NCBI RefSeq assembly: GCF_001714725.1
Contig: NZ_CP016447.1
Coordinates: forward strand, 1,937,001-2,001,000
Source of the DNA: Acidovorax sp. RAC01
GTDB lineage: Bacteria; Pseudomonadota; Gammaproteobacteria; Burkholderiales; Burkholderiaceae_C
Length of the DNA: 64,000 nucleotides
Reading direction: 5' to 3'
The stretch's first letter is position 1. Each line of letters opens with the position of its first letter. Of the stretch, positions 1 to 64,000 are shown in pieces. The notes beneath the pieces were generated by a model that saw nothing but the letters and a program-made list of their open reading frames with translations, was not told the DNA's origin and did no database searches. The translations under genes were made by a program, and so were the position numbers.

Positions 1-14
1 TTGAGGAAAAAACC

Positions 15-599
15 ATGAAAAACCTGACCCATACCCTGATCGCCTCTGTGTGCGCCGGCCTGATGGCCACCTCGGCCTTCGCCATGACCGGCGAGGAGCA
101 CAAAACCGCCAAGGACCGAATTTCGGCGGATTACAAGGCCGCCAAGCAAAAGTGCGATGCGCTCAATGGAAACGCCAAGGACGTTTGCATGAAGGAAGCC
201 AAGGGCGCAGAAGACGTGGCCAAGGCGGAGCTTGAATCCCAGTACAAGCCCAGCGAGCGCAACACCCGCAAGCTGGCAGAAGCCCGGGCGGATGCCGAAT
301 ACAACGTTGCCAAGGAAAAGTGTGACGACCAGCAAGGCAATGCCAAGGATGTCTGCGTGAAGGACGCGAAGGCCGCCCATGTGAAGGCCAAGGAAAACGC
401 CAAGGTGGCTGCGGCACAGGCCAAACCGGCCGCGACCGCCGCCGGCCAGGGCGCTGCTGTGGCCGAAGCCCGCAAGGACGCCTCGGCCGAGAAGAACGAG
501 GCCAACTACAAGGCGGCCCGCGAACGTTGCGATGCAATGTCGGGCGACGCCAAGTCCAAGTGCGTGGACGACGCCAAGCGCGTGCACAACCAGAACTGA
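15..599 (+). CDS. Secreted Lys/Ala-rich protein with three Cx10C repeats
   Basis: I do not recognise a named family. The 194-residue product starts with a Sec signal peptide (basic MKN, hydrophobic stretch, likely cleavage after TSAFA near residue 23). The mature part is highly charged and probably helical, with three copies of a unit of about 27 residues. Each unit has two cysteines ten residues apart in a Y-x-x-A-[KR]-x-[KR]-C-D...A-K-x-x-C context. A Pro/Ala linker separates repeats two and three. A GAGGA ribosome site lies 7 bases before the ATG. The even Cys count per repeat suggests one intra-repeat disulfide in the periplasm, which is inference. A strong terminator follows. Confidence 0.8.
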   Translation: MKNLTHTLIASVCAGLMATSAFAMTGEEHKTAKDRISADYKAAKQKCDALNGNAKDVCMKEAKGAEDVAKAELESQYKPSERNTRKLAEARADAEYNVAKEKCDDQQGNAKDVCVKDAKAAHVKAKENAKVAAAQAKPAATAAGQGAAVAEARKDASAEKNEANYKAARERCDAMSGDAKSKCVDDAKRVHNQN

Positions 600-952
600 C
601 CGCGGTCGGTGCCGCCGGGCACGCGCTTGAGCGGCCTGTCGGCCCGCGGTTCCTGTTCCTCCCCATCACAAAGCCCCGCCTTGCGGGGCTTTGTCGTGTG
701 CGGCCTGGCGCCTGGCTCTTTGGGAAGGCAACGCATCTGGCAAACATGGTGCGAACAGGCCCTGGTGCCATCCCGTGCGGCCGAGGCAGCGCGTTTGGCG
801 CATCCGGTCTGGTGCGCAGGCGCCCCCTAACGCTGACCTGGGTCAATGCTCCGCGCGCGCAGGCTGCTTAAGCTTGCGGCGACCCGCATGGCTGCCGTTG
901 CGCCGTGCTGGCTACAGGCTTTCGTTCACATCCCCACCCCAAGGATTTCGCC
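600..952. other. Intergenic region with one terminator
   Basis: This 353-base stretch holds the terminator at 668-694 and otherwise nothing I can support as a gene. The short reading frames in it lack ribosome sites and overlap on both strands. The last part must carry the promoter and ribosome site (AAGGA, about 941) of the hemerythrin gene. Confidence 0.6.
668..694 (+). terminator. Rho-independent terminator
   Basis: A perfect 12-bp stem (ACAAAGCCCCGC pairing with GCGGGGCTTTGT) with a 3-base loop lies 70 bases after the stop codon of the first gene. The descending arm ends in CTTTGT rather than a long T run. It probably ends transcription of the Cys-repeat protein gene. Confidence 0.8.
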
Positions 953-1471
953 ATGGCCCGACTGGAATGGTCTGACGCGCTCAACCTCGATCTGCCCCTG
1001 ATGGATGACATTCACCAGGAGTTCGTCGAGCTGCTCTCTGTGGTCGATGGCGCCGACGATGCGCAGCTGCTGCCTGCGTGGCAGGCCCTCGTGGAGCACA
1101 CCGACCATCACTTTGCGCAGGAAGACGCCTTCATGGCCTCAACCCGTTTTGCATCGGGCAACTGCCACACAACCCAGCACCGGGTGGTGCTCCAGGTCAT
1201 GCGCGAAGCCACGGCACGCGCCCAGCAGGGCGATATTGAGGTGCTGCGTGTCATGGCCGGGGAGCTGGCGCAGTGGTTTCCCCAGCACGCCCAGAGCATG
1301 GATGCCGCCTTGGCACTGCACCTGCGCCGCGCAGGTTTTGACCCGGCGACGGGCATCGTGCACGCACCCGAGGCCCTGCCTGGGGAGCTGATCCACGGCT
1401 GCGGCGGCGCCTCGTGCTCCGATGCCGCCACGGGGCCTGCTGTCCGGGCCCAGGAATCCGTGCCTGCCTGA
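953..1471 (+). CDS. Bacteriohemerythrin
   Basis: The 172-residue protein is a single hemerythrin four-helix domain that would carry a non-haem di-iron O2-binding site. All seven expected ligands are visible: H21, H53 and E57 (HxxxE), H72 and H76 (HxxxH), H112 and D117 (HxxxxD). The start at ATG 953 is chosen because AAGGA precedes it and the family begins near the ARLEW motif; an upstream in-frame ATG at 905 would add 16 unsupported residues. The roughly 50-residue C-terminal tail, with the motif GCGGASC, exceeds the usual domain length and is of unknown role. Function as an O2 carrier or sensor is family knowledge, not shown here. Confidence 0.88.
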   Translation: MARLEWSDALNLDLPLMDDIHQEFVELLSVVDGADDAQLLPAWQALVEHTDHHFAQEDAFMASTRFASGNCHTTQHRVVLQVMREATARAQQGDIEVLRVMAGELAQWFPQHAQSMDAALALHLRRAGFDPATGIVHAPEALPGELIHGCGGASCSDAATGPAVRAQESVPA

Positions 1472-1487
1472 GTCGGAAGACATGGTG

Positions 1488-1552
1488 TTTGCTATAAAAA
1501 TAATAGCTTTTTGAGTCCGATGCGCTTGCCCTGAAGGCTTTTTGGGGCTTCA
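1488..1552. repeat. Comamonadaceae-type ~65-bp dispersed repeat, copy 1
   Basis: A TTTGCTATAAAAATAATAGC palindrome is followed by GCGCTTG and a GGCTTCA end. The same order of blocks, in either orientation, recurs near 8.06/9.26, 13.56, 16.82, 22.50, 30.13, 37.72 and 53.47 kb. This copy lies between the hemerythrin gene and the convergent small gene downstream of creD. Confidence 0.7.
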
Positions 1553-1610
1553 GTCGCGTTGAGAGTGCGTCCACCCATGCCGCCCGCAGGCCCTGCCGTG
1601 TGCCGCGGCG

Positions 1611-1979
1611 CTAACGGCTGCCGACCCGTGGCAGCAAAAGGCCGCTCATGCGCCATGCCAGCTCACGCAGTGCGCGCCGCAGAGCGGGCGACGAGGGAAC
1701 CTGCGACGAGCCGCTGCTGGCCTGGCTGGCAAATGCGGCCCGCACCACATCCTGCTTGGCCGCCATGAGCGCCGCGCGGTCGCGCTCGTGCAAGGCGCGC
1801 AGGAGCCGGTCGCGGTAACGCTGCAGCCGCAGCGCCTCCCGCTCGGACAGCGGCGGTACCGGGCCGGCGTTCCAGGGCGCCTGGCCCTCCAGCAGGCCGG
1901 ATGCCTGCGCCACCAGGTGCCGTGACCAGGCCTGCAGGGGCTCGACGCGATGCCTGTCAACGGGTGATGCGCCGCTCAT
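1611..1979 (-). CDS. Small hypothetical protein downstream of creD
   Basis: The 122-residue, Arg- and Ala-rich, apparently soluble protein has no signal peptide or membrane segment and I recognise no family. Its ATG overlaps the creD stop codon (ATGA overlap), so it is almost certainly translated as the last gene of the creD transcript. The middle (SEREALRLQRYRDRLLRALHERD) looks like a charged helix. The function is unknown; the coupling suggests a role in the same envelope response, which is inference only. Confidence 0.6.
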   Translation of the reverse strand: MSGASPVDRHRVEPLQAWSRHLVAQASGLLEGQAPWNAGPVPPLSEREALRLQRYRDRLLRALHERDRAALMAAKQDVVRAAFASQASSGSSQVPSSPALRRALRELAWRMSGLLLPRVGSR

Positions 1980-3403
1980 TCGGCGCTCCCGGGCACGGCA
2001 CCTGCCGAGGCCTGCGCGGGTCGGGCGCCCACCGAGGTCAGCCCGTACCAGTTGACCTTGCGCGTGAGCACCATGACCGCTGCCAGCACCAGGAACAGCG
2101 CTACCGCCCCCACGGCCAGGGCCGTCTGCTCCAGCTGCAGCAGCGTGTACAGGATGCCATACAGCAGCGCGATGCTGGCAGCCAGCGGCAGCCCCCGGGC
2201 TGCACTGCCCAGCATGTGGCTGGCGTAGTAGCCCAGCAGCAGCACGCAGGCGGCTGCGGCCACCGTGTAGGCCACGCCAAACGGCAGGTGCTCGGACAGG
2301 CTGACCAGCAGCAGGAAGAAGCTGCACAGCGCGCTGCCGACCAGCAGGTATTGCACGGGGTGCACCCGCAGCCGCGCCATCAGCTCGAACAGTCCGACCG
2401 CCACAAAGGTGAGTGCAATGAACAGCACGCCGTACTTGATGGCGCGGTCGCTCAGCGAGTACGGGTTGACCGGGTCGATGAAGGCCACGCTGAAGCTGTC
2501 GGCGCAGTCGCGCGGCGTGGCACTGCCGGGTGTGTATTCGGCGGGGCTTTCGTCGTAGCCGCCGATGCAGATGCGGCTGCCTTGGGCGATGTCCGCCTGC
2601 GCCGTCGTGGCGAGCGACGACAGCCGCCACTGCGCCGAAAAGCCGTCGCTGCGAACCTCGCGCTCTGACGGCAGGAACCGCCCGCCGAAGGATGGGTGCG
2701 GCCAGCTGCTGGTCATCTGCACCTCGGTGTTGCCGCCCAGCGGAACGATGGCCAGCCGCTCGGTGCCCACCAGCTCCAGCTCCAGCGTGGCGGTCAGGCC
2801 ATCAGCCTTGCCCCGCACGGACTCGGGCAGCCCCGCGTGCAGGCCGCGGCTGTAGGTGGGGTGGAAGGTGCCGGGCCTGAGCGCCAGGGCCTGGTCACCG
2901 ATCGTGAGGCGGGCGGTGCGGATACCGCGGGCATCACCCACGGCCATCATCACGATCGGTGCCCCGCAGTGCATGCGCGAATTCTTCTGGGTACTTTGGG
3001 GCTGCAGACTGGCAAGCGAACCCCACTGCGCCGTGACCTGGGCCTTGAGGTTGAAGGTGTTGACCTTGTGCAGCCCGCGCGCGCGCTCCTCCATCGTCGC
3101 ACCTGTCGTCAGCTTGAGCTGCTCGGGCATGGCCGTCAGCCGAAACTCGCGCCGCTGCTCGACCATGCGGCGTTCGTCGCCCTTGCCGGTTTCCACCTCC
3201 CAGCTTTCCACGCAGGCGCTGTGGATGAGGGGGCCCATCAGCGTTTGCGGGCCCGCCAGGCTGTCGGCCACACTTTGCGCCGTGATGCTGCGGTAGCGCA
3301 GGCGGTCCTGCACCACGCTCTCGATCATGGACAGCCCTACAAGCAGCAGCAGGGCAATGGCCGCGAGCGCCATCAGTTTGGTGAACAAGGGATGTTTGAA
3401 CAA
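1976..3403 (-). CDS. creD: Inner membrane protein CreD
   Basis: The protein matches the CreD/Cet family: one N-terminal membrane helix (MALAAIALLLLVGLSMI), a large periplasmic domain of about 270 residues, then about six C-terminal helices. In enterics CreD is the main CreBC-activated gene and affects envelope integrity and colicin tolerance. I chose the TTG start at 3403 (475 residues, close to the usual 450) because GGAG sits 6 bases before it. The ATG at 3466 has no such site and lies 8 bases from a near-consensus cre-tag that should be upstream of the promoter. It is separated from creC by an oppositely oriented gene. Confidence 0.85.
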   Translation of the reverse strand: MFKHPLFTKLMALAAIALLLLVGLSMIESVVQDRLRYRSITAQSVADSLAGPQTLMGPLIHSACVESWEVETGKGDERRMVEQRREFRLTAMPEQLKLTTGATMEERARGLHKVNTFNLKAQVTAQWGSLASLQPQSTQKNSRMHCGAPIVMMAVGDARGIRTARLTIGDQALALRPGTFHPTYSRGLHAGLPESVRGKADGLTATLELELVGTERLAIVPLGGNTEVQMTSSWPHPSFGGRFLPSEREVRSDGFSAQWRLSSLATTAQADIAQGSRICIGGYDESPAEYTPGSATPRDCADSFSVAFIDPVNPYSLSDRAIKYGVLFIALTFVAVGLFELMARLRVHPVQYLLVGSALCSFFLLLVSLSEHLPFGVAYTVAAAACVLLLGYYASHMLGSAARGLPLAASIALLYGILYTLLQLEQTALAVGAVALFLVLAAVMVLTRKVNWYGLTSVGARPAQASAGAVPGSAE

Positions 3404-3473
3404 GGGATTCTCCGCAGTTGGTGAAGGTGTGGGGCGGAGTGTTCGGTGCCGGTGTGAGCCGGTCATGAAGTTT

Positions 3474-3489
3474 GTGAGGCCAGCGTGAA
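3474..3489 (-). promoter_or_regulatory. Putative cre-tag (CreB-binding direct repeat) for creD
   Basis: Read on the minus strand this is TTCAC-GCTGGC-CTCAC, one mismatch from the enteric CreB recognition sequence TTCAC-N6-TTCAC. It lies upstream of creD, as expected for direct activation by the CreB encoded nearby. The binding is inference from the match and the context. Confidence 0.5.
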
Positions 3490-3510
3490 GTTGCCTGCCG
3501 GGGCACGGGG

Positions 3511-3545
3511 GCACCGTCCATGACCTCGGAGGTCATGGACGGTGC
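3511..3545. repeat. Perfect 16-bp inverted repeat
   Basis: GCACCGTCCATGACCT at 3511-3526 is exactly mirrored at 3530-3545 across a 3-base spacer. It lies in the divergent region between creD (minus) and the small membrane-protein gene (plus). It could be an operator or an RNA hairpin in one of the leaders. There is no T run, so a simple terminator is unlikely. Confidence 0.7.
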
Positions 3546-3619
3546 GAGGCCTCGCCACTACAAACGAGGGGTGCGCCTGCGTGCCAGGCGCGGTTTTCCA
3601 TGCAGGAAAGGTGTGTGTG

Positions 3620-4006
3620 ATGCGCTGGATCGTCCCCGGGGTTCTGATGCTGGTAGCCGTGGTCCACGCCCTGCCGTTGGCGGGCGTGCTGGGCGCGGGC
3701 AGGCTGCTGCAGCTCTACGGCGTGCCCGTGCCGGACCCCCATGTCGAACTGCTGCTGCGCCACCGCACAGTGCTCTTCGGCCTGCTTGCCGCACTGCTCG
3801 CCTGCGCCGCGTTCCGTCCGGACCTGCACCGCATGGCACTGTGGGCTGGCCTCTCGAGCGTCGCATCGTTCCTGGCCCTTTGGGTGGCCCTGCCGGGGAC
3901 CAACGCGTCGCTGGCGCTGGTGGCCCGGGTGGACGCAGCCGCCCTGGTGCTGCTGCTCGCAGCCCTGGCCGTCCACCACGTCAAAGGCGGTCGTGCCCTG
4001 GGCTGA
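3620..4006 (+). CDS. Small four-helix membrane protein
   Basis: The 128-residue product is almost entirely hydrophobic, with about four predicted membrane segments and a short polar loop (PDPHVELLLRHR) near residue 40. AGGAAAGG 9 bases upstream supports the ATG at 3620. I do not recognise a named function. It is the only plus-strand gene inside the creBCD set, so it is transcribed against creC and creD and its stop is only 44 bases from the creC stop. An integral membrane protein of unknown role is all that can be said. Confidence 0.65.
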   Translation: MRWIVPGVLMLVAVVHALPLAGVLGAGRLLQLYGVPVPDPHVELLLRHRTVLFGLLAALLACAAFRPDLHRMALWAGLSSVASFLALWVALPGTNASLALVARVDAAALVLLLAALAVHHVKGGRALG

Positions 4007-4050
4007 AGTGGGGTCACCGGGCATCACGGCAGCGCCGCCGCCGCGGCGCA

Positions 4051-5526
4051 TCAACCCGGGTGCTGGCGGGGCGTGAACTCCAGCACCACGCGCAGTCCCG
4101 GCGCCGTGTTGCTCACCACCATGTGCCCGCCGTGCAACGCCATCACGCGCCGGACAATGGCCAGCCCCAGGCCCGACCCGCTGCGTTCCCCGCCCGGCCG
4201 CGCGGTGGTGAAGAACCGCTCGCCCAGCCGCGGCAGTGCGTAGTCGGGCACGCCGGGGCCGTGGTCCTGCACGGCCAGGGTGGCGCCATCGAGCTCCACC
4301 CGCACCGTGCTGCCTGCCGGTGCAAAGTCGATGGCGTTGTCCAGCAGGTTGGTGACTGCCATGGTCACCAGCTCGCCCTCCCATGCTCCGCTGCGTCCGC
4401 TGCCGTGCAGTTCCAGCGTGATGCCTCTCTGCGCCGCGCGGCCCCGCGTCTGGCTGATGGCGACTTCGGCACAGGCCTGCAGCGCCACCGGCGCGCTGCC
4501 TTCGGCATGCTGGCGCTGCTCCAGCTTGGACAGCTCCAGCAGGCGGTCGATGAGGCGCTGCAGGCGCTCGCTCTGCTCCACCACCTGCGTTGCGAACGCG
4601 GCGCGGTCGGCCGGGGGCAAATCGTCCTGCAGCAGCTCGCCCGCGCCCCGGATCGCAGCCACCGGGCTCTTGAGCTCGTGCGTCAAGGCGCGCACATAGC
4701 CTTCGATGTAATCGCGCCCTTGCAGCCGGGCGCGCATGCGGTCCATGGCGCGGGCCAGGTCGCCCAGCTCGCCCGGTACCTGGGGCACGGCCAGCGCGGT
4801 GGGTGCCACCCCGGCCTCGTCGCCAATGGCCGGGCCCTGCACGCTCAGGGCGTAGTCGCGCAGGCGCCGCACGTTCCACACCATCCACAGCGTCACGGCC
4901 ACCCCCACAGCGGCCGACAGCGCCAGCAGCAGCAGCCCGCCCATGAACACCTTGCGCTCGGCCCGGTCGATGAAGCGCTGCACCGTGCGCGTGGGCTTGG
5001 CCACCGTGAGCGCACCGGCAATCTGGCGGCCCTCTAGCGTGGTCACGTAGATGGGCGCCGCCACATGCATCACGCTGCTGGCGTCATCGCTCTCCACCTC
5101 GCGGGTGGAGCGCGCGCCGTATTCGCCGCGCAGCGTGCGCGCCACATCGCGCCACTGCGAATAGTCGGCCCCCACCGCCTGGTTTTCCGAATCGAACAGC
5201 ACACGGCCCTGCGCGTCGGTCACGTAGATGCGGTAGTCCAGCGTCTGCTTGGACATGCCCCAGATGTTGGCATCCACCGGCCGGCTGGCGTAGCGCTGCA
5301 CCTGCTGCGCAAACAGGCTCTGGCCCGCAGCGCCCGCCTTCAGCCGCCCCGCGGCCAGGTCGTCGCTGGCAAGCTCTGCCAGGATGTTGGCGGTGTCCAC
5401 CATCATGTCTTCCATCACCTCGCGCACGCTGGGCTTGATCTCGGCCATGAACACGCGCAGCACAAAGAATGCGGCGATGCCGTTGATGAGGAAAAAGGCG
5501 AAGAGCAGGCGGATGCCAAGGCGCAT
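4051..5526 (-). CDS. creC: Sensor histidine kinase CreC
   Basis: The 491-residue kinase has an N-terminal membrane helix, a periplasmic sensor domain of about 160 residues, a second helix near residues 185-210, a HAMP-like linker and a C-terminal kinase core. The H box LTHELKSPVAAIRGAGELL, N box TNLLDNAIDFAP, G1 DHGPGVP and G2 GSGLGLAIVRRV are all intact, so autophosphorylation should work. It follows creB by 75 bases on the same strand and should phosphorylate CreB. In enterics CreC responds to growth on minimal media and, in Pseudomonas, to beta-lactam inhibition of PBP4. The start at 5526 is chosen by alignment of the first membrane helix. Confidence 0.9.
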   Translation of the reverse strand: MRLGIRLLFAFFLINGIAAFFVLRVFMAEIKPSVREVMEDMMVDTANILAELASDDLAAGRLKAGAAGQSLFAQQVQRYASRPVDANIWGMSKQTLDYRIYVTDAQGRVLFDSENQAVGADYSQWRDVARTLRGEYGARSTREVESDDASSVMHVAAPIYVTTLEGRQIAGALTVAKPTRTVQRFIDRAERKVFMGGLLLLALSAAVGVAVTLWMVWNVRRLRDYALSVQGPAIGDEAGVAPTALAVPQVPGELGDLARAMDRMRARLQGRDYIEGYVRALTHELKSPVAAIRGAGELLQDDLPPADRAAFATQVVEQSERLQRLIDRLLELSKLEQRQHAEGSAPVALQACAEVAISQTRGRAAQRGITLELHGSGRSGAWEGELVTMAVTNLLDNAIDFAPAGSTVRVELDGATLAVQDHGPGVPDYALPRLGERFFTTARPGGERSGSGLGLAIVRRVMALHGGHMVVSNTAPGLRVVLEFTPRQHPG

Positions 5527-5601
5527 GGTCAACCCTTCCTCGTGCCTGGGCGGCACAGGCCTTCCCCCGCGGGGACGGGCGCGCAGCAACGCGGGGGGGC
5601 T

Positions 5602-6297
5602 TCACACATCCAGGCAGTACCCCATGCCGCGGTGCGTGCTGATGTATTCGCGCGCCGGGTCTGCCTCGCGCAGCTTGGCGCGCAGGGTCTTGATGTGGGT
5701 GTCCACCGTGCGGTCGGTGCTTTCGCTGTCGTCGCCCCAGGCGGCGGCCAGCAACGCATCGCGCGAATGGATGCGGCCTGCGCCCCGCAGCAGGTGCGAC
5801 AACAGGCGGTATTCACGCCGCGTGAGCAGCAACGGCTGGCCACGCAGGCTGATGCGCTGCCCGGCCTCGTCGTCGTGCAGCAGCGGCGCTGCGGCGGCAG
5901 CTGCTGTGGCCGTGGTGTGCCCGTGGCCCGCCCTGCGCAGCAGGGCCTTCACGCGCGCAGCCAGTTCGCGCGGGCTGAAGGGCTTGGCCAGGTAGTCATC
6001 AGCGCCCAGCTCCAGGCCCAGCACGCGGTCGATCTCCTCGCCGTGGGCGCTCAAAATCAGCACTGGCAGCGCAGCCGTGGCGGCGGCGTTGCGCAGCTCA
6101 CGCAGCAGGTCGAGCCCGCTGCCATCGGGCAGGCCCACGTCCAGCACCAGCAGGTCAAAGCGCTGCGAGGTCAATTGCTGGCGCGCGTCGTGCACCAGCA
6201 GGCTGTGCGTCACAGCCAGGCCGTCGCGCTGCAGCGCATAGGCCACGGTGCGGGCGATGGCGGGGTCGTCTTCGAGCAGTAGAAGTTTTGCAGACAT
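5602..6297 (-). CDS. creB: Response regulator CreB (OmpR family)
   Basis: The 231-residue regulator has a receiver domain (acidic pair LLEDD near residue 10, phosphoacceptor Asp in DLLVLDVGLPDG near 53, Lys in LAKPF near 105) joined by an Ala/Thr-rich linker to a winged-helix DNA-binding domain ending STHRGMGYCLDV. It is the first gene of creB-creC, with creD further downstream. Its expected target is the TTCAC-N6-TTCAC repeat, a near copy of which precedes creD at 3474-3489. Confidence 0.9.
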   Translation of the reverse strand: MSAKLLLLEDDPAIARTVAYALQRDGLAVTHSLLVHDARQQLTSQRFDLLVLDVGLPDGSGLDLLRELRNAAATAALPVLILSAHGEEIDRVLGLELGADDYLAKPFSPRELAARVKALLRRAGHGHTTATAAAAAAPLLHDDEAGQRISLRGQPLLLTRREYRLLSHLLRGAGRIHSRDALLAAAWGDDSESTDRTVDTHIKTLRAKLREADPAREYISTHRGMGYCLDV

Positions 6298-6369
6298 GTC
6301 TCAATCAACCTGCGGCGCTGCGTACCGTACACAGCCTTCGCAACTGGCGTGGCGCAGGCGCGAGACGCC

Positions 6370-6441
6370 GAGCCAGGGCCGCCCCGCAGCGAGGGCGTCG
6401 TCCCCCTCGGGGGGAAGGCGCCGCAGGCGACTCAGGGGGGT
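6370..6441. repeat. GC-rich dispersed repeat (family 2), degenerate copy
   Basis: On the minus strand this reads CCCCCTGAG ... CGCCTTCCCCCCGAGGGGGACG ... GCGGGGCGGCCCT, the same order of blocks as the copies at 18861-18957 and 32119-32218. It lies between creB and marC and can fold into a long GC-rich hairpin. Confidence 0.55.
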
Positions 6442-6447
6442 GTGCGG

Positions 6448-7083
6448 TCACCTTGCGATGAGGATCGGGAACAGCTTGCCCAGGCCATCGGCCATCACCT
6501 CCACCGCCAGCGCGGCCAGGATCAGCCCCATCAGCCGCGTCATCACGTTGATGCCCGTCTTGCCCAGCACGCGGGCGATCGGGTCGGCCAGCGCAAAGCA
6601 CACGGCGGTGGCCAGCGCAATGACCACGCCATAGCCCACCAGCGCCAGCGTCTGCCACACGCCCTGGGCGCGGTCGGCATAGATCACCACGGTGGACATG
6701 CTGGCAGGGCCCGTGAGCAGCGGGATGGTGAGCGGCACCACGGCAATGGAGCTGCCGGCGGCGGCCTTCTCGGCGCCTTCCTCGTACTCGTTGGTGGTGG
6801 GCTTGGCCTCGGCCGGCTGGGCGTTGAGCATGTTCATCGCGCTGATGAGCAGCAGCATGCCGCCGCCCACCTGGAAGCTCTGCAGCGAGATGTTGAAGAA
6901 ATCCAGAATCTGCAAGCCCAGCAGTGCGCAGGCGGCAATCACGCAAAAGGCGCTGAAGCTGGCCACCTGGATGGTGCGGCGGCGCTGGGCGTACGAAAAG
7001 CCTTGCGTGTAGTGAATGAAGAACGGCACGATGGCCAGTGGGTTCACGATGGCAAGCAGGGTGATCAGCGGTTTGAGGTCCAT
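6448..7083 (-). CDS. MarC family integral membrane protein
   Basis: The 211-residue protein has the MarC/UPF0056 pattern: six membrane helices and the conserved opening LLAIVNPLAIVPFF near residue 10, plus the loop motif VPLTIPLLTGPASMSTVVIY in the middle. Length is typical. A charged cytoplasmic loop (QPAEAKPTTNEYEEGAEKAA) splits the two halves. The family was named after the mar locus but its transport role is unproven. The start at 7083 is the family start. It is divergent from the dienelactone hydrolase gene, sharing a 203-base region. Confidence 0.88.
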   Translation of the reverse strand: MDLKPLITLLAIVNPLAIVPFFIHYTQGFSYAQRRRTIQVASFSAFCVIAACALLGLQILDFFNISLQSFQVGGGMLLLISAMNMLNAQPAEAKPTTNEYEEGAEKAAAGSSIAVVPLTIPLLTGPASMSTVVIYADRAQGVWQTLALVGYGVVIALATAVCFALADPIARVLGKTGINVMTRLMGLILAALAVEVMADGLGKLFPILIAR

Positions 7084-7193
7084 CAGCGGTCTCCGGGTAC
7101 TTCGGGCAAGGGCATTGGGGCACGCTCTGCAGGCTGGCGTGGTCTCCTGCAAGAATGGCGCATTGGAACAGGTTCCTCCGGCAGTTTGCCCGC

Positions 7194-7226
7194 GCGCGGC
7201 GCCTGCGGATTGTGCAGGCGCCGCGC
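7194..7226. repeat. Perfect 13-bp inverted repeat in a divergent promoter region
   Basis: GCGCGGCGCCTGC at 7194-7206 is mirrored exactly at 7214-7226 across a 7-base spacer, between marC (minus) and the dienelactone hydrolase gene (plus, start 7287). It is a candidate operator or a hairpin in the hydrolase leader. Confidence 0.6.
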
Positions 7227-7286
7227 AGGCATCTGCCGCACCGGTCACCGGTTGTTCACCACCATCTTCGTTCAAGGAGCACCAGC

Positions 7287-7976
7287 ATGGGCCAGTTTGT
7301 CGATCTCACTTCCAGCGATGGCGTCAAAGTTCCGGCCTGGGTGGCCACGCCCGACGGCGCCCCCAGGGGCGCCGTGGTGGTGCTGCAGGAAATCTTTGGC
7401 GTCAACTCGCACATCCGCGCCGTGGCCGACCGCTTTGCGGCGCGCGGTTTCCTGGCGGTGGCACCTGCCACTTTCCACCGCGTGCAGCCCGGTGTGGAGC
7501 TGGGCTACACCGGCGACGACATGCAGGCTGGCATGGGCCTCAAGGCCGCTGTGGAGGCGCTGCCCGCACCCGGCGTGATGCCCGACATCCAGGCCGCCAT
7601 CGACTACGCCGCTGCGCAAAGCGGTGGCAAGGTGGGCATCGTCGGCTTCTGCTGGGGCGGCCTGCTGACCTGGCGCGCGGCCTGCGAACTGCAGGGCCTG
7701 TCGGCCGCCGTGCCCTACTACGGCGGCGGCGTGACCACGCCCGACGAAGTGGCCCGCACGCCCAAGGTGCCGGTGCTGGCGCACTTTGGCGAGCGTGACC
7801 ACTGGATTCCGGTGGACAGCGTGCAGGCCTTTGCCCGCGCCCACCCGGGGGTGGAAGTGCACATCTACGCTGCCGACCACGGCTTCAACTGCGACCAGCG
7901 CGGCAGCTACGACGAGGCCGCCGCCATGGTGGCCCGTGACCGCACCCTGGCCTTCTTCGACCGCCACCTCGCGTGA
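7287..7976 (+). CDS. Dienelactone hydrolase family protein
   Basis: The 229-residue alpha/beta hydrolase carries the dienelactone hydrolase triad: nucleophile C122 in GFCWGG, Asp near 171 in FGERDHWIP, and H198 in DHGFNCDQR. The enzyme type opens lactone rings such as carboxymethylenebutenolide in aromatic degradation, but no chlorocatechol genes are near, so the true substrate is open. AAGGAG 7 bases upstream supports the start. It is followed 61 bases on by the interrupted amidohydrolase gene on the same strand and probably formed an operon with it. Confidence 0.88.
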   Translation: MGQFVDLTSSDGVKVPAWVATPDGAPRGAVVVLQEIFGVNSHIRAVADRFAARGFLAVAPATFHRVQPGVELGYTGDDMQAGMGLKAAVEALPAPGVMPDIQAAIDYAAAQSGGKVGIVGFCWGGLLTWRAACELQGLSAAVPYYGGGVTTPDEVARTPKVPVLAHFGERDHWIPVDSVQAFARAHPGVEVHIYAADHGFNCDQRGSYDEAAAMVARDRTLAFFDRHLA

Positions 7977-8080
7977 GCTGAGGGAACAGGCCGCATCGCT
8001 GCGGATGTACAGCGCTGGAACAGTGAAGGACACCGCCATGGCAATCCAAACCCGGTTTTTCAAGCGTTTTAGCCCTCTAG

Positions 8081-9257
8081 GGTCCCTCTGCACAAATCCC
8101 TGCGCTGTGTGCCTGGACATGGCTGAAGCCCAGACAATAAGGCCATGAAGCAAAGCAGCCTGGGACTGAGCAACACCACCAAGCGCACGCGCAAGCGTGA
8201 ATTCCTTGACTCCATGGAACTGGTGGTGCCCTGGGCTGAACTGGTCTCGCTGATAGAGCCCTACGCACCCGAGTGCGGACGCCGGGGCCAGCAGCCTTTT
8301 TCGGTGCAGATCCTGCTGCGCATCCATTTCATGCAGCAGTGGTTCAAGCTCAGCGACCCAGCCATGGAAGAAGCACTGCACGACGTGCCTGCCTTTCGGG
8401 ACTTTGCCGGCCTGTCTCACTGGGATGAACACATCCCCAGTGAATCGAGCATCTTGCGTTTCAGGCATCTGCTGGAGCGCCACAAGCTGGCCGAACAAAT
8501 ACTCGCTACCGTCAATGCGCTGCTGCAGGCCAAAGGGCTGCAACTCAAAGCGGGCACGGTGGTGGATGCCACGCTCATTGCCGCACCCAGCTCCACCAAG
8601 AATCAAAAGGGCGAGCGCGACCCCGAGATGCACCAAAGCAAGAAGGGCAACCAGTGGTACTTCGGCATGAAGGCCCACATTGGCGTAGATGCGGACTCAG
8701 GCCTGGTGCACAGCGTTCGAGGCACCAGCGGCAATGTGAACGACGTGGTTGAAGCAAACAGTCTGCTGCATGGGCAAGAAACTGATGCCTTTGGTGACGC
8801 GGGCTACCAAGGGGTGGACAGGCGGCCCGATGCCAACAAGAACGTGCGATGGCATGTGGCCATGCGCCCTGGGTTGCGCCGGGCTCTGGACAAGGGCAAC
8901 CCTGTGGGGGTGCTGATCGATCAACTTGAACGCACCAAGGCCAGCATCCGGGCCAGGGTGGAGCACCCGTTCCGAGTGATCAAGCAGCAGTTTGGATATG
9001 TGAAGGTGCGCTACCGTGGGCTCAAGAAGAACACGGCGCAGATCGTCACGCTGTTTGCGCTTTCAAACCTGTGGATGGCAAGGCACAAACTGCTGGCCTG
9101 TCGGGGACAGGTGCGTCTGCAAGGGGCTTAGTGCCCCTGGAAACCGGGCAATTGCCCTCGCGCAGCGCCTGCTGGGCGTGCCCAACTCTCGAAAGCAGGT
9201 GCTGTTTTAGTGCGGCCTCGCTATGGCACAGCCAGAACCGATTGGTGAAGAGGTTCC
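8081..9257 (+). mobile_element. IS5-family insertion sequence, 1177 bp
   Basis: The ends are imperfect 18-bp inverted repeats: GGTCCCTCTGCACAAATC at the left and, read inward on the minus strand, GGAACCTCTTCACCAATC at the right (14 of 18 match). Both sides carry CTAG (8077-8080 and 9258-9261), which fits the 4-bp YTAR-type target duplication of the IS5 group. The length and the single transposase gene are typical of the family. The transposase frame is intact, so the copy may be active. One base of boundary ambiguity remains because the IS end could include the G of CTAG. Confidence 0.88.
8145..9131 (+). CDS. IS5-family DDE transposase
   Basis: The 328-residue protein has the IS5 transposase layout: an N-terminal helical region beginning near FLDSMELVVPW, then a DDE catalytic domain. 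First Asp is in VVDATLIAAPSS, second in FGDAGYQGVDRR, and the Glu is in RVEHPFRVIK within the R-x3-E-x6-K signature. The YFGMKAHIGVDADSG segment is characteristic. The frame is uninterrupted and full length. It lies wholly inside the IS at 8081-9257, leaving about 126 non-coding bases before the right end. Confidence 0.93.
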   Translation: MKQSSLGLSNTTKRTRKREFLDSMELVVPWAELVSLIEPYAPECGRRGQQPFSVQILLRIHFMQQWFKLSDPAMEEALHDVPAFRDFAGLSHWDEHIPSESSILRFRHLLERHKLAEQILATVNALLQAKGLQLKAGTVVDATLIAAPSSTKNQKGERDPEMHQSKKGNQWYFGMKAHIGVDADSGLVHSVRGTSGNVNDVVEANSLLHGQETDAFGDAGYQGVDRRPDANKNVRWHVAMRPGLRRALDKGNPVGVLIDQLERTKASIRARVEHPFRVIKQQFGYVKVRYRGLKKNTAQIVTLFALSNLWMARHKLLACRGQVRLQGA

Positions 9258-9317
9258 CTAGCGCTTGTTCCGTTTGCTATTGCAGCTATTTTTTCAATAG
9301 CAAACAGCACCCCGGCC

Positions 9318-10163
9318 ATGGCGGCGGGCTACACGGGGCCGTTGTTTGACGCCCACCTGCATTACAACGACGAAGCCTGGGACGGCAAGGCCGGCCCGCA
9401 CCCGCCGGCCGATGTGCTGGCCCGCATGAAGGCATCGCAGGTGCGGGGCATTCTGGCCAACTCGCGGCCCAATGCAGGGTCGCTGGCGCTGGCGGGCCTG
9501 CCGCAGATGCGCGAGGCCGGCATCACGGTGGTGCCCTTTGTGCGCCTGTACCGCAACCGCGCCGACTACAGCACCTGGTTTGCCGACGAGACCATTCACA
9601 CCATGGTGCTCGACGAACTGGCCCGCGGCACCCCCGCCGGGCCCTACCGCGGCATTGGCGAATTCCACCTCTACGACAGCGCCAACGCCAACGGCCCCGT
9701 GGCCCAAAAGCTGATGGCCCTGGCCGAGCAGCGCAGCCTGGTGGTGCTGGCCCATGTGGACGACGTGGCCATTGACCTGCTCATGGCCCACACCCCGTCG
9801 CAGGGCCGCAGCATGCAGCTGATCTGGGCCCACACCGGCATCGGCGGCGCGCCGGTGGAGCGGGTGGATGCGCTGATGGCGCGCTACCCCGGCCTGCTGG
9901 GCGAGCTGTCGTACCGGCCCGGGCTGGTGTGCGAAAACGACCAGCTTTGCCCTGCCTGGAGTGCGCTGCTGCTCAAGTACCCCGACCGCTTCGTCATTGG
10001 CTCGGACACCTGGGTCAACCAGCGCTGGCAGTACTACGAAAGCCTGATGCAGGGCTACCGCACCTGGCTGGGCGGCCTGCCGCCCGATGTGGCGCAGAAG
10101 GTCGCCTGGGGCAATGCGGCGCGGCTCTTCGGGCTGCCGGCCCGCGGGCCGTCGGGGCCCTGA
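9318..10163 (+). CDS. Amidohydrolase family protein, residual catalytic domain
   Basis: This is the largest intact frame left from the interrupted gene, 281 residues. It shows the metal-dependent TIM-barrel pattern: DAHLHYN near the N-terminus, RGIGEFHLY mid-barrel, [16 protein letters not shown], and the late Asp in VIGSDTW with a trailing [10 protein letters not shown] helix typical of amidohydrolase-2 proteins. The Met at 9318 is the M of the PAMA cleavage site of the restored signal peptide, not a natural start, and no ribosome site precedes it. If translated at all, the product would stay in the cytoplasm. Confidence 0.75.
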
Positions 10164-10266
10164 GCGCCGTTTGGCACCGGCGGCACCTGTCGCACCGGGC
10201 GCGTCGCGTGCGCTGAGGGTCCACCAGGGCTGATCAGGGTCGCCCTGGCCGTGCCGGCAGAGGGCC

Positions 10267-11811
10267 TCAGGCCAGCTTGAAGCGGTTCACGCTCTCGGCC
10301 AGCGAGACGGCCTGTTCGCGCAGGTTTTCGGCGGCAGCGGCGGATTCTTCCACCAGCGATGCGTTTTGCTGCGTCATGCGGTCGAGCTCGGCCACGGCCA
10401 CGTTCACCTGCGAGATGCCATTGCTCTGCTCGCCGGTGGCGTGCGTGATTTCCTGGATCAGTGTCTGCACCTCGTGCACGCTGCTGACCACGCGGGCCAT
10501 GGTGCCGCCCGCCTCGGCCACCTGGGCCGAGCCCGCTTCCACGCGCTCGACCGACGCCTGGATCAGCGTCTTGATCTCGCGCGCCGCCCCGGCGCTGCGG
10601 CTGGCCAGGTTGCGCACCTCGGTGGCCACCACGGCAAAACCACGTCCCTGCTCGCCGGCACGGGCGGCTTCCACCGCAGCGTTCAGCGCCAGGATGTTGG
10701 TCTGGAAGGCAATGCCGTCAATCACGCCGATGATGTCGGCAATCTGGCGCGACGACTCGGTGATGCCGTTCATGGTGTCCACCACGCGGGCCACGGCTTC
10801 GCCGCCCTGGGCCGCCACGGCGCTGGCCTGGTCGGCGCGCTCGGCAGCCTTGCGGGCGGCCTCGGCGTTGTGGGCCACCGAGCCGGTCAGCTCTTCCATG
10901 CTGGCGGCGGTTTCTTCCAGGTTGGCGGCGGTGCTTTCGGTGCGGCTGCTCAGGTCCATGTTGCCGCTGGCGATCTGCTCGCTGGCCTGGGCCAGCTGTT
11001 CGGTGGCGCTGTGCACGGTCTGCAGCGTGTCCTGCAGGTTATGGCTCATGTCCTTCATGGCCTGCAGCAGGTGGCTGATCTCGTCAGTGCCCTTGATCGT
11101 GATCTTCTGCGACAGGTCCCGCTGCGCAATGGCCTGGGCCACGCGGATGGCCTTGTTCAGCCCCTTGGTCACCGTGCGGTACACGTTGCGCACCAGCAGC
11201 AGGTTGATGGCCAGCGCCATCACCACCACGGCAGCGGTGCGCCACACGCTGGCCAGAAACTGCGCCCGCAGGTCGTCGGCATACACGCCCGAGCCCAGCA
11301 CCCAGCCCCAGGGCGCAAAGCCCTTCACGTATGAGATCTTGGGCGCGGGCTTGTCCTGGCCCGGCTTGGGCCACTGGTATTCCACCAGGCCGCCGCCGTC
11401 GCTTTTCTGCGCGCGCTGGGCAAACATCACGAAGATGGCCTTGCCATCGGGGTCCTTGATGCCCGAGCCGTCCTTGCCATTGAGGTCGGGGCGGAAGGGG
11501 TGCATGACCACGCGGGCGTTCATGTCCTGCAGCCAGAAGTATTCGTTGCCCGAGTAGCGCACCGTCTGCAGCGCCTGGTGTGCCATCTGCTGGGCTTCTT
11601 CGCGGGTGTGGCGCCCTGACGTTTCCAGCTGGTGGGCCCAGGTCAGGACCGAGTGGCCCACTTCCACCGTCTGGCGCACGGCGGTCTCGCGGTCGCGGCG
11701 GTTGTCCTGGTACTGGCTCAGCAGCATGTACGCCGAAACGGCAATGAGGATCAGGGTGCTCACGGCAGCCATCAGCCGGAGCTTTCCGACGATAGAAATG
11801 CTTTTATTCAT
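10267..11811 (-). CDS. Methyl-accepting chemotaxis protein with Cache sensor
   Basis: The 514-residue chemoreceptor has a membrane helix at about 7-28, a periplasmic single-Cache domain (YFWLQDMNARVVMHPFRPDLNGKDGSGIKDPDG region, with GWVLGSGVYADD at its end), a second helix near 190-210, a HAMP segment and a C-terminal signalling domain. The hairpin tip GIAFQTNILALNAAVEAARAGEQGRGFAVVA is intact. The ligand is unknown; this Cache type often binds small organic acids. The protein ends RFKLA with no CheR-tethering pentapeptide. No che genes are adjacent, so it is an orphan receptor. The start at 11811 is fixed by the first membrane helix. Confidence 0.93.
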   Translation of the reverse strand: MNKSISIVGKLRLMAAVSTLILIAVSAYMLLSQYQDNRRDRETAVRQTVEVGHSVLTWAHQLETSGRHTREEAQQMAHQALQTVRYSGNEYFWLQDMNARVVMHPFRPDLNGKDGSGIKDPDGKAIFVMFAQRAQKSDGGGLVEYQWPKPGQDKPAPKISYVKGFAPWGWVLGSGVYADDLRAQFLASVWRTAAVVVMALAINLLLVRNVYRTVTKGLNKAIRVAQAIAQRDLSQKITIKGTDEISHLLQAMKDMSHNLQDTLQTVHSATEQLAQASEQIASGNMDLSSRTESTAANLEETAASMEELTGSVAHNAEAARKAAERADQASAVAAQGGEAVARVVDTMNGITESSRQIADIIGVIDGIAFQTNILALNAAVEAARAGEQGRGFAVVATEVRNLASRSAGAAREIKTLIQASVERVEAGSAQVAEAGGTMARVVSSVHEVQTLIQEITHATGEQSNGISQVNVAVAELDRMTQQNASLVEESAAAAENLREQAVSLAESVNRFKLA

Positions 11812-12344
11812 GGTGCTGTCAAACAGTGAATTCGATGTGCCCACCCACGCAATTCAACGTTGGCGGCGGCGTTGCGGTGGCCCTGCCCGGCGGGGCGGGT
11901 GCTGATGGCATCCCGGAAATGCTTGAGGCGGGTGTATCCGGAAGACGGATGCCTGCTGTGCAAGGGGGTGGGGATGCGCTATCAGATGGATGAAATTGTA
12001 AATGATATTTATGATTTATGGGTAGTCATAAATATCATTTTCTGTTTTGTTGTAGTGCAGCATCGTTGTCTCCTCCAAGGGGCACGCCCCTCTATGCCCC
12101 GAAGTGGTGCGAACGCATGGTGGGGTGGGTTACAAATGTAACGAACGCGCCTTACCGGTTCTTGACCCATGTCAACGTGTGCCCAACCTTGGGGCGAAGG
12201 GGCACGGGCATGAGGCCTGGCGGCAGGTCAGGCGTTCGCGGCAGGGCCTGGGTGGATCGGGGGGGCGCGCGGGGTGCCGGCGCGCGCGCACGCCGGACCA
12301 GGGGTTGGCCCCCGGGGCGGCGAGGCAGTCCGGCCGTCAGGTGG
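11812..12344. other. 533-base intergenic region with an AT-rich operator-like dyad
   Basis: Between the chemoreceptor start and the CorA stop there is no supportable gene. The stretch 11985-12060 is much richer in A+T than its surroundings and contains the perfect 15-bp inverted repeat at 12000-12040. A short GGGGC/GCCCC hairpin lies near 12078-12091. The rest is GC-rich without a clear feature. The chemoreceptor promoter should lie here. Confidence 0.6.
12000..12040. promoter_or_regulatory. Perfect 15-bp inverted repeat, operator-like
   Basis: AAATGATATTTATGA at 12000-12014 is mirrored exactly at 12026-12040 across 11 bases. It is an island of low GC about 190 bases upstream of the chemoreceptor gene. 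The AT-rich palindromic form resembles sites of Rrf2, Fur or TetR-type repressors, but I cannot assign one. Confidence 0.6.
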
Positions 12345-13526
12345 TCAGGTGCCGGTGCGTGCCAGATAGCGCTTGCGCCAGAAAAGCGCCACCAGACCCA
12401 CGGCGATGGCGATCATGGCCCCCACCGCCCACCAGAAGCCGTCCTGCATGTGGATGAGTGGCAGGAATTCGAAGTTCATGCCGAAGATGCCCGCAATCAG
12501 GTTCAGCGGCAGGAACACGGCGGTCAGCGCGGTCAGGGTGCGCATGATGTCGTTGGTGCGGTTGCTCTGTACGCTGAAGTGCATCTGCACGGCAGTCTCG
12601 GTGCTTTGCTCCAGCCGGCGTACGTGGTGCACCACGCGCTCGATGTGTTCGAGCACGTCGCGGCTGCGCACCTTGAGCAAATCCAGCTCGCGCAGGCCCG
12701 CTGGTGTCTCGGGCTGGGGCCAGGTCTCCAGCGCGTCGATCCAGTCCTGCACGGCGCTGCGCTGGTCTTCGCAGGTTTCGTCCAGCGCGTGCAGCGAAAG
12801 CCGTGCCTCCAGCAGGGACGACCAGTTCACATAGCGTGCACGGGGCTTGAGCAGCTCGGTCTGCCAGTGGTCAAGCTGGCGCGTGAGTTCGCGGCGCAGC
12901 TCCAGGTAGCTGTCGACCATGAGGTTGACCACGCGCAGCATCAGGTCGGCCGGGCTGGTGGGCAGGCGGCTGCCGGCTACCGGGCTGGGGCGGCCTTCGC
13001 GCACGTCGCCGTGGGCGGTGCTGGGCACGGCGGCCAGCAGGCGCGTGGCATACGTGTCGCGCACCAGGCAGTCGGGCGGGTGCACGGTGAGCAGCACGCG
13101 GTCGAACACCGCAAAGCCGACCGGGCTGGTGTCGATGCGGCGCAGCACGGGCGGGCCGCTGCGCCGGGCAGGGGCGGGCGCCGGGGTGGCGCTGCCCTGC
13201 GTGGGGCCGGCGGCTGTGGCGGACGTACTTGGCAGGACATCGGCGGGCTGGTCGCCGTTGCCCGTGCCCAGCCGCCGGAACACCAGCAGGTCGTACTGCG
13301 AGGTGTAGTCGTAGTGCGACGGCAGCTGGGCGTTGAGCAGGTCAGACACATGCAGGTCCACCAGCTGCAGGCCGGTGAGCAGTTGCAGGTGCTGCTGGAT
13401 CTCGGCCAGCCGCAGCTGGAAGGCGGGGCGCGCGCAGGCGATCCACACAAAGCCCTGTTCGGGCAGCTGGTGGGGCAGGGCGGTCAGCTCGTGCACGCCG
13501 CTGCCGTGGATGTGAAAGATGCGCAT
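12345..13526 (-). CDS. CorA family divalent cation transporter
   Basis: The 393-residue protein has a long cytoplasmic N-terminal domain, extended coiled-coil-like helices (LELRRELTRQLDHWQTELL onward) and two C-terminal membrane helices. The CorA signature FGMNF follows the first membrane helix (TALTAVFLPLNLIAGI), then a short loop and a second helix ending in a basic tail (FWRKRYLART). CorA relatives carry Mg2+, Co2+, Ni2+ or Zn2+; the substrate cannot be told from sequence. A Pro/Ala-rich insert (TPAPAPARRSG) interrupts the N-terminal domain. The start at 13526 is the family start; the upstream in-frame extension would lie in a repeat. Confidence 0.88.
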   Translation of the reverse strand: MRIFHIHGSGVHELTALPHQLPEQGFVWIACARPAFQLRLAEIQQHLQLLTGLQLVDLHVSDLLNAQLPSHYDYTSQYDLLVFRRLGTGNGDQPADVLPSTSATAAGPTQGSATPAPAPARRSGPPVLRRIDTSPVGFAVFDRVLLTVHPPDCLVRDTYATRLLAAVPSTAHGDVREGRPSPVAGSRLPTSPADLMLRVVNLMVDSYLELRRELTRQLDHWQTELLKPRARYVNWSSLLEARLSLHALDETCEDQRSAVQDWIDALETWPQPETPAGLRELDLLKVRSRDVLEHIERVVHHVRRLEQSTETAVQMHFSVQSNRTNDIMRTLTALTAVFLPLNLIAGIFGMNFEFLPLIHMQDGFWWAVGAMIAIAVGLVALFWRKRYLARTGT

Positions 13527-13558
13527 GGGCGCGGCGTGGCCTCCGGGAAGGTGATTCA

Positions 13559-16296
<2,738 letters not shown>

Positions 16297-16375
16297 ACCG
16301 CCCGGGTTCCTTGGCGCCCCCCCCTTGGCAGTGCGCCGCACGGGGTTCCCGGGGGCGGCTTCGTAGAATGACGGC

Positions 16376-16723
16376 ATGAGCGACCAATCGACTGCCCCCG
16401 GCTACTACCAGCGCCACATCTTCTTTTGCCTGAACGAGCGCAGCAACGGCGACGACAGCTGTGCCCACCACAACGCCCAGGCGGGTTTTGACCGCTGCAA
16501 GGCGCAGGTCAAGGCGGCCGGCCTGGCCGGCGCCGGCAAGGTCCGCGTGAACAAGGCCGGTTGCCTGGACCGCTGCGCCGCCGGCCCCGTGGCCGTGGTG
16601 TACCCCGAGGGCACCTGGTACACCTACGTGGACGCGGCCGACATCGACGAAATCGTGGAATCGCACCTCAAGAACGGCCAGGTCGTCGAGCGCCTGGTGA
16701 CCCCGCCGGAACTCGGCCGCTGA
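16376..16723 (+). CDS. Thioredoxin-like [2Fe-2S] ferredoxin
   Basis: The 115-residue protein has the four cysteines of the thioredoxin-fold [2Fe-2S] ferredoxins: one in HIFFCLNERSNGDDSC (first pair, eleven apart) and a pair in KAGCLDRCAAGPVAVVYPEG. It is an electron carrier in the cytoplasm; the partner is not evident. The fold and ligand spacing match the Shethna/AaFd-like family. It precedes the alpha/beta hydrolase gene, with a repeat copy between them. Confidence 0.88.
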   Translation: MSDQSTAPGYYQRHIFFCLNERSNGDDSCAHHNAQAGFDRCKAQVKAAGLAGAGKVRVNKAGCLDRCAAGPVAVVYPEGTWYTYVDAADIDEIVESHLKNGQVVERLVTPPELGR

Positions 16724-16819
16724 GCGCGCGTCCATCGGCCGGAGCCCGTGCCCATGGCGTGGCCCGCACCCTGCAACCATGGCGTGTCTGAGCGGCCCGG
16801 AACCATCGGGCACCGGGCA

Positions 16820-16886
16820 TTTATTGGTCTTTTCGGCTTTCAGCGCTTGTATTTATTGCACTGTCAGCTATAAATAATATAGCAAT
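16820..16886. repeat. Dispersed ~65-bp repeat, copy 4
   Basis: GGCTTTCAGCGCTTG followed by TCAGCTATAAATAATATAGC matches the family core. The palindrome ends only 3-4 bases before the GTG start of the next gene, so the repeat forms most of its 5' leader and no ribosome site is visible. Confidence 0.75.
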
Positions 16887-16889
16887 ACC

Positions 16890-17540
16890 GTGAACGCCCA
16901 AACTGAACGTCTCACCTTGCAAGGCCCTGCAGGCGCCATTGAGGCAGTGCGCGACGCCGCCGCTACGGCTGATGGCGCTGCGCCGCGTGGCGTTGCCGTC
17001 ATCGCCCATCCCCACCCGCTGTTTGGCGGCACCATGGACAACAAGGTCGTGCAGACGCTGGCGCGCGCCTTTGTGCAGTGCGGCTGGACGGCGGTGCGCT
17101 TCAACTTTCGTGGGGTGGGCGGCACGGCGGGCACGCACGACGAAGGCCGTGGCGAGCGCGACGACCTGCTGGCCGTGGTGGAGCAGGTGGCACCGGCGGC
17201 AGGGGGCCAGCGCATTGCATTGGCAGGCTTTTCTTTCGGCGCTTTCGTCACCAGCCACGCGCTGGCCGAGCTGTGGCCGCGGGGCCGCATCGACCAGGCT
17301 GTGCTGGTGGGTACCGCGGCCAGCCGCTTCACGGTGGCCCCGGTCCCGCCCGAAGCCCATGCGCGCACCCTGGTGCTGCACGGCGAGGCCGACGACACCG
17401 TGCCGCTGGCATCGGTGATGGACTGGGCCCGGCCCCAGATACTGCCCGTCACAGTCATACCGGCCGTAGGGCATTTCTTTCACGGACAATTGCCGCTTTT
17501 GAAAAGCTTGGTGGTACGCCACCTGCAGTCCGGCGCCTGA
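16890..17540 (+). CDS. Alpha/beta hydrolase
   Basis: The 216-residue hydrolase has the oxyanion-hole segment AHPHPLFGGTMDNKV, nucleophile Ser in GFSFGAFV, an acid residue in HGEADDTVP and the catalytic His in AVGHFFHG. The family (COG2945-like) comprises serine hydrolases of unknown substrate. The GTG start at 16890 is the only plausible one, and it sits directly after a repeat copy with no Shine-Dalgarno sequence. The dacA-like gene follows after about 140 bases. Confidence 0.85.
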   Translation: MNAQTERLTLQGPAGAIEAVRDAAATADGAAPRGVAVIAHPHPLFGGTMDNKVVQTLARAFVQCGWTAVRFNFRGVGGTAGTHDEGRGERDDLLAVVEQVAPAAGGQRIALAGFSFGAFVTSHALAELWPRGRIDQAVLVGTAASRFTVAPVPPEAHARTLVLHGEADDTVPLASVMDWARPQILPVTVIPAVGHFFHGQLPLLKSLVVRHLQSGA

Positions 17541-17683
17541 CGGGCTGTGCGCCGCGGGCTCCGCGCTGCACGGCCTTGCCGGGCCGTCTGCGCATCTGGC
17601 GCGCGCCGGTAGCGCGCACCGCCGCCAGCCACCTCGGCCTCACGTCCTTCTTCATCCCGAGCCTTTTCCGTCCTTATCTGCCC

Positions 17684-18853
17684 ATGAAACGAATCCTGTC
17701 TGCGCTGCGATCCCTTGCTGTCTTTGCTGCCGTGGCCCCGGCCGCCTTCGGCGTGCATGCCCAGGCGCCCCAGCCCCCCGAGATTGCCGCCCGCACCTAC
17801 ATGCTGGTCGATGTGACCGCCAACCAGGTCCTGGCCGCCAAGGACATCGATGCCCCGGTCGAGCAGGCTTCGCTCACCAAGCTCATGACGGGCTATCTGG
17901 TGTTTGACGCCCTGCGCGCCAAGAAAATCGCCCTCGACCAGAAGCTTCCCGTGAGCGTGCGCGCCTGGAAGATGCCTGGCTCGCGCATGTTCATCGACCC
18001 CAAGATGCAGGTGCCGGTGGAGGACCTCATCAAGGGCATGATCGTGCAGTCGGGCAACGACGCCACCGTGGCGCTGGCCGAAGGCGTAGGCGGCACGTAC
18101 GAGAACTTCGTCAAGCTCATGAACGACCAGGCCAAGGCCCTGGGCATGAACGGCACCAGCTACAAGAACCCCGAAGGCCTCACGGAACCCGGCCACCTGA
18201 CCACGGCGCGGGACCTGAGCGTGCTGGCCACGCGGCTGATGAAGGACTTTCCGGAGTACATGCACTACTACGCTACCAAGCAGTACAGCTACCCCGGCAC
18301 CCCGGCGTCCAACGGCGGCAACCGCAACTCGCTGCTGTTCCGCGACCCCACGGTGGACGGCCTCAAGACCGGCCACACGGCCGCCGCCGGCTATTGCCTG
18401 GTGGCCACGTCCAAGCGGGACTTCCCCGGCGTGGGCCAGCGCCGCCTGCTGTCCATCGTCCTGGGTGCTGCCAGCGAAAACGCGCGCGCCAACGAAAGCC
18501 AGAAGCTCCTGAACTGGGGCTACACCGCGTTCGAGGCCGTCAAGCTGTTTGACGCCGGCCAGGCCGTATCGACCCCCGCCGTGTGGAAGGGCACCGAAAA
18601 CACGCTCAAGATCGGTCGCCCCGAAGCCATCGTGGTCACCGTGCCCGCCGGCAGCGCCGGCAAGATCAAGACCGAAATCGCCCGCCCCGACCCGCTGGTG
18701 GCGCCGTTCATCAAGGGCCAGCCGGTGGGCACGCTCAAGGTGGTGCTGGGCGATCAGGCCCTGGCCGAAGTGCCTCTGGTGGCGCTCGATGCCGTCGCGC
18801 AGGCGGGCATCATGGGCCGCGCCTGGGATGCGATCCGTCTGTGGATCAAATAG
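17684..18853 (+). CDS. dacA: D-alanyl-D-alanine carboxypeptidase (PBP5/6 type)
   Basis: The 389-residue protein trims the terminal D-Ala from peptidoglycan pentapeptides at the periplasmic face. A signal peptide ends at about residue 26 (FGVHA). The penicillin-binding motifs are intact: S63-L-T-K66, S123-G-N125 and K228-T-G230. A beta-rich C-terminal domain and a final amphipathic segment (GRAWDAIRLWIK) for membrane anchoring follow, as in PBP5. The start at 17684 is chosen because the signal peptide begins there; upstream sequence is in frame but overlaps the hydrolase gene. Confidence 0.93.
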   Translation: MKRILSALRSLAVFAAVAPAAFGVHAQAPQPPEIAARTYMLVDVTANQVLAAKDIDAPVEQASLTKLMTGYLVFDALRAKKIALDQKLPVSVRAWKMPGSRMFIDPKMQVPVEDLIKGMIVQSGNDATVALAEGVGGTYENFVKLMNDQAKALGMNGTSYKNPEGLTEPGHLTTARDLSVLATRLMKDFPEYMHYYATKQYSYPGTPASNGGNRNSLLFRDPTVDGLKTGHTAAAGYCLVATSKRDFPGVGQRRLLSIVLGAASENARANESQKLLNWGYTAFEAVKLFDAGQAVSTPAVWKGTENTLKIGRPEAIVVTVPAGSAGKIKTEIARPDPLVAPFIKGQPVGTLKVVLGDQALAEVPLVALDAVAQAGIMGRAWDAIRLWIK

Positions 18854-18860
18854 GGTGCAA

Positions 18861-18957
18861 CCCCCTGAGGCGCCTTCGCGCCTTCACCCTTCTCTCGAAT
18901 GGCTGCGCCATTCGGGAAGGGGGACGCAGCCAGTGCGGCGGGGCGGCCCTTGCACGG
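18861..18957. repeat. GC-rich dispersed repeat (family 2), copy at str operon
   Basis: CCCCCTGAGGCGCC ... CTTCTCTCGAATGGCTGCGC ... GGGAAGGGGGACGC ... GGCGGGGCGGCCCTTGC aligns along its length with 32119-32218. It lies directly after the dacA stop and may act as its terminator, since the CCCCC and GGGGG blocks can pair. Confidence 0.65.
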
Positions 18958-19048
18958 CTGCTCTCGCATTTGCCTCGCGCTTTCGACGGTCGTAGGCAAT
19001 GGCGGGTACATGCCATGCATAGCGGGGAGGGTGGTGAGAACAGTGCGC

Positions 19049-19077
19049 TTGCCCGTTTTGGCGCTTGCTGCTACATT
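19049..19077 (+). promoter_or_regulatory. Sigma-70 promoter for the str operon
   Basis: TTGCCC (19049-19054) and TACATT (19072-19077) are separated by 17 bases. This predicts a start near 19085 and an untranslated leader of about 90 bases before rpsL. It would drive rpsL-rpsG-fusA-tuf and beyond. Confidence 0.65.
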
Positions 19078-19175
19078 AGAAGGCTTTTCGGAATTTCCGA
19101 AGGGATTCACGTTTTCGCTTTTCACGAAGCGCACTGCTTTTCACGAAAGCAAATTCACGTTTAGGGACGTAATTC

Positions 19176-19553
19176 ATGCCAACCATCAATCAACTGGTCC
19201 GTCAGGGGCGCGAGGTCGAAAAGACCAAGTCCAAGAGCCCTGCGATGGAAAACTCTCCACAGCGCCGTGGCGTGTGCACCCGTGTGTACACCACGACGCC
19301 TAAGAAGCCTAACTCCGCTCTGCGTAAGGTCGCCAAGGTGCGCCTGACCAACGGTTTCGAGGTGATCTCCTACATCGGCGGTGAAGGCCACAACCTGCAG
19401 GAACACAGCGTGGTGCTGGTTCGCGGCGGTCGTGTCAAGGACTTGCCCGGTGTGCGTTACCACATCGTGCGTGGTTCGCTCGACTTGCAAGGCGTGAAAG
19501 ACCGCAAGCAGTCGCGCTCCAAGTACGGCGCCAAGAAGCCAAAGGCCAAGTAA
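19176..19553 (+). CDS. rpsL: 30S ribosomal protein S12
   Basis: The 125-residue protein matches S12 throughout, with the conserved [19 protein letters not shown] and [13 protein letters not shown] loops near the decoding centre. The streptomycin-relevant lysines in KKPNS and in the [12 protein letters not shown] loop are wild type. It is the first gene of the str operon, followed by rpsG. Confidence 0.98.
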
Positions 19554-19724
19554 GCCCTGGTTTTTCGGTCCAAAGAATTTTCGGTGCTGTTTCCCGCGTG
19601 GCGCGGTGATCCAGCGTAGTGACCCCAAGCGCAAATGTCTTGCGTGGGTCGAGTAAGTGGGAGTCCTGAATGGCTCTCGCGGTGTCTGAAAAGATGCCAA
19701 CTGAAGCAAAGATAGAGGTAAAAA

Positions 19725-20198
19725 ATGCCACGTCGTCGCGAAGTCCCCAAACGTGAAATCCTGCCGGATCCCAAGTTCGGCAACGTAGAGCTGTCCAAAT
19801 TCATGAACGTGATCATGGAAGGCGGCAAAAAGGCAGTTGCAGAGCGCATCATTTACGGCGCCCTGGAACTGATCGAGAAGAAGCACCCCGACAAGGACCC
19901 TCTGGAGGCCTTCACCGTTGCCATCAACAACGTGAAGCCGATGGTGGAAGTGAAGTCCCGCCGCGTGGGCGGTGCCAACTACCAGGTGCCTGTGGAAGTG
20001 CGCCCTGTCCGTCGCCTCGCCCTGTCGATGCGCTGGATCAAGGAAGCCGCCCGCAAGCGCGGTGAAAAGTCGATGGCCCAGCGTCTGGCCAACGAGCTGC
20101 TCGAGGCCACCGAAGGCCGTGGCGGCGCCATGAAGAAGCGTGACGAAGTGCACCGTATGGCCGAAGCCAACAAGGCATTCAGCCACTTCCGCTTCTAA
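19725..20198 (+). CDS. rpsG: 30S ribosomal protein S7
   Basis: The 157-residue product matches S7, the primary 16S-binding protein of the 30S head ([20 protein letters not shown] start, [12 protein letters not shown] end). It lies 171 bases after rpsL, a longer gap than usual within the operon. In enterics S7 regulates this operon translationally; a conserved site cannot be judged here. Confidence 0.98.
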
Positions 20199-20230
20199 GC
20201 AAATCGACGACTCGCATCGTCGCCAAGCGC

Positions 20231-20260
20231 AAGGCTGCCGGCATTTTTGCCTGCAGCCTT
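20231..20260 (+). other. Hairpin between rpsG and fusA
   Basis: AAGGCTGC at 20231-20238 pairs with GCAGCCTT at 20253-20260, with GGC/GCC continuing the stem after one mismatch and an ATTTTT loop. It has no following T run, so a processing or regulatory hairpin is more likely than a terminator. Confidence 0.4.
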
Positions 20261-20352
20261 GTGGCGATTGAGGCGGTCACAAAATTGACGGATGGCTGCG
20301 CCACAGTGCGGTTCCGTCTCCCCAAACAAAACGACCCATCCAAGGATCCACC

Positions 20353-22455
20353 ATGGCTCGCAATACCCCCATCGAGCGCTACCGCAATATCGGTATCTCG
20401 GCCCACATTGACGCTGGCAAGACCACGACCACCGAACGCATCCTGTTCTACACGGGCGTGAGCCACAAGATTGGCGAAGTGCACGATGGCGCTGCCACCA
20501 TGGACTGGATGGAGCAGGAGCAAGAGCGCGGCATCACGATCACCTCGGCTGCCACGACCTGCTTCTGGAAGGGCATGGACAACACGTATCCAGAGCACCG
20601 TTTCAACATCATCGACACCCCCGGCCACGTGGACTTCACCATTGAAGTGGAGCGTTCCATGCGCGTGCTGGACGGCGCCTGCATGGTGTACTGCGCCGTG
20701 GGTGGTGTGCAGCCCCAGTCGGAAACCGTCTGGCGCCAGGCCAACAAGTACAAGGTGCCACGTCTGGCCTTTGTGAACAAGATGGACCGCACCGGTGCCA
20801 ACTTCTTCAAGGTCTATGACCAGATGAAGCTGCGCCTGAAGGCCAACCCCGTGCCCGTCGTGATCCCGATCGGCGCCGAAGACAAGTTCACCGGCGTGGT
20901 GGACCTGCTCAAGATGAAGGCCATCATCTGGGACGAAGCTTCGCAGGGCATGAAGTTCAACTACGAAGAAATCCCGGCTGACCTGGTGGAGTCCGCCAAG
21001 GAGTGGCGCGAGAAGATGGTGGAAGCCGCTGCTGAAGCCTCTGAAGAGCTGATGAACAAGTACCTCGAAGAGGGCGACCTCTCCGAGGCCGAAATCAAGC
21101 TCGGCCTGCGCACGCGCACCATTGCCACGGAAATCCACCCGATGCTGTGCGGTACCGCGTTCAAGAACAAGGGCGTGCAGCGCATGCTGGACGCCGTGAT
21201 CGACTACCTGCCAGCACCGACGGACATCCCTGACGTGACCGGCACCGACGACGACGAAAACCCCGTCACCCGCAAGGCTGACGACAGCGAGAAATTCTCT
21301 GCCCTGGCATTCAAGCTCATGACTGACCCGTTCGTGGGCCAGCTGACGTTCGTGCGCGTGTACTCGGGTGTGCTCACCAAGGGCGACACGGTCTACAACC
21401 CTATCAAGGGCAAGAAGGAGCGCATCGGCCGTATCGTGCAGATGCACGCCAACGAGCGCCAGGAAGTCGAAGAAATCCGCGCCGGTGACATCGCCGCCTG
21501 CGTGGGCCTCAAGGAAGTGACCACGGGCGAAACCCTGTGCGACGTGTCCTCGCAGATCATTCTGGAACGCATGATCTTCCCTGAGCCCGTGATCTCGCAG
21601 GCCGTGGAACCCAAGACCAAGGCCGACCAGGAAAAGATGGGCATCGCCCTGCAACGCCTGGCCGCCGAAGATCCATCCTTCCGCGTCAAGACCGACGAAG
21701 AATCCGGCCAGACCATCATTTCGGGCATGGGCGAGCTGCACCTCGAAATCATCGTGGACCGCATGAAGCGCGAATTCGGTGTGGAAGCCAACGTGGGCAA
21801 GCCGCAAGTGGCTTACCGCGAAACCATCCGCAAGACGGTCGAAGAAGCCGAAGGCAAGTTCGTGCGTCAGTCCGGCGGTAAGGGCCAGTACGGCCACGTC
21901 GTGCTCAAGATCGAACCCAACGAAGCCGGCAAGGGCATCGAGTTCGTCGACGCGATCAAGGGTGGTGTGGTTCCTCGCGAATTCATCCCGGCCGTGGAAA
22001 AGGGTATCAACGAAGCCGTCACGCAAGGCGTGCTGGCTGGCTACCCCGTGGTCGACGTCAAGGTCACGCTGCACTTCGGTTCGTACCACGATGTGGACTC
22101 GAACGAACTCGCGTTCAAGATGGCCGCCATCTTCGGCTTCAAGGAAGGCTGCAAGAAGGCCGGTCCGGTCATTCTGGAACCCATGATGGCCGTGGAAGTG
22201 GAAACGCCTGAAGACTACGCCGGCAACGTGATGGGCGACCTGTCCAGCCGCCGCGGCATGGTGCAGGGCATGGACGACATCCCGGGCGGCGGCAAGGCCA
22301 TCCGTGCTGAAGTTCCCCTGTCGGAAATGTTCGGCTACTCCACGACCCTGCGTTCCGCAACGCAAGGCCGTGCCACGTACTCGATGGAATTCAAGCACTA
22401 CAGCGAAGCACCTCGCAATGTGTCCGAAGCCATCATGGCTTCCCGCGCCAAGTAA
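20353..22455 (+). CDS. fusA: Translation elongation factor G
   Basis: The 700-residue GTPase drives translocation. The P loop [15 protein letters not shown], the switch-[11 protein letters not shown] and NKMD motifs are intact, followed by domains II to V ([23 protein letters not shown] near the C-terminus). Length is standard. AAGGATCCACC precedes the ATG. It is the third gene of the str operon. Confidence 0.98.
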
Positions 22456-22496
22456 GGTGCCCGGCAAGTCCTGCTGCGGCAGGCCTTGCCAGCGGC

Positions 22497-22563
22497 TTTT
22501 GAAGCCAAAAATGCCTCCAGCGCTTGCTCATCTTGCGCTGGATGCTATTGAATAAGTAGCAAG
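22497..22563. repeat. Dispersed ~65-bp repeat, copy 5, inside the str operon
   Basis: TTTTGAAGCCAAAAATGCC, TCCAGCGCTTG, a partner GCGCTGGA and TGCTATTGAATAAGTAGCA give an almost complete element with two internal palindromes. It lies between fusA and tuf, so it is transcribed with the operon. Confidence 0.75.
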
Positions 22564-22674
22564 ATTCTTGCAATCTGCGACCCGGTGCCGTCCTGTTGCC
22601 CTGTGCGGGACGAATCAGCAATCGGGTGCAGACGTTAAACCCTGACACAGGCACTGCTCTTTGGAGTTCTGAAA

Positions 22675-23865
<1,191 letters not shown>

Positions 23866-23891
23866 TCTTTAAGCAGAACAAGGAACTCGCC

Positions 23892-24203
23892 ATGTCCAAG
23901 CAAAAAATCCGCATCCGCCTGAAGGCTTTCGATTACAAGCTGATCGACCAGTCCGCTGCCGAGATCGTTGACACCGCCAAGCGCACCGGCGCCATCGTCA
24001 AGGGCCCCGTGCCACTGCCGACGCGCATGAAGCGCTTCGACATCCTGCGCTCGCCGCACGTCAACAAGACCAGCCGCGACCAGCTCGAAATCCGTACGCA
24101 CCAGCGTCTGATGGACATCGTCGATCCCACGGACAAAACTGTGGACGCGCTGATGAAGCTCGACCTGCCCGCAGGCGTGGACGTCGAAATCAAGCTGCAG
24201 TAA
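23892..24203 (+). CDS. rpsJ: 30S ribosomal protein S10
   Basis: The 103-residue protein matches S10/NusE ([19 protein letters not shown], then [35 protein letters not shown]). S10 also acts in antitermination. It starts 26 bases after tuf, so it is read with the str transcript; the next gene has an extra promoter. Confidence 0.98.
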
Positions 24204-24255
24204 TGGCTTTTGCAGGGTGGCCCGTCCACCCTGCATCGTCGAAGATGGCGCGAAC

Positions 24256-24284
24256 TTGCTTGAAAAAGCAGTTCGCGTTATACT
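24256..24284 (+). promoter_or_regulatory. Internal sigma-70 promoter before rplC
   Basis: TTGCTT (24256-24261) and TATACT (24279-24284) are 17 bases apart, a near-consensus pair. It lies in the 214-base gap between rpsJ and rplC and should give the S10 genes their own transcript. Confidence 0.7.
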
Positions 24285-24417
24285 TTTGGGCTTCGCCCGA
24301 TTTTTTGCCTTTGCAGGCGCTTGATCGGTCGGAGTTTTATTAACCTTCTTTCATGCACGCAAGTGCAAACGCCGCAGCCAATTGAAGTTGCGGCGGTGGA
24401 AGTTTTGGAGAAAACCA

Positions 24418-25092
24418 ATGAGTCTGAGCAACTCCCTCGGGTTGCTGGGTCGCAAAGTGGGCATGATGCGTCTGTTCACCGATGATGGGGACGCAGTGCC
24501 TGTCACGGTGGTGGATGTGTCCAACAACCGCGTTACCCAGGTCAAAACCCAAGAGAACGATGGCTACGTGGCCCTGCAGGTCACGTTCGGTTCGCGCAAA
24601 GCATCGCGCGTGACCAAGCCACAAGCCGGCCACCTTGCCAAGGCAGGTGTGGAAGCCGGTGAAATCATCCAGGAATTCCGCGTGACCGCTGACACCGCTG
24701 GCAAGTACGCCGCGGGTGCAGCTGTGCCTGTGACGGACGTGTTTGCTGTGGGCCAGAAGGTCGACGTGCAAGGCACCTCCATCGGTAAGGGCTACGCCGG
24801 TACCATCAAGCGCCACAACATGAGCTCGCAGCGCGCGTCGCACGGTAACAGCCGTTCGCACAACGTGCCTGGCTCGATCGGTATGGCACAGGACCCAGGT
24901 CGTGTGTTCCCCGGCAAGCGCATGACGGGCCACCTTGGCGACGTCACCAAGACCACGCAAAACCTCGATGTCATCCGCATCGACGAAGCGCGTCAACTGC
25001 TCTTGATCAAGGGCGCTATTCCGGGCTCCAAGGGTGGGTTCGTGACGGTGCGTCCTGCGGTCAAGGCCAAAGCCTCCAAAGGAGCGAACTAA
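24418..25092 (+). CDS. rplC: 50S ribosomal protein L3
   Basis: The 224-residue protein matches L3 ([14 protein letters not shown] start, [36 protein letters not shown] core loop). TTTTGGAG precedes the ATG at 24418, so the 12-residue upstream in-frame extension is not used. Its TAA overlaps the ATG of rplD by one base. Confidence 0.97.
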
Positions 25093-25712
25093 TGCAGCTC
25101 GAACTCCTGAATGACCAGGGCCAGAGCGCATCCAAGCTGGATGTGCCCGAAACCGTGTTCGGTCGTGAATACAACGAAGATCTGGTTCACCAGATCGTGG
25201 TGGCCTACCAGGCCAACGCGCGTCAGGGCACCCGTGCCCAGAAGGACCGCGAGCAAGTCCGTCACTCGACCAAGAAGCCTTTCAAGCAAAAGGGTACGGG
25301 TAACGCACGTGCAGGTATGACTTCCTCGCCTCTGTGGCGTGGGGGCGGTCGGATTTTCCCGAACATGCCTGACGAAAACTTCACGCAGAAGATCAACAAG
25401 AAGATGTACCGCGCCGGCATGTCTGCGATCCTGTCGCAGCTGGCCCGCGAAGGTCGTCTGGCCGTGGTCGACTCCCTGAAGCTGGACTCGCCCAAGACCA
25501 AGGTGCTCGCCGACAAGTTCAAGGCGATGAACCTGCAATCGGTGATGGTGATCGCCGATGAAGTGGACGAAAACCTGTACCTTGCTTCGCGCAATCTGGT
25601 GAACGTGCTCGTCGTTGAGCCCCGTTACGCCGATCCCGTGTCGCTGGTGCGTTTCAAGAAAGTGCTCGTCACCAAGGGTGCGATCGACAAACTCAAGGAG
25701 ATGTTCGCATGA
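25092..25712 (+). CDS. rplD: 50S ribosomal protein L4
   Basis: The 206-residue protein matches L4, with the exit-tunnel loop ([31 protein letters not shown]) intact. Its ATG overlaps the rplC stop and its end overlaps rplW (ATGA), so the three are translationally coupled. In E. coli L4 represses this operon; I see no clear leader equivalent here. Confidence 0.97.
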
Positions 25713-26023
25713 GCACACTCAAGTTTGACGAAGGTCGTCTGATGCAGGTTCTGGTCGCTCCCATCGTGTCCGAGAAGGCCACCATGGTTGCCGAGAAGTC
25801 CAATGCTGTGACGTTCAAGGTGCTGCAGAACGCTACCAAGCCAGAAATCAAGGCCGCTGTGGAATTGATGTTCAAGGTCGAGGTCAAGGGCGTCTCTGTG
25901 GTGAACACCAAAGGCAAGACCAAGCGCTTCGGCAAGACCGTGGGCCGCCGCGACAATGTTCGCAAGGCTTACGTCACGCTGCAGCCTGGCCAAGAGCTGA
26001 ACCTCTCCGGGGAGGCCGCGTAA
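25709..26023 (+). CDS. rplW: 50S ribosomal protein L23
   Basis: The 104-residue protein matches L23 ([28 protein letters not shown], then [20 protein letters not shown]). It sits at the tunnel exit and docks trigger factor and SRP. The start overlaps the rplD stop by four bases. Confidence 0.97.
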
Positions 26024-26025
26024 TC

Positions 26026-26850
26026 ATGGCTGTCATCAAGATGAAACCCACTTCGCCCGGCCAACGTGCCGTGGTGAAGGTTACCCGTGACCACCTGTAC
26101 AAGGGTGAAGCGTACGCCCCCCTGCTGGAGCCTCAGTTCCAGAAGGCAGGCCGTAACAACAACGGTCACATCACCACCCGCCACAAGGGCGGTGGTCACA
26201 AGCACCACTACCGCGTGGTGGACTTCAAGCGCAACAAGGACGGCATTCCAGCCAAGGTTGAGCGCATCGAGTACGACCCGAACCGTACGGCTCACATCGC
26301 TCTGGTGTGCTACGCCGACGGCGAGCGCCGCTACATCATCGCTCCCCGCAATCTGGAAGTGGGCGCAACCCTGCTGTCCGGTTCGGAAGCCCCGATCCGC
26401 GCTGGCAACACGCTGCCTATCCGCAACATCCCCGTGGGTTCGACCATCCACTGCATCGAGCTCAAGCCCGGTGCCGGTGCACAGATCGCACGCTCGGCCG
26501 GTGCTTCGGCAACGCTGCTGGCCCGCGAAGGCGTTTACGCCCAGGTGCGCATGCGCTCCGGCGAAGTGCGCAAGATCCACATCGAATGCCGCGCCACCAT
26601 TGGTGAAGTGGCCAACGAAGAGCACAGCCTGCGCCAACTGGGCAAGGCCGGTGTGAAGCGCTGGATGGGTATTCGTCCTACGGTTCGCGGCGTGGCCATG
26701 AACCCTGTGGATCACCCTCACGGTGGTGGCGAAGGCCGCACCGGCGAAGGCCGCCATGCAGTCGATCCTTGGGGCAATCTGACCAAGGGTTATCGCACCC
26801 GTAACAACAAGCGCACACAGATCATGATCGTGTCGCGTCGCAAGAAGTAA
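26026..26850 (+). CDS. rplB: 50S ribosomal protein L2
   Basis: The 274-residue protein matches L2, needed for peptidyl transfer and subunit association. The C-terminal signature [25 protein letters not shown], with its conserved His, is intact. It begins two bases after rplW. Confidence 0.98.
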
Positions 26851-26860
26851 GGGGTAACAG

Positions 26861-27136
26861 ATGACTCGCTCTCTCAAAAAGGGTCCATTTGTTGACCATC
26901 ACTTGCTGGCCAAGGTCGAAAAGGCCGTTGCCACCAAGGATAAGAAGCCAGTGAAGACCTGGTCGCGTCGCTCCATGGTTCTGCCCGAGTTCATCGGTCT
27001 GACCATTGCCGTGCACAACGGCAAGCAGCACGTACCTGTCTACGTTACCGACCAGATGGTGGGCCACAAGCTCGGCGAATTCGCCCTGACGCGCACCTTC
27101 AAGGGTCACCCCGCTGACAAAAAAGCGAAGAAGTAA
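26861..27136 (+). CDS. rpsS: 30S ribosomal protein S19
   Basis: The 91-residue protein matches S19 ([37 protein letters not shown]). It binds the 30S head with S13. Spacing to rplB and rplV is about 10 bases on each side. Confidence 0.97.
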
Positions 27137-27145
27137 GGAACGACC

Positions 27146-27478
27146 ATGTCTGAAACACGTGCAGTCCTCCGGGGCGTCCGTCTGTCGGTCGACAAGGGCC
27201 GTCTGGTCGCTGATCTGATCCGCGGCAAGAAGGTGGACCAGGCTCTGAACATCCTGACATTCACGCAGAAAAAAGCTGCGGGCATCGTCAAGAAGGTTCT
27301 GGAGTCGGCCATCGCCAACGCCGAACACAACGATGGCGCTGACATCGACGAACTGAAGGTCAAGACCATCTACGTCGAACAAGGCACCACGCTCAAGCGC
27401 TTCACCGCGCGCGCCAAAGGCCGCGGCAACCGCATCAGCAAGCCCACGTGCCATGTGTACGTGACGGTTGGCAACTAA
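27146..27478 (+). CDS. rplV: 50S ribosomal protein L22
   Basis: The 110-residue protein matches L22, including the tunnel-lining hairpin ending in [20 protein letters not shown]. Length is standard and the spacing to the neighbours is tight. Confidence 0.97.
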
Positions 27479-27493
27479 AGGCTCGGGAAGACT

Positions 27494-28378
27494 ATGGGAC
27501 AGAAAATCCATCCTACCGGCTTCCGCCTTGCGGTCAGCCGCAACTGGTCCAGCCGTTGGTACGCCAGCAACCGCGACTTCGCGGGCATGCTGGCCGAAGA
27601 CATCAAGGTGCGCGAGTACCTGAAGGCCAAGCTCAAGAACGCGGCTGTGTCGCGCATCCTGATCGAGCGTCCTGCCAAGAACGCCCGCATCACGATTTAC
27701 TCGGCACGTCCTGGGGTCGTGATCGGCAAGAAGGGCGAAGACATCGAGAACCTCAAGAAGGAACTCGCTGCTCGCCTGGGCGTGCCCGTCGCAGTGAACA
27801 TCGAAGAAGTGCGCAAGCCTGAAATCGATGCCAAGCTGATCGCCGACAGCATCACGCAACAGCTCGAAAAGCGGATCATGTTCCGCCGTGCCATGAAGCG
27901 CGCCATGCAGAACGCCATGCGTCTGGGTGCCCAGGGCATCAAGATCATGTCGTCCGGCCGTCTGAACGGTATCGAAATCGCTCGTTGCGAGTGGTACCGT
28001 GAAGGCCGCGTGCCACTTCACACCCTGCGCGCCGACATCGACTACGGTACTTCTGAAGCCAAGACCACCTACGGCGTGATCGGCGTGAAGGTCTGGGTCT
28101 ACAAGGGTGACACGCTGGGTCGCAACGACCTTCCAGCCGTGGAGACGCCTCGTCCAGACGAAGAGCGTCGCCCACGTGGCCCACGCCGTGATGGCCGCCC
28201 AGGTGGCGATCGTCCAGGCGCAGGCCGTGGAGCCCCACGTCGTCCAGTCGGTGGTAACACCGCTCCGGCCGACGGCAGCGACAAGCCAGCCGAAGCTGGT
28301 GGCGCTGATAACACCGCCGTTAAGCGCGTACGCAAAGTCGCCGCGCCCGCTACAGCAGCGGACGGCAAAGGAGAATAA
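27494..28378 (+). CDS. rpsC: 30S ribosomal protein S3 with long C-terminal tail
   Basis: The first 220 residues match S3 (KH domain [20 protein letters not shown], mRNA-entry residues). The protein runs to 294 residues, about 60 more than the E. coli form. The extra tail is rich in Arg, Pro and Gly ([18 protein letters not shown]...) and then Ala/Asp/Lys, and looks disordered. Extended tails of this kind are, as I recall, common in Burkholderiales. Confidence 0.96.
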
Positions 28379-28380
28379 CT

Positions 28381-28797
28381 ATGCTGCAACCTGCTCGCCG
28401 CAAATACCGCAAGGAGCAAAAGGGCCGTAACACTGGCGTCGCAACTCGGGGTGCCTCCGTTGCGTTCGGTGATTTCGGTCTGAAGTGCACCGATCGTGGC
28501 CGTCTGACGGCCCGCCAGATCGAAGCTGCGCGCCGTGCGATTTCCCGTCACGTCAAGCGTGGCGGCCGTATCTGGATCCGCGTGTTCCCGGACAAGCCAA
28601 TCTCTACCAAGCCCGCAGAAGTGCGTATGGGTAACGGTAAGGGCAACCCCGAGTACTACGTGGCCGAAATCCAGCCCGGCAAGATCGTGTTCGAAATCGT
28701 CGGCGTGCCCGAAGAACTGGCCCGTGAAGCGTTCCGCCTGGCTGCTGCCAAGCTGCCGCTGCGCACCACGTTCGTCAGCCGTCACCTTGGCTCGTAA
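28381..28797 (+). CDS. rplP: 50S ribosomal protein L16
   Basis: The 138-residue protein matches L16 ([17 protein letters not shown] start, [21 protein letters not shown] core). It helps position tRNA at the A site. It begins two bases after rpsC. Confidence 0.97.
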
Positions 28798-28813
28798 TTC
28801 AGGAGAACAAGCA

Positions 28814-29008
28814 ATGAAGACTACTGAACTGCGCCAAAAAGACGTCGCCGGCATCGAAGCCGAAATCAAGGCACTGCAAAAGGCCCATTTCGGCCTGCGC
28901 ATGCAAAAGGCTACGCAGCAACTGGGTAACACCAACACGCTGCGCACCACCCGCCGCGATATCGCCCGTGCCAAGACCATTCTTGCTGAAAAGCAAGCCG
29001 CCAAGTAA
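28814..29008 (+). CDS. rpmC: 50S ribosomal protein L29
   Basis: The 64-residue protein matches L29 ([35 protein letters not shown]). AGGAG precedes the ATG at 28814. The reading frame is open further upstream inside rplP, but that part is only a shadow. Confidence 0.96.
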
Positions 29009-29017
29009 GGAGCCCAC

Positions 29018-29287
29018 ATGACGGAACCTAAAAAATCCCTCAAGCGCACCTTGGTTGGCAAGGTGGTCAGCGACAAGCGTCAAAAGACTGTGACCGTGCT
29101 GGTCGAGCGCCGTGTGAAGCACGAGCTCTACGGCAAGATCGTTGCGAAGTCGAGCAAGTACCACGCCCATGACGAAAATGGCGAGTACAAGCTGGGCGAC
29201 GTGATCGAAATCACCGAAAGCCGTCCTCTGTCGAAGACGAAGAACTGGGTTGCCACGCGCCTGGTTCAAAAGGCTGGCCTGCTGTAA
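29018..29287 (+). CDS. rpsQ: 30S ribosomal protein S17
   Basis: The 89-residue protein matches S17 ([50 protein letters not shown]). It is the last gene here. The rplN-rplX-rplE genes that usually follow are absent and a terminator comes after about 90 bases. Confidence 0.97.
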
Positions 29288-29603
29288 GCAGCGCGCCAAG
29301 CCAAGCCAAGCCAGGGCAGGCGGCTGTGCCGCCTGTAGCGAAGAGGGTGACCCCTTGGCTGCAAAGCCCATCCAGAACGACCCACAATGTGGGTCGTTTT
29401 GCTTTGTGGGCTGCGTAAGCGCTTTGGCATCAGCCATGTGACCTTTCACCGCGCGGTCAAAGCCGGGCGGGGCATGCGCGGCACGCTTGAAGGGTGTTGT
29501 GCATCCCCTATGACTTGCAGTCGCCCATCGGCCGCTTGGCAGACACGCCATCACGAACCACCATCATCCATTCATCCACCCCGTTAATTCCAAGGAGACA
29601 GCA
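29288..29603. other. Intergenic region after rpsQ
   Basis: The 316 bases contain a small GCCAA tandem (about 29296-29313) and the terminator at 29376-29398. From there to 29590 I see no gene; the end carries AAGGAG for the peroxiredoxin gene. Confidence 0.6.
29376..29404 (+). terminator. Rho-independent terminator of the S10 operon
   Basis: A perfect 10-bp stem (AACGACCCAC with GTGGGTCGTT), a 3-base loop and a following TTTT GCTTT end the ribosomal operon about 90 bases after rpsQ. Confidence 0.88.
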
Positions 29604-30119
29604 ATGATCAAAGTCGGTGACACCCTTCCAGCCAGCACCCTGATGGAGTATTCCGAAGTCGAGGGCGAGGGCTGCAGCATTGGGCCTAACCCCGTGCCGG
29701 TCGACAAGGCGACAGCCGGCAAGACCATTGCACTGTTTGCCCTGCCAGGCGCTTTCACGCCGACCTGCTCTGCCAAACACGTGCCTGGCTATGTGGAAAA
29801 GGCGGCCGAATTCAAGGCGGCGGGCGTGGACGAAATCTGGTGTGTGAGCGTGAACGACGCGTTCGTGATGGGCGCGTGGGCCCGCGACCAGAAGACGGAC
29901 GGCAAGGTGCGCATGCTGGGCGACGGCAGCGCCGCCTTTGCACAGGCCACCGGCCTCACGCTCGACCTGTCGGGCCGCGGCATGGGCTTGCGCAGCAACC
30001 GGTATTCGATGCTGGTGCGCGATGGCAAGGTCGTGACGCTGAACGTGGAAGCCCCGGGCAAGTTCGAGGTGAGCGATGCGGACACCCTGCTCGCACAGGC
30101 CAAGGCCAGCGCCGCCTGA
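29604..30119 (+). CDS. Peroxiredoxin, Prx5 type
   Basis: The 171-residue thiol peroxidase reduces hydrogen peroxide and organic peroxides. The peroxidatic cysteine is C55 in PGAFTPTCSAKHVPGY, the family signature, and the Arg in GLRSNRYSMLV completes the active site. Two other cysteines (C24 and about C80) might resolve the sulfenic acid. The reductant (glutathione/glutaredoxin or thioredoxin) is not encoded nearby. AAGGAG precedes the ATG. Confidence 0.92.
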   Translation: MIKVGDTLPASTLMEYSEVEGEGCSIGPNPVPVDKATAGKTIALFALPGAFTPTCSAKHVPGYVEKAAEFKAAGVDEIWCVSVNDAFVMGAWARDQKTDGKVRMLGDGSAAFAQATGLTLDLSGRGMGLRSNRYSMLVRDGKVVTLNVEAPGKFEVSDADTLLAQAKASAA

Positions 30120-30131
30120 AAGATCTGTGAC

Positions 30132-30195
30132 TGCTATTGAATAAATAGCGCCTTAGGCAGATGAAACGGGCGCTAGAGCCCGAAATCCTCAAAAA
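30132..30195. repeat. Dispersed ~65-bp repeat, copy 6
   Basis: TGCTATTGAATAAATAGCGC, then GGGCGCTAGAGCCC and TCAAAAA: the element in the orientation opposite to copy 5. It joins the peroxiredoxin gene to the convergent acetyltransferase gene, whose TGA stop (30189-30191) lies inside it. Confidence 0.7.
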
Positions 30196-30680
30196 AGATC
30201 GACTTTGAGGTAGTGGGCCCCGGCAATCGGGTTGTGATAGTAAGGAGGAATTTCCTCAAACCCCAGGTCGGTATACAGCGCGCGCGCCGACTCCATGTCA
30301 TCCAGCGTATCGAGCAGCACGCAGGCGTAACCCGCCTGTCGTGCGCGGTCCAGCATGGCCTCGGCCAGTTCCCGGCCCAGGCCGAACCCGCGAAACGCCT
30401 TGCGCACGTACAGGCGCTTCATCTCGCTGGCGTTGGGGTAGTCGGCCGTGTCCAGCGGACGCAGGGCGCAGCAGCCCGCCACCGACCCATCGACCACCGC
30501 CAGCAGCAGGGCTCCGCGGGGCTCGGCATAGTCGCCGGGCAGCGACGCCAGTTCGGACTCGAACCCCTGGAAGCACAGATCCACCCCAAGTGTCTCGGCG
30601 TACTCCCTGAAGATCATCCGCACCCCTTCCAGCTCGGTTGGGGTGGAAGGGCTCAGGAGCTCAATGGTCGGCTTGTCCAA
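30189..30680 (-). CDS. GNAT family N-acetyltransferase
   Basis: The protein has the acetyl-CoA binding motif RLYVRKAFRGFGLGRELAEAML (Q/RxxGxG/A type) and a C-terminal GYACVLLDTL...YTDLGFEEIPPYY segment. The substrate is unknown. The start is uncertain: the TTG at 30680 gives 163 residues, the usual size. An in-frame ATG at 30767 would overlap the end of the cytochrome b561 gene by 40 bases. No good ribosome site is seen for either. Confidence 0.8.
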   Translation of the reverse strand: MDKPTIELLSPSTPTELEGVRMIFREYAETLGVDLCFQGFESELASLPGDYAEPRGALLLAVVDGSVAGCCALRPLDTADYPNASEMKRLYVRKAFRGFGLGRELAEAMLDRARQAGYACVLLDTLDDMESARALYTDLGFEEIPPYYHNPIAGAHYLKVDLF

Positions 30681-30727
30681 AACAGGGCGGCGATAAAACG
30701 GCGGAAGGGGCAGTGTAGCGATTCTTG

Positions 30728-31411
30728 CTAGAACCCCGCAGCCATCCCCAGCGATGACACCCACCATGCCAGCGCAACACTGCCCGCCAGCACCACTGCG
30801 GCGACCACACGGCTTGCCGCGTCGTCCCGCGAAGCCGCGGCAGGTGCATCGAGCAGCTTGTCGCCCTGCAGCATGGGCCCAACGAGTGGCTGGCGCCTGA
30901 TGACGACATAAAACGCGACGGCCAGCAGATGCAGGACCACGAGACCGATGACAAGGTACTGCCCGATTTCCTTGTGGTAAGTGGTGGCCTGGCCGACGAC
31001 TGCATTGGATACAAAGCGGGTCAGCGGTCCGGCAAAGGCGATTTCGTCATCGCTGAGAAGCCCTGTGGTCACCTGGGCGGCCAGCACTCCAAGCAGGCCG
31101 AACACCGACAGGGCGCCCAGCGGGCTGTGGCCGATGCTGTCCGACACCGCGCCATGGCCCCGCAGGTAGCGCAGAACGCGCGCCGGCGAATACAAAAAGC
31201 TGGCAAAACGCGACCAGCGCCCGCCCACCAGCCCCCACACGATGCGAAACACCAGCAGGGCAAGCACCAGATGCCCGAGCCTGAAGTGCCATTCCATCGC
31301 ATTGCCGCCCACCTTGGCCGTCACGACCAGGCCGACGACGCTCGCCGCCAAAACCCAGTGGAATAGGCGGGTTGGGAGGTCCCAGATGCGGACGGTGTGT
31401 AGTTGGCTCAT
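30728..31411 (-). CDS. Cytochrome b561-type di-haem membrane protein
   Basis: The 227-residue protein has about five membrane helices. Candidate haem histidines are in LPTRLFHWVLAAS (helix 1), WHFRLGHLVLALLVFR (helix 2) and the later TTYHKEIGQYLVIGLVVLHLLAVAFY helix. The pattern matches the bacterial cytochrome b561/Ni-Fe hydrogenase b-subunit family, which passes electrons between the quinol pool and a c-type partner. It is divergent from the cytochrome c' gene at 31657, the likely partner. Confidence 0.9.
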   Translation of the reverse strand: MSQLHTVRIWDLPTRLFHWVLAASVVGLVVTAKVGGNAMEWHFRLGHLVLALLVFRIVWGLVGGRWSRFASFLYSPARVLRYLRGHGAVSDSIGHSPLGALSVFGLLGVLAAQVTTGLLSDDEIAFAGPLTRFVSNAVVGQATTYHKEIGQYLVIGLVVLHLLAVAFYVVIRRQPLVGPMLQGDKLLDAPAAASRDDAASRVVAAVVLAGSVALAWWVSSLGMAAGF

Positions 31412-31656
31412 GCGGATGACTCCAGAAAAACAGCGGATGCTGCGGGCGATTGTCGGCAAAACGGCACCGCTGTGCATGTTCCGGCGTGGGAGGGTGCCGA
31501 TGCCACCGCTCCGGGCGGAACGAAGCAGGCCGTCTGGCGAGCTGAACTGCACCGGACACAACGGCCACGAAACTGACTGCGAAATTCTTGCCAACGCGGC
31601 ATACTGCGAGCGGCTCAGGCCAGTCTGATCCGCCCATCATAAAAGGATGAAACCCC

Positions 31657-32112
31657 ATGAAAGCACTTGCCGCATTTGCATTTGCCGCCGCTACGCTCGC
31701 CGTGGCCGCGCCCGCCTCGGCCCAGTTTGCCAAAGCTGAAGACGCCATCAAGTACCGCCAGAGTGCGCTCTTCGTGATGGGCCAACATTTCAGCCGCATC
31801 GGCGCCATGGCCAACGGACGCGTGCCGTTCGACGCCAAGGCCGCGCAAGACAATGCCGATGTGGTGGCACAGATGGCCAAGCTCCCTTGGGCGGCATTCG
31901 GCCCGGGCACCGACAAGGGCGCACCGACCAAGGCCCTGCCAGAGATCTGGACCGAGCAGGCCAAGTACAAGGAGCATGCCGACAAGCTCGAGGCAGAGTC
32001 GGTCAAGCTCGCTGCTGCTGCCAAGACCGGCAATCTGGACAACCTGAAGGCTGCCTTTGGTGCCGCCGCGGGCACCTGCAAGGCCTGCCACGACAATTAC
32101 CGCGCCAAATAG
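31657..32112 (+). CDS. Cytochrome c'
   Basis: The 151-residue periplasmic protein has a signal peptide ending PASAQ near residue 23, a four-helix bundle and a C-terminal haem-binding CKACH (C141-H145). This is the cytochrome c' arrangement, with the haem attached near the C-terminus. Such proteins bind NO and can protect against nitrosative stress. AAAGGATG precedes the ATG. A cytochrome b561 gene lies divergently upstream. Confidence 0.92.
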   Translation: MKALAAFAFAAATLAVAAPASAQFAKAEDAIKYRQSALFVMGQHFSRIGAMANGRVPFDAKAAQDNADVVAQMAKLPWAAFGPGTDKGAPTKALPEIWTEQAKYKEHADKLEAESVKLAAAAKTGNLDNLKAAFGAAAGTCKACHDNYRAK

Positions 32113-32118
32113 CGTACA

Positions 32119-32218
32119 TCCCCCTGAGCGGCTGCGCCGCTTCCCCCTTCTCTCGAACCGCTGCACGATTCGGGAAGGGGGACGCCGCCAGCGCGGCGGG
32201 GGCCCCTTGCGCGGCGTC
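32119..32218. repeat. GC-rich dispersed repeat (family 2), copy after cytochrome c'
   Basis: CCCCCTGAGCGGCTGCGCCGC, CCCCCTTCTCTCGAA, GATTCGGGAAGGGGGACGC and GCGCGGCGGGGGCCCC follow each other. The CCCCC and GGGGG blocks and the internal CGGC/GCCG can fold into a stable hairpin. The match to 18861-18957 extends over nearly 100 bases. Confidence 0.7.
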
Positions 32219-32293
32219 CACTTGACTGGGGCGCGCCCGTTGCAGGCTTTAGCTATTAAAGTGAGAGCGGGTAGTGCATGCTGAGCCAGCGCG

Positions 32294-32323
32294 AAAGGCC
32301 GATTTCACCTGGAATCGGCCTTT
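32294..32323. terminator. Bidirectional terminator hairpin
   Basis: AAAGGCCGATT at 32294-32304 pairs with AATCGGCCTTT at 32313-32323 (11 bp, 8-base loop). It lies between the convergent cytochrome c' and TlpA-like genes. The T runs are short on both strands. Confidence 0.7.
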
Positions 32324-32345
32324 GTCCTTCACAGGTTGCAGACGC

Positions 32346-32849
32346 TCAGGTCTCCGCCAGCAACTTCTCGATGAGCTGGTGCAGCTCGGAAAAATTGGGC
32401 GCGCCCACATAGGTCTTCACGATCTCGCCGCGCTTGTTGACGATGAAAGTCGATGGGGTCAGGCGCACATCGCCCCAGGCCTTGGCCACGTTGCCGGTGT
32501 TATCGATCGCCACCTTGAAGGGCAGCTTGCGCGTCTCTGCAAAGTTGACGACGTAGCTGGGCGGGTCGTAGCTCATGGCCACAGCGAGCGTCTCGAAGCC
32601 CTTGGCGTGGTATTTGTTGTAGGTATCCACGATCTCGGGCATTTCGGCCACGCAGGTGACGCAGCTGGTCGCCCAGAAATTCACCAGCGTTACCTTGCCG
32701 CGCAGGTCGGCTGTGGTCTTGCTCGATCCGTCGAGCAGCACGAAGGTGGAGTCGGGCGCAGGCGCGCGGCCCGTGTCGAGGTACACGTAGGCCCCGATGG
32801 CCGCAAACGCCGCCACTGCCACCCCTGCTGCCCACTTCTTCATCACCAT
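32346..32849 (-). CDS. TlpA-like periplasmic thioredoxin
   Basis: The 167-residue protein has an uncleaved or cleavable N-terminal hydrophobic segment (residues 5-24) and a thioredoxin-like domain. The active site is C63-V-T-C66 in VNFWATSCVTCVAEMPEI, with the cis-Pro region RLTPSTFIVNKRGEI. TlpA-type proteins reduce disulfides in the periplasm, often for cytochrome c maturation. The xxSCVTC form differs from the common WCxxC, as W is replaced by S. The start is the ATG at 32849. Confidence 0.88.
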   Translation of the reverse strand: MVMKKWAAGVAVAAFAAIGAYVYLDTGRAPAPDSTFVLLDGSSKTTADLRGKVTLVNFWATSCVTCVAEMPEIVDTYNKYHAKGFETLAVAMSYDPPSYVVNFAETRKLPFKVAIDNTGNVAKAWGDVRLTPSTFIVNKRGEIVKTYVGAPNFSELHQLIEKLLAET

Positions 32850-33128
32850 GGTTTTCCCCGTTGTTCCACCGTTTGCGCCGTTCGCGCTGCGCGGATCGCC
32901 ATTGTGCCGGACGGTGCAATGGCCATACGCCTGCGCCCCCGCACGATGGTGGCCAACGCCCAGATGATGGAGTACCGGCCCGGGCGAAAGTTCTGGTGGG
33001 TGGCGCACTGTCGCATGCACCGACGGGCACGGGCGTGCGGAGCGTGTCAGCACCAGCCAACGTGCGAACCTCGCGCTTTGGCGCAGGGCTGCCAGCACGT
33101 CTACCGCACGGTGCCGATAATCCCCTCC

Positions 33129-33665
33129 ATGAACTGGATATTGCCCGCGGCCACTGCCGCGCTGCTGGTCAGCGGCTGCAGCCCCGCCCTGAACTGGCGC
33201 ACCGTGCCGCTGCCCGAAGCGGCCCTCACCATCACTCTCCCTTGTAAACCCGACCAGGCCACGCGGCAGGTCGAGCTGGCCGGTGCGCCGGTCGAGCTGG
33301 CCATGGCGGGCTGCGATGCCGACGGCGCCACGTTCGCCGTGTCGCACGCCGCATTGGCCGACCCGGCCATGGTGGGCACTGCCCTTACGCACTGGCGCAG
33401 CGCCGTACTCGCCAACCTGGGGCCCGGTGCGGCAGCGGCGGCGGTCAATGCGCCATACGCGCCCCAGGGCGTACTGCCGGTGCCGCAATCGCTGCGCACC
33501 ACCGTACAGGGCCAGCGGGCCGATGGCAGCGCCGTGGTTGCGCAGGGCGTGTGGTTTGCCCGTGCGGTCGGCCCGCACGTGCGGCTGTACCACGCCGTGG
33601 TGTACACGGCCAAGCCCCGGCCCGAGGTGGCAGACCAGTTCTTCTCGGGCCTCGCGCTCCAATGA
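33129..33665 (+). CDS. Putative lipoprotein
   Basis: The 178-residue product has a signal peptide with a lipobox LVSGC (Cys near residue 17). The mature part is Ala-rich with two further cysteines (PCKPD and AGCDAD), which may form a disulfide. I do not recognise a family. Its TGA overlaps the ATG of the MFS transporter by four bases, so the two are coupled. Confidence 0.78.
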   Translation: MNWILPAATAALLVSGCSPALNWRTVPLPEAALTITLPCKPDQATRQVELAGAPVELAMAGCDADGATFAVSHAALADPAMVGTALTHWRSAVLANLGPGAAAAAVNAPYAPQGVLPVPQSLRTTVQGQRADGSAVVAQGVWFARAVGPHVRLYHAVVYTAKPRPEVADQFFSGLALQ

Positions 33666-34942
33666 TGCACGGCGACAGCGTTTTGCCACGGCGAACGGCT
33701 GTGGTGGTGTTTCTGGCGTTTGCGTTTGCGTACTTTCTGTCGGCGCTGGTACGTGCTGTCACGGCCACGCTGGCCCCCACGCTGGCGCAGGAGTTCACGC
33801 TGCAGGCCAGCGACCTTGGGCTGCTGGCGGGCGGGTACTTCCTGGGCTTTGCTGCCATGCAGCTCCCGCTGGGCACATGGCTCGACCGGCACGGCCCGCG
33901 CAAGGTGGCGCTGGCGTTTCTGGGCGTTGCCGTGGTGGGCAGCCTGGTGTTTTCGGTGGCGACCGGGTTCTCGGGCCTGCTGGCGGGCCGCGTGCTGTGC
34001 GGCGCGGGTGTCAGCGCGTGCCTGATGGCTCCGCTCACGGGCTACCGGCGCTGGCTCACGCCCACCGCGCAGATGCGCGCGAACTCGTGGATGCTCATGA
34101 CCGGTTCGCTGGGCATGGTGGCGTCCACGCTGCCGGTGCAGTGGGCCTTGCCGGTGCTGGGCTGGCGGCCGCTGTTCTGGGCGCTGGCCGTGCTGGTTGC
34201 GGTGTCGATGGTGGTGATCGCCATCTGGGTGCCTGCCTGGAGCCGTGCCCCGGAATCCCCCGCACTCGCAACCCAGTCGCCGCCGGAAGCGGCGAAGCCT
34301 GCGGTGGCCGATGGCTACAGCATGGTCTGGCGCCACGCGTACTTCCAGCGCCTCGCACCGCTCGGGTTTTTCGTCTATGGCGGCATGGTCGCCATGCAGA
34401 CGCTGTGGGCGGGCCCATGGATGCAGCGCGTGGCGGGCTACACGCCGCTGGAGTCGGCCACGGGGCTGTTCTGGATCAATGTGTCGATGCTGTGCACGTT
34501 CTGGACCTGGGGCATGGTCAACCCGTGGCTGCTGCGCAAGGGCTACGGGCCCGACCGGCTGATGACCCTGGGACTGCCGCTGTGCCTGGTGGTACTGCTG
34601 GGCATCATCGTGGCCGGGCCCGCTGCGGGCGGCGGAGCGTGGGCGCTGTTTTGCGTGTCGTGCACGTTTGTGTCGCTGTCCCAGCCGGCGGTGGCCATGG
34701 CGTTCGAGCAGGCGCTGGCGGGGCGTGCCCTGTCGGCCTACAACCTCGTGATCTTTGCGGGCGTGTTCGTGGTGCAGTGGGGCATTGGCCTGGCGGTCGA
34801 TGCGTTTGCCGCTGCCGGCCTGGCCACCGTGCCATCGTTCCAGGCGGCCATGGCCGTGTACCTCGCGTGCAACGCAGGGGCGTACGCGTGGTTTCTGCTC
34901 AAGGGGCAGCGCCATAATGCAGGCCACACCCCCGCACCATGA
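33662..34942 (+). CDS. MFS transporter
   Basis: The 426-residue protein has about 12 membrane helices. The loop 2-3 signature reads GTWLDRHGPRKVALAF, close to the MFS consensus GxxxDRxGRR. The substrate cannot be told; the second half is more divergent. The start overlaps the lipoprotein stop, and the stop overlaps the EIIA start (both ATGA), so lipoprotein-MFS-EIIA-HPr form one operon. Confidence 0.87.
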   Translation: MMHGDSVLPRRTAVVVFLAFAFAYFLSALVRAVTATLAPTLAQEFTLQASDLGLLAGGYFLGFAAMQLPLGTWLDRHGPRKVALAFLGVAVVGSLVFSVATGFSGLLAGRVLCGAGVSACLMAPLTGYRRWLTPTAQMRANSWMLMTGSLGMVASTLPVQWALPVLGWRPLFWALAVLVAVSMVVIAIWVPAWSRAPESPALATQSPPEAAKPAVADGYSMVWRHAYFQRLAPLGFFVYGGMVAMQTLWAGPWMQRVAGYTPLESATGLFWINVSMLCTFWTWGMVNPWLLRKGYGPDRLMTLGLPLCLVVLLGIIVAGPAAGGGAWALFCVSCTFVSLSQPAVAMAFEQALAGRALSAYNLVIFAGVFVVQWGIGLAVDAFAAAGLATVPSFQAAMAVYLACNAGAYAWFLLKGQRHNAGHTPAP

Positions 34943-35397
34943 GCCGTCCCACCAGCATCCTTCTCATTGCCCACGCGCCACTGGCCCATGCCCTGCGCGA
35001 ATGCGCGCTGCATGTGTTTCCTGATTGCGGCGAGAGTGTGCTGGCGCTGGATGTGCCGCCCAGCGAGCGCCCTGAAGACTCGCTGGCCCGCGCCCGCGCG
35101 CTGCTGGCCGAGGCCGGCGAAGACACCACGCTCGTGCTGACCGACGTGTTTGGCGCCACCCCCTGCAATGTCGCCCAGCGCCTGGTGGAAGGCGTGCGCT
35201 CACGCGTGGTGAGTGGCGTCAACCTGCCGATGCTGCTGCGGGCCGTGAGCTACCGCAGCGAGCCGCTCGATTCGGTAGTGACGCGCGCGGTGGTGGGGGG
35301 AACGCAAGGCGTGATGCAGGTGGCCATCTCTGCACCGCAAAACCAGAATCGTCGAAACAACGCCCATGATCAAGACCCGTATCACCATCAGCAATAG
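34939..35397 (+). CDS. PTS mannose-family EIIA-like protein
   Basis: The 152-residue protein is a PTS EIIA of the mannose family. The phosphorylatable His is in ILLIAHAPLAHAL (near residue 11), and the LTDVFGATPCNVAQRL segment is conserved. No sugar permease (EIIB/EIIC) gene is adjacent, so a regulatory role is likely, as with the incomplete PTS of other Betaproteobacteria. Its last 32 bases overlap ptsH. Confidence 0.88.
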   Translation: MSRPTSILLIAHAPLAHALRECALHVFPDCGESVLALDVPPSERPEDSLARARALLAEAGEDTTLVLTDVFGATPCNVAQRLVEGVRSRVVSGVNLPMLLRAVSYRSEPLDSVVTRAVVGGTQGVMQVAISAPQNQNRRNNAHDQDPYHHQQ

Positions 35398-35635
35398 GCT
35401 GGGCCTGCACGCCCGCGCGTCGGCCAAGCTCACCAAGCTGGCTGGCAGCTTCCCGTGCGACGTTTTCATGAGCCGCGGCGAGCGCCGCATCAACGCCAAG
35501 AGCATCATGGGCGTGATGATGCTGGCAGCCGGCCTGGGCAGCGAGGTGGAGCTGGAAACCAGTGGCGAGCGCGAGCAGGAAGCCATGGACGCGCTCCTGG
35601 CCCTGATCAACGACAAGTTTGGCGAAGGCGAATAA
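35366..35635 (+). CDS. ptsH: Phosphocarrier protein HPr
   Basis: The 89-residue protein carries the EI-phosphorylated H15 (RLGLHARASA) and the S46 region (INAKSIMGVMML). The presence of Ser46 in this setting leaves open control by an HPr kinase, which is not in the window. It overlaps the EIIA gene by 32 bases and is followed, after a repeat tract, by ptsI. Confidence 0.95.
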   Translation: MIKTRITISNRLGLHARASAKLTKLAGSFPCDVFMSRGERRINAKSIMGVMMLAAGLGSEVELETSGEREQEAMDALLALINDKFGEGE

Positions 35636-35940
35636 GTGAACAGGGCCCCCACGGTCGCGCACTGCGTGTTGCTCCCTGCCCCCCAAGGGGGCCCAACCCG
35701 CCTTCGGGCGGCCGGGCGGCGGGCTGAGAGGGCCCCCACGATCGCGCACTGCGTGTCGCTCCCTGCCCCCCAAGGGGGCCTAGCCCGCCTTCGGGCGGCC
35801 GGGCGGCGGGCTGAGAGGGCCCCCACGGTCGCGCACTGCGTGTCGCTCCCTGCCCCCCGAGGGCGCCCAGCCCGCCTTCGGGCGGCCGGGCGGCGGGCTG
35901 ATGCCGCCCCCGCCGGGCCTTTGTATCGGATCGCACCAAC
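35636..35940. other. ptsH-ptsI spacer, mostly tandem repeat
   Basis: The 305-base spacer is dominated by the 87-bp tandem units at 35644-35901. The last 40 bases lead into ptsI without a strong ribosome site. The frame that crosses the repeats encodes three 29-residue units but I do not take it as a gene. Confidence 0.6.
35644..35901. repeat. Three tandem 87-bp repeats
   Basis: Units begin at 35644, 35731 and 35818 with GGCCCCCACG. Each contains GTCGCGCACTGCGTGT, CCCTGCCCCCC, and the hairpin CCGCCTTCGGGCGG, and ends GGGCGGCGGGCTGA. Units two and three differ by a few substitutions. The unit length is a multiple of three. Confidence 0.9.
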
Positions 35941-37698
35941 ATGACTTTCTCCGTCCACGGGCTTGCAGTCGCCCGCGGCATCGCCATCGGGCGTGCCGTG
36001 CTGGTCGCGTCCAGCCGCATGGACGTGGCGCACTACTTCGTCAAGCCCGAGCAGGTCGAGGGCGAGATCGAGCGCGTGCGCAATGGCCGCAACGCCGTGG
36101 TCGAGGAGCTCCAGCGCCTGCAGGCCGACATGCCCGCCGATGCCCCGCACGAGCTGACCGCGCTGCTGGATGTGCACCTTATGCTGCTGCAGGACGAGGC
36201 CCTGACGGGCGGCGTCAAGCACTGGATCACGGACCGGCTGTACAACGCCGAATGGGCGCTGACCACGCAGTTGGAAGTGATTGCGCGCCAGTTCGACGAG
36301 ATGGAGGACGAGTACCTGCGCGAGCGCAAGGCCGACCTGGAGCAGGTGGTCGAACGCGTGCTGCGCCACATGAAAGGCGTGGCCAGCCCCGTGGCGCCGC
36401 CCGCCAGCAGCCCCCGGCGCAAGACCCAGCAGGACTTGCTGCTGGACGACACCGTGGACGTACCGCTGGTGCTGGTGGCGCACGACCTGTCGCCCGCCGA
36501 CATGCTGCAGTTCAAGCAAAGCGTGTTTGCCGGTTTCGTGACCGATGTGGGCGGCAAGACATCGCACACCGCCATCGTGGCGCGCAGCATGGACATCCCG
36601 GCGGTGGTGGGTGCGCGCAGTGCCAGCCAGCTGGTGCGCCAGGACGACTGGATCATCATCGACGGCGATGCGGGTGTGATCATCGTCGACCCCTCTCCCA
36701 TCATCCTGGCCGAGTACGGCTTTCGCCAGCGCCAGGTGGAGCTGGAGCGCGAGCGCCTGGCACGGTTGCGCCACACCCCCGCCATCACGCTCGACGGCCA
36801 CCGCATCGAGCTCCTGGCCAACATCGAGCAGCCTGGTGATGCGCCCGCGGCGGTCCGCGCCGGAGCCGTGGGCGTGGGCCTGTTCCGCAGCGAATTTTTG
36901 TTCATGGGCCGCAGCGGCAATCTGCCGGGCGAGGACGAGCAGTACCGTGCCTACCGCGAGGCGCTCGACGGCATGGAGGGCATGCCCGTCACCATCCGCA
37001 CCATCGACGTAGGCGCCGACAAGCCGCTGGACCACAAGGCCCACAAGGACAATTACCTCAACCCTGCGCTCGGCCTGCGCGCCATCCGCTGGAGCCTGGC
37101 CGACCCGGCGATGTTCCGTACGCAGCTGCGTGCCGTGCTGCGCGCTGCGGCGCATGGCAAGGTCAACCTGCTGTTTCCGATGCTGGCGCACACGCACGAG
37201 ATCCAGCAGACGCTGGCCCAGGTGGATCTGGCCCGTGCCGAGCTCGATGCGCGCGGCGAGGCCTACGGCCCGGTACAGCTGGGCGCCATGATCGAGGTGC
37301 CCGCGGCGGCGCTCATGGTGCGCACCTTTCTGAAGTACTTTGATTTCCTGTCCATCGGCACCAACGACCTGATCCAGTACACGCTGGCGATCGACCGCGC
37401 CGACGAGGCCGTGGCCCACCTGTACAACCCGCTGCACCCCGCCGTGCTGCGCCTGGTGGCCGACGTGATTGCCGAAGGCGAACGCCAGGGCAAGAGCGTG
37501 TGTGTGTGCGGTGAAACCGCGGGCGATGTGAGCATGACGCGGCTGCTGCTGGGCCTGGGCCTGCGCAGTTTCTCGATGCACCCCGCGCAGATCCTGGCCG
37601 TCAAGCAGGAGGTGCTGCGCGCCGACACCCGCAAGCTGGCACCCTGGGCGCAGCGGGTGCTCGACAGTGACGAGCCTGCCGTAGCGCCGGGACAATAG
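35941..37698 (+). CDS. ptsI: PTS enzyme I
   Basis: The 585-residue enzyme takes phosphate from phosphoenolpyruvate and passes it to HPr. The phosphorylated His is in VGGKTSHTAIVARS, and the PEP-binding signature SIGTNDLIQYTLAIDR is intact, with the catalytic Cys in SVCVCGETAGD. Length is normal. It completes the ptsH-ptsI pair and lies downstream of the tandem repeats. Confidence 0.96.
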   Translation: MTFSVHGLAVARGIAIGRAVLVASSRMDVAHYFVKPEQVEGEIERVRNGRNAVVEELQRLQADMPADAPHELTALLDVHLMLLQDEALTGGVKHWITDRLYNAEWALTTQLEVIARQFDEMEDEYLRERKADLEQVVERVLRHMKGVASPVAPPASSPRRKTQQDLLLDDTVDVPLVLVAHDLSPADMLQFKQSVFAGFVTDVGGKTSHTAIVARSMDIPAVVGARSASQLVRQDDWIIIDGDAGVIIVDPSPIILAEYGFRQRQVELERERLARLRHTPAITLDGHRIELLANIEQPGDAPAAVRAGAVGVGLFRSEFLFMGRSGNLPGEDEQYRAYREALDGMEGMPVTIRTIDVGADKPLDHKAHKDNYLNPALGLRAIRWSLADPAMFRTQLRAVLRAAAHGKVNLLFPMLAHTHEIQQTLAQVDLARAELDARGEAYGPVQLGAMIEVPAAALMVRTFLKYFDFLSIGTNDLIQYTLAIDRADEAVAHLYNPLHPAVLRLVADVIAEGERQGKSVCVCGETAGDVSMTRLLLGLGLRSFSMHPAQILAVKQEVLRADTRKLAPWAQRVLDSDEPAVAPGQ

Positions 37699-37716
37699 GC
37701 TTTCTGGCAATCAAAA

Positions 37717-37771
37717 TTGATAGCATAAAAAGCTTATGCGTCAAGCGACGGAGCCCATTTTGATTCAAAAA
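37717..37771. repeat. Dispersed ~65-bp repeat, copy 7, diverged
   Basis: TTGATAGCATAAAAAGC, GTCAAGCGACGGAGCCC and TTTTGATTCAAAAA follow the family block order but with several changes. It lies between ptsI and the convergent EamA gene. Confidence 0.55.
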
Positions 37772-37813
37772 TCGGCTTCCCGGTCTGCCACCGCGCCCTC
37801 GCAGGCCCCACCC

Positions 37814-38647
37814 TCAGCGCGCACGCATCCCCATCACGGCTGCGCCGATGATCATCACGGTGGCCAGCACAATGCTGGCGCTGAAGCTGCGGCCGCTCAC
37901 CGCCATCAGCAGCGCTGTGGAAGCCAGCGGTGTGATGTAGCTCAGGATGCCGATCTGCCGCGGATCGCCGAGCTTGAGCGCCTTGTCCCACAGGAAGAAC
38001 GCACCGCCCAGCGGCCCCAGCCCCAGCACCGCCAGCAGCAACCAGTCGCGCGCCTGGAGCGTTACTGCAGGCTCCAGCAGTGCGTGGCACAGCAAGGACA
38101 GCACGCCAGACACCAGCCCGAACAGGCCAATCGCCGTGGTCGGAAAGGCTGGCACGCGCTTGGTCAGCAGCGAGTAGGTGGCCCAGATGAACGCTGCCGC
38201 CAGCGCCGGGAGGTAGCCCCAGGCCAGCGTGCCGCTGAGCTCGTGGCCGCCCACGATGGCAATCGCGGCACCGCCAAACCCCAGCAGCGCTGCCAGCAAA
38301 TGCGGCAGGCGCAGCCGCACGCCGGGCAGCACCCACGGCGACAGCACCACGATGAAAAGCGGCCACAGGTAGTTGACGAGGTTGGCCTCCACCGCGGGCG
38401 CGTGGCGCAGTGCAATGAACAGCAGGAAGTGGTATGCGAACAGCCCGTACACGCCCAGCGCCAGCGTGCGCAGCGGCACCCGCCACTGGGTGGGGGCGCG
38501 CAGCACAAACGGCCAGGCCGGGATGCTGCCGATGATGAGCGCGATGCCTGTGAGCAGGAACGGTGGCACATGCGTGAGCGATACGCCCAGCGCCGCGAGG
38601 GATGCCCACAGCGCAATGGCGCCCAGGGCGTAAAGATTGGCTTGCAT
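37814..38647 (-). CDS. EamA/DMT family transporter
   Basis: The 277-residue protein has ten membrane helices in two homologous EamA halves, typical of drug/metabolite exporters. The start at 38647 (MQANLYALGAIALWASLAALG) begins directly with the first helix. The AraC-type gene lies just upstream on the same strand, a frequent pairing in which the regulator controls the exporter. The substrate is unknown. Confidence 0.88.
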   Translation of the reverse strand: MQANLYALGAIALWASLAALGVSLTHVPPFLLTGIALIIGSIPAWPFVLRAPTQWRVPLRTLALGVYGLFAYHFLLFIALRHAPAVEANLVNYLWPLFIVVLSPWVLPGVRLRLPHLLAALLGFGGAAIAIVGGHELSGTLAWGYLPALAAAFIWATYSLLTKRVPAFPTTAIGLFGLVSGVLSLLCHALLEPAVTLQARDWLLLAVLGLGPLGGAFFLWDKALKLGDPRQIGILSYITPLASTALLMAVSGRSFSASIVLATVMIIGAAVMGMRAR

Positions 38648-38774
38648 CCGTCGACTGTAAGGCGGCGCATCGTCGCGCAACGATGGTCTGCCATCGCGCG
38701 CACATGGTCTGGCGTCGATGAGCGCGCCGCTAGGCGCTGCGCCTGCTTGGACGTGCGTTCAGCCCCTGCGGCTG

Positions 38775-39494
38775 TCAGCCCGCGCTGCGGCGCAGTGCGG
38801 CCGTGAGCGCCGACGGCGAGCGGTACCCCGTGCGGTGCGCTACGTCCGCCACCGCCATGCCCGTGGACCGCAGCAGCCGGGCGTGCGCCAGGCGCTGGTG
38901 GCGCAGCCAGGCGATGGCGCCCATGCCCCGTTCTTCGCGGCAGCGCGCCGCAAACTGGCTGGGGCTCAGGTGGGCCTGAGCCGCCAGGTCAGCCACCGTG
39001 AGGTCGCCATGCCAGTGCCCCGCGGCCCACTGCTGCAGCGCGGGCCAGTCGATGGCGCGGCGGCGCGACGCCGCTGCGCTGGGCGCGTTGCTGGCCGCAT
39101 GGCCCATCCACGCTTCGAGCAGCAAAGCCGGCCCGTGCGCCTGGGCCAGCGGCAGGCGCTGCTCCAGCGCGTGGGCCAGATAGCGCGCCAGTGGCAGGGT
39201 GCCCGCAGGCAGGGCCGTGGTGGTGGTTCCCGCCGCGCACTGCCGCCAGCCGGGCTGGGCACTGTCAAGCACCAGGCAGGAGCTGCCGCTTCGGGATTCA
39301 AAATCGTGCCGATCTCCGGGCGCGATGATGTAGCCGCTGCCCGATTCAACCCGCAGGCCGCGGCCCGCCACCTCCAGCTCGAGCGTGCCCGAGAGGCCCA
39401 GAAGAATCTGGAAATGGTCGTGGCTGTGGCTGCCAGGCGATGCGCCATAGCGGCGCAGCGAAAGCTGGCCCGCCGTCGCACTGGTGCCCTGCAT
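38775..39494 (-). CDS. AraC family transcriptional regulator
   Basis: The 239-residue regulator has an N-terminal cupin-like sensor domain (HSHDHFQILLGLSGTLELEVAGRG...IIAPGDRHDF) and a C-terminal double helix-turn-helix (LTVADLAAQAHLSPSQFAARCREERG, then MAVADVAHRTGYRSPSALTAALRR). It lies 127 bases upstream of the EamA gene on the same strand and is its probable regulator. Confidence 0.9.
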   Translation of the reverse strand: MQGTSATAGQLSLRRYGASPGSHSHDHFQILLGLSGTLELEVAGRGLRVESGSGYIIAPGDRHDFESRSGSSCLVLDSAQPGWRQCAAGTTTTALPAGTLPLARYLAHALEQRLPLAQAHGPALLLEAWMGHAASNAPSAAASRRRAIDWPALQQWAAGHWHGDLTVADLAAQAHLSPSQFAARCREERGMGAIAWLRHQRLAHARLLRSTGMAVADVAHRTGYRSPSALTAALRRSAG

Positions 39495-39515
39495 GCCGCT
39501 GCGCTGCTGGGCGCC

Positions 39516-40496
39516 TTACACGCCGGCGGCGTGGGCCTGTTGGTCGGCGTGGTAGCTGCTGCGCACCATGGCGCCTACCGCAGCGTGGCTGAAGCCCATC
39601 TTGTAGGCCTCTTCCTCGAACATCTTGAAGGTGTCGGGATGCACGTAGCGGCGTACCGGCAGGTGGCTGTTGCTGGGGGCCAGGTACTGGCCGATGGTCA
39701 GCATGTCGATGTTGTGCGCGCGCATGTCGCGCATCACCTGCAGGATCTCTTCGTCGGTTTCGCCCAGGCCCACCATGATGCCGCTCTTGGTCGGTACGCT
39801 GGGGTGCAGCGCCTTGAACTTCTTGAGCAGGTTCAGGCTGAACTGGTAGTCGGAGCCTGGGCGCGCTTCCTTGTACAGGCGGGGCGCGGTTTCCAGGTTG
39901 TGGTTCATCACATCGGGCGGGGCGGCCTTCAGGATTTCGAGCGCGCGGTCATCGCGGCCGCGGAAGTCGGGCACGAGAATCTCGATCTGCGTTTGAGGCG
40001 ACAGCGCGCGGATGTTCTGGATGCATTCCACAAAGTGTCCGCTGCCGCCGTCGCGCAGATCGTCGCGGTCCACGCTGGTAATGACCACGTACTTGAGCTT
40101 GAGCGCAGCAATGGTCTTGGCCAGGTTCAGCGGCTCGTCCTTGTCGAGCGGGTCGGGCCGGCCATGGCCCACATCGCAGAACGGACAGCGGCGCGTGCAC
40201 TTGTCGCCCATGATCATGAACGTGGCCGTGCCCTTGCCAAAGCACTCGCCGATGTTGGGGCACGAGGCCTCCTCGCACACCGTGTGCAGCTTGTGCTCGC
40301 GCAGGATTTCCTTGATCTCGTAGAAGCGCGTGGTGGGCGAGCCGGCCTTCACGCGAATCCACTCGGGCTTCTTGAGCACTTCGCCTTGTTCCACCTTGAT
40401 CGGAATGCGCGACAGCTTGGCCGCGGCCTTTTGCTTGGCCAGCGGGTTGTACGTTTCGGTGGATTGCGCTTCGCGGACGACTTCAGGGGTGCTCAT
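39516..40496 (-). CDS. lipA: Lipoyl synthase
   Basis: The 326-residue radical-SAM enzyme inserts two sulfurs into octanoyl groups. The auxiliary cluster cysteines C74, C79 and C85 ([12 protein letters not shown]) and the radical-SAM cysteines C100, C104 and C107 (CTRRCPFC) are present, as is the C-terminal RSSYHA motif. The start at ATG 40496 avoids an upstream extension that would run into lipB. It follows lipB by 14 bases. Confidence 0.97.
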
Positions 40497-40510
40497 GGCG
40501 TTGGGGCGGT

Positions 40511-41206
40511 TCAGGGGGCGAGCCGGATGCTGAGCTGCTGGCCCAGCAACTGCGCGGCTTCTTCCCAGGTGGTGGGGACCCCGATTGTAGAAAGATCGAC
40601 GGTTTGCAAACCTGCGTAGCCGCAAGGGTTGATGCGGCCAAAGGGCGAGAGGTCCATGTCCACGTTGAGTGCCACCCCGTGGTAAGTGCAGTGGCGACTG
40701 ACCTTGATGCCCAGCGCGGCAATCTTTCCCAGCCCGGTGAAGTCGGGGACGGGCGGGGCGGTGCCTTCGCGTTTCTGGGGGCGCTGCGGCAGCAGGGCGT
40801 GGCTGTACGGGTCGTCCAGGCGCACATAGATTCCGGGCGCGCCTGCTACCCGGTGTCCGGTGACGCCCAATGCTGCCAGCGTGCGGATGACGGCTTCTTC
40901 AACGCGGTATACGTATTCCTTGACGAAATAGCCCGCGCGCTGAAGATCGATGAGCGGGTAGGCCACCACCTGCCCGGGGCCGTGGTACGTGACCTGCCCG
41001 CCGCGGTTGGTGGCGACCACGGGGGTGGCCCCTGGGTCCAGCAGGTGATCGCTTTTGCCGGCCACGCCCTGTGTGTACAGGCCATCGTGTTCGCAGATCC
41101 AGATCGCGTCCGGCGTGTCGCTGGTGCGCGCTGCCGTGAAATCCTGCATGGCCTGGAGTGTGGCCGCGTAGTCGGCGCGGCCCAGCGTCTGGATGGGTAT
41201 GGTCAT
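40511..41206 (-). CDS. lipB: Octanoyltransferase
   Basis: The enzyme moves octanoate from acyl carrier protein to lipoyl domains. The motifs [30 protein letters not shown] (catalytic Lys) and [14 protein letters not shown] (catalytic Cys) are intact. The ATG at 41206 gives 231 residues and an N-terminus aligned with E. coli LipB; a TTG at 41257 would add 17 residues. An insert of about 20 residues follows the [18 protein letters not shown] segment. Confidence 0.96.
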
Positions 41207-41289
41207 GTCGTATTCCGCGGGCGGGACGCAGTCAAAGGGCTCAGTGGGGTGCGACAAGGCTTGCGCGTGCCGTCGGGCATGCGCCCATG

Positions 41290-41607
41290 TCAGAGAACGA
41301 CCTTGACCATCGGGTGCGAGGAGAGTGCGCGGTACAGGTCGTCGAGCTGTTCGCGGCTGGTGGCCGTGATGGTGATGGTCACTCCCAGGTAGTTTCCGGC
41401 GCGGCTGTCACGCAATTCGATCGTGCTCGCATCAAAGGTGGGGTCGAACTGGCGTGCGAGTTCGGTCACTGCCTGCACGAATCCATCGACTTTCGCCCCC
41501 ATGACCTTGATGGGAAAGCGCGACGGGTACTCGATCAGCGATTCTTTGCGGGGATCGGACATGGTTTTGTCCAGCCCGTTGGAGTGCGGTTTCTCTGTGG
41601 AAGTCAT
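41290..41607 (-). CDS. DUF493 (YbeD-like) protein
   Basis: The 105-residue protein matches the YbeD/DUF493 family ([22 protein letters not shown]...[34 protein letters not shown]). The family has a ferredoxin-like fold. It is commonly encoded next to lipB and lipA and is thought to be regulatory. It is the first gene of DUF493-lipB-lipA. Confidence 0.92.
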
Positions 41608-41814
41608 GTTGCGTCGGTTCTGGCGGGTGCTTCTGATTCGGTAGCGCCCAATGGCGTCGATTGTGCGCCAGCGGGCCGGGCGGAGTGAATCGGGCAGTCC
41701 GCAGGAGCGCAAAGCGGACCGCGTCGTGCCGCCCGCGCGTTGCGCCGAAGCGTTGGCGCATCACCACTTTGGGGCAGGGGTGCGGCACGCTTTCGCGGCA
41801 CTGGTGCGGTGTTT

Positions 41815-41845
41815 TTGTCTACCCGCGCGGGTTTTTACTTATAAT
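41815..41845 (+). promoter_or_regulatory. Putative atp operon promoter
   Basis: A consensus TATAAT at 41840-41845 has a possible TTGTCT at 41815-41820, with a long 19-base spacer. The spacer contains the palindrome ACCCGCGCGGGT, which may affect promoter use. It is 48 bases upstream of the atpI start. Confidence 0.5.
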
Positions 41846-41893
41846 TAGAGGCTTTGTGAAAATTGCAGTCTCTAACGCGGGCGTCGTTCAATC

Positions 41894-42367
41894 ATGAAAA
41901 ACCTCCCGTACGAGACTGAAATTGAGGACGAAGAATCCGACTTCAAGCCCATGACTGCGCAGGAGGCGCAGGAGTGGCGGCGACGCAACCCGCCGATCTC
42001 CATCTGGCAGGTGGTGGCGGGTCAGGCGCTGGTGGGGGTGCTGGTGGCATTGGCAGCGTGGCTGCTGACTGGCAAGGCTTCGGCCGGCTGGTCTGCCGGG
42101 TACGGGGCGTTGGCGGTGGTAGTGCCTGCCGGGCTGTTTGCCCGCGGGGTGCTCCGCCAGAAGGCCAAGCTGGATCCGCGTGCGGCAATGGCAGGGTTCT
42201 TTGGCTGGGAAATCGCCAAGATCGTATTGACGGTGGCGCTGCTTGCGGCGGCACCCCGGCTGGTGCCGGATTTGAGCTGGCTCGCCTTGCTTGCGGGCAT
42301 GGTAGTCACGATGAAAACGTATTGGGTCGCGCTCATGGTGCGTCCCGGTGTCCGAAAAACCGATTGA
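41894..42367 (+). CDS. atpI: ATP synthase subunit I
   Basis: The 157-residue protein starts with an acidic cytosolic segment and has about four membrane helices, as in AtpI. AtpI helps assemble the c-ring but is not part of the final enzyme. It is the first gene of the atp operon and its stop is 20 bases before atpB. Confidence 0.85.
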   Translation: MKNLPYETEIEDEESDFKPMTAQEAQEWRRRNPPISIWQVVAGQALVGVLVALAAWLLTGKASAGWSAGYGALAVVVPAGLFARGVLRQKAKLDPRAAMAGFFGWEIAKIVLTVALLAAAPRLVPDLSWLALLAGMVVTMKTYWVALMVRPGVRKTD

Positions 42368-42386
42368 TAAAGAGAAGAGTTGTCCG

Positions 42387-43588
<1,202 letters not shown>

Positions 43589-43622
43589 GCCCCGTTCAAC
43601 GCCACTCTAGAAAGGTGTTGCC

Positions 43623-44093
43623 GTGAGTATCAACGCGACCCTGTTCGTTCAGGCCATCGTCTTCCTGATCCTGGTGTGGTTCACGATGAAATTCGTGTGG
43701 CCCCCGATCGCGAAGGCGTTGGATGAACGGGCCCAGAAAATCGCCGAAGGCCTCGCTGCTGCCGACCGTGCCAAGTCCGAACTGACCGCTGCCAACCAGC
43801 GCGTCGAGAAGGAACTGTCACAGGCACGCAACGAAACGGCCTCGCGTCTTGCGGACGCCGACCGCCGTGCCCAGGCCATCATTGAAGAAGCCAAGGCACG
43901 TGCGACCGAAGAAGGCAACAAGATCGTTGCTGCTGCCCGCGCTGAAGCCGAGCAGCAATCGGTGCAAGCCCGCGAAGCCCTGCGTGAGCAGGTGGCAGCA
44001 TTGGCCGTCAAGGGCGCCGAGCAGATTCTCCGCAAGGAAGTCAATGCCGGCGTTCACGCCGACCTGCTCAACCGCCTGAAGACCGAGCTGTAA
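43623..44093 (+). CDS. atpF: ATP synthase Fo subunit b
   Basis: The 156-residue stator subunit has one N-terminal membrane helix and a long charged coiled coil ([34 protein letters not shown]...). The GTG at 43623 has AAAGGTG upstream. It links the a subunit to delta. Confidence 0.96.
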
Positions 44094-44103
44094 GGGGACA
44101 CAC

Positions 44104-44646
44104 ATGGCTGAACTCGCCACCATTGCCCGCCCTTACGCCGATGCCTTGTTCAAGGCCTCCACCGCGGGCGCGGGCGTCGACCTGGGCGGTACCGCTGCCT
44201 GGCTGGACGAACTGGCGGCGATTGCCGCCAATCCCCAACTGCGTCAGCTGGCGGACAACCCGAAAGTGACGGCGGACGAGGTCTATGCCGTGTTTACGGG
44301 TGTTGCCCGTTCGGCGCTGCCTGATATGGCCAAAAACTTCCTGCGCACGGTCATCGACAACGGACGCATCAATGCGCTCCCGGAGGTGGCTTCGCAGTTT
44401 CGTGCCCTCGTGAATCGCCGTAACGGCTCTTCGGATGCCGTGGTCTACAGCGCTTTCCCCGTGGAAGCGGCCGCCCTGGCGGATGTGAGCGCAGCGCTTG
44501 AAAAGCGTTTCGGACGCAAGCTCAACCTGTCGGTCCAGCTGGACGAGTCGCTGATTGGCGGCATTCGCGTAGTGGTGGGTGACGAGGTGCTGGACACTTC
44601 GGTCAAGGCCCGTCTTGAACAAATGAAAGCGGCCCTCACTGCGTAG
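44104..44646 (+). CDS. atpH: ATP synthase F1 subunit delta
   Basis: The 180-residue stator protein matches delta ([13 protein letters not shown] start, [32 protein letters not shown] end). It connects the b subunits to the top of F1. Confidence 0.96.
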
Positions 44647-44686
44647 CGCGGCGAGGACAGCGAACCAAAGAAAGAAGGAAAGAGTC

Positions 44687-46240
44687 ATGCAACTCAATCC
44701 CGCAGAAATTTCTGAACTCATCAAGAGCCGTATCGAAGGTCTGGCAGCCAGCAGCGACATCCGCAACCAGGGCACCGTGGTGTCCGTGTCTGACGGTATC
44801 GTGCGCGTTCATGGCCTGTCGGACGTGATGCAGGGCGAAATGCTCGAATTCCCCGCAACCAAGGACGGCCAGCCCTCCTACGGTCTGGCGCTGAACCTTG
44901 AGCGCGACTCCGTCGGCGCTGTGATTCTGGGCGAGTACGAGCACATCTCCGAGGGCGACACCGTCAAGTGCACGGGCCGTATTCTGGAAGTGCCCGTCGG
45001 CCCCGAGCTGATTGGCCGCGTGGTGAACGCGCTGGGCCAGCCGATCGACGGCAAGGGTCCCATCAACGCCAAGCTCACCGACGTGATCGAAAAGGTCGCT
45101 CCTGGTGTGATCGCCCGTAAATCTGTGGACCAGCCTCTGCAGACCGGCCTGAAGTCCATCGACTCGATGGTGCCCGTGGGCCGTGGCCAGCGCGAGCTGA
45201 TCATTGGTGACCGCCAGACCGGCAAGACGGCCGTCGCCATCGACGCCATCATTGCCCAGAAGGGCCAGGGCGTGACCTGTATCTACGTCGCCATCGGCCA
45301 GAAAGCCTCGTCGATCAAGAACGTGGTGCGCGCTCTGGAACAAGCCGGCGCCATGGAGTACACGATTGTGGTGGCCGCATCGGCTTCCGAATCGGCTGCC
45401 ATGCAGTACGTGTCGGCCTACTCGGGCTGCACGATGGGCGAGTACTTCCGCGACCGCGGCGAAGATGCCCTGATCGTGTACGACGACCTGTCCAAGCAGG
45501 CTGTGGCCTACCGCCAGGTTTCGCTGCTGCTGCGCCGCCCACCAGGCCGCGAAGCCTACCCCGGTGACGTGTTCTATCTCCACAGCCGTCTGCTCGAGCG
45601 TGCAGCCCGTGTGAACGCCGACTACGTCGAAGCCTTCACCAAGGGTGAAGTCAAGGGCAAGACGGGTTCGCTGACGGCTCTGCCCATCATCGAAACGCAA
45701 GCCGGTGACGTGTCTGCCTTCGTGCCTACCAACGTGATCTCGATCACCGACGGCCAGATCTTCCTGGAAACCTCGCTGTTCAACGCCGGTATCCGCCCCG
45801 CCATCAACGCCGGTATCTCGGTGTCGCGCGTCGGTGGTGCTGCCCAGACCAAGCTGGTGAAGAACCTGTCCGGCGGTATCCGTACCGACCTGGCCCAGTA
45901 CCGTGAACTGGCGGCTTTTGCGCAGTTCGCTTCCGATCTGGACGAAGCCACCCGCAAGCAGCTCGACCGTGGTGCCCGCGTGACTGAACTGCTCAAGCAG
46001 GCTCAGTACTCGCCTCTGCCGATCTCGCTGATGGCCTCGACCCTGTTCGCAGTGAACAAGGGCTTCATGGACGACATCGACGTCAAGAAGGTGCTCGACT
46101 TCGAACACGGCCTGCACCAGTTCCTGAAAACCAGCCACGCCGCTTTGCTGACCAAGCTGGAGCAGGCCAAGGCGATGGACAAGGACGCAGAAGCCGAGCT
46201 GACTGCCGCCATCGGCGCATTCAAGAAGTCGTTCGCTTAA
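44687..46240 (+). CDS. atpA: ATP synthase F1 subunit alpha
   Basis: The 517-residue subunit has the Walker A motif [15 protein letters not shown], Walker B region ALIVYDDL and the arginine finger region ([12 protein letters not shown]). It holds a non-catalytic nucleotide site. Length is standard. Confidence 0.98.
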
Positions 46241-46258
46241 CCCGAACGAGGAACCATC

Positions 46259-47125
46259 ATGGCAGCAGGCAAGGAAATACGCGGCAAGATCAAATCGGTG
46301 GAAAACACCAAGAAGATCACCAAGGCCATGGAGATGGTGGCTGCATCCAAAATGCGCAAGGCGCAGGACCGGATGCGGGCTGCCCGCCCCTACAGCGAGA
46401 AGATCCGCAACATTGCAGCCAACCTCGGCCACGCCAATCCGGAGTACGTGCACCCATTCATGAAACTGAATGATGCCAAGACTGCCGGTGTGATCGTCAT
46501 CACCACGGACAAGGGTCTGTGTGGCGGCATGAACACCAACGTGTTGCGTGCCGTGACGACCAAGCTGCGTGAACTGCAAGGTGCTGGCGTCTCGACCGAA
46601 GCCGTGGCGATTGGCAACAAGGGCCTGGGTTTCCTGAACCGTGTGGGCGCCAAGGTGGTTTCGCACGTGACGGGTCTGGGCGACACGCCCCATCTCGACA
46701 AGCTGATTGGTCCGGTGAAGGTGCTGCTCGACGCTTATGCAGAAGGCAAGATCAATGCGGTGTACCTGAGCTACACCAAGTTCATCAACACCATGAAGCA
46801 GGAATCGGTGGTGGAGCAGCTGCTCCCGCTGTCTTCCGAGCAGATGCAGGCCGAAAAGACTGAACATGGCTGGGACTACATCTACGAGCCCGATGCACAG
46901 AGCGTCATCGACGAGCTGCTGGTCCGTTATGTCGAATCCCTGATTTACCAGGCCGTTGCGGAAAACATGGCGTCCGAGCAGTCGGCACGCATGGTGGCCA
47001 TGAAGGCCGCCACCGACAACGCCGGCAGCGTCATTGGCGAGTTGAAGCTGGTCTACAACAAGACGCGCCAGGCAGCGATCACGAAAGAACTTTCGGAAAT
47101 CGTGGCTGGCGCCGCTGCTGTGTAA
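46259..47125 (+). CDS. atpG: ATP synthase F1 subunit gamma
   Basis: The 288-residue central shaft matches gamma: N-terminal helix [36 protein letters not shown] and C-terminal [38 protein letters not shown]. It rotates within alpha3beta3. Confidence 0.97.
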
Positions 47126-47146
47126 GCAGCTCAACAAACTACTTAA

Positions 47147-48565
<1,419 letters not shown>

Positions 48566-48640
48566 TGAGCCGTAGGCCGGGCAGCCCGTGGCGGCGCGGC
48601 CTTCAGCAATCAAGCAACCCACCTTTTCCTAGGAGCAATG

Positions 48641-49057
48641 ATGAACACCATCCACGTTGATGTGGTCAGTGCCGAAGAGTCCATCTTCTCCGGTGAAGCG
48701 CGTTTTGTCGCTCTGCCCGGCGAAGCTGGCGAACTGGGCATCTACCCCCGCCACACCCCGCTGATCACCCGCATCAAGCCGGGTTCGGTGCGCATCGAGA
48801 TGGCCGACGGTGGCGAAGAGTTCGTTTTCGTGGCCGGTGGCATTCTGGAAGTGCAACCCAACTGCGTGACCGTGCTGTCTGACACGGCCATCCGCGGCAA
48901 GGATCTGGACGACGAGAAGGCCAATGCGGCCAAAGCTGCGGCGGAAGAGGCTCTCAAGAACGCGAAGAGCGATCTTGACCTCGCCAAAGCCCAGTCCGAG
49001 CTGGCAGTGATGGCAGCCCAGATTGCCGCACTGCGCAAGTTCCGTCAAAAGAAATGA
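48641..49057 (+). CDS. atpC: ATP synthase F1 subunit epsilon
   Basis: The 138-residue subunit has the beta-sandwich domain ([22 protein letters not shown]) and the C-terminal helical hairpin that can inhibit hydrolysis. The second of two adjacent ATG codons (48641) has the better spacing from AGGAG; the first is at 48638. It is the last gene of the operon. Confidence 0.96.
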
Positions 49058-49086
49058 TGCTGGCCTTTTCCGGCCTGCTCACACAA

Positions 49087-49110
49087 AACCCGGCGTTGCC
49101 GGGTTTTTTT
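49087..49110 (+). terminator. Terminator of the atp operon
   Basis: AACCCGGC pairs with GCCGGGTT around a 3-base loop, followed by a run of T. It lies 30 bases after atpC. Confidence 0.93.
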
Positions 49111-49159
49111 ATGCCCGCGTTCTGCCGATTCGGTGGGCAAGGGCTTGGCAGGGGTTTGC

Positions 49160-49986
49160 TCAAAACGCGGTGGGCGCTGTTTCTTGCAGCCGAATTTGCA
49201 GTCCATCCCACGCCATCCAGAGAGCAATTCCGTCATCCCGCTGGAGCCACTGGCGCTCGGCCAGAAACTTCCGCGCCACCTCCAGTGAGCGCACGCCGAG
49301 CGTTATCGACTCCATCATGAGGTGCTCTGAGGGCACCAGTTCCAGAGCGATATCGGGCGTGAGGAGTAGGGGCTCGTCAGACTGCGACCCGCGATAGCCT
49401 TCCAATGGCGGAAGTGCGCGCGCAAGTCCGGCGTGCCCAGCCGAATCCCCTGCAGCCCTGTAATGCCCAGCGGCCCTCCCTCGCGTGATCTAAGCTTGCC
49501 TCGAAGCTCAGCGCGGCGATCCGCCGGGGTCGCCGCTTCGGCCCACGGATAGATGGCCGCGTGCCGATCCCATTCGCAAAAGAATATGCAGCAGCTGGGC
49601 GCCGACAAGTCCTGCACCACGGCATTGGTGAAGTTGGTAACCAACTGCCCGCTGGCGTCTTGTGATCGAAAGGCACGCGGCGCCTTGACAGAAAGGCCGG
49701 CCTGCTCCATCCATGCAAGGCTTTCCGGCAATGACTGCGCGGGCTCCAGGGCGAAGCCATGAATCAAAGGCGGCTGGGCATGCGCAGGGAGATCCACGTT
49801 CGATGAGGCTGCCCAAAGCTCCAGATCGGTATTGCCGACGTGAACCCACCCATAGGTTGCAAAGTCCGCACGCTGCAACGGCCATGCCACTGGCAACTGA
49901 AAAGTGTCGCTCAAAAGCATGAACAACGGCTCTGCTGTCACCAGCCGGAGCACCCCATGGTCGATCGAGCGGTATGCAGCAGGCAT
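49160..49986 (-). pseudogene. Glyoxalase-like (VOC) protein gene, frameshifted
   Basis: The first 190 or so residues (SIDHGVLRLVTAEPLFMLLSDTF start, GNTDLELWAAS) read from 49986 in one frame and suggest a glyoxalase-like VOC protein. Near 49388-49390 the frame breaks: the C-terminal third (SQSDEPLLLTPDIALELVPSEHLMMES...LQIRLQETAPTAF) is in the -1 frame and ends at 49160. One extra G in the G run there would restore a continuous protein of about 275 residues. A true mutation or a sequencing error are both possible. The substrate is unknown. Confidence 0.75.
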
Positions 49987-50002
49987 AGGGCATCCTCAAG
50001 TC

Positions 50003-50039
50003 AAAAAGGCCGGCATCCGATGTGGGTGCCGGCCTTTTT
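50003..50039. terminator. Bidirectional terminator
   Basis: AAAAAGGCCGGCA at 50003-50015 is mirrored at 50027-50039 (13 bp, 11-base loop), giving T runs on both strands. It ends the minus-strand transcript of the exported-protein genes before the VOC gene. Confidence 0.92.
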
Positions 50040-50088
50040 AGCACGCCGCAGCTGCCGTGCCCGACGGCTGCTGATGCGACGGTGCAAC

Positions 50089-50382
50089 TTACATCGTGCC
50101 GAGTTCGCCCGAAGAGATCTGGCCGGTGCGCAATGCGTCGGCAGCCTGCGCGCGCACGGCTGCGCGGTCCGCGGTCGATGTGTAGGTCACCACGCGCGAA
50201 CCTGCGGGCTCGATGCTGCGGGTCTGGGCCACGGTGGCGGCTTCAGCTGCCACCTCAGCGCGGGTACGGCTGGTATCGAACTGGGTGGCGAACTGCGAGG
50301 CATCGGCCTCATCAGCCATCGCGCCAAACGAAGCGAAAGCAGCCACAGCGGCGATGGACAGGAAACGTGCGGACTTGTTCAT
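50089..50382 (-). CDS. Small exported protein, DUF4148-like, paralogue 1
   Basis: The 97-residue protein has a signal peptide (MNKSARFLSIAAVAAFASFG, cleavage near AMA-D) and a short mature region ending GQISSGELGTM. The pattern TRAEV...G-x-[IL]-x-x-G-E resembles DUF4148 proteins, common in Burkholderiales and of unknown function. The first 33 residues are the same as those of the next gene upstream, so the pair is a tandem duplication. Confidence 0.82.
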   Translation of the reverse strand: MNKSARFLSIAAVAAFASFGAMADEADASQFATQFDTSRTRAEVAAEAATVAQTRSIEPAGSRVVTYTSTADRAAVRAQAADALRTGQISSGELGTM

Positions 50383-50485
50383 GGTGAGACTCCAGTAAAT
50401 CAGATCAGTGAATAACAAATAAAACCCAGGCACCTTGGAATACGCCCCAGGGGCGGCGCCGGATTCAAGACCCTTGCAAAAACAA

Positions 50486-50773
50486 TCAGCCGCGCTCGCC
50501 CGAAGGGATCTGGCCGGTGCGAACGGCGTCAGCCGCCTGCGTACGCACGGCATTGCGGTCGGCCGAGCTCTGGTAGGTCGTCACACGGGAACCTGCTGGC
50601 TCGATGCTGCGGGTCTGGGCCACGGTGGCGGCCTCGGCAGCCACTTCGGCGCGGGTGCGGTTGGTGTCGAACTTGGTGGCAAATTGCGAGGCATCGGCCT
50701 CATCGGCCATGGCGCCAAAAGAAGCGAAGGCAGCGACAGCGGCGATGGACAGGAAACGAGCAGACTTGTTCAT
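50486..50773 (-). CDS. Small exported protein, DUF4148-like, paralogue 2
   Basis: The 95-residue product shares its signal peptide and most of the mature part with the gene at 50089-50382; differences are in the last 50 residues (TYQSSADRNAVRTQ, GQIPSGERG). AAGGA lies 9 bases before the ATG at 50773. About 100 bases separate the two copies. The function is unknown. Confidence 0.82.
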   Translation of the reverse strand: MNKSARFLSIAAVAAFASFGAMADEADASQFATKFDTNRTRAEVAAEAATVAQTRSIEPAGSRVTTYQSSADRNAVRTQAADAVRTGQIPSGERG

Positions 50774-51345
50774 GATGAAAATCCTTAAAAGTGAGGAGAA
50801 AAGCGTCCCAGACAAACAAACCGGAAGGGCGGGCCCGAGGGCCGTGGTACCGGGGTTCGGTGAGTCGCCTTGCGGGATCGGCTCATCGATGGGTTGAACT
50901 GTACGCGGGGGAGGGGAAGAGAAAAACTACCCAGTCGCAAACTGACTGTTCTGGTAATGGAAACAATCAGAGGGGAACTTGGTGCTGTTCTCCGCGCCAT
51001 GAGCCCTGCGGGCGTTCCGGGCGTTCCGGGCGTTCCGGGCGTTCCGGGCGTTCAGGGCGTTCAGGGCGTTCAGGGCGTTCCGGGCGTTCAGGGCGTTCAG
51101 GGCCTTCGCGGCCTTCGGAGCCGGGGCGAAGGGGCATGTGCGCTCGACCGGAGCGGATGACTACATCCCCGGCGAGGGCGTTCCAGCCGTGCGACTGACG
51201 TGCACAGCGAATTGCCCCGCATCCATGGCGCACCCATGCGTCTCGGCCACAATCCGGCGGGCGCCACGGTCTTCTGCCACACATTACGATCAGGTCCCTC
51301 GTCGGAACTCCCAGCCCTCCAACCCATTCAGCCATCACGCCCCAC
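50774..51345. other. 572-base intergenic region with a 9-bp tandem repeat
   Basis: The region holds the promoter of the exported-protein genes and the 9-bp tandem tract (51010-51099). Frames crossing the tract on either strand (50870-51160 plus with Gly-Val-Pro/Gln units; 50967-51398 minus with Glu-Arg-Pro units) lack good ribosome sites. I do not call a gene, but the plus frame is a conceivable collagen-like remnant. Confidence 0.6.
51010..51099. repeat. Ten tandem 9-bp repeats
   Basis: Ten units of GGGCGTTC[C/A] follow without gaps (order C C C C A A A C A A), then two decayed units with CCTTCG. A plus-strand frame reads them as Gly-Val-Pro or Gly-Val-Gln. Confidence 0.93.
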
Positions 51346-51795
51346 ATGTCCCCAGTCCGATCCGCTGCCGCCGCCCTGGGCGGTTCTCCCGATGACACCG
51401 AATCGGCGTTCTACGACGCCCTTCAACGGGGCGATATCGAGCTGCTGATGCAATGCTGGGCCGACGATGACGACATTCTGTGTGTGCACCCGGGTGGGCC
51501 ACGGATGCTGGGCGCACGGGCCATACGCGCCGCATTCGAAGCCATGTTCGCCCACGGGGCAGTCCACGCACGGCCCTTGCAGGTGCTCCGGGTCTCGAGT
51601 GTGTCCAGTGCGGTCCACAGCGTGATCGAGCAGGTCGAAATGGTGCTGCCCGACGGTGTGCACCGGGCCATGGTGCTGGCCACCAACGTCTATCACAGGA
51701 CGCCAGAGGGCTGGCGCATGGTGGCCCACCACGCCAGTCCGGGCTCGTCGCCCGAGGCCGATATGCTGCAGGCGCAGAAACCGCGCCTTCATTGA
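51346..51795 (+). CDS. SnoaL/NTF2-like protein
   Basis: The 149-residue protein has the NTF2-like cone-fold pattern (ESAFYDALQRGDIELLMQCWADDDDILCVHPGGPRMLGARAIRAAFEAMF; RTPEGWRMVAHHASP). Such proteins are small enzymes or binding proteins; the substrate is unknown. It lies 46 bases before the YheT-like hydrolase and may be co-transcribed. Confidence 0.83.
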   Translation: MSPVRSAAAALGGSPDDTESAFYDALQRGDIELLMQCWADDDDILCVHPGGPRMLGARAIRAAFEAMFAHGAVHARPLQVLRVSSVSSAVHSVIEQVEMVLPDGVHRAMVLATNVYHRTPEGWRMVAHHASPGSSPEADMLQAQKPRLH

Positions 51796-51841
51796 TGACA
51801 CGGTGGAAGCAAGTCACCGGGGTACCCCCTGCGCAAAGACG

Positions 51842-52876
51842 ATGACGGCCATGGACTATCGATCGCCACGCTGGCTGCCCGGCGGCCAGTTGCAAACGAT
51901 CTGGCCCGCGCTGTGCTCGCGCCGCGTGTTTGGGAGCAAGCCACGCTACCTGCGACAGCGGTGGGACTCGCCCGACGGCGACTTCATCGATGTGGATTTT
52001 TTGCACCACGAGGCCATCGCGGACGCACGCGTGCCGTCGCGACCGCTGCTGGTCGTTTTCCATGGGCTGGAGGGGTCGTCGCGCAGTCACTACAGCGAGG
52101 CATTCGCCGACCTGGCCCACGAGCAGGGATGGAATTGCGCCCTGCCGCACTTTCGGGGGTGCAGCGGCGAGATCAACCGCGCACCCCGGGCATACCACTC
52201 GGGTGACCATGCCGAGATCGGCTGGATCCTGGCGCGGCTGCGCAGTGCCCACCCGGGCGTGCCGCTCATGGCGGTGGGCGTGTCGCTGGGCGGAAACGCT
52301 CTCTTGCGGTGGGCTGGCGAAGTGGGCAACCACGCTGAAACGAGCGCAGACGCCGTGGCTGCCGTCTGCGCGCCGCTCGACCTCGCAGCGGGCGGGCATG
52401 CCATCGGCCGCGGCTTCAACCGGCAGGTCTACAACCGCATGTTCATGCGCACCCTGGTGCCCAAGGCCCTGCAGAAGCTGGCCCAGCACCCGGGCCTTTT
52501 TGACCGGCAGGCACTGCTCTCGGCGCGCGACCTCTACGCTTTCGACAACGTCTTCACTGCGCCGCTGCACGGCTTTCGCAGCACGGAAGACTACTGGCAC
52601 CGGGCCTCCGCCAAGCCGTTGCTGGGCGCAATTCGCGTCCCGGCGCTGGTGGTCAACCCGCGCAACGATCCTTTCGTGCCCGAGGCCAGCCTCCCGCGAC
52701 AGCACGAGGTGGGCAGTCATGTCACGCTCTGGCAACCCGCGCATGGGGGCCACGTCGGTTTTGCCAGTGGGCGCCTGCCAGGCCATGTGCGCGCCATGCC
52801 CGATGCGGTGGCAGGGTGGCTTGCCCGCCAGGCAGGGCTGCAGCGTGTGACCACGGCAAAATCACTGCATGGATGA
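51842..52876 (+). CDS. YheT-like alpha/beta hydrolase
   Basis: The 344-residue hydrolase matches the YheT/COG0429 family: WLPGGQLQTIWPAL start, VVFHGLEGSSRSHY oxyanion region, PHFRGCSGE, nucleophile Ser in GVSLGGNALLRW, acid in NPRNDPFVP and His in HGGHVGF. The family are carboxylesterases of unknown role. Its end overlaps the next gene by eight bases. Confidence 0.9.
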   Translation: MTAMDYRSPRWLPGGQLQTIWPALCSRRVFGSKPRYLRQRWDSPDGDFIDVDFLHHEAIADARVPSRPLLVVFHGLEGSSRSHYSEAFADLAHEQGWNCALPHFRGCSGEINRAPRAYHSGDHAEIGWILARLRSAHPGVPLMAVGVSLGGNALLRWAGEVGNHAETSADAVAAVCAPLDLAAGGHAIGRGFNRQVYNRMFMRTLVPKALQKLAQHPGLFDRQALLSARDLYAFDNVFTAPLHGFRSTEDYWHRASAKPLLGAIRVPALVVNPRNDPFVPEASLPRQHEVGSHVTLWQPAHGGHVGFASGRLPGHVRAMPDAVAGWLARQAGLQRVTTAKSLHG

Positions 52877-53408
52877 CATCGTCAAGAAGGCGCTGGAGAA
52901 GTGGCCCAACGTACCCGCCTGCAGCGGCTGGCTGGGGCTGGATGCGCGCGGCCATTGGTACCTGCGCGATGACGCCACGCAGGCTGCCGGCCCGTTCCCG
53001 ACGGCACGCGGTTCGCTGCTTGTGCACGAGAAGCTGATCGACTTCATCGGGCGGAACTACGAGTCCGATGCATCGGGCCAGTGGTACTTTCAGAACGGCC
53101 CGCAGCGTGTGTACGTGGAGCTGGAAGTGACGCCCTGGGTCTGGCGTATCGAGCCCGACCTTTCAGTTACGTCCCACACGGGCGTATCCGCCACCGCGCG
53201 CCAGTGCCTCGTCGATGAACAGGGACGCGTGTACCTAGTGACGGATCTGGGTCTGGGCCTGGTGCACAGCAATGACACCGCCCGGGTGGCGCAGGCCATC
53301 GACAGCGGGTTGTGGATGCCCGCTGAAGTGATCGCCGCCCAACTGCCCGGGCGCTTCGGGTATGTGATGAGCCCGGCGGCAAGCGGACACCTTCACCCTC
53401 GCCATTGA
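52869..53408 (+). CDS. Conserved hypothetical protein (DUF2946-like)
   Basis: The 179-residue soluble protein (DDIVKKALEKWPNVPACSGWLGLDARGHWYLRDD start) resembles a family I recall as DUF2946, common in Burkholderiales; I could not verify the label. It is overlapped by the hydrolase gene by eight bases, which implies coupled translation. No catalytic motif is evident. Confidence 0.72.
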   Translation: MDDIVKKALEKWPNVPACSGWLGLDARGHWYLRDDATQAAGPFPTARGSLLVHEKLIDFIGRNYESDASGQWYFQNGPQRVYVELEVTPWVWRIEPDLSVTSHTGVSATARQCLVDEQGRVYLVTDLGLGLVHSNDTARVAQAIDSGLWMPAEVIAAQLPGRFGYVMSPAASGHLHPRH

Positions 53409-53471
53409 GCGCTATGCCGCAGCGGGGCTAGAGCGCCTTGCGAGCCACTTTATCGACACTGTTTGCGCCGA

Positions 53472-53538
53472 TTTTGAAGCGAAAATAGCCTCTAGGGCAT
53501 GTTCCACAAGACTTTATAGCTATAAATAATATAGCAAT
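53472..53538. repeat. Dispersed ~65-bp repeat, copy 8
   Basis: TTTTGAAGCGAAAATAGCC, TCTAGGGCATG and TAGCTATAAATAATATAGCA are close to the family consensus, and CTAG is present in the core as in the copy hit by the IS. Confidence 0.75.
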
Positions 53539-53632
53539 TTGAATCCCGGTTTATGGACGCGGGTCGCCGTACCGAGATGCGTGTGCCCGCGCGGCGCGAG
53601 GGCGCATCACCTCGTACTCGAATTCATCCAGG

Positions 53633-53659
53633 CAAAAAAAACCAGCCGGATGGCTGGTT
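53633..53659 (-). terminator. Terminator of the cytochrome c gene
   Basis: On the minus strand AACCAGCC pairs with GGCTGGTT around a 4-base loop and is followed by a run of seven T. It lies 70 bases after the stop at 53729. Confidence 0.9.
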
Positions 53660-53728
53660 TCATTCTTTCTTTGCCGGCAGCAATAGCCTGGCGGGAGGTC
53701 ACGGGCGGTGGATCCGCCCGTCAGCTGT

Positions 53729-54580
53729 TTACTTCACCGAAGCGGTCATGAACTCCACGGCAGCGCGGAGTTCAGCGTCCGATGCCTGGCTGCCACCGCG
53801 GGGGGGCATGGCGCCCTTGCCCTTGACCACGCTGGCGTGCAGCGCGTCGATACCGGTGGACAGGCGGGCCGACCACGCAGCCTTGTCGCCCAGCTTGGGG
53901 GCGCCAGCCACACCCGCTGCATGGCACACCTGGCATGCCTGCTTGTACAGCGCTTCGCCGCCAGCCGCAGCCACTGCGGCAGGGGCCGCAGCCGGTGCAG
54001 GCGCAGCGGCAGCCGCCGGGGCTGCGGCCACGGCAACAGCTGGGGCAGCGGGTGCAGCAGCAGCGGCAGGTGCGCCTGCCGCGGCGGGGGCGGCAGGTTC
54101 CGCAAACTTTGCGCCGGCGGCATTGGCCATGTGCGCTACGGCGCGAGCGATTTCGGTGTCGTTGAAGTCGCCACCACCCTGGGGAGCCATGGCTCCCTTG
54201 CCCTTGAGCGCAGACTGAACGAGCGCCTCAAAGCCCGTCTTGATGCGTGCCGACCAGGCATCGGCATCCGCCAACTTGGGCGCACCCGCGGCACCCGACG
54301 TGTGGCAGGCTGCGCACTGGGCCGCGTAGACCTCCTGGCCGCTCTTGAGGGGGCGGTTCGCGTCGCGAATTTCCACCATGCCCACCTTCTGGATGCGCTC
54401 AGCGATGGCCTTCTCGGGGTTCACCGCGCCGGCGGCGGGCTTGTCGGCCGATGTGACGTACAGAACCAATCCAATGATGGCAAAGATCGGAACCACAAAC
54501 GAGAACAGTACCGCGCTCAACAGCTGCTTGGGGTTCTTGATCGGGCCGGTATGGGCTTCTTCGTGGTGGGTGTCGCTCAT
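53729..54580 (-). CDS. Dihaem cytochrome c5-like membrane protein
   Basis: The 283-residue protein has an N-terminal membrane anchor (residues 20-43) and two cytochrome c domains, with haem sites CAACH and CQVCH. Each domain has a later Met ligand candidate (GKGAMAPQGG and GKGAMPPRGG). The domains are joined by an Ala/Pro tract of about 50 residues. It should carry electrons at the periplasmic face of the membrane. Its stop is followed by a terminator. The partner enzyme is not in the window. Confidence 0.9.
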   Translation of the reverse strand: MSDTHHEEAHTGPIKNPKQLLSAVLFSFVVPIFAIIGLVLYVTSADKPAAGAVNPEKAIAERIQKVGMVEIRDANRPLKSGQEVYAAQCAACHTSGAAGAPKLADADAWSARIKTGFEALVQSALKGKGAMAPQGGGDFNDTEIARAVAHMANAAGAKFAEPAAPAAAGAPAAAAAPAAPAVAVAAAPAAAAAPAPAAAPAAVAAAGGEALYKQACQVCHAAGVAGAPKLGDKAAWSARLSTGIDALHASVVKGKGAMPPRGGSQASDAELRAAVEFMTASVK

Positions 54581-54694
54581 GACGTCCTCTGGTGTAACGG
54601 GCTGGTTCGACTAACTCAACCCTCGATTATATCTACCAGCCCCTGCATACCGCGTCGGCTTATGGTGCGTGCGCCGCATGCCGCAGCGCACGGG

Positions 54695-56104
54695 CTAACG
54701 CTGTGTTGCGCTCTCGGCGCCGCCGCCCATTGCCCGGTAGAGCGCGACCTGGTTTTGCAGCATCGCAAGGCGCACCTGCACCACCGCCTGCTGCGCTGCA
54801 AACAGCGAGCGCTGCGCGTCCAGCAGATCCAGGTAGCTCGACACCCCGTTGCTGTAGCGCAGGTCGGCCAGCTGCAGGCGCGCTGCCTCAGCCTCGGCCT
54901 GCCGGCGCTGGGCCTCCAGCTGGTCTTGCAGATTGGCGCGCCCAGCCAGGGCGTCGGATACGTCCCGGAAAGCTGACTGGATGGATTTTTCGTACTGCGC
55001 CACCGCAATGGCCCGGCCCGCCTGCGCGTTTTCCAGATTGGCCTGGTTACGGCCCGCATCAAAGATGGGCAGCAGCAGGGACGGCGCGATGGTGAACCCC
55101 CACGAGCCGTTCTTGAACAGGCCCGACAGCTCGCCACTGGCCGTGCCCGCCTGCGCCGTCAGCGCGATGCGCGGGAAGAACGCGGCGCGCGCAGCCCCAA
55201 TGTTGGCGTTGGCCGCAATGAGCTGCTGTTCCGCCTGCCGGATGTCGGGCCTGCGCACCAGCAGGTCGGACGGCAGGCCTGCCGGAAGCTCCGCCATCGC
55301 GGGGGCGTCCTGCAGCGCACTCGCTGCCAGGCTGTTGCGGATCTCCGGTGGCAGCGCCTGGCCCATGAGGAGCACCAGTGCGTTTTCATCCACCGCCCGC
55401 TGGCGTTGCTGCTGCGCCAGGGTGGCACGCGCGGCCTGCTCCAGCGACTGCGCCTGGCGATAGTCCAGCGCCGAGGCCACGCCGGCGTCCAGCCGCATTT
55501 TCGTCAGGCGCACGGATTCCTCACGCGTTGCCAGCGTCTGGCGCGACAGCCGAAGCAGCTCCTCATCGGCGAGCAGGTTCAGCCAGCCGTTGGCGACCGA
55601 TGCAACCAGGCTCAGTTGGGCTGCATTGCGCCCTTCTTCAGTCGCAAGGTACTGGGCAAGCGCCTGGTCTTTCAGGCTGGCGATGCGCCCGAAAAAGTCG
55701 ATCTCCCACGAGGAAACGGCCAGGCCCACGCTGAACGTGTTGGTGAGGTCGCCGCTGCCCGCTGCGGGCCCGCGGCTGGCGTTGGCAGCCAGCCCTACGC
55801 CAGGGAGCTGGTCCGCACGGCGGATCTGGTAGGTCGCGCGGGCCTGTTCGATGTTCAGCACGGCAATGCGCAGGTCGCGGTTGTTCTCCAGCGCAATATC
55901 GATCAGTTGCTGCAACCGGGGCTCGGCAAAGTATTCGCGCCATCCAGGCGCTGTGGCCTGGGCTTGCGTGGCACCGGCAGGTGCCGCGTCGCGGTAAGTG
56001 GCTGGTACAGGGGGCTCGGGCCTTTCGTACGTCGGGATGAACGAGCAGCCGGCCAGCAGCGCGGCGCCGATGAGCGCCATCGTGGCGTTGCGTGGGTCAA
56101 TCAT
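54695..56104 (-). CDS. RND efflux outer membrane lipoprotein (OprM/NodT type)
   Basis: The 469-residue protein has a lipobox LLAGC (C20) and two repeats of the TolC/OprM type (SWEIDFFGRI...; DAGRNQANLENAQAGRAIAVAQYEKSIQSAFRDVSDAL). It forms the outer membrane channel of the tripartite pump. Its start overlaps the end of the pump gene by eight bases. Confidence 0.93.
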   Translation of the reverse strand: MIDPRNATMALIGAALLAGCSFIPTYERPEPPVPATYRDAAPAGATQAQATAPGWREYFAEPRLQQLIDIALENNRDLRIAVLNIEQARATYQIRRADQLPGVGLAANASRGPAAGSGDLTNTFSVGLAVSSWEIDFFGRIASLKDQALAQYLATEEGRNAAQLSLVASVANGWLNLLADEELLRLSRQTLATREESVRLTKMRLDAGVASALDYRQAQSLEQAARATLAQQQRQRAVDENALVLLMGQALPPEIRNSLAASALQDAPAMAELPAGLPSDLLVRRPDIRQAEQQLIAANANIGAARAAFFPRIALTAQAGTASGELSGLFKNGSWGFTIAPSLLLPIFDAGRNQANLENAQAGRAIAVAQYEKSIQSAFRDVSDALAGRANLQDQLEAQRRQAEAEAARLQLADLRYSNGVSSYLDLLDAQRSLFAAQQAVVQVRLAMLQNQVALYRAMGGGAESATQR

Positions 56105-59100
56105 GGCTTCCAACTCCTGCTTCTTGCGCGTGGCGGCGGTCCATCTCGTGCTGGCGTGCGCTGCCCTTGAACAGGCTTCGCACCACCACAAAGAACACCG
56201 GCACAAAGAACACGGCCAGCGCCGTGCCCGTGACCATGCCGCCGAGCACGCCGGTGCCAATGGCGCGCTGGCTGGCAGAGCCTGCGCCAGAAGCCAGCAC
56301 CAGCGGCAGAACGCCAAGACCGAAGGCCATGGAGGTCATCACGATGGGGCGAAACCGCAGGTGGGCAGCCGCCAGGGCCGACTCGATGACGCCCTTGCCC
56401 TGGGCCTGCAGGTCCTTGGCAAATTCGATGATCAGGATCGCGTTCTTGGCCGACAGGCCAATGATGGTGATCAGCCCCACCTGGAAGTACACGTCGTTGG
56501 CGTAGCCGCGCATCAGCGTCGCCAGCAGCACGCCCAGTACCCCGAGCGGTACGACCAAAATCACGGCCAGCGGGATCGACCAGCTTTCGTACAGGGCCGC
56601 CAGGCACAGGAAGACCGCCAGGATCGCGAAGCTGTAAAGAATCAGCGATTGCGAGCCGGCCAGTTTTTCCTCGCGCGACTGGCCCGTCCATTCAAAGCCG
56701 AAACCTGCTGGCAGCTGGGAGGCGAGCTTTTCCATCTCTGCCATGGCCGCACCCGTGCTGTAGCCGGGCGCCGGGGCTCCCGAGATGCGCATGGCAGGGT
56801 AGCCGTTGTAGCGCACCGTTTGCTGGGCTCCGTTGACCCAGCGGGTCGTGGCAAATGCCGACAATGGCACGGGCTCGCCGCGGCTGTTGCTGGCGTTCAG
56901 CCTGAGCAGGTCGTCAGGCTGCATGCGCGCTGGTGCATCGGCCTGCACCACCACGCGCTGCAGACGACCCTGGTTGGGGAAGTCGTTCACGTAACTGGAG
57001 CCGAGTGCGGTGGAGAGTGCCGAGTTGATGGCTTCAAACGGCACGCCCAGCGCGTTGGCCTTGTCGCGGTCAATGTCGATCTGCAGCTGGGGCGCGTCTT
57101 CGAGGCCTTCCGGGCGCACCTGGCTGAGCAGCTTGCTCTGCGATGCCATGCCCAGCAGCTGGTTGCGCGCATTCACCAGCGCTTCGCGCCCCGCGCCGCC
57201 GCGGTCCTGCAGCCGGAAAGTGAAGCCGCTGGCGTTGCCCAGCTCCGGAATCGGGGGCGGGCTCAGCGGGAAGATGAAGGCGTCGCGAATGCCCATCAGG
57301 CCGCCAAATGCGCGGGCGGCGACTTCCTGCGCCGACTGGCCTAGCCCGTGCCGCTCGCTCCAGTCCTTGAGGGTCACGAATGCCAGGGCGGCGTTCTGCC
57401 CCTGCCCGGAAAAACTGAACCCGAGCACACCCACCATGCTCTGCACTTCAGGTTGCTTGAGGATGAAGCCCTCGACCTGCTCCATCACGGCAAGGGTGCG
57501 CTCCTGCGTGGCCCCGGGCGGCAATTGCACGTTGACGATGATGTTGCCCTGGTCTTCACTGGGCAGGAACGAGGTTGGCAGGCGCATGTACACCACGGCC
57601 ACCGCACCCACGATGGCCGCGTAGATGATGAGGTAGCGGGCAGCCCGCTTGAGCATGCGGGCCACGAAGCCTTCGTATCCCTTGGCCGTACGCGCAAAAC
57701 TGCGGTTGAACCAGCCAAAGAATCCGCCCCGTTCGTGGTGCCCCGCAGGCACGGGCTTGAGCAGCGTGGCACACAGCGCCGGCGTGAGCGACAGCGCCAT
57801 GAATGCCGAGAAAGCGATGGACGCCACCATCACCGCCGAGAACTGGCGGTAGATGTTGCCGGTCGAGCCTGCAAAGAAGGCCAGCGGCACGAACACCGAG
57901 ATCAGCACCACCGTCACACCGATGATGGCGCCGGAGATCTGGCGCATGGCCTTGCGGGTGGCGTCCAGTGGAGACAACCCTTCCTCGCTCATGATGCGCT
58001 CGACGTTCTCGACCACCACGATGGCGTCGTCCACCACAATGCCGATCACCAGCACCATGCCGAACATGGTCAGCACGTTGATCGAAAAGCCCAGTGCAAG
58101 CAGCGTGGCAAAGGTGCCCAGCAGCGCAATGGGCACGACGATGGTCGGGATGATGGTGTAGCGCCAGTTCTGCAGGAAGAGGAACATCACCAGGAACACC
58201 AGTGCGACGGCCTCGAGCAGGGTCTTGGCGACCTGCGTGATGGAAATGTCCACAAAGCGCGAGCTGTCGTACGGAATGCTCCAGTCCATGCCTTCGGGGA
58301 AGTAGCGCGACAGCTCGTCCATCTTTACGCGAACGGCTTTCGCGGCCTCCAGCGCGTTGCCGCTGGGCGATAGCTGGACGCCGATGCCTACGGCAGGCTT
58401 GCCGTTCAGGCGCGCGGCGGTGGCATAGGCCTGGCCTCCAAGTTCCACGCGCGCCACATCCTTGATGCGCACGGTAGAGCCATCCGGATTGGCCCGCAGG
58501 ACGATGTTTCCAAATTGCTCCACCGATGAAAGTTGGCCATTGACGACCACCGTGGCCGCGATGCCCTGACCAGCGATATTGGGCAGATCGCCGATGGAGC
58601 CACTGGCCACCTGGGCGTTCTGCGCGCGGATGGCGGCGGTCACGTCTGCAGCGGAGAGCTTGAAGCTGACCAGCTTTGCGGGGTCGACCCAGATGCGCAT
58701 GGCGCGCTCGGTACCAAACAGCTGGGCCTGACCGATGCCCTGCAGGCGCTGCAGCTCAGGCACCACATTGCGCGACGCGTAGTCGCCCAGTGCCACGGTA
58801 TCCATCGCGGGGTTGGTGGACGACAGCATCGTGAACAGCAAGAAGTTGGAGCGCGCCTTGTCGACCCGCACACCCTGTTGCGTGACTGCTGCAGGCAAGC
58901 GTGGAGAGGCCCGCGAGAGCCGGTTTTGCACGTCGACCTGTGCAAGTTCTGCGTTGGTGCCGGGCTGAAAGCTGAGGGTAATGCTCCCCGAGCCATCGGC
59001 CTGCGCTACCGACTCCATGTAGATGAGCCCAGGCGAGCCGTTCATCTCGCGTTCGATCACGGACAACACGCTGTCTTCCAGCGTCTTTGCAGAGGCGCCG

Positions 59101-59249
59101 GGGTAGGCTGCGTTGATGACGATGGACGGAGGCGCCACCGGCGGGTATTGCGCAATCGGCAGCTGCGTGATCGCCACGCCACCCATCACCATGATGAAGA
59201 GGGCAATGACCCATGCAAAGATGGGTCTGTCGATAAAGAACTTGGCCAT
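56097..59249 (-). CDS. RND multidrug efflux pump inner membrane subunit (AcrB/MexB type)
   Basis: The 1050-residue hydrophobe/amphiphile transporter has twelve membrane helices and two large periplasmic loops. The proton-relay Asp pair is in IGIVVDDAIVVVENVERI in helix 4, and the Lys in the tenth helix region (GLSAKNAILIIEFAKD) is present. The N-terminal FFIDRPIFAWVIALFIM is typical. It is 12 bases after the fusion-protein gene. Confidence 0.96.
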   Translation of the reverse strand: MAKFFIDRPIFAWVIALFIMVMGGVAITQLPIAQYPPVAPPSIVINAAYPGASAKTLEDSVLSVIEREMNGSPGLIYMESVAQADGSGSITLSFQPGTNAELAQVDVQNRLSRASPRLPAAVTQQGVRVDKARSNFLLFTMLSSTNPAMDTVALGDYASRNVVPELQRLQGIGQAQLFGTERAMRIWVDPAKLVSFKLSAADVTAAIRAQNAQVASGSIGDLPNIAGQGIAATVVVNGQLSSVEQFGNIVLRANPDGSTVRIKDVARVELGGQAYATAARLNGKPAVGIGVQLSPSGNALEAAKAVRVKMDELSRYFPEGMDWSIPYDSSRFVDISITQVAKTLLEAVALVFLVMFLFLQNWRYTIIPTIVVPIALLGTFATLLALGFSINVLTMFGMVLVIGIVVDDAIVVVENVERIMSEEGLSPLDATRKAMRQISGAIIGVTVVLISVFVPLAFFAGSTGNIYRQFSAVMVASIAFSAFMALSLTPALCATLLKPVPAGHHERGGFFGWFNRSFARTAKGYEGFVARMLKRAARYLIIYAAIVGAVAVVYMRLPTSFLPSEDQGNIIVNVQLPPGATQERTLAVMEQVEGFILKQPEVQSMVGVLGFSFSGQGQNAALAFVTLKDWSERHGLGQSAQEVAARAFGGLMGIRDAFIFPLSPPPIPELGNASGFTFRLQDRGGAGREALVNARNQLLGMASQSKLLSQVRPEGLEDAPQLQIDIDRDKANALGVPFEAINSALSTALGSSYVNDFPNQGRLQRVVVQADAPARMQPDDLLRLNASNSRGEPVPLSAFATTRWVNGAQQTVRYNGYPAMRISGAPAPGYSTGAAMAEMEKLASQLPAGFGFEWTGQSREEKLAGSQSLILYSFAILAVFLCLAALYESWSIPLAVILVVPLGVLGVLLATLMRGYANDVYFQVGLITIIGLSAKNAILIIEFAKDLQAQGKGVIESALAAAHLRFRPIVMTSMAFGLGVLPLVLASGAGSASQRAIGTGVLGGMVTGTALAVFFVPVFFVVVRSLFKGSARQHEMDRRHAQEAGVGSHD

Positions 59250-59261
59250 GTTGGATGAGCC

Positions 59262-60563
59262 TTACTGCTTTGCAGACGATGCCGCCGGGGTGGCCCCTGG
59301 AGCGTCAGACGCCGCAGAGGCAGGAATGGCCGCGGCGGGCGCAGTGCCCGCTGGCCCGGCAGCCTTCCATGGAACGGCTTTCACCGGCGTGCCGGGCGGA
59401 AGCATCTGGAGTTTCTGGAAACCGTCGACCATCACCTTCTCGCCTGCGGCCAGTCCGTCCAGAACCACCCAGCGGTTGTTCTGCGCGGTGCTGACCTTTA
59501 CGGTGCGCTTGGTCACCTTGCCGTCGTCGCCAACCACACTGACGGTGTCGCCTTGCTGGCTGCGCGTGACGGCCTGCTGGGGCAGCGTGATGGCGTTGCT
59601 GGCCTGGGCTTGCTCCAGCCGGACCCGCACGAAAAGGCCGGGCAGTAGCTCGCCCTTGGGGTTGGGCACTTCGGCGCGCAGTGTGACCTGGCCCGTGCTG
59701 GCATCGACCGACAGGTCGGTGAACAGCAGCTTGCCGTTCTGGGTGTATTCGGTGCCGTCGCTCAGTACCAGTTTGACGCTGGCCGCGCCCGCGGCTCCTG
59801 CGCGCTTGAACTGGCCGCTTTCCATGGCTTTGCGCAACTGGAACACGTCACTTGCCGATTGCGTGAAGTTGACATACACCGGATCAATCTGCTGAACCAC
59901 GGCCAGCGGTGTGGCCTCGCCCTGACCGACCAGGGCACCCTCGGTGACCAGTGCTCGCCCGATGCGCCCAGCGATGGGTGACGTGACGCTGGCGTAGCCG
60001 AGGTTGATCTCTGCGGTGCGGACGGCGGCCTTGGCCGTGGCCACGTCGGCCTGGGCCTGCTTTTCGGCAGCCTCGGCATTGACGAAATCCTGCTTGCTGA
60101 TCGCGTTGGCGCTGACCAGCGGGCGATAGCGCTGAACCACCGCGCTGGCCTGGGCCAGGTTGGCCTCTGCCTTGGCGAGACCGGCGCGCGCGCTTTCCGC
60201 CGCTGCGGCGTAGGGGGCTGGGTCGATGCGGAACAAGGGCTGGCCCGCCTTCACATCGCTGCCCTCACGGAAAAGCCGCTGCTGCAGGATGCCGGCAGCG
60301 CGCGCACGCACCTGTGCCACTCTGGAGGCCTCAACGCGCCCTGGCAGTTCGGTGATCAGGCCGATATCGCCGGGTGTCGCCGTGACAACGCCCACCTCAA
60401 CGGGCGGCATTTGGGGAGCGCCAGCAGTGGCTGGCGCGTCCGTCTTGCCGGAGCAGGCCCCAAGCATAAGAGCCGCGGCGCAGACGGCTGCCAAGGCACT
60501 GAGCGCGACTTGGGGCTTGCTAGCGGGCGGACGGGCGGTGGATGCGTCGCATGGTGTGGGCAT
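59262..60563 (-). CDS. RND efflux periplasmic adaptor (AcrA/MexA type)
   Basis: The 433-residue lipoprotein has a lipobox LGAC (about C37), a lipoyl-like barrel (QVRARAAGILQQRLFREGSDVKAGQPLFRID) and an alpha hairpin, followed by a Pro/Ala-rich C-terminal tail. AAAGG lies 6 bases before the ATG at 60563; the in-frame ATG at 60590 is rejected. It is the first gene of the three-gene pump operon, which runs to 54695. Confidence 0.94.
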   Translation of the reverse strand: MPTPCDASTARPPASKPQVALSALAAVCAAALMLGACSGKTDAPATAGAPQMPPVEVGVVTATPGDIGLITELPGRVEASRVAQVRARAAGILQQRLFREGSDVKAGQPLFRIDPAPYAAAAESARAGLAKAEANLAQASAVVQRYRPLVSANAISKQDFVNAEAAEKQAQADVATAKAAVRTAEINLGYASVTSPIAGRIGRALVTEGALVGQGEATPLAVVQQIDPVYVNFTQSASDVFQLRKAMESGQFKRAGAAGAASVKLVLSDGTEYTQNGKLLFTDLSVDASTGQVTLRAEVPNPKGELLPGLFVRVRLEQAQASNAITLPQQAVTRSQQGDTVSVVGDDGKVTKRTVKVSTAQNNRWVVLDGLAAGEKVMVDGFQKLQMLPPGTPVKAVPWKAAGPAGTAPAAAIPASAASDAPGATPAASSAKQ

Positions 60564-60661
60564 GGGAGACCTTTTCTTGATGGGCGTCAACGGGAGGCGT
60601 TGTACGCGATAGGTATGACGACCGCTCTGTCGGCGCTTGAAGCCGACACGGCAGGTGCGTG

Positions 60662-60689
60662 ATTATACATACAGTCATGAATGTATAAT
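60662..60689. promoter_or_regulatory. AcrR-like operator between pump and repressor genes
   Basis: ATTATACAT at 60662-60670 and ATGTATAAT at 60681-60689 form a 9-bp inverted repeat with a 10-base spacer. The sequence resembles the E. coli AcrR site (TACATACATT...AATGTATGTA). TATAAT occurs on each strand inside the arms, so both divergent promoters could be blocked at once. Confidence 0.7.
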
Positions 60690-60748
60690 TATTGCAGTCG
60701 ACGGCATTCCCTGTTCACGCAGTCGGCATGACAACAAGGAGACGCCCC

Positions 60749-61387
60749 ATGGCTCGTCGCACCAAGGAAGACGCTATCGCTACCCGCAACGGCCTCATTG
60801 ATGCCGCGGAGCTGGTGTTCAAGGAGAGGGGTGTGTCCCGGGCATCGCTAGGCGACATTGCGCAGGCAGCCGGCGCCACGCGGGGTGCGATCTACTGGCA
60901 TTTCAAGGACAAGGTGGACCTGTTTGCCGCCATGATGGAACGCGTAACCCTGCCGCTGGAGAAGGGATACGGCGAATTTGAATGCAGTACCTGCCCTGAC
61001 CCGGTCCAGCGTCTCCGCGCTGTGGTGGGGCTTGTTTTGCACAACGTGCATTCCGACGCGCGCACGCGGCGCGTCTTTGAGATCGCGCTCTACAAGGTGG
61101 AATATGTAAGCGAGCACGCTGACCTTCGTGCCCGGCACATCGCAGCAGCGGAAGCATTCACGCGAAAGCTGGCGGGCGATCTGGTGCAGGCTGCCGAGTT
61201 GCAGCGGGTGAATCTGCCAATTCCGGGGGCGGACGCAGCGGTGGGTCTTCATGCGCTCCTTGACGGGCTGATCCGCAACTGGATTCTTGCGGAGGGGCGA
61301 TTCGATTTGCCGGCCGTGGGCGCCGCCAGCATTGATGCGTACCTGCGAGGCCTGGGTCTTTCGGTGGGCAGCGGGCAAATGGGTTAG
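60749..61387 (+). CDS. TetR family repressor of the efflux pump (AcrR/TtgR type)
   Basis: The 212-residue repressor has the TetR HTH (RNGLIDAAELVFKERGVSRASLGDIAQAAGATRGAIYWHFKDKVDLFAAM) and a C-terminal ligand-binding domain close to AcrR/TtgR. AAGGAG precedes the ATG at 60749; the 19-residue in-frame extension is rejected. It is divergent from the pump operon with an AcrR-like operator between them and probably represses both. Confidence 0.93.
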   Translation: MARRTKEDAIATRNGLIDAAELVFKERGVSRASLGDIAQAAGATRGAIYWHFKDKVDLFAAMMERVTLPLEKGYGEFECSTCPDPVQRLRAVVGLVLHNVHSDARTRRVFEIALYKVEYVSEHADLRARHIAAAEAFTRKLAGDLVQAAELQRVNLPIPGADAAVGLHALLDGLIRNWILAEGRFDLPAVGAASIDAYLRGLGLSVGSGQMG

Positions 61388-61505
61388 ACCGACTCTGTGG
61401 CCACGTCTGGGCGGCGGGGTCAAAGGCGAGCGTATCGCGCGCAAAGACCTTGTCGTATTGCGCAACGCCGACATGCAATAATGGCGGGCTGCGCAGAGCA
61501 GAAGT

Positions 61506-61581
61506 GCGGCTGTAGCTCAGTGGATAGAGTATTGGCCTCCGAAGCCAAGGGTCGTGGGTTCGATCCCCGCCAGCCGCACCA
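61506..61581 (+). tRNA. tRNA-Arg (CCG)
   Basis: The 76-base gene folds with acceptor GCGGCTG/CAGCCGC, anticodon loop CTCCGAA (anticodon CCG) and an encoded CCA. It reads CGG codons. Confidence 0.96.
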
Positions 61582-61647
61582 TCTCTTCTTTCTTGCGCGC
61601 CCAAGTCATGGGTGTGGCCAGATTGTCGATGCTTCTAAAAGTAGTGC

Positions 61648-61653
61648 TATAAT
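61648..61653 (+). promoter_or_regulatory. -10 box for tRNA-Tyr cluster
   Basis: A consensus TATAAT lies 12 bases before the tRNA-Tyr gene. A TTGTCG at 61623-61628 is a possible -35, with a long 19-base spacer. Confidence 0.45.
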
Positions 61654-61665
61654 TCGAAATTCTCC

Positions 61666-61751
61666 GGAGGGGTGCCCGAGTGGCTAAAGGGGGCAGACTG
61701 TAAATCTGTTGGCTTACGCCTACACTGGTTCGAATCCAGTCCCCTCCACCA
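61666..61751 (+). tRNA. tRNA-Tyr (GTA)
   Basis: The 86-base gene has a long variable arm, acceptor GGAGGGG/CCCCTCC, anticodon loop CTGTAAA (anticodon GTA) and an encoded CCA. Confidence 0.97.
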
Positions 61752-61822
61752 GTGAGCAAGCAAGGTAGTAGCAGTCCGAATCGGTTGTAAGTTGGTTCGG
61801 GGCGCATGGGTTTGAAGCCGAT

Positions 61823-61896
61823 GCGGGAGTAGTTCAATGGTAGAACCCTAGCCTTCCAAGCTAATGACGCGGGTTCGATTCCCGTCTCCCGCTCCA
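61823..61896 (+). tRNA. tRNA-Gly (TCC)
   Basis: The 74-base gene has acceptor GCGGGAG/CTCCCGC, anticodon loop CTTCCAA (anticodon TCC) and an encoded CCA. Confidence 0.97.
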
Positions 61897-61950
61897 TTGC
61901 TTGTGATTGCTGGATGAGTTGAATTCTTGATGCCGTTTTTCGGTGTCAGC

Positions 61951-62025
<75 letters not shown>

Positions 62026-62099
62026 ATTGAAGGTGCGTCCGATTCTGGTTGCGCCGAGATCCTGTTGTATTGATGTAGATTTTTTTCGGAGTCGGAAAA

Positions 62100-63290
<1,191 letters not shown>

Positions 63291-63304
63291 GGCAAGGTTC
63301 AAAT

Positions 63305-63380
63305 AGGGGTATAGCTCAATTGGCAGAGCGTCGGTCTCCAAAACCGAAGGTTGTAGGTTCGATTCCTACTGCCCCTGCCA
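63305..63380 (+). tRNA. tRNA-Trp (CCA)
   Basis: The 76-base gene has acceptor AGGGGTA/TGCCCCT, anticodon loop CTCCAAA (anticodon CCA) and an encoded CCA end. It begins 15 bases after tufB and may be processed from the same transcript. Confidence 0.97.
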
Positions 63381-63471
63381 CTTGAATGTGGCCCAAACCA
63401 AGCCCGCCACACTCTGGCGGGCTTCGGTGTCTTGGACGGCACCGTGATTCGGAAGCAGGAAACACTCAAAC

Positions 63472-63858
63472 ATGGCCACTTCACAGGTCGAAACTGTCAA
63501 CACGGGCGCAGACAAGGCCAAGCTCGCAGCAGTGGTGGCGCTTGTCATCGCGTCCGTTGCGGGCTTTTACTTGCTTGGCAAACAGGGCGCGCTGGTTCAG
63601 TGGGCTGCGCTGCTGGTCGGACTGGTCGCGGCAGCCGGCGTATTTCTCGTCTCGGAGCCTGGCCGGCAGTTCATTGCGTTTGCAAAAGATGCTTGGCGCG
63701 AAGTCAAAAAGGTCGTCTGGCCTACCCGCAAGGAAACGCTGCAGATGACGGCGTACGTGTTTGCTTTCGTCGTTGTGATGGCTCTTTTTCTTTGGTTCAC
63801 CGACAAGACGCTTGAGTGGGTCCTGTACGACTTGATCTTGGGCTGGAGAAAATCATGA
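63472..63858 (+). CDS. secE: Preprotein translocase subunit SecE
   Basis: The 128-residue protein has three membrane helices, as in the enterobacterial type, and the conserved amphipathic segment REVKKVVWPTRKETLQMT before the last helix. It clamps SecY in the translocon. Its TGA overlaps the nusG ATG by four bases. Confidence 0.96.
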   Translation: MATSQVETVNTGADKAKLAAVVALVIASVAGFYLLGKQGALVQWAALLVGLVAAAGVFLVSEPGRQFIAFAKDAWREVKKVVWPTRKETLQMTAYVFAFVVVMALFLWFTDKTLEWVLYDLILGWRKS

Positions 63859-64000
63859 CTACCGAAGCAGAAATGAATGGAGCCGAGGCTCCTGTAGCCA
63901 CTTCGGCTGTCGTCAATCCAGATCTGCGCTGGTACATCGTCCATGCCTACTCTGGCATGGAGAAGGCGGTTGAGCGCAACATCCAGGAGCGGATTGCCCG
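63855..64000 (+). CDS. nusG: Transcription termination/antitermination factor NusG, partial
   Basis: The 48 complete codons up to the window end read a short acidic N-terminal extension and then RWYIVHAYSGMEKAVERNI, the NusG NGN domain start. It is cut by the window end, not broken. The start overlaps the secE stop. Confidence 0.95.
   Translation, partial: MTTEAEMNGAEAPVATSAVVNPDLRWYIVHAYSGMEKAVERNIQERIA

Follow-up and report, generated by a model that had tools for sequence, protein, structure and literature searches.

We have found that, in Acidovorax sp. RAC01, the DNA encoding the hydrophobic core of the signal peptide of a predicted exported amidohydrolase is a copy of a dispersed palindromic repeat, and that an IS5-family insertion sequence (IS) has split this copy in two. 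The stretch analysed ("the window") comprises 64,000 nt of the RAC01 chromosome, which is a single contig of 4.57 Mb (genome G000). Based on comparisons with related genomes, we consider it highly probable that a repeat-made signal peptide replaced an ordinary one in this gene, and that the IS5-family element subsequently struck a CTAG within it.

According to the preliminary description of this locus, the signal peptide is split by an IS5 element with a CTAG at either end. Both the sequence and the flanking duplications bear this out. The transposase scores 326.4 bits against the NCBIfam model transpos_IS5_4 (cut-off 140), and the ends of the element are imperfect inverted repeats, GGTCCCTCTGCACAAAT and GGAACCTCTTCACCAAT, with 13 of 17 bases alike by eye. 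The RAC01 chromosome contains 12 full-length copies of the element, ranging from 1168 to 1178 bp. Since identical 4-bp duplications flank every one of these copies (nine CTAG, two TTAG and one CTAA), the insertion in the amidohydrolase gene is a true transposition, and chance is excluded. The insertion also looks recent, because four of the 12 copies, including that in the window, are 100% identical. Among the genomes examined, we saw an interrupted amidohydrolase gene solely in RAC01. The element shares with the IS5 family its transposase, a 4-bp YTAR target and imperfect inverted ends, and shows no difference from that family; hence, it is an ordinary IS5 member, and the insertion by itself is ordinary. 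Coordinates of all features are listed in Table 1.

Table 1. Features of the window, in window coordinates, with the evidence for each
Feature	Position	Strand	Evidence
Repeat copy	1489..1554	-	47.3 bits
Dienelactone-hydrolase-family gene	7155..7976	+	Pfam DLH, 1.1e-46; just upstream of the amidohydrolase
AAGGA, Shine-Dalgarno-like	8026..8030	+	7 nt 5' of ATG 8038; same in G030
Amidohydrolase, 5' part (n-region and start of signal peptide)	8038..8080	+	Open joined frame; upstream frames in 25 same-genus genes
Repeat, left part (24 of 66 columns)	8057..8080	+	Joined site, 68.4 bits
Target duplication CTAG, left	8077..8080	.	Sequence
IS5-family insertion sequence, 1177 bp	8081..9257	+	12 full copies in G000; duplications
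Transposase, IS5 family, 328 aa	8145..9131	+	transpos_IS5_4, DDE_Tnp_1
Target duplication CTAG, right	9258..9261	.	Sequence
Repeat, right part (42 of 66 columns), hydrophobic core of signal peptide	9262..9303	+	Weight matrix; frame comparison
c-region of signal peptide, NSTPAMA	9303..9323	+	Position and residues only
Catalytic part, Amidohydro_2	9318..10163	+	Pfam PF04909, 1.8e-8
Methyl-accepting chemotaxis protein, downstream	10267..11844	-	Pfam MCPsignal, sCache_2
Repeat copy	13554..13619	+	58.1 bits
Repeat copy	16820..16885	+	59.7 bits
Repeat copy	22497..22562	+	54.0 bits
Repeat copy with CTAG at 30173	30131..30196	-	46.0 bits
Repeat copy	32250..32315	-	44.1 bits
Repeat copy	37706..37771	-	40.1 bits
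Repeat copy with CTAG at 53492	53472..53537	+	77.9 bits

The interrupted frame had been described as exactly restorable, starting at ATG 8038 behind a good ribosome site. Read directly, the frame from this ATG stops inside the IS after 36 codons. Joining the flanks of the IS yields 945 nt, or 315 codons including the stop, which is single and terminal, and AAGGA lies 7 nt before the start. By inspection, the joined N-terminus has the features of a Sec-type signal peptide: a positive n-region, a hydrophobic core and an A-x-A-like end with the mature domain adjoining it. The "textbook" signal peptide ending in PAMA before the catalytic domain is thus recognisable in the sequence, and the amidohydrolase is a predicted exported protein. 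Its catalytic part scores 34.9 bits against Pfam Amidohydro_2 (PF04909; cut-off 26.4); a search by sequence at E ≤ 0.01 retrieved no solved relatives.

Relatives carry the same N-terminus without the interruption. In the nearest relative (G030), the protein is 96% identical, the signal peptide is at the same place and the uninterrupted site matches the join; over 276 codons of the catalytic part, its gene differs from that in the window at 37 codons synonymously and at 12 non-synonymously. The gene is found in 25 of 35 same-genus genomes, and in all 25 the N-terminal frame is unbroken, has a start codon and encodes a signal-peptide-like N-terminus. The possibility that all homologues begin at the internal Met therefore fails. 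Named relatives are mostly from Acidovorax and other Comamonadaceae, the nearest being the MAG Burkholderiales bacterium Ga0074133. In 67 of 109 relative loci, with some genomes represented twice, a dienelactone-hydrolase-family gene is the same-strand neighbour of the amidohydrolase gene, and the two possibly form one operon. An Rfam search of window positions 7900-9600, unjoined, gave one match, within the IS and far below the gathering score.

What the insertion does to the enzyme had been predicted as loss of export with the catalytic domain kept. We agree that the remaining frame would be annotated as a whole enzyme from ATG 9318, and the catalytic frame is intact and stop-free; if any enzyme is made, its export would be lost. 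However, a cytoplasmic enzyme is no more likely than loss of expression, because ATG 9318 is not preceded by a Shine-Dalgarno-like sequence, no ATG, GTG or TTG occurs in the remaining frame between the end of the IS and 9318, and a scan of positions 9100-9400, which leaves other promoter types uncovered, detected no promoter-like site. Expression of the amidohydrolase is likely to have been lost. Outward promoters can be carried by IS elements, and an IS-borne promoter driving a cytoplasmic form from ATG 9318 would make the insertion functional. The intact catalytic frame is compatible with such a role, but is expected regardless after an insertion that looks recent; together with the results of the promoter scan and the lack of a Shine-Dalgarno-like sequence, this makes a functional insertion unlikely.

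The DNA split by the IS is AT-rich and forms a near-palindrome, GTTTGCTATTG..CAATAGCAAAC. Allowing up to one mismatch, the sequence GCTATTGAAAAAATAGC has 17 strand matches in the RAC01 chromosome, and the reversed control has none. These matches belong to a dispersed palindromic repeat of ~66 bp with the consensus tTTTcgaGTcAAAttGGCCTCTAGGGCTTGttTtAaaTGCCTTTATAGCTATtttTTTaATAGCAA. For a census, we used the strict pattern AGCTATNNNTTTGATAGC, again with up to one mismatch; this pattern misses the amidohydrolase copy and the copy in a Tup-like gene described below. It has 66 strand matches in the chromosome, corresponding to 64 places (reversed control, 0), of which 49 are intergenic, eight are antisense to genes and seven are on the sense strand within a gene call; the gene calls are simple and codon-based, and can miss short genes. 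Six of the seven sense-strand places share one frame, and by inspection two of these, L185 and L213, clearly encode signal peptides; the remaining four are uncertain or do not. Copies that are open into a gene but lie 5' of its likely start (e.g. L246, L254, L255, L262 and L268) were not counted. Recruitment is rare per copy, since two of the 64 census copies are signal peptides. Among seven other same-genus genomes, five have 56-167 matches to the strict pattern, and G005 and G032 have eight and six. Hairpins are supported by stem conservation alone; covariation, in a check that used 12 of 17 copies from the Tup-like gene, is weak within each set, and we rejected it as proof. We also considered a RAYT transposase (Y1_Tnp, PF01797) as the driver of repeat number. 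Its presence is not informative, as it is found in all 20 genomes searched, including the repeat-poor G002, G005, G031 and G032.

We constructed a weight matrix of the repeat from 37 intergenic copies in the RAC01 chromosome, with the amidohydrolase kept out of the training set, 15 genic copies left out and 13 of 50 segments dropped by an orientation filter. Scores were obtained for 85 of the 109 relative loci, namely those with a 12-letter protein motif and 140 nt before it. The joined site in the window scores 68.4 bits, and the signal-peptide DNA of 23 of the 25 same-genus homologues scores 39.5-64.0 bits. For random 140-nt windows the 99% point is -7.9, and the top-scoring one, at 77.9, coincides with the genuine repeat copy at 53472. 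The two exceptions, L023 (G005) and L026 (G032), encode Ala/Leu-rich signal peptides of the ordinary type and are in genomes nearly without the repeat.

The amidohydrolase is one of several proteins with a signal peptide of this type. We identified at least six further Pfam families in which the repeat encodes the signal-peptide core in the same frame, with matrix scores of 31.6-68.9 bits. Most cases come from peptide searches in that frame, with part of the listed matches analysed, and form a biased set; the chromosome census added two. The families are a PBP_like_2 binding protein, which we liken to Tup (at least 17 genomes among the matches listed), glucose/sorbosone dehydrogenases and TctC-family receptors (at least two genomes each among the matches listed), a Peptidase_M48, a DUF2147 protein and a cyclophilin. 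RAC01 itself has at least four genes with a repeat signal peptide, encoding the amidohydrolase, the Tup-like protein, the DUF2147 protein and the cyclophilin. Two sets of candidates were not counted: the TctC gene L211, which has the hairpin inside its longest frame but a matrix score of -5 and a Pfam domain that begins as late as residue 115, and L294, L295 and L296, for which there is no supported gene.

We searched 23 further genomes for the Tup-like gene using its mature part only, and found it in 15 of 16 same-genus genomes (RAC01 included); one further locus was unreadable. Signal-peptide DNA of 12 of these 15 genes scores 33.9-67.1 bits, with 67.1 bits in RAC01. In the repeat-poor genomes G005 and G032, the Tup-like genes score about -45 bits and encode ordinary signal peptides, and six Tup-like N-termini from five genomes of other families are all below -29 bits. 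Altogether, the Tup-like gene carries the repeat in 29 of 36 same-genus genomes, 33 of which were examined. In G031, a genome with no matches among those listed in either peptide search, the DNA of the Tup-like gene scores -10.4 bits, yet its peptide, RFFRAPARVRRFLLAGVLLACGAAASAQ, is repeat-like, with none of 500 shuffles scoring as high, and the stretch is 68% GC as compared with 44-50% in three repeat-type copies. We read this gene as having a putative repeat copy that was recoded while the peptide was kept.

In the frame used by these genes, the repeat encodes a hydrophobic stretch resembling F-K-P-x-W-P-L-A-L-x-x-x-A-L-x-A-I-x-L-I-A. Among the 37 intergenic copies, 14 are both stop-free and strongly hydrophobic in this frame. 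Taken together, the remaining frames yield one such case in all five, and 5000 random windows yield 135. The frame is not unusually open, being stop-free in 17 of the 37 copies, with 16 and 20 for two other frames. Because this hydrophobic coding potential is already present in many copies, the repeat could act as a portable signal-peptide core. The chances seem to us about even that this holds generally in Comamonadaceae, i.e. that any copy landing in the right orientation and frame where the gene of an exported protein begins can replace the signal peptide, that such replacements took place on separate occasions in seven or more families, and that some copies were later recoded to host codons with the peptide kept.

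A different view would be that the repeat is kept at the start of genes for its own sake, through mRNA hairpins or control of the gene pair, with the start codon having moved upstream and coding arising by accident. Consistent with this, most census copies are intergenic (49 of 64), several copies lie directly 5' of genes and are open into them, and conservation of hairpin 2 extends to the coding copies, with pairing in 98-100% of cells. Nevertheless, the reading frame is identical in all 34 distinct signal-peptide copies, other genera included, and the Tup-like peptide of G031 has stayed repeat-like while its DNA no longer matches, which points to selection on the peptide. We consider upkeep of the repeat for itself to be distinctly unlikely.

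The likeness of the signal peptide to the repeat is at the level of DNA, because no synonymous recoding reached the score of the real sequence. We recoded 45 rows scoring at least 30 bits, 200 times each, with the codon usage of the window; these rows include the join and other genera, and some genomes are represented twice. None of the 9,000 recoded sequences reached the real score of its own row. Moreover, ATA accounts for 60 of 118 Ile codons in repeat signal-peptide stretches, as compared with 6 of 580 in 27 window genes. With the matrix restricted to the 5' 44 columns, which excludes the second hairpin, 31 of 34 distinct copies exceed the 99% point for those columns, and none of the 34 exceeds the random maximum of 48.4, which may include genuine copies. 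An ordinary IS5 hit on an ordinary signal peptide, with the likeness to the repeat due to convergence of Ala/Leu/Ile-rich cores, is highly improbable, and the recoding control already speaks against it. Signal peptides are indeed degenerate in sequence as well as hydrophobic, and recoded peptides on average still outscore random windows (mean 0.3 against -37.7, lengths unmatched), but convergence would not account for the failure of every recoding, the rare ATA at half of the Ile positions or the match over the 5' 44 columns, where the 38 regions that encode a non-repeat signal peptide in the same protein score at most 6.5 bits.

Both types of signal peptide occur among more distant relatives. 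Across 80 named amidohydrolase loci scored with the repeat matrix, 25 have at least 20 bits, two are between 0 and 20 bits, and 53 are below 0. Ordinary signal peptides are found at most Variovorax and Ramlibacter loci, both Caenimonas loci and in the Acidovorax soli/CF316/Root219 group, and repeat signal peptides in two Polaromonas, the Ramlibacter MAG L166, the Rhodoferax MAG L154 (29.5 bits) and several other lineages. At L164, the start codon is inside the repeat. We compared signal-peptide type with repeat density in 37 genomes hand-picked from the 80 loci. With a cut at 3.4 matches per Mb, set after the counts were known, and with kinship uncorrected, the two go together: a repeat signal peptide (≥20 bits) is present in 12 of the 14 genomes at or above the cut and in one of the 23 below it. 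Exceptions are L098 (Giesbergeria), with 44 matches and an ordinary signal peptide; L165, with 20 matches, at the cut, and -11 bits; and L137, which is repeat-poor yet has 20.5 bits. In a phylogeny of 70 mature proteins, built from loci with a matrix score after removal of L028-L030, the short L159 and identical proteins, the type of signal peptide needs at least seven changes, of which only two are forced by well-supported branches. Several independent gains of the repeat signal peptide are thus likely rather than proven.

Replacement of an ordinary signal peptide by a repeat-made one, followed by IS insertion, would involve four steps. First, as shown at the level of sequence, the ~66-bp repeat forms the signal-peptide core of the amidohydrolase in most same-genus genomes that have the gene, read in the one frame that gives a hydrophobic stretch. 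Second, insertion or conversion by the repeat would have replaced an older, ordinary signal peptide, here and in several other genes; such replacement would be tolerated because selection on signal peptides is for hydrophobicity rather than exact sequence. Third, in RAC01, a copy of the 12-copy element entered a CTAG inside the repeat, presumably because CTAG is scarce in the window and the repeat is among its places, making it a natural landing site. Fourth, the insertion would abolish export and probably most expression.

Rickettsia palindromic elements were reportedly described by Ogata et al. As presented in the accessible part of a later source, they likewise are palindromic repeats lying in frame within unrelated protein genes, but at ~150 bp they are longer than the repeat described here, whose counted gene copies are at signal peptides (PMC10969869). 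Being dispersed, with many copies in and between genes, and in frame in seven Pfam families, our repeat seems by analogy to work like these elements; we do not claim membership. A precedent for a repeat in an exported protein is the RU-2/YPAL element of Yersinia, which, in the portions of the reports available, is found in YPO1552, a 144-aa putative exported protein, with YPO2495 as a second locus with a weaker prediction (Delihas 2007, PMC2759123, PMC2229807). What we describe here is a variant of that case in which more genes are involved, the frame is always the same one and comparative controls are available: compared by description, mainly one protein is affected in Yersinia, whereas here another repeat of ~66 bp is found in seven families, in a fixed frame, in most of the genus and beyond. 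The beta-proteobacterial repeat element (BRE) of Bordetella, which has also been reported in Polaromonas and Acidovorax, is similarly dispersed and mostly intergenic, but according to the text available it is 75-91 bp in length and 69% GC and can be tandem; our repeat, at ~66 bp and with an AT-rich hairpin, differs in GC content, length and arrangement, and we set it apart from BRE by description (PMC3110155). The matches listed in literature searches, with subscription journals largely outside their scope, included no work on the repeat or its use in signal peptides, and the available portions of Rhodoferax and Ramlibacter genome papers hold nothing on the repeat.

How signal peptides are gained or lost has been asked before in Enterobacterales, where, in the part of the study available, transposable elements were tested with ISEScan and none were found near N-termini (PMC5952966). 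Small palindromic repeats are not insertion sequences, and a scan of this kind would probably miss them. The repeat described here offers a visible source for signal-peptide gain, with natural replicates across species, such that gain or exchange of signal peptides becomes testable by comparing repeat-rich with repeat-poor lineages. An N-terminus of this kind may owe its conservation to the repeat DNA in addition to the function of the protein. Repeat-made signal peptides may also be prone to hits by IS elements with a preference for CTAG.

CTAG occurs 16 times in the window, as compared with 210 occurrences expected from base composition, and three of the 16 are within repeat copies, counting the right-hand duplicate at the IS. 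CTAG is present at the IS target position in five of 37 intergenic copies and six of 34 signal-peptide copies of the repeat. A second IS copy in the chromosome (L039) is inserted at a CTAG in another repeat copy, with its joined flanks scoring 55.7 bits on the repeat matrix; the joined flanks of the other ten IS copies score below 0 bits. Two of 12 IS copies within the repeat would fit the repeat's share of the rare CTAG, with no special targeting, on these small numbers. The best plasmid match of the IS, in Acidovorax sp. DW039, is 86% over 97%.

The amidohydrolase signal peptides of Hydrogenophaga (L128), Burkholderiaceae (L175) and Rhodoferax (L137) MAGs resemble the repeat as peptides, but the DNA match is weaker: the repeat matrix scores them at 5.5, 10.7 and 20.5 bits, respectively, and their genomes carry 10, 4 and 3 matches to the strict repeat pattern. 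A Giesbergeria MAG (L098) is repeat-rich (44 pattern matches), yet its amidohydrolase signal peptide is ordinary. Within the genus, the Tup-like signal peptide of G031 (L311), a genome with few repeat matches, still resembles the repeat-derived peptide, yet is GC-rich and has no DNA match; judged by sequence, it looks like a former repeat that has since been recoded. Nothing from G031 was among the matches listed in peptide searches for the repeat-derived frame.

Repeat copies that do not themselves serve as signal peptides also lie at or directly before gene starts (L189, L246, L254, L255, L262 and L268). The reading frame runs open into the gene in most of these copies, which are possible cases of start-site drift.

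Across the 64-kb window, CTAG occurs 16 times versus 210 predicted from base composition (~13-fold scarcer), and repeat copies hold three of the 16 sites. The D12-methyl Rfam match inside the IS5-family element is probably due to chance. Two other copies of this IS, L035 and L037, share a right flank beginning ctagggagcctctgcccaaattaagcggcaagtg, and the left and right flanks of L035 are near-mirror images. These flanks may represent a MITE-like palindromic element whose ends resemble those of IS5 and which is itself host to the IS.

Coordinates of the Rfam match and of two further IS copies
Feature	Location	Strand	Remarks
D12-methyl (Rfam)	window 8384-8442	-	below threshold (25.6 of 57 bits); within IS
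IS copy L035	G000:C1:1520909-1522085		
IS copy L037	G000:C1:1875488-1876664
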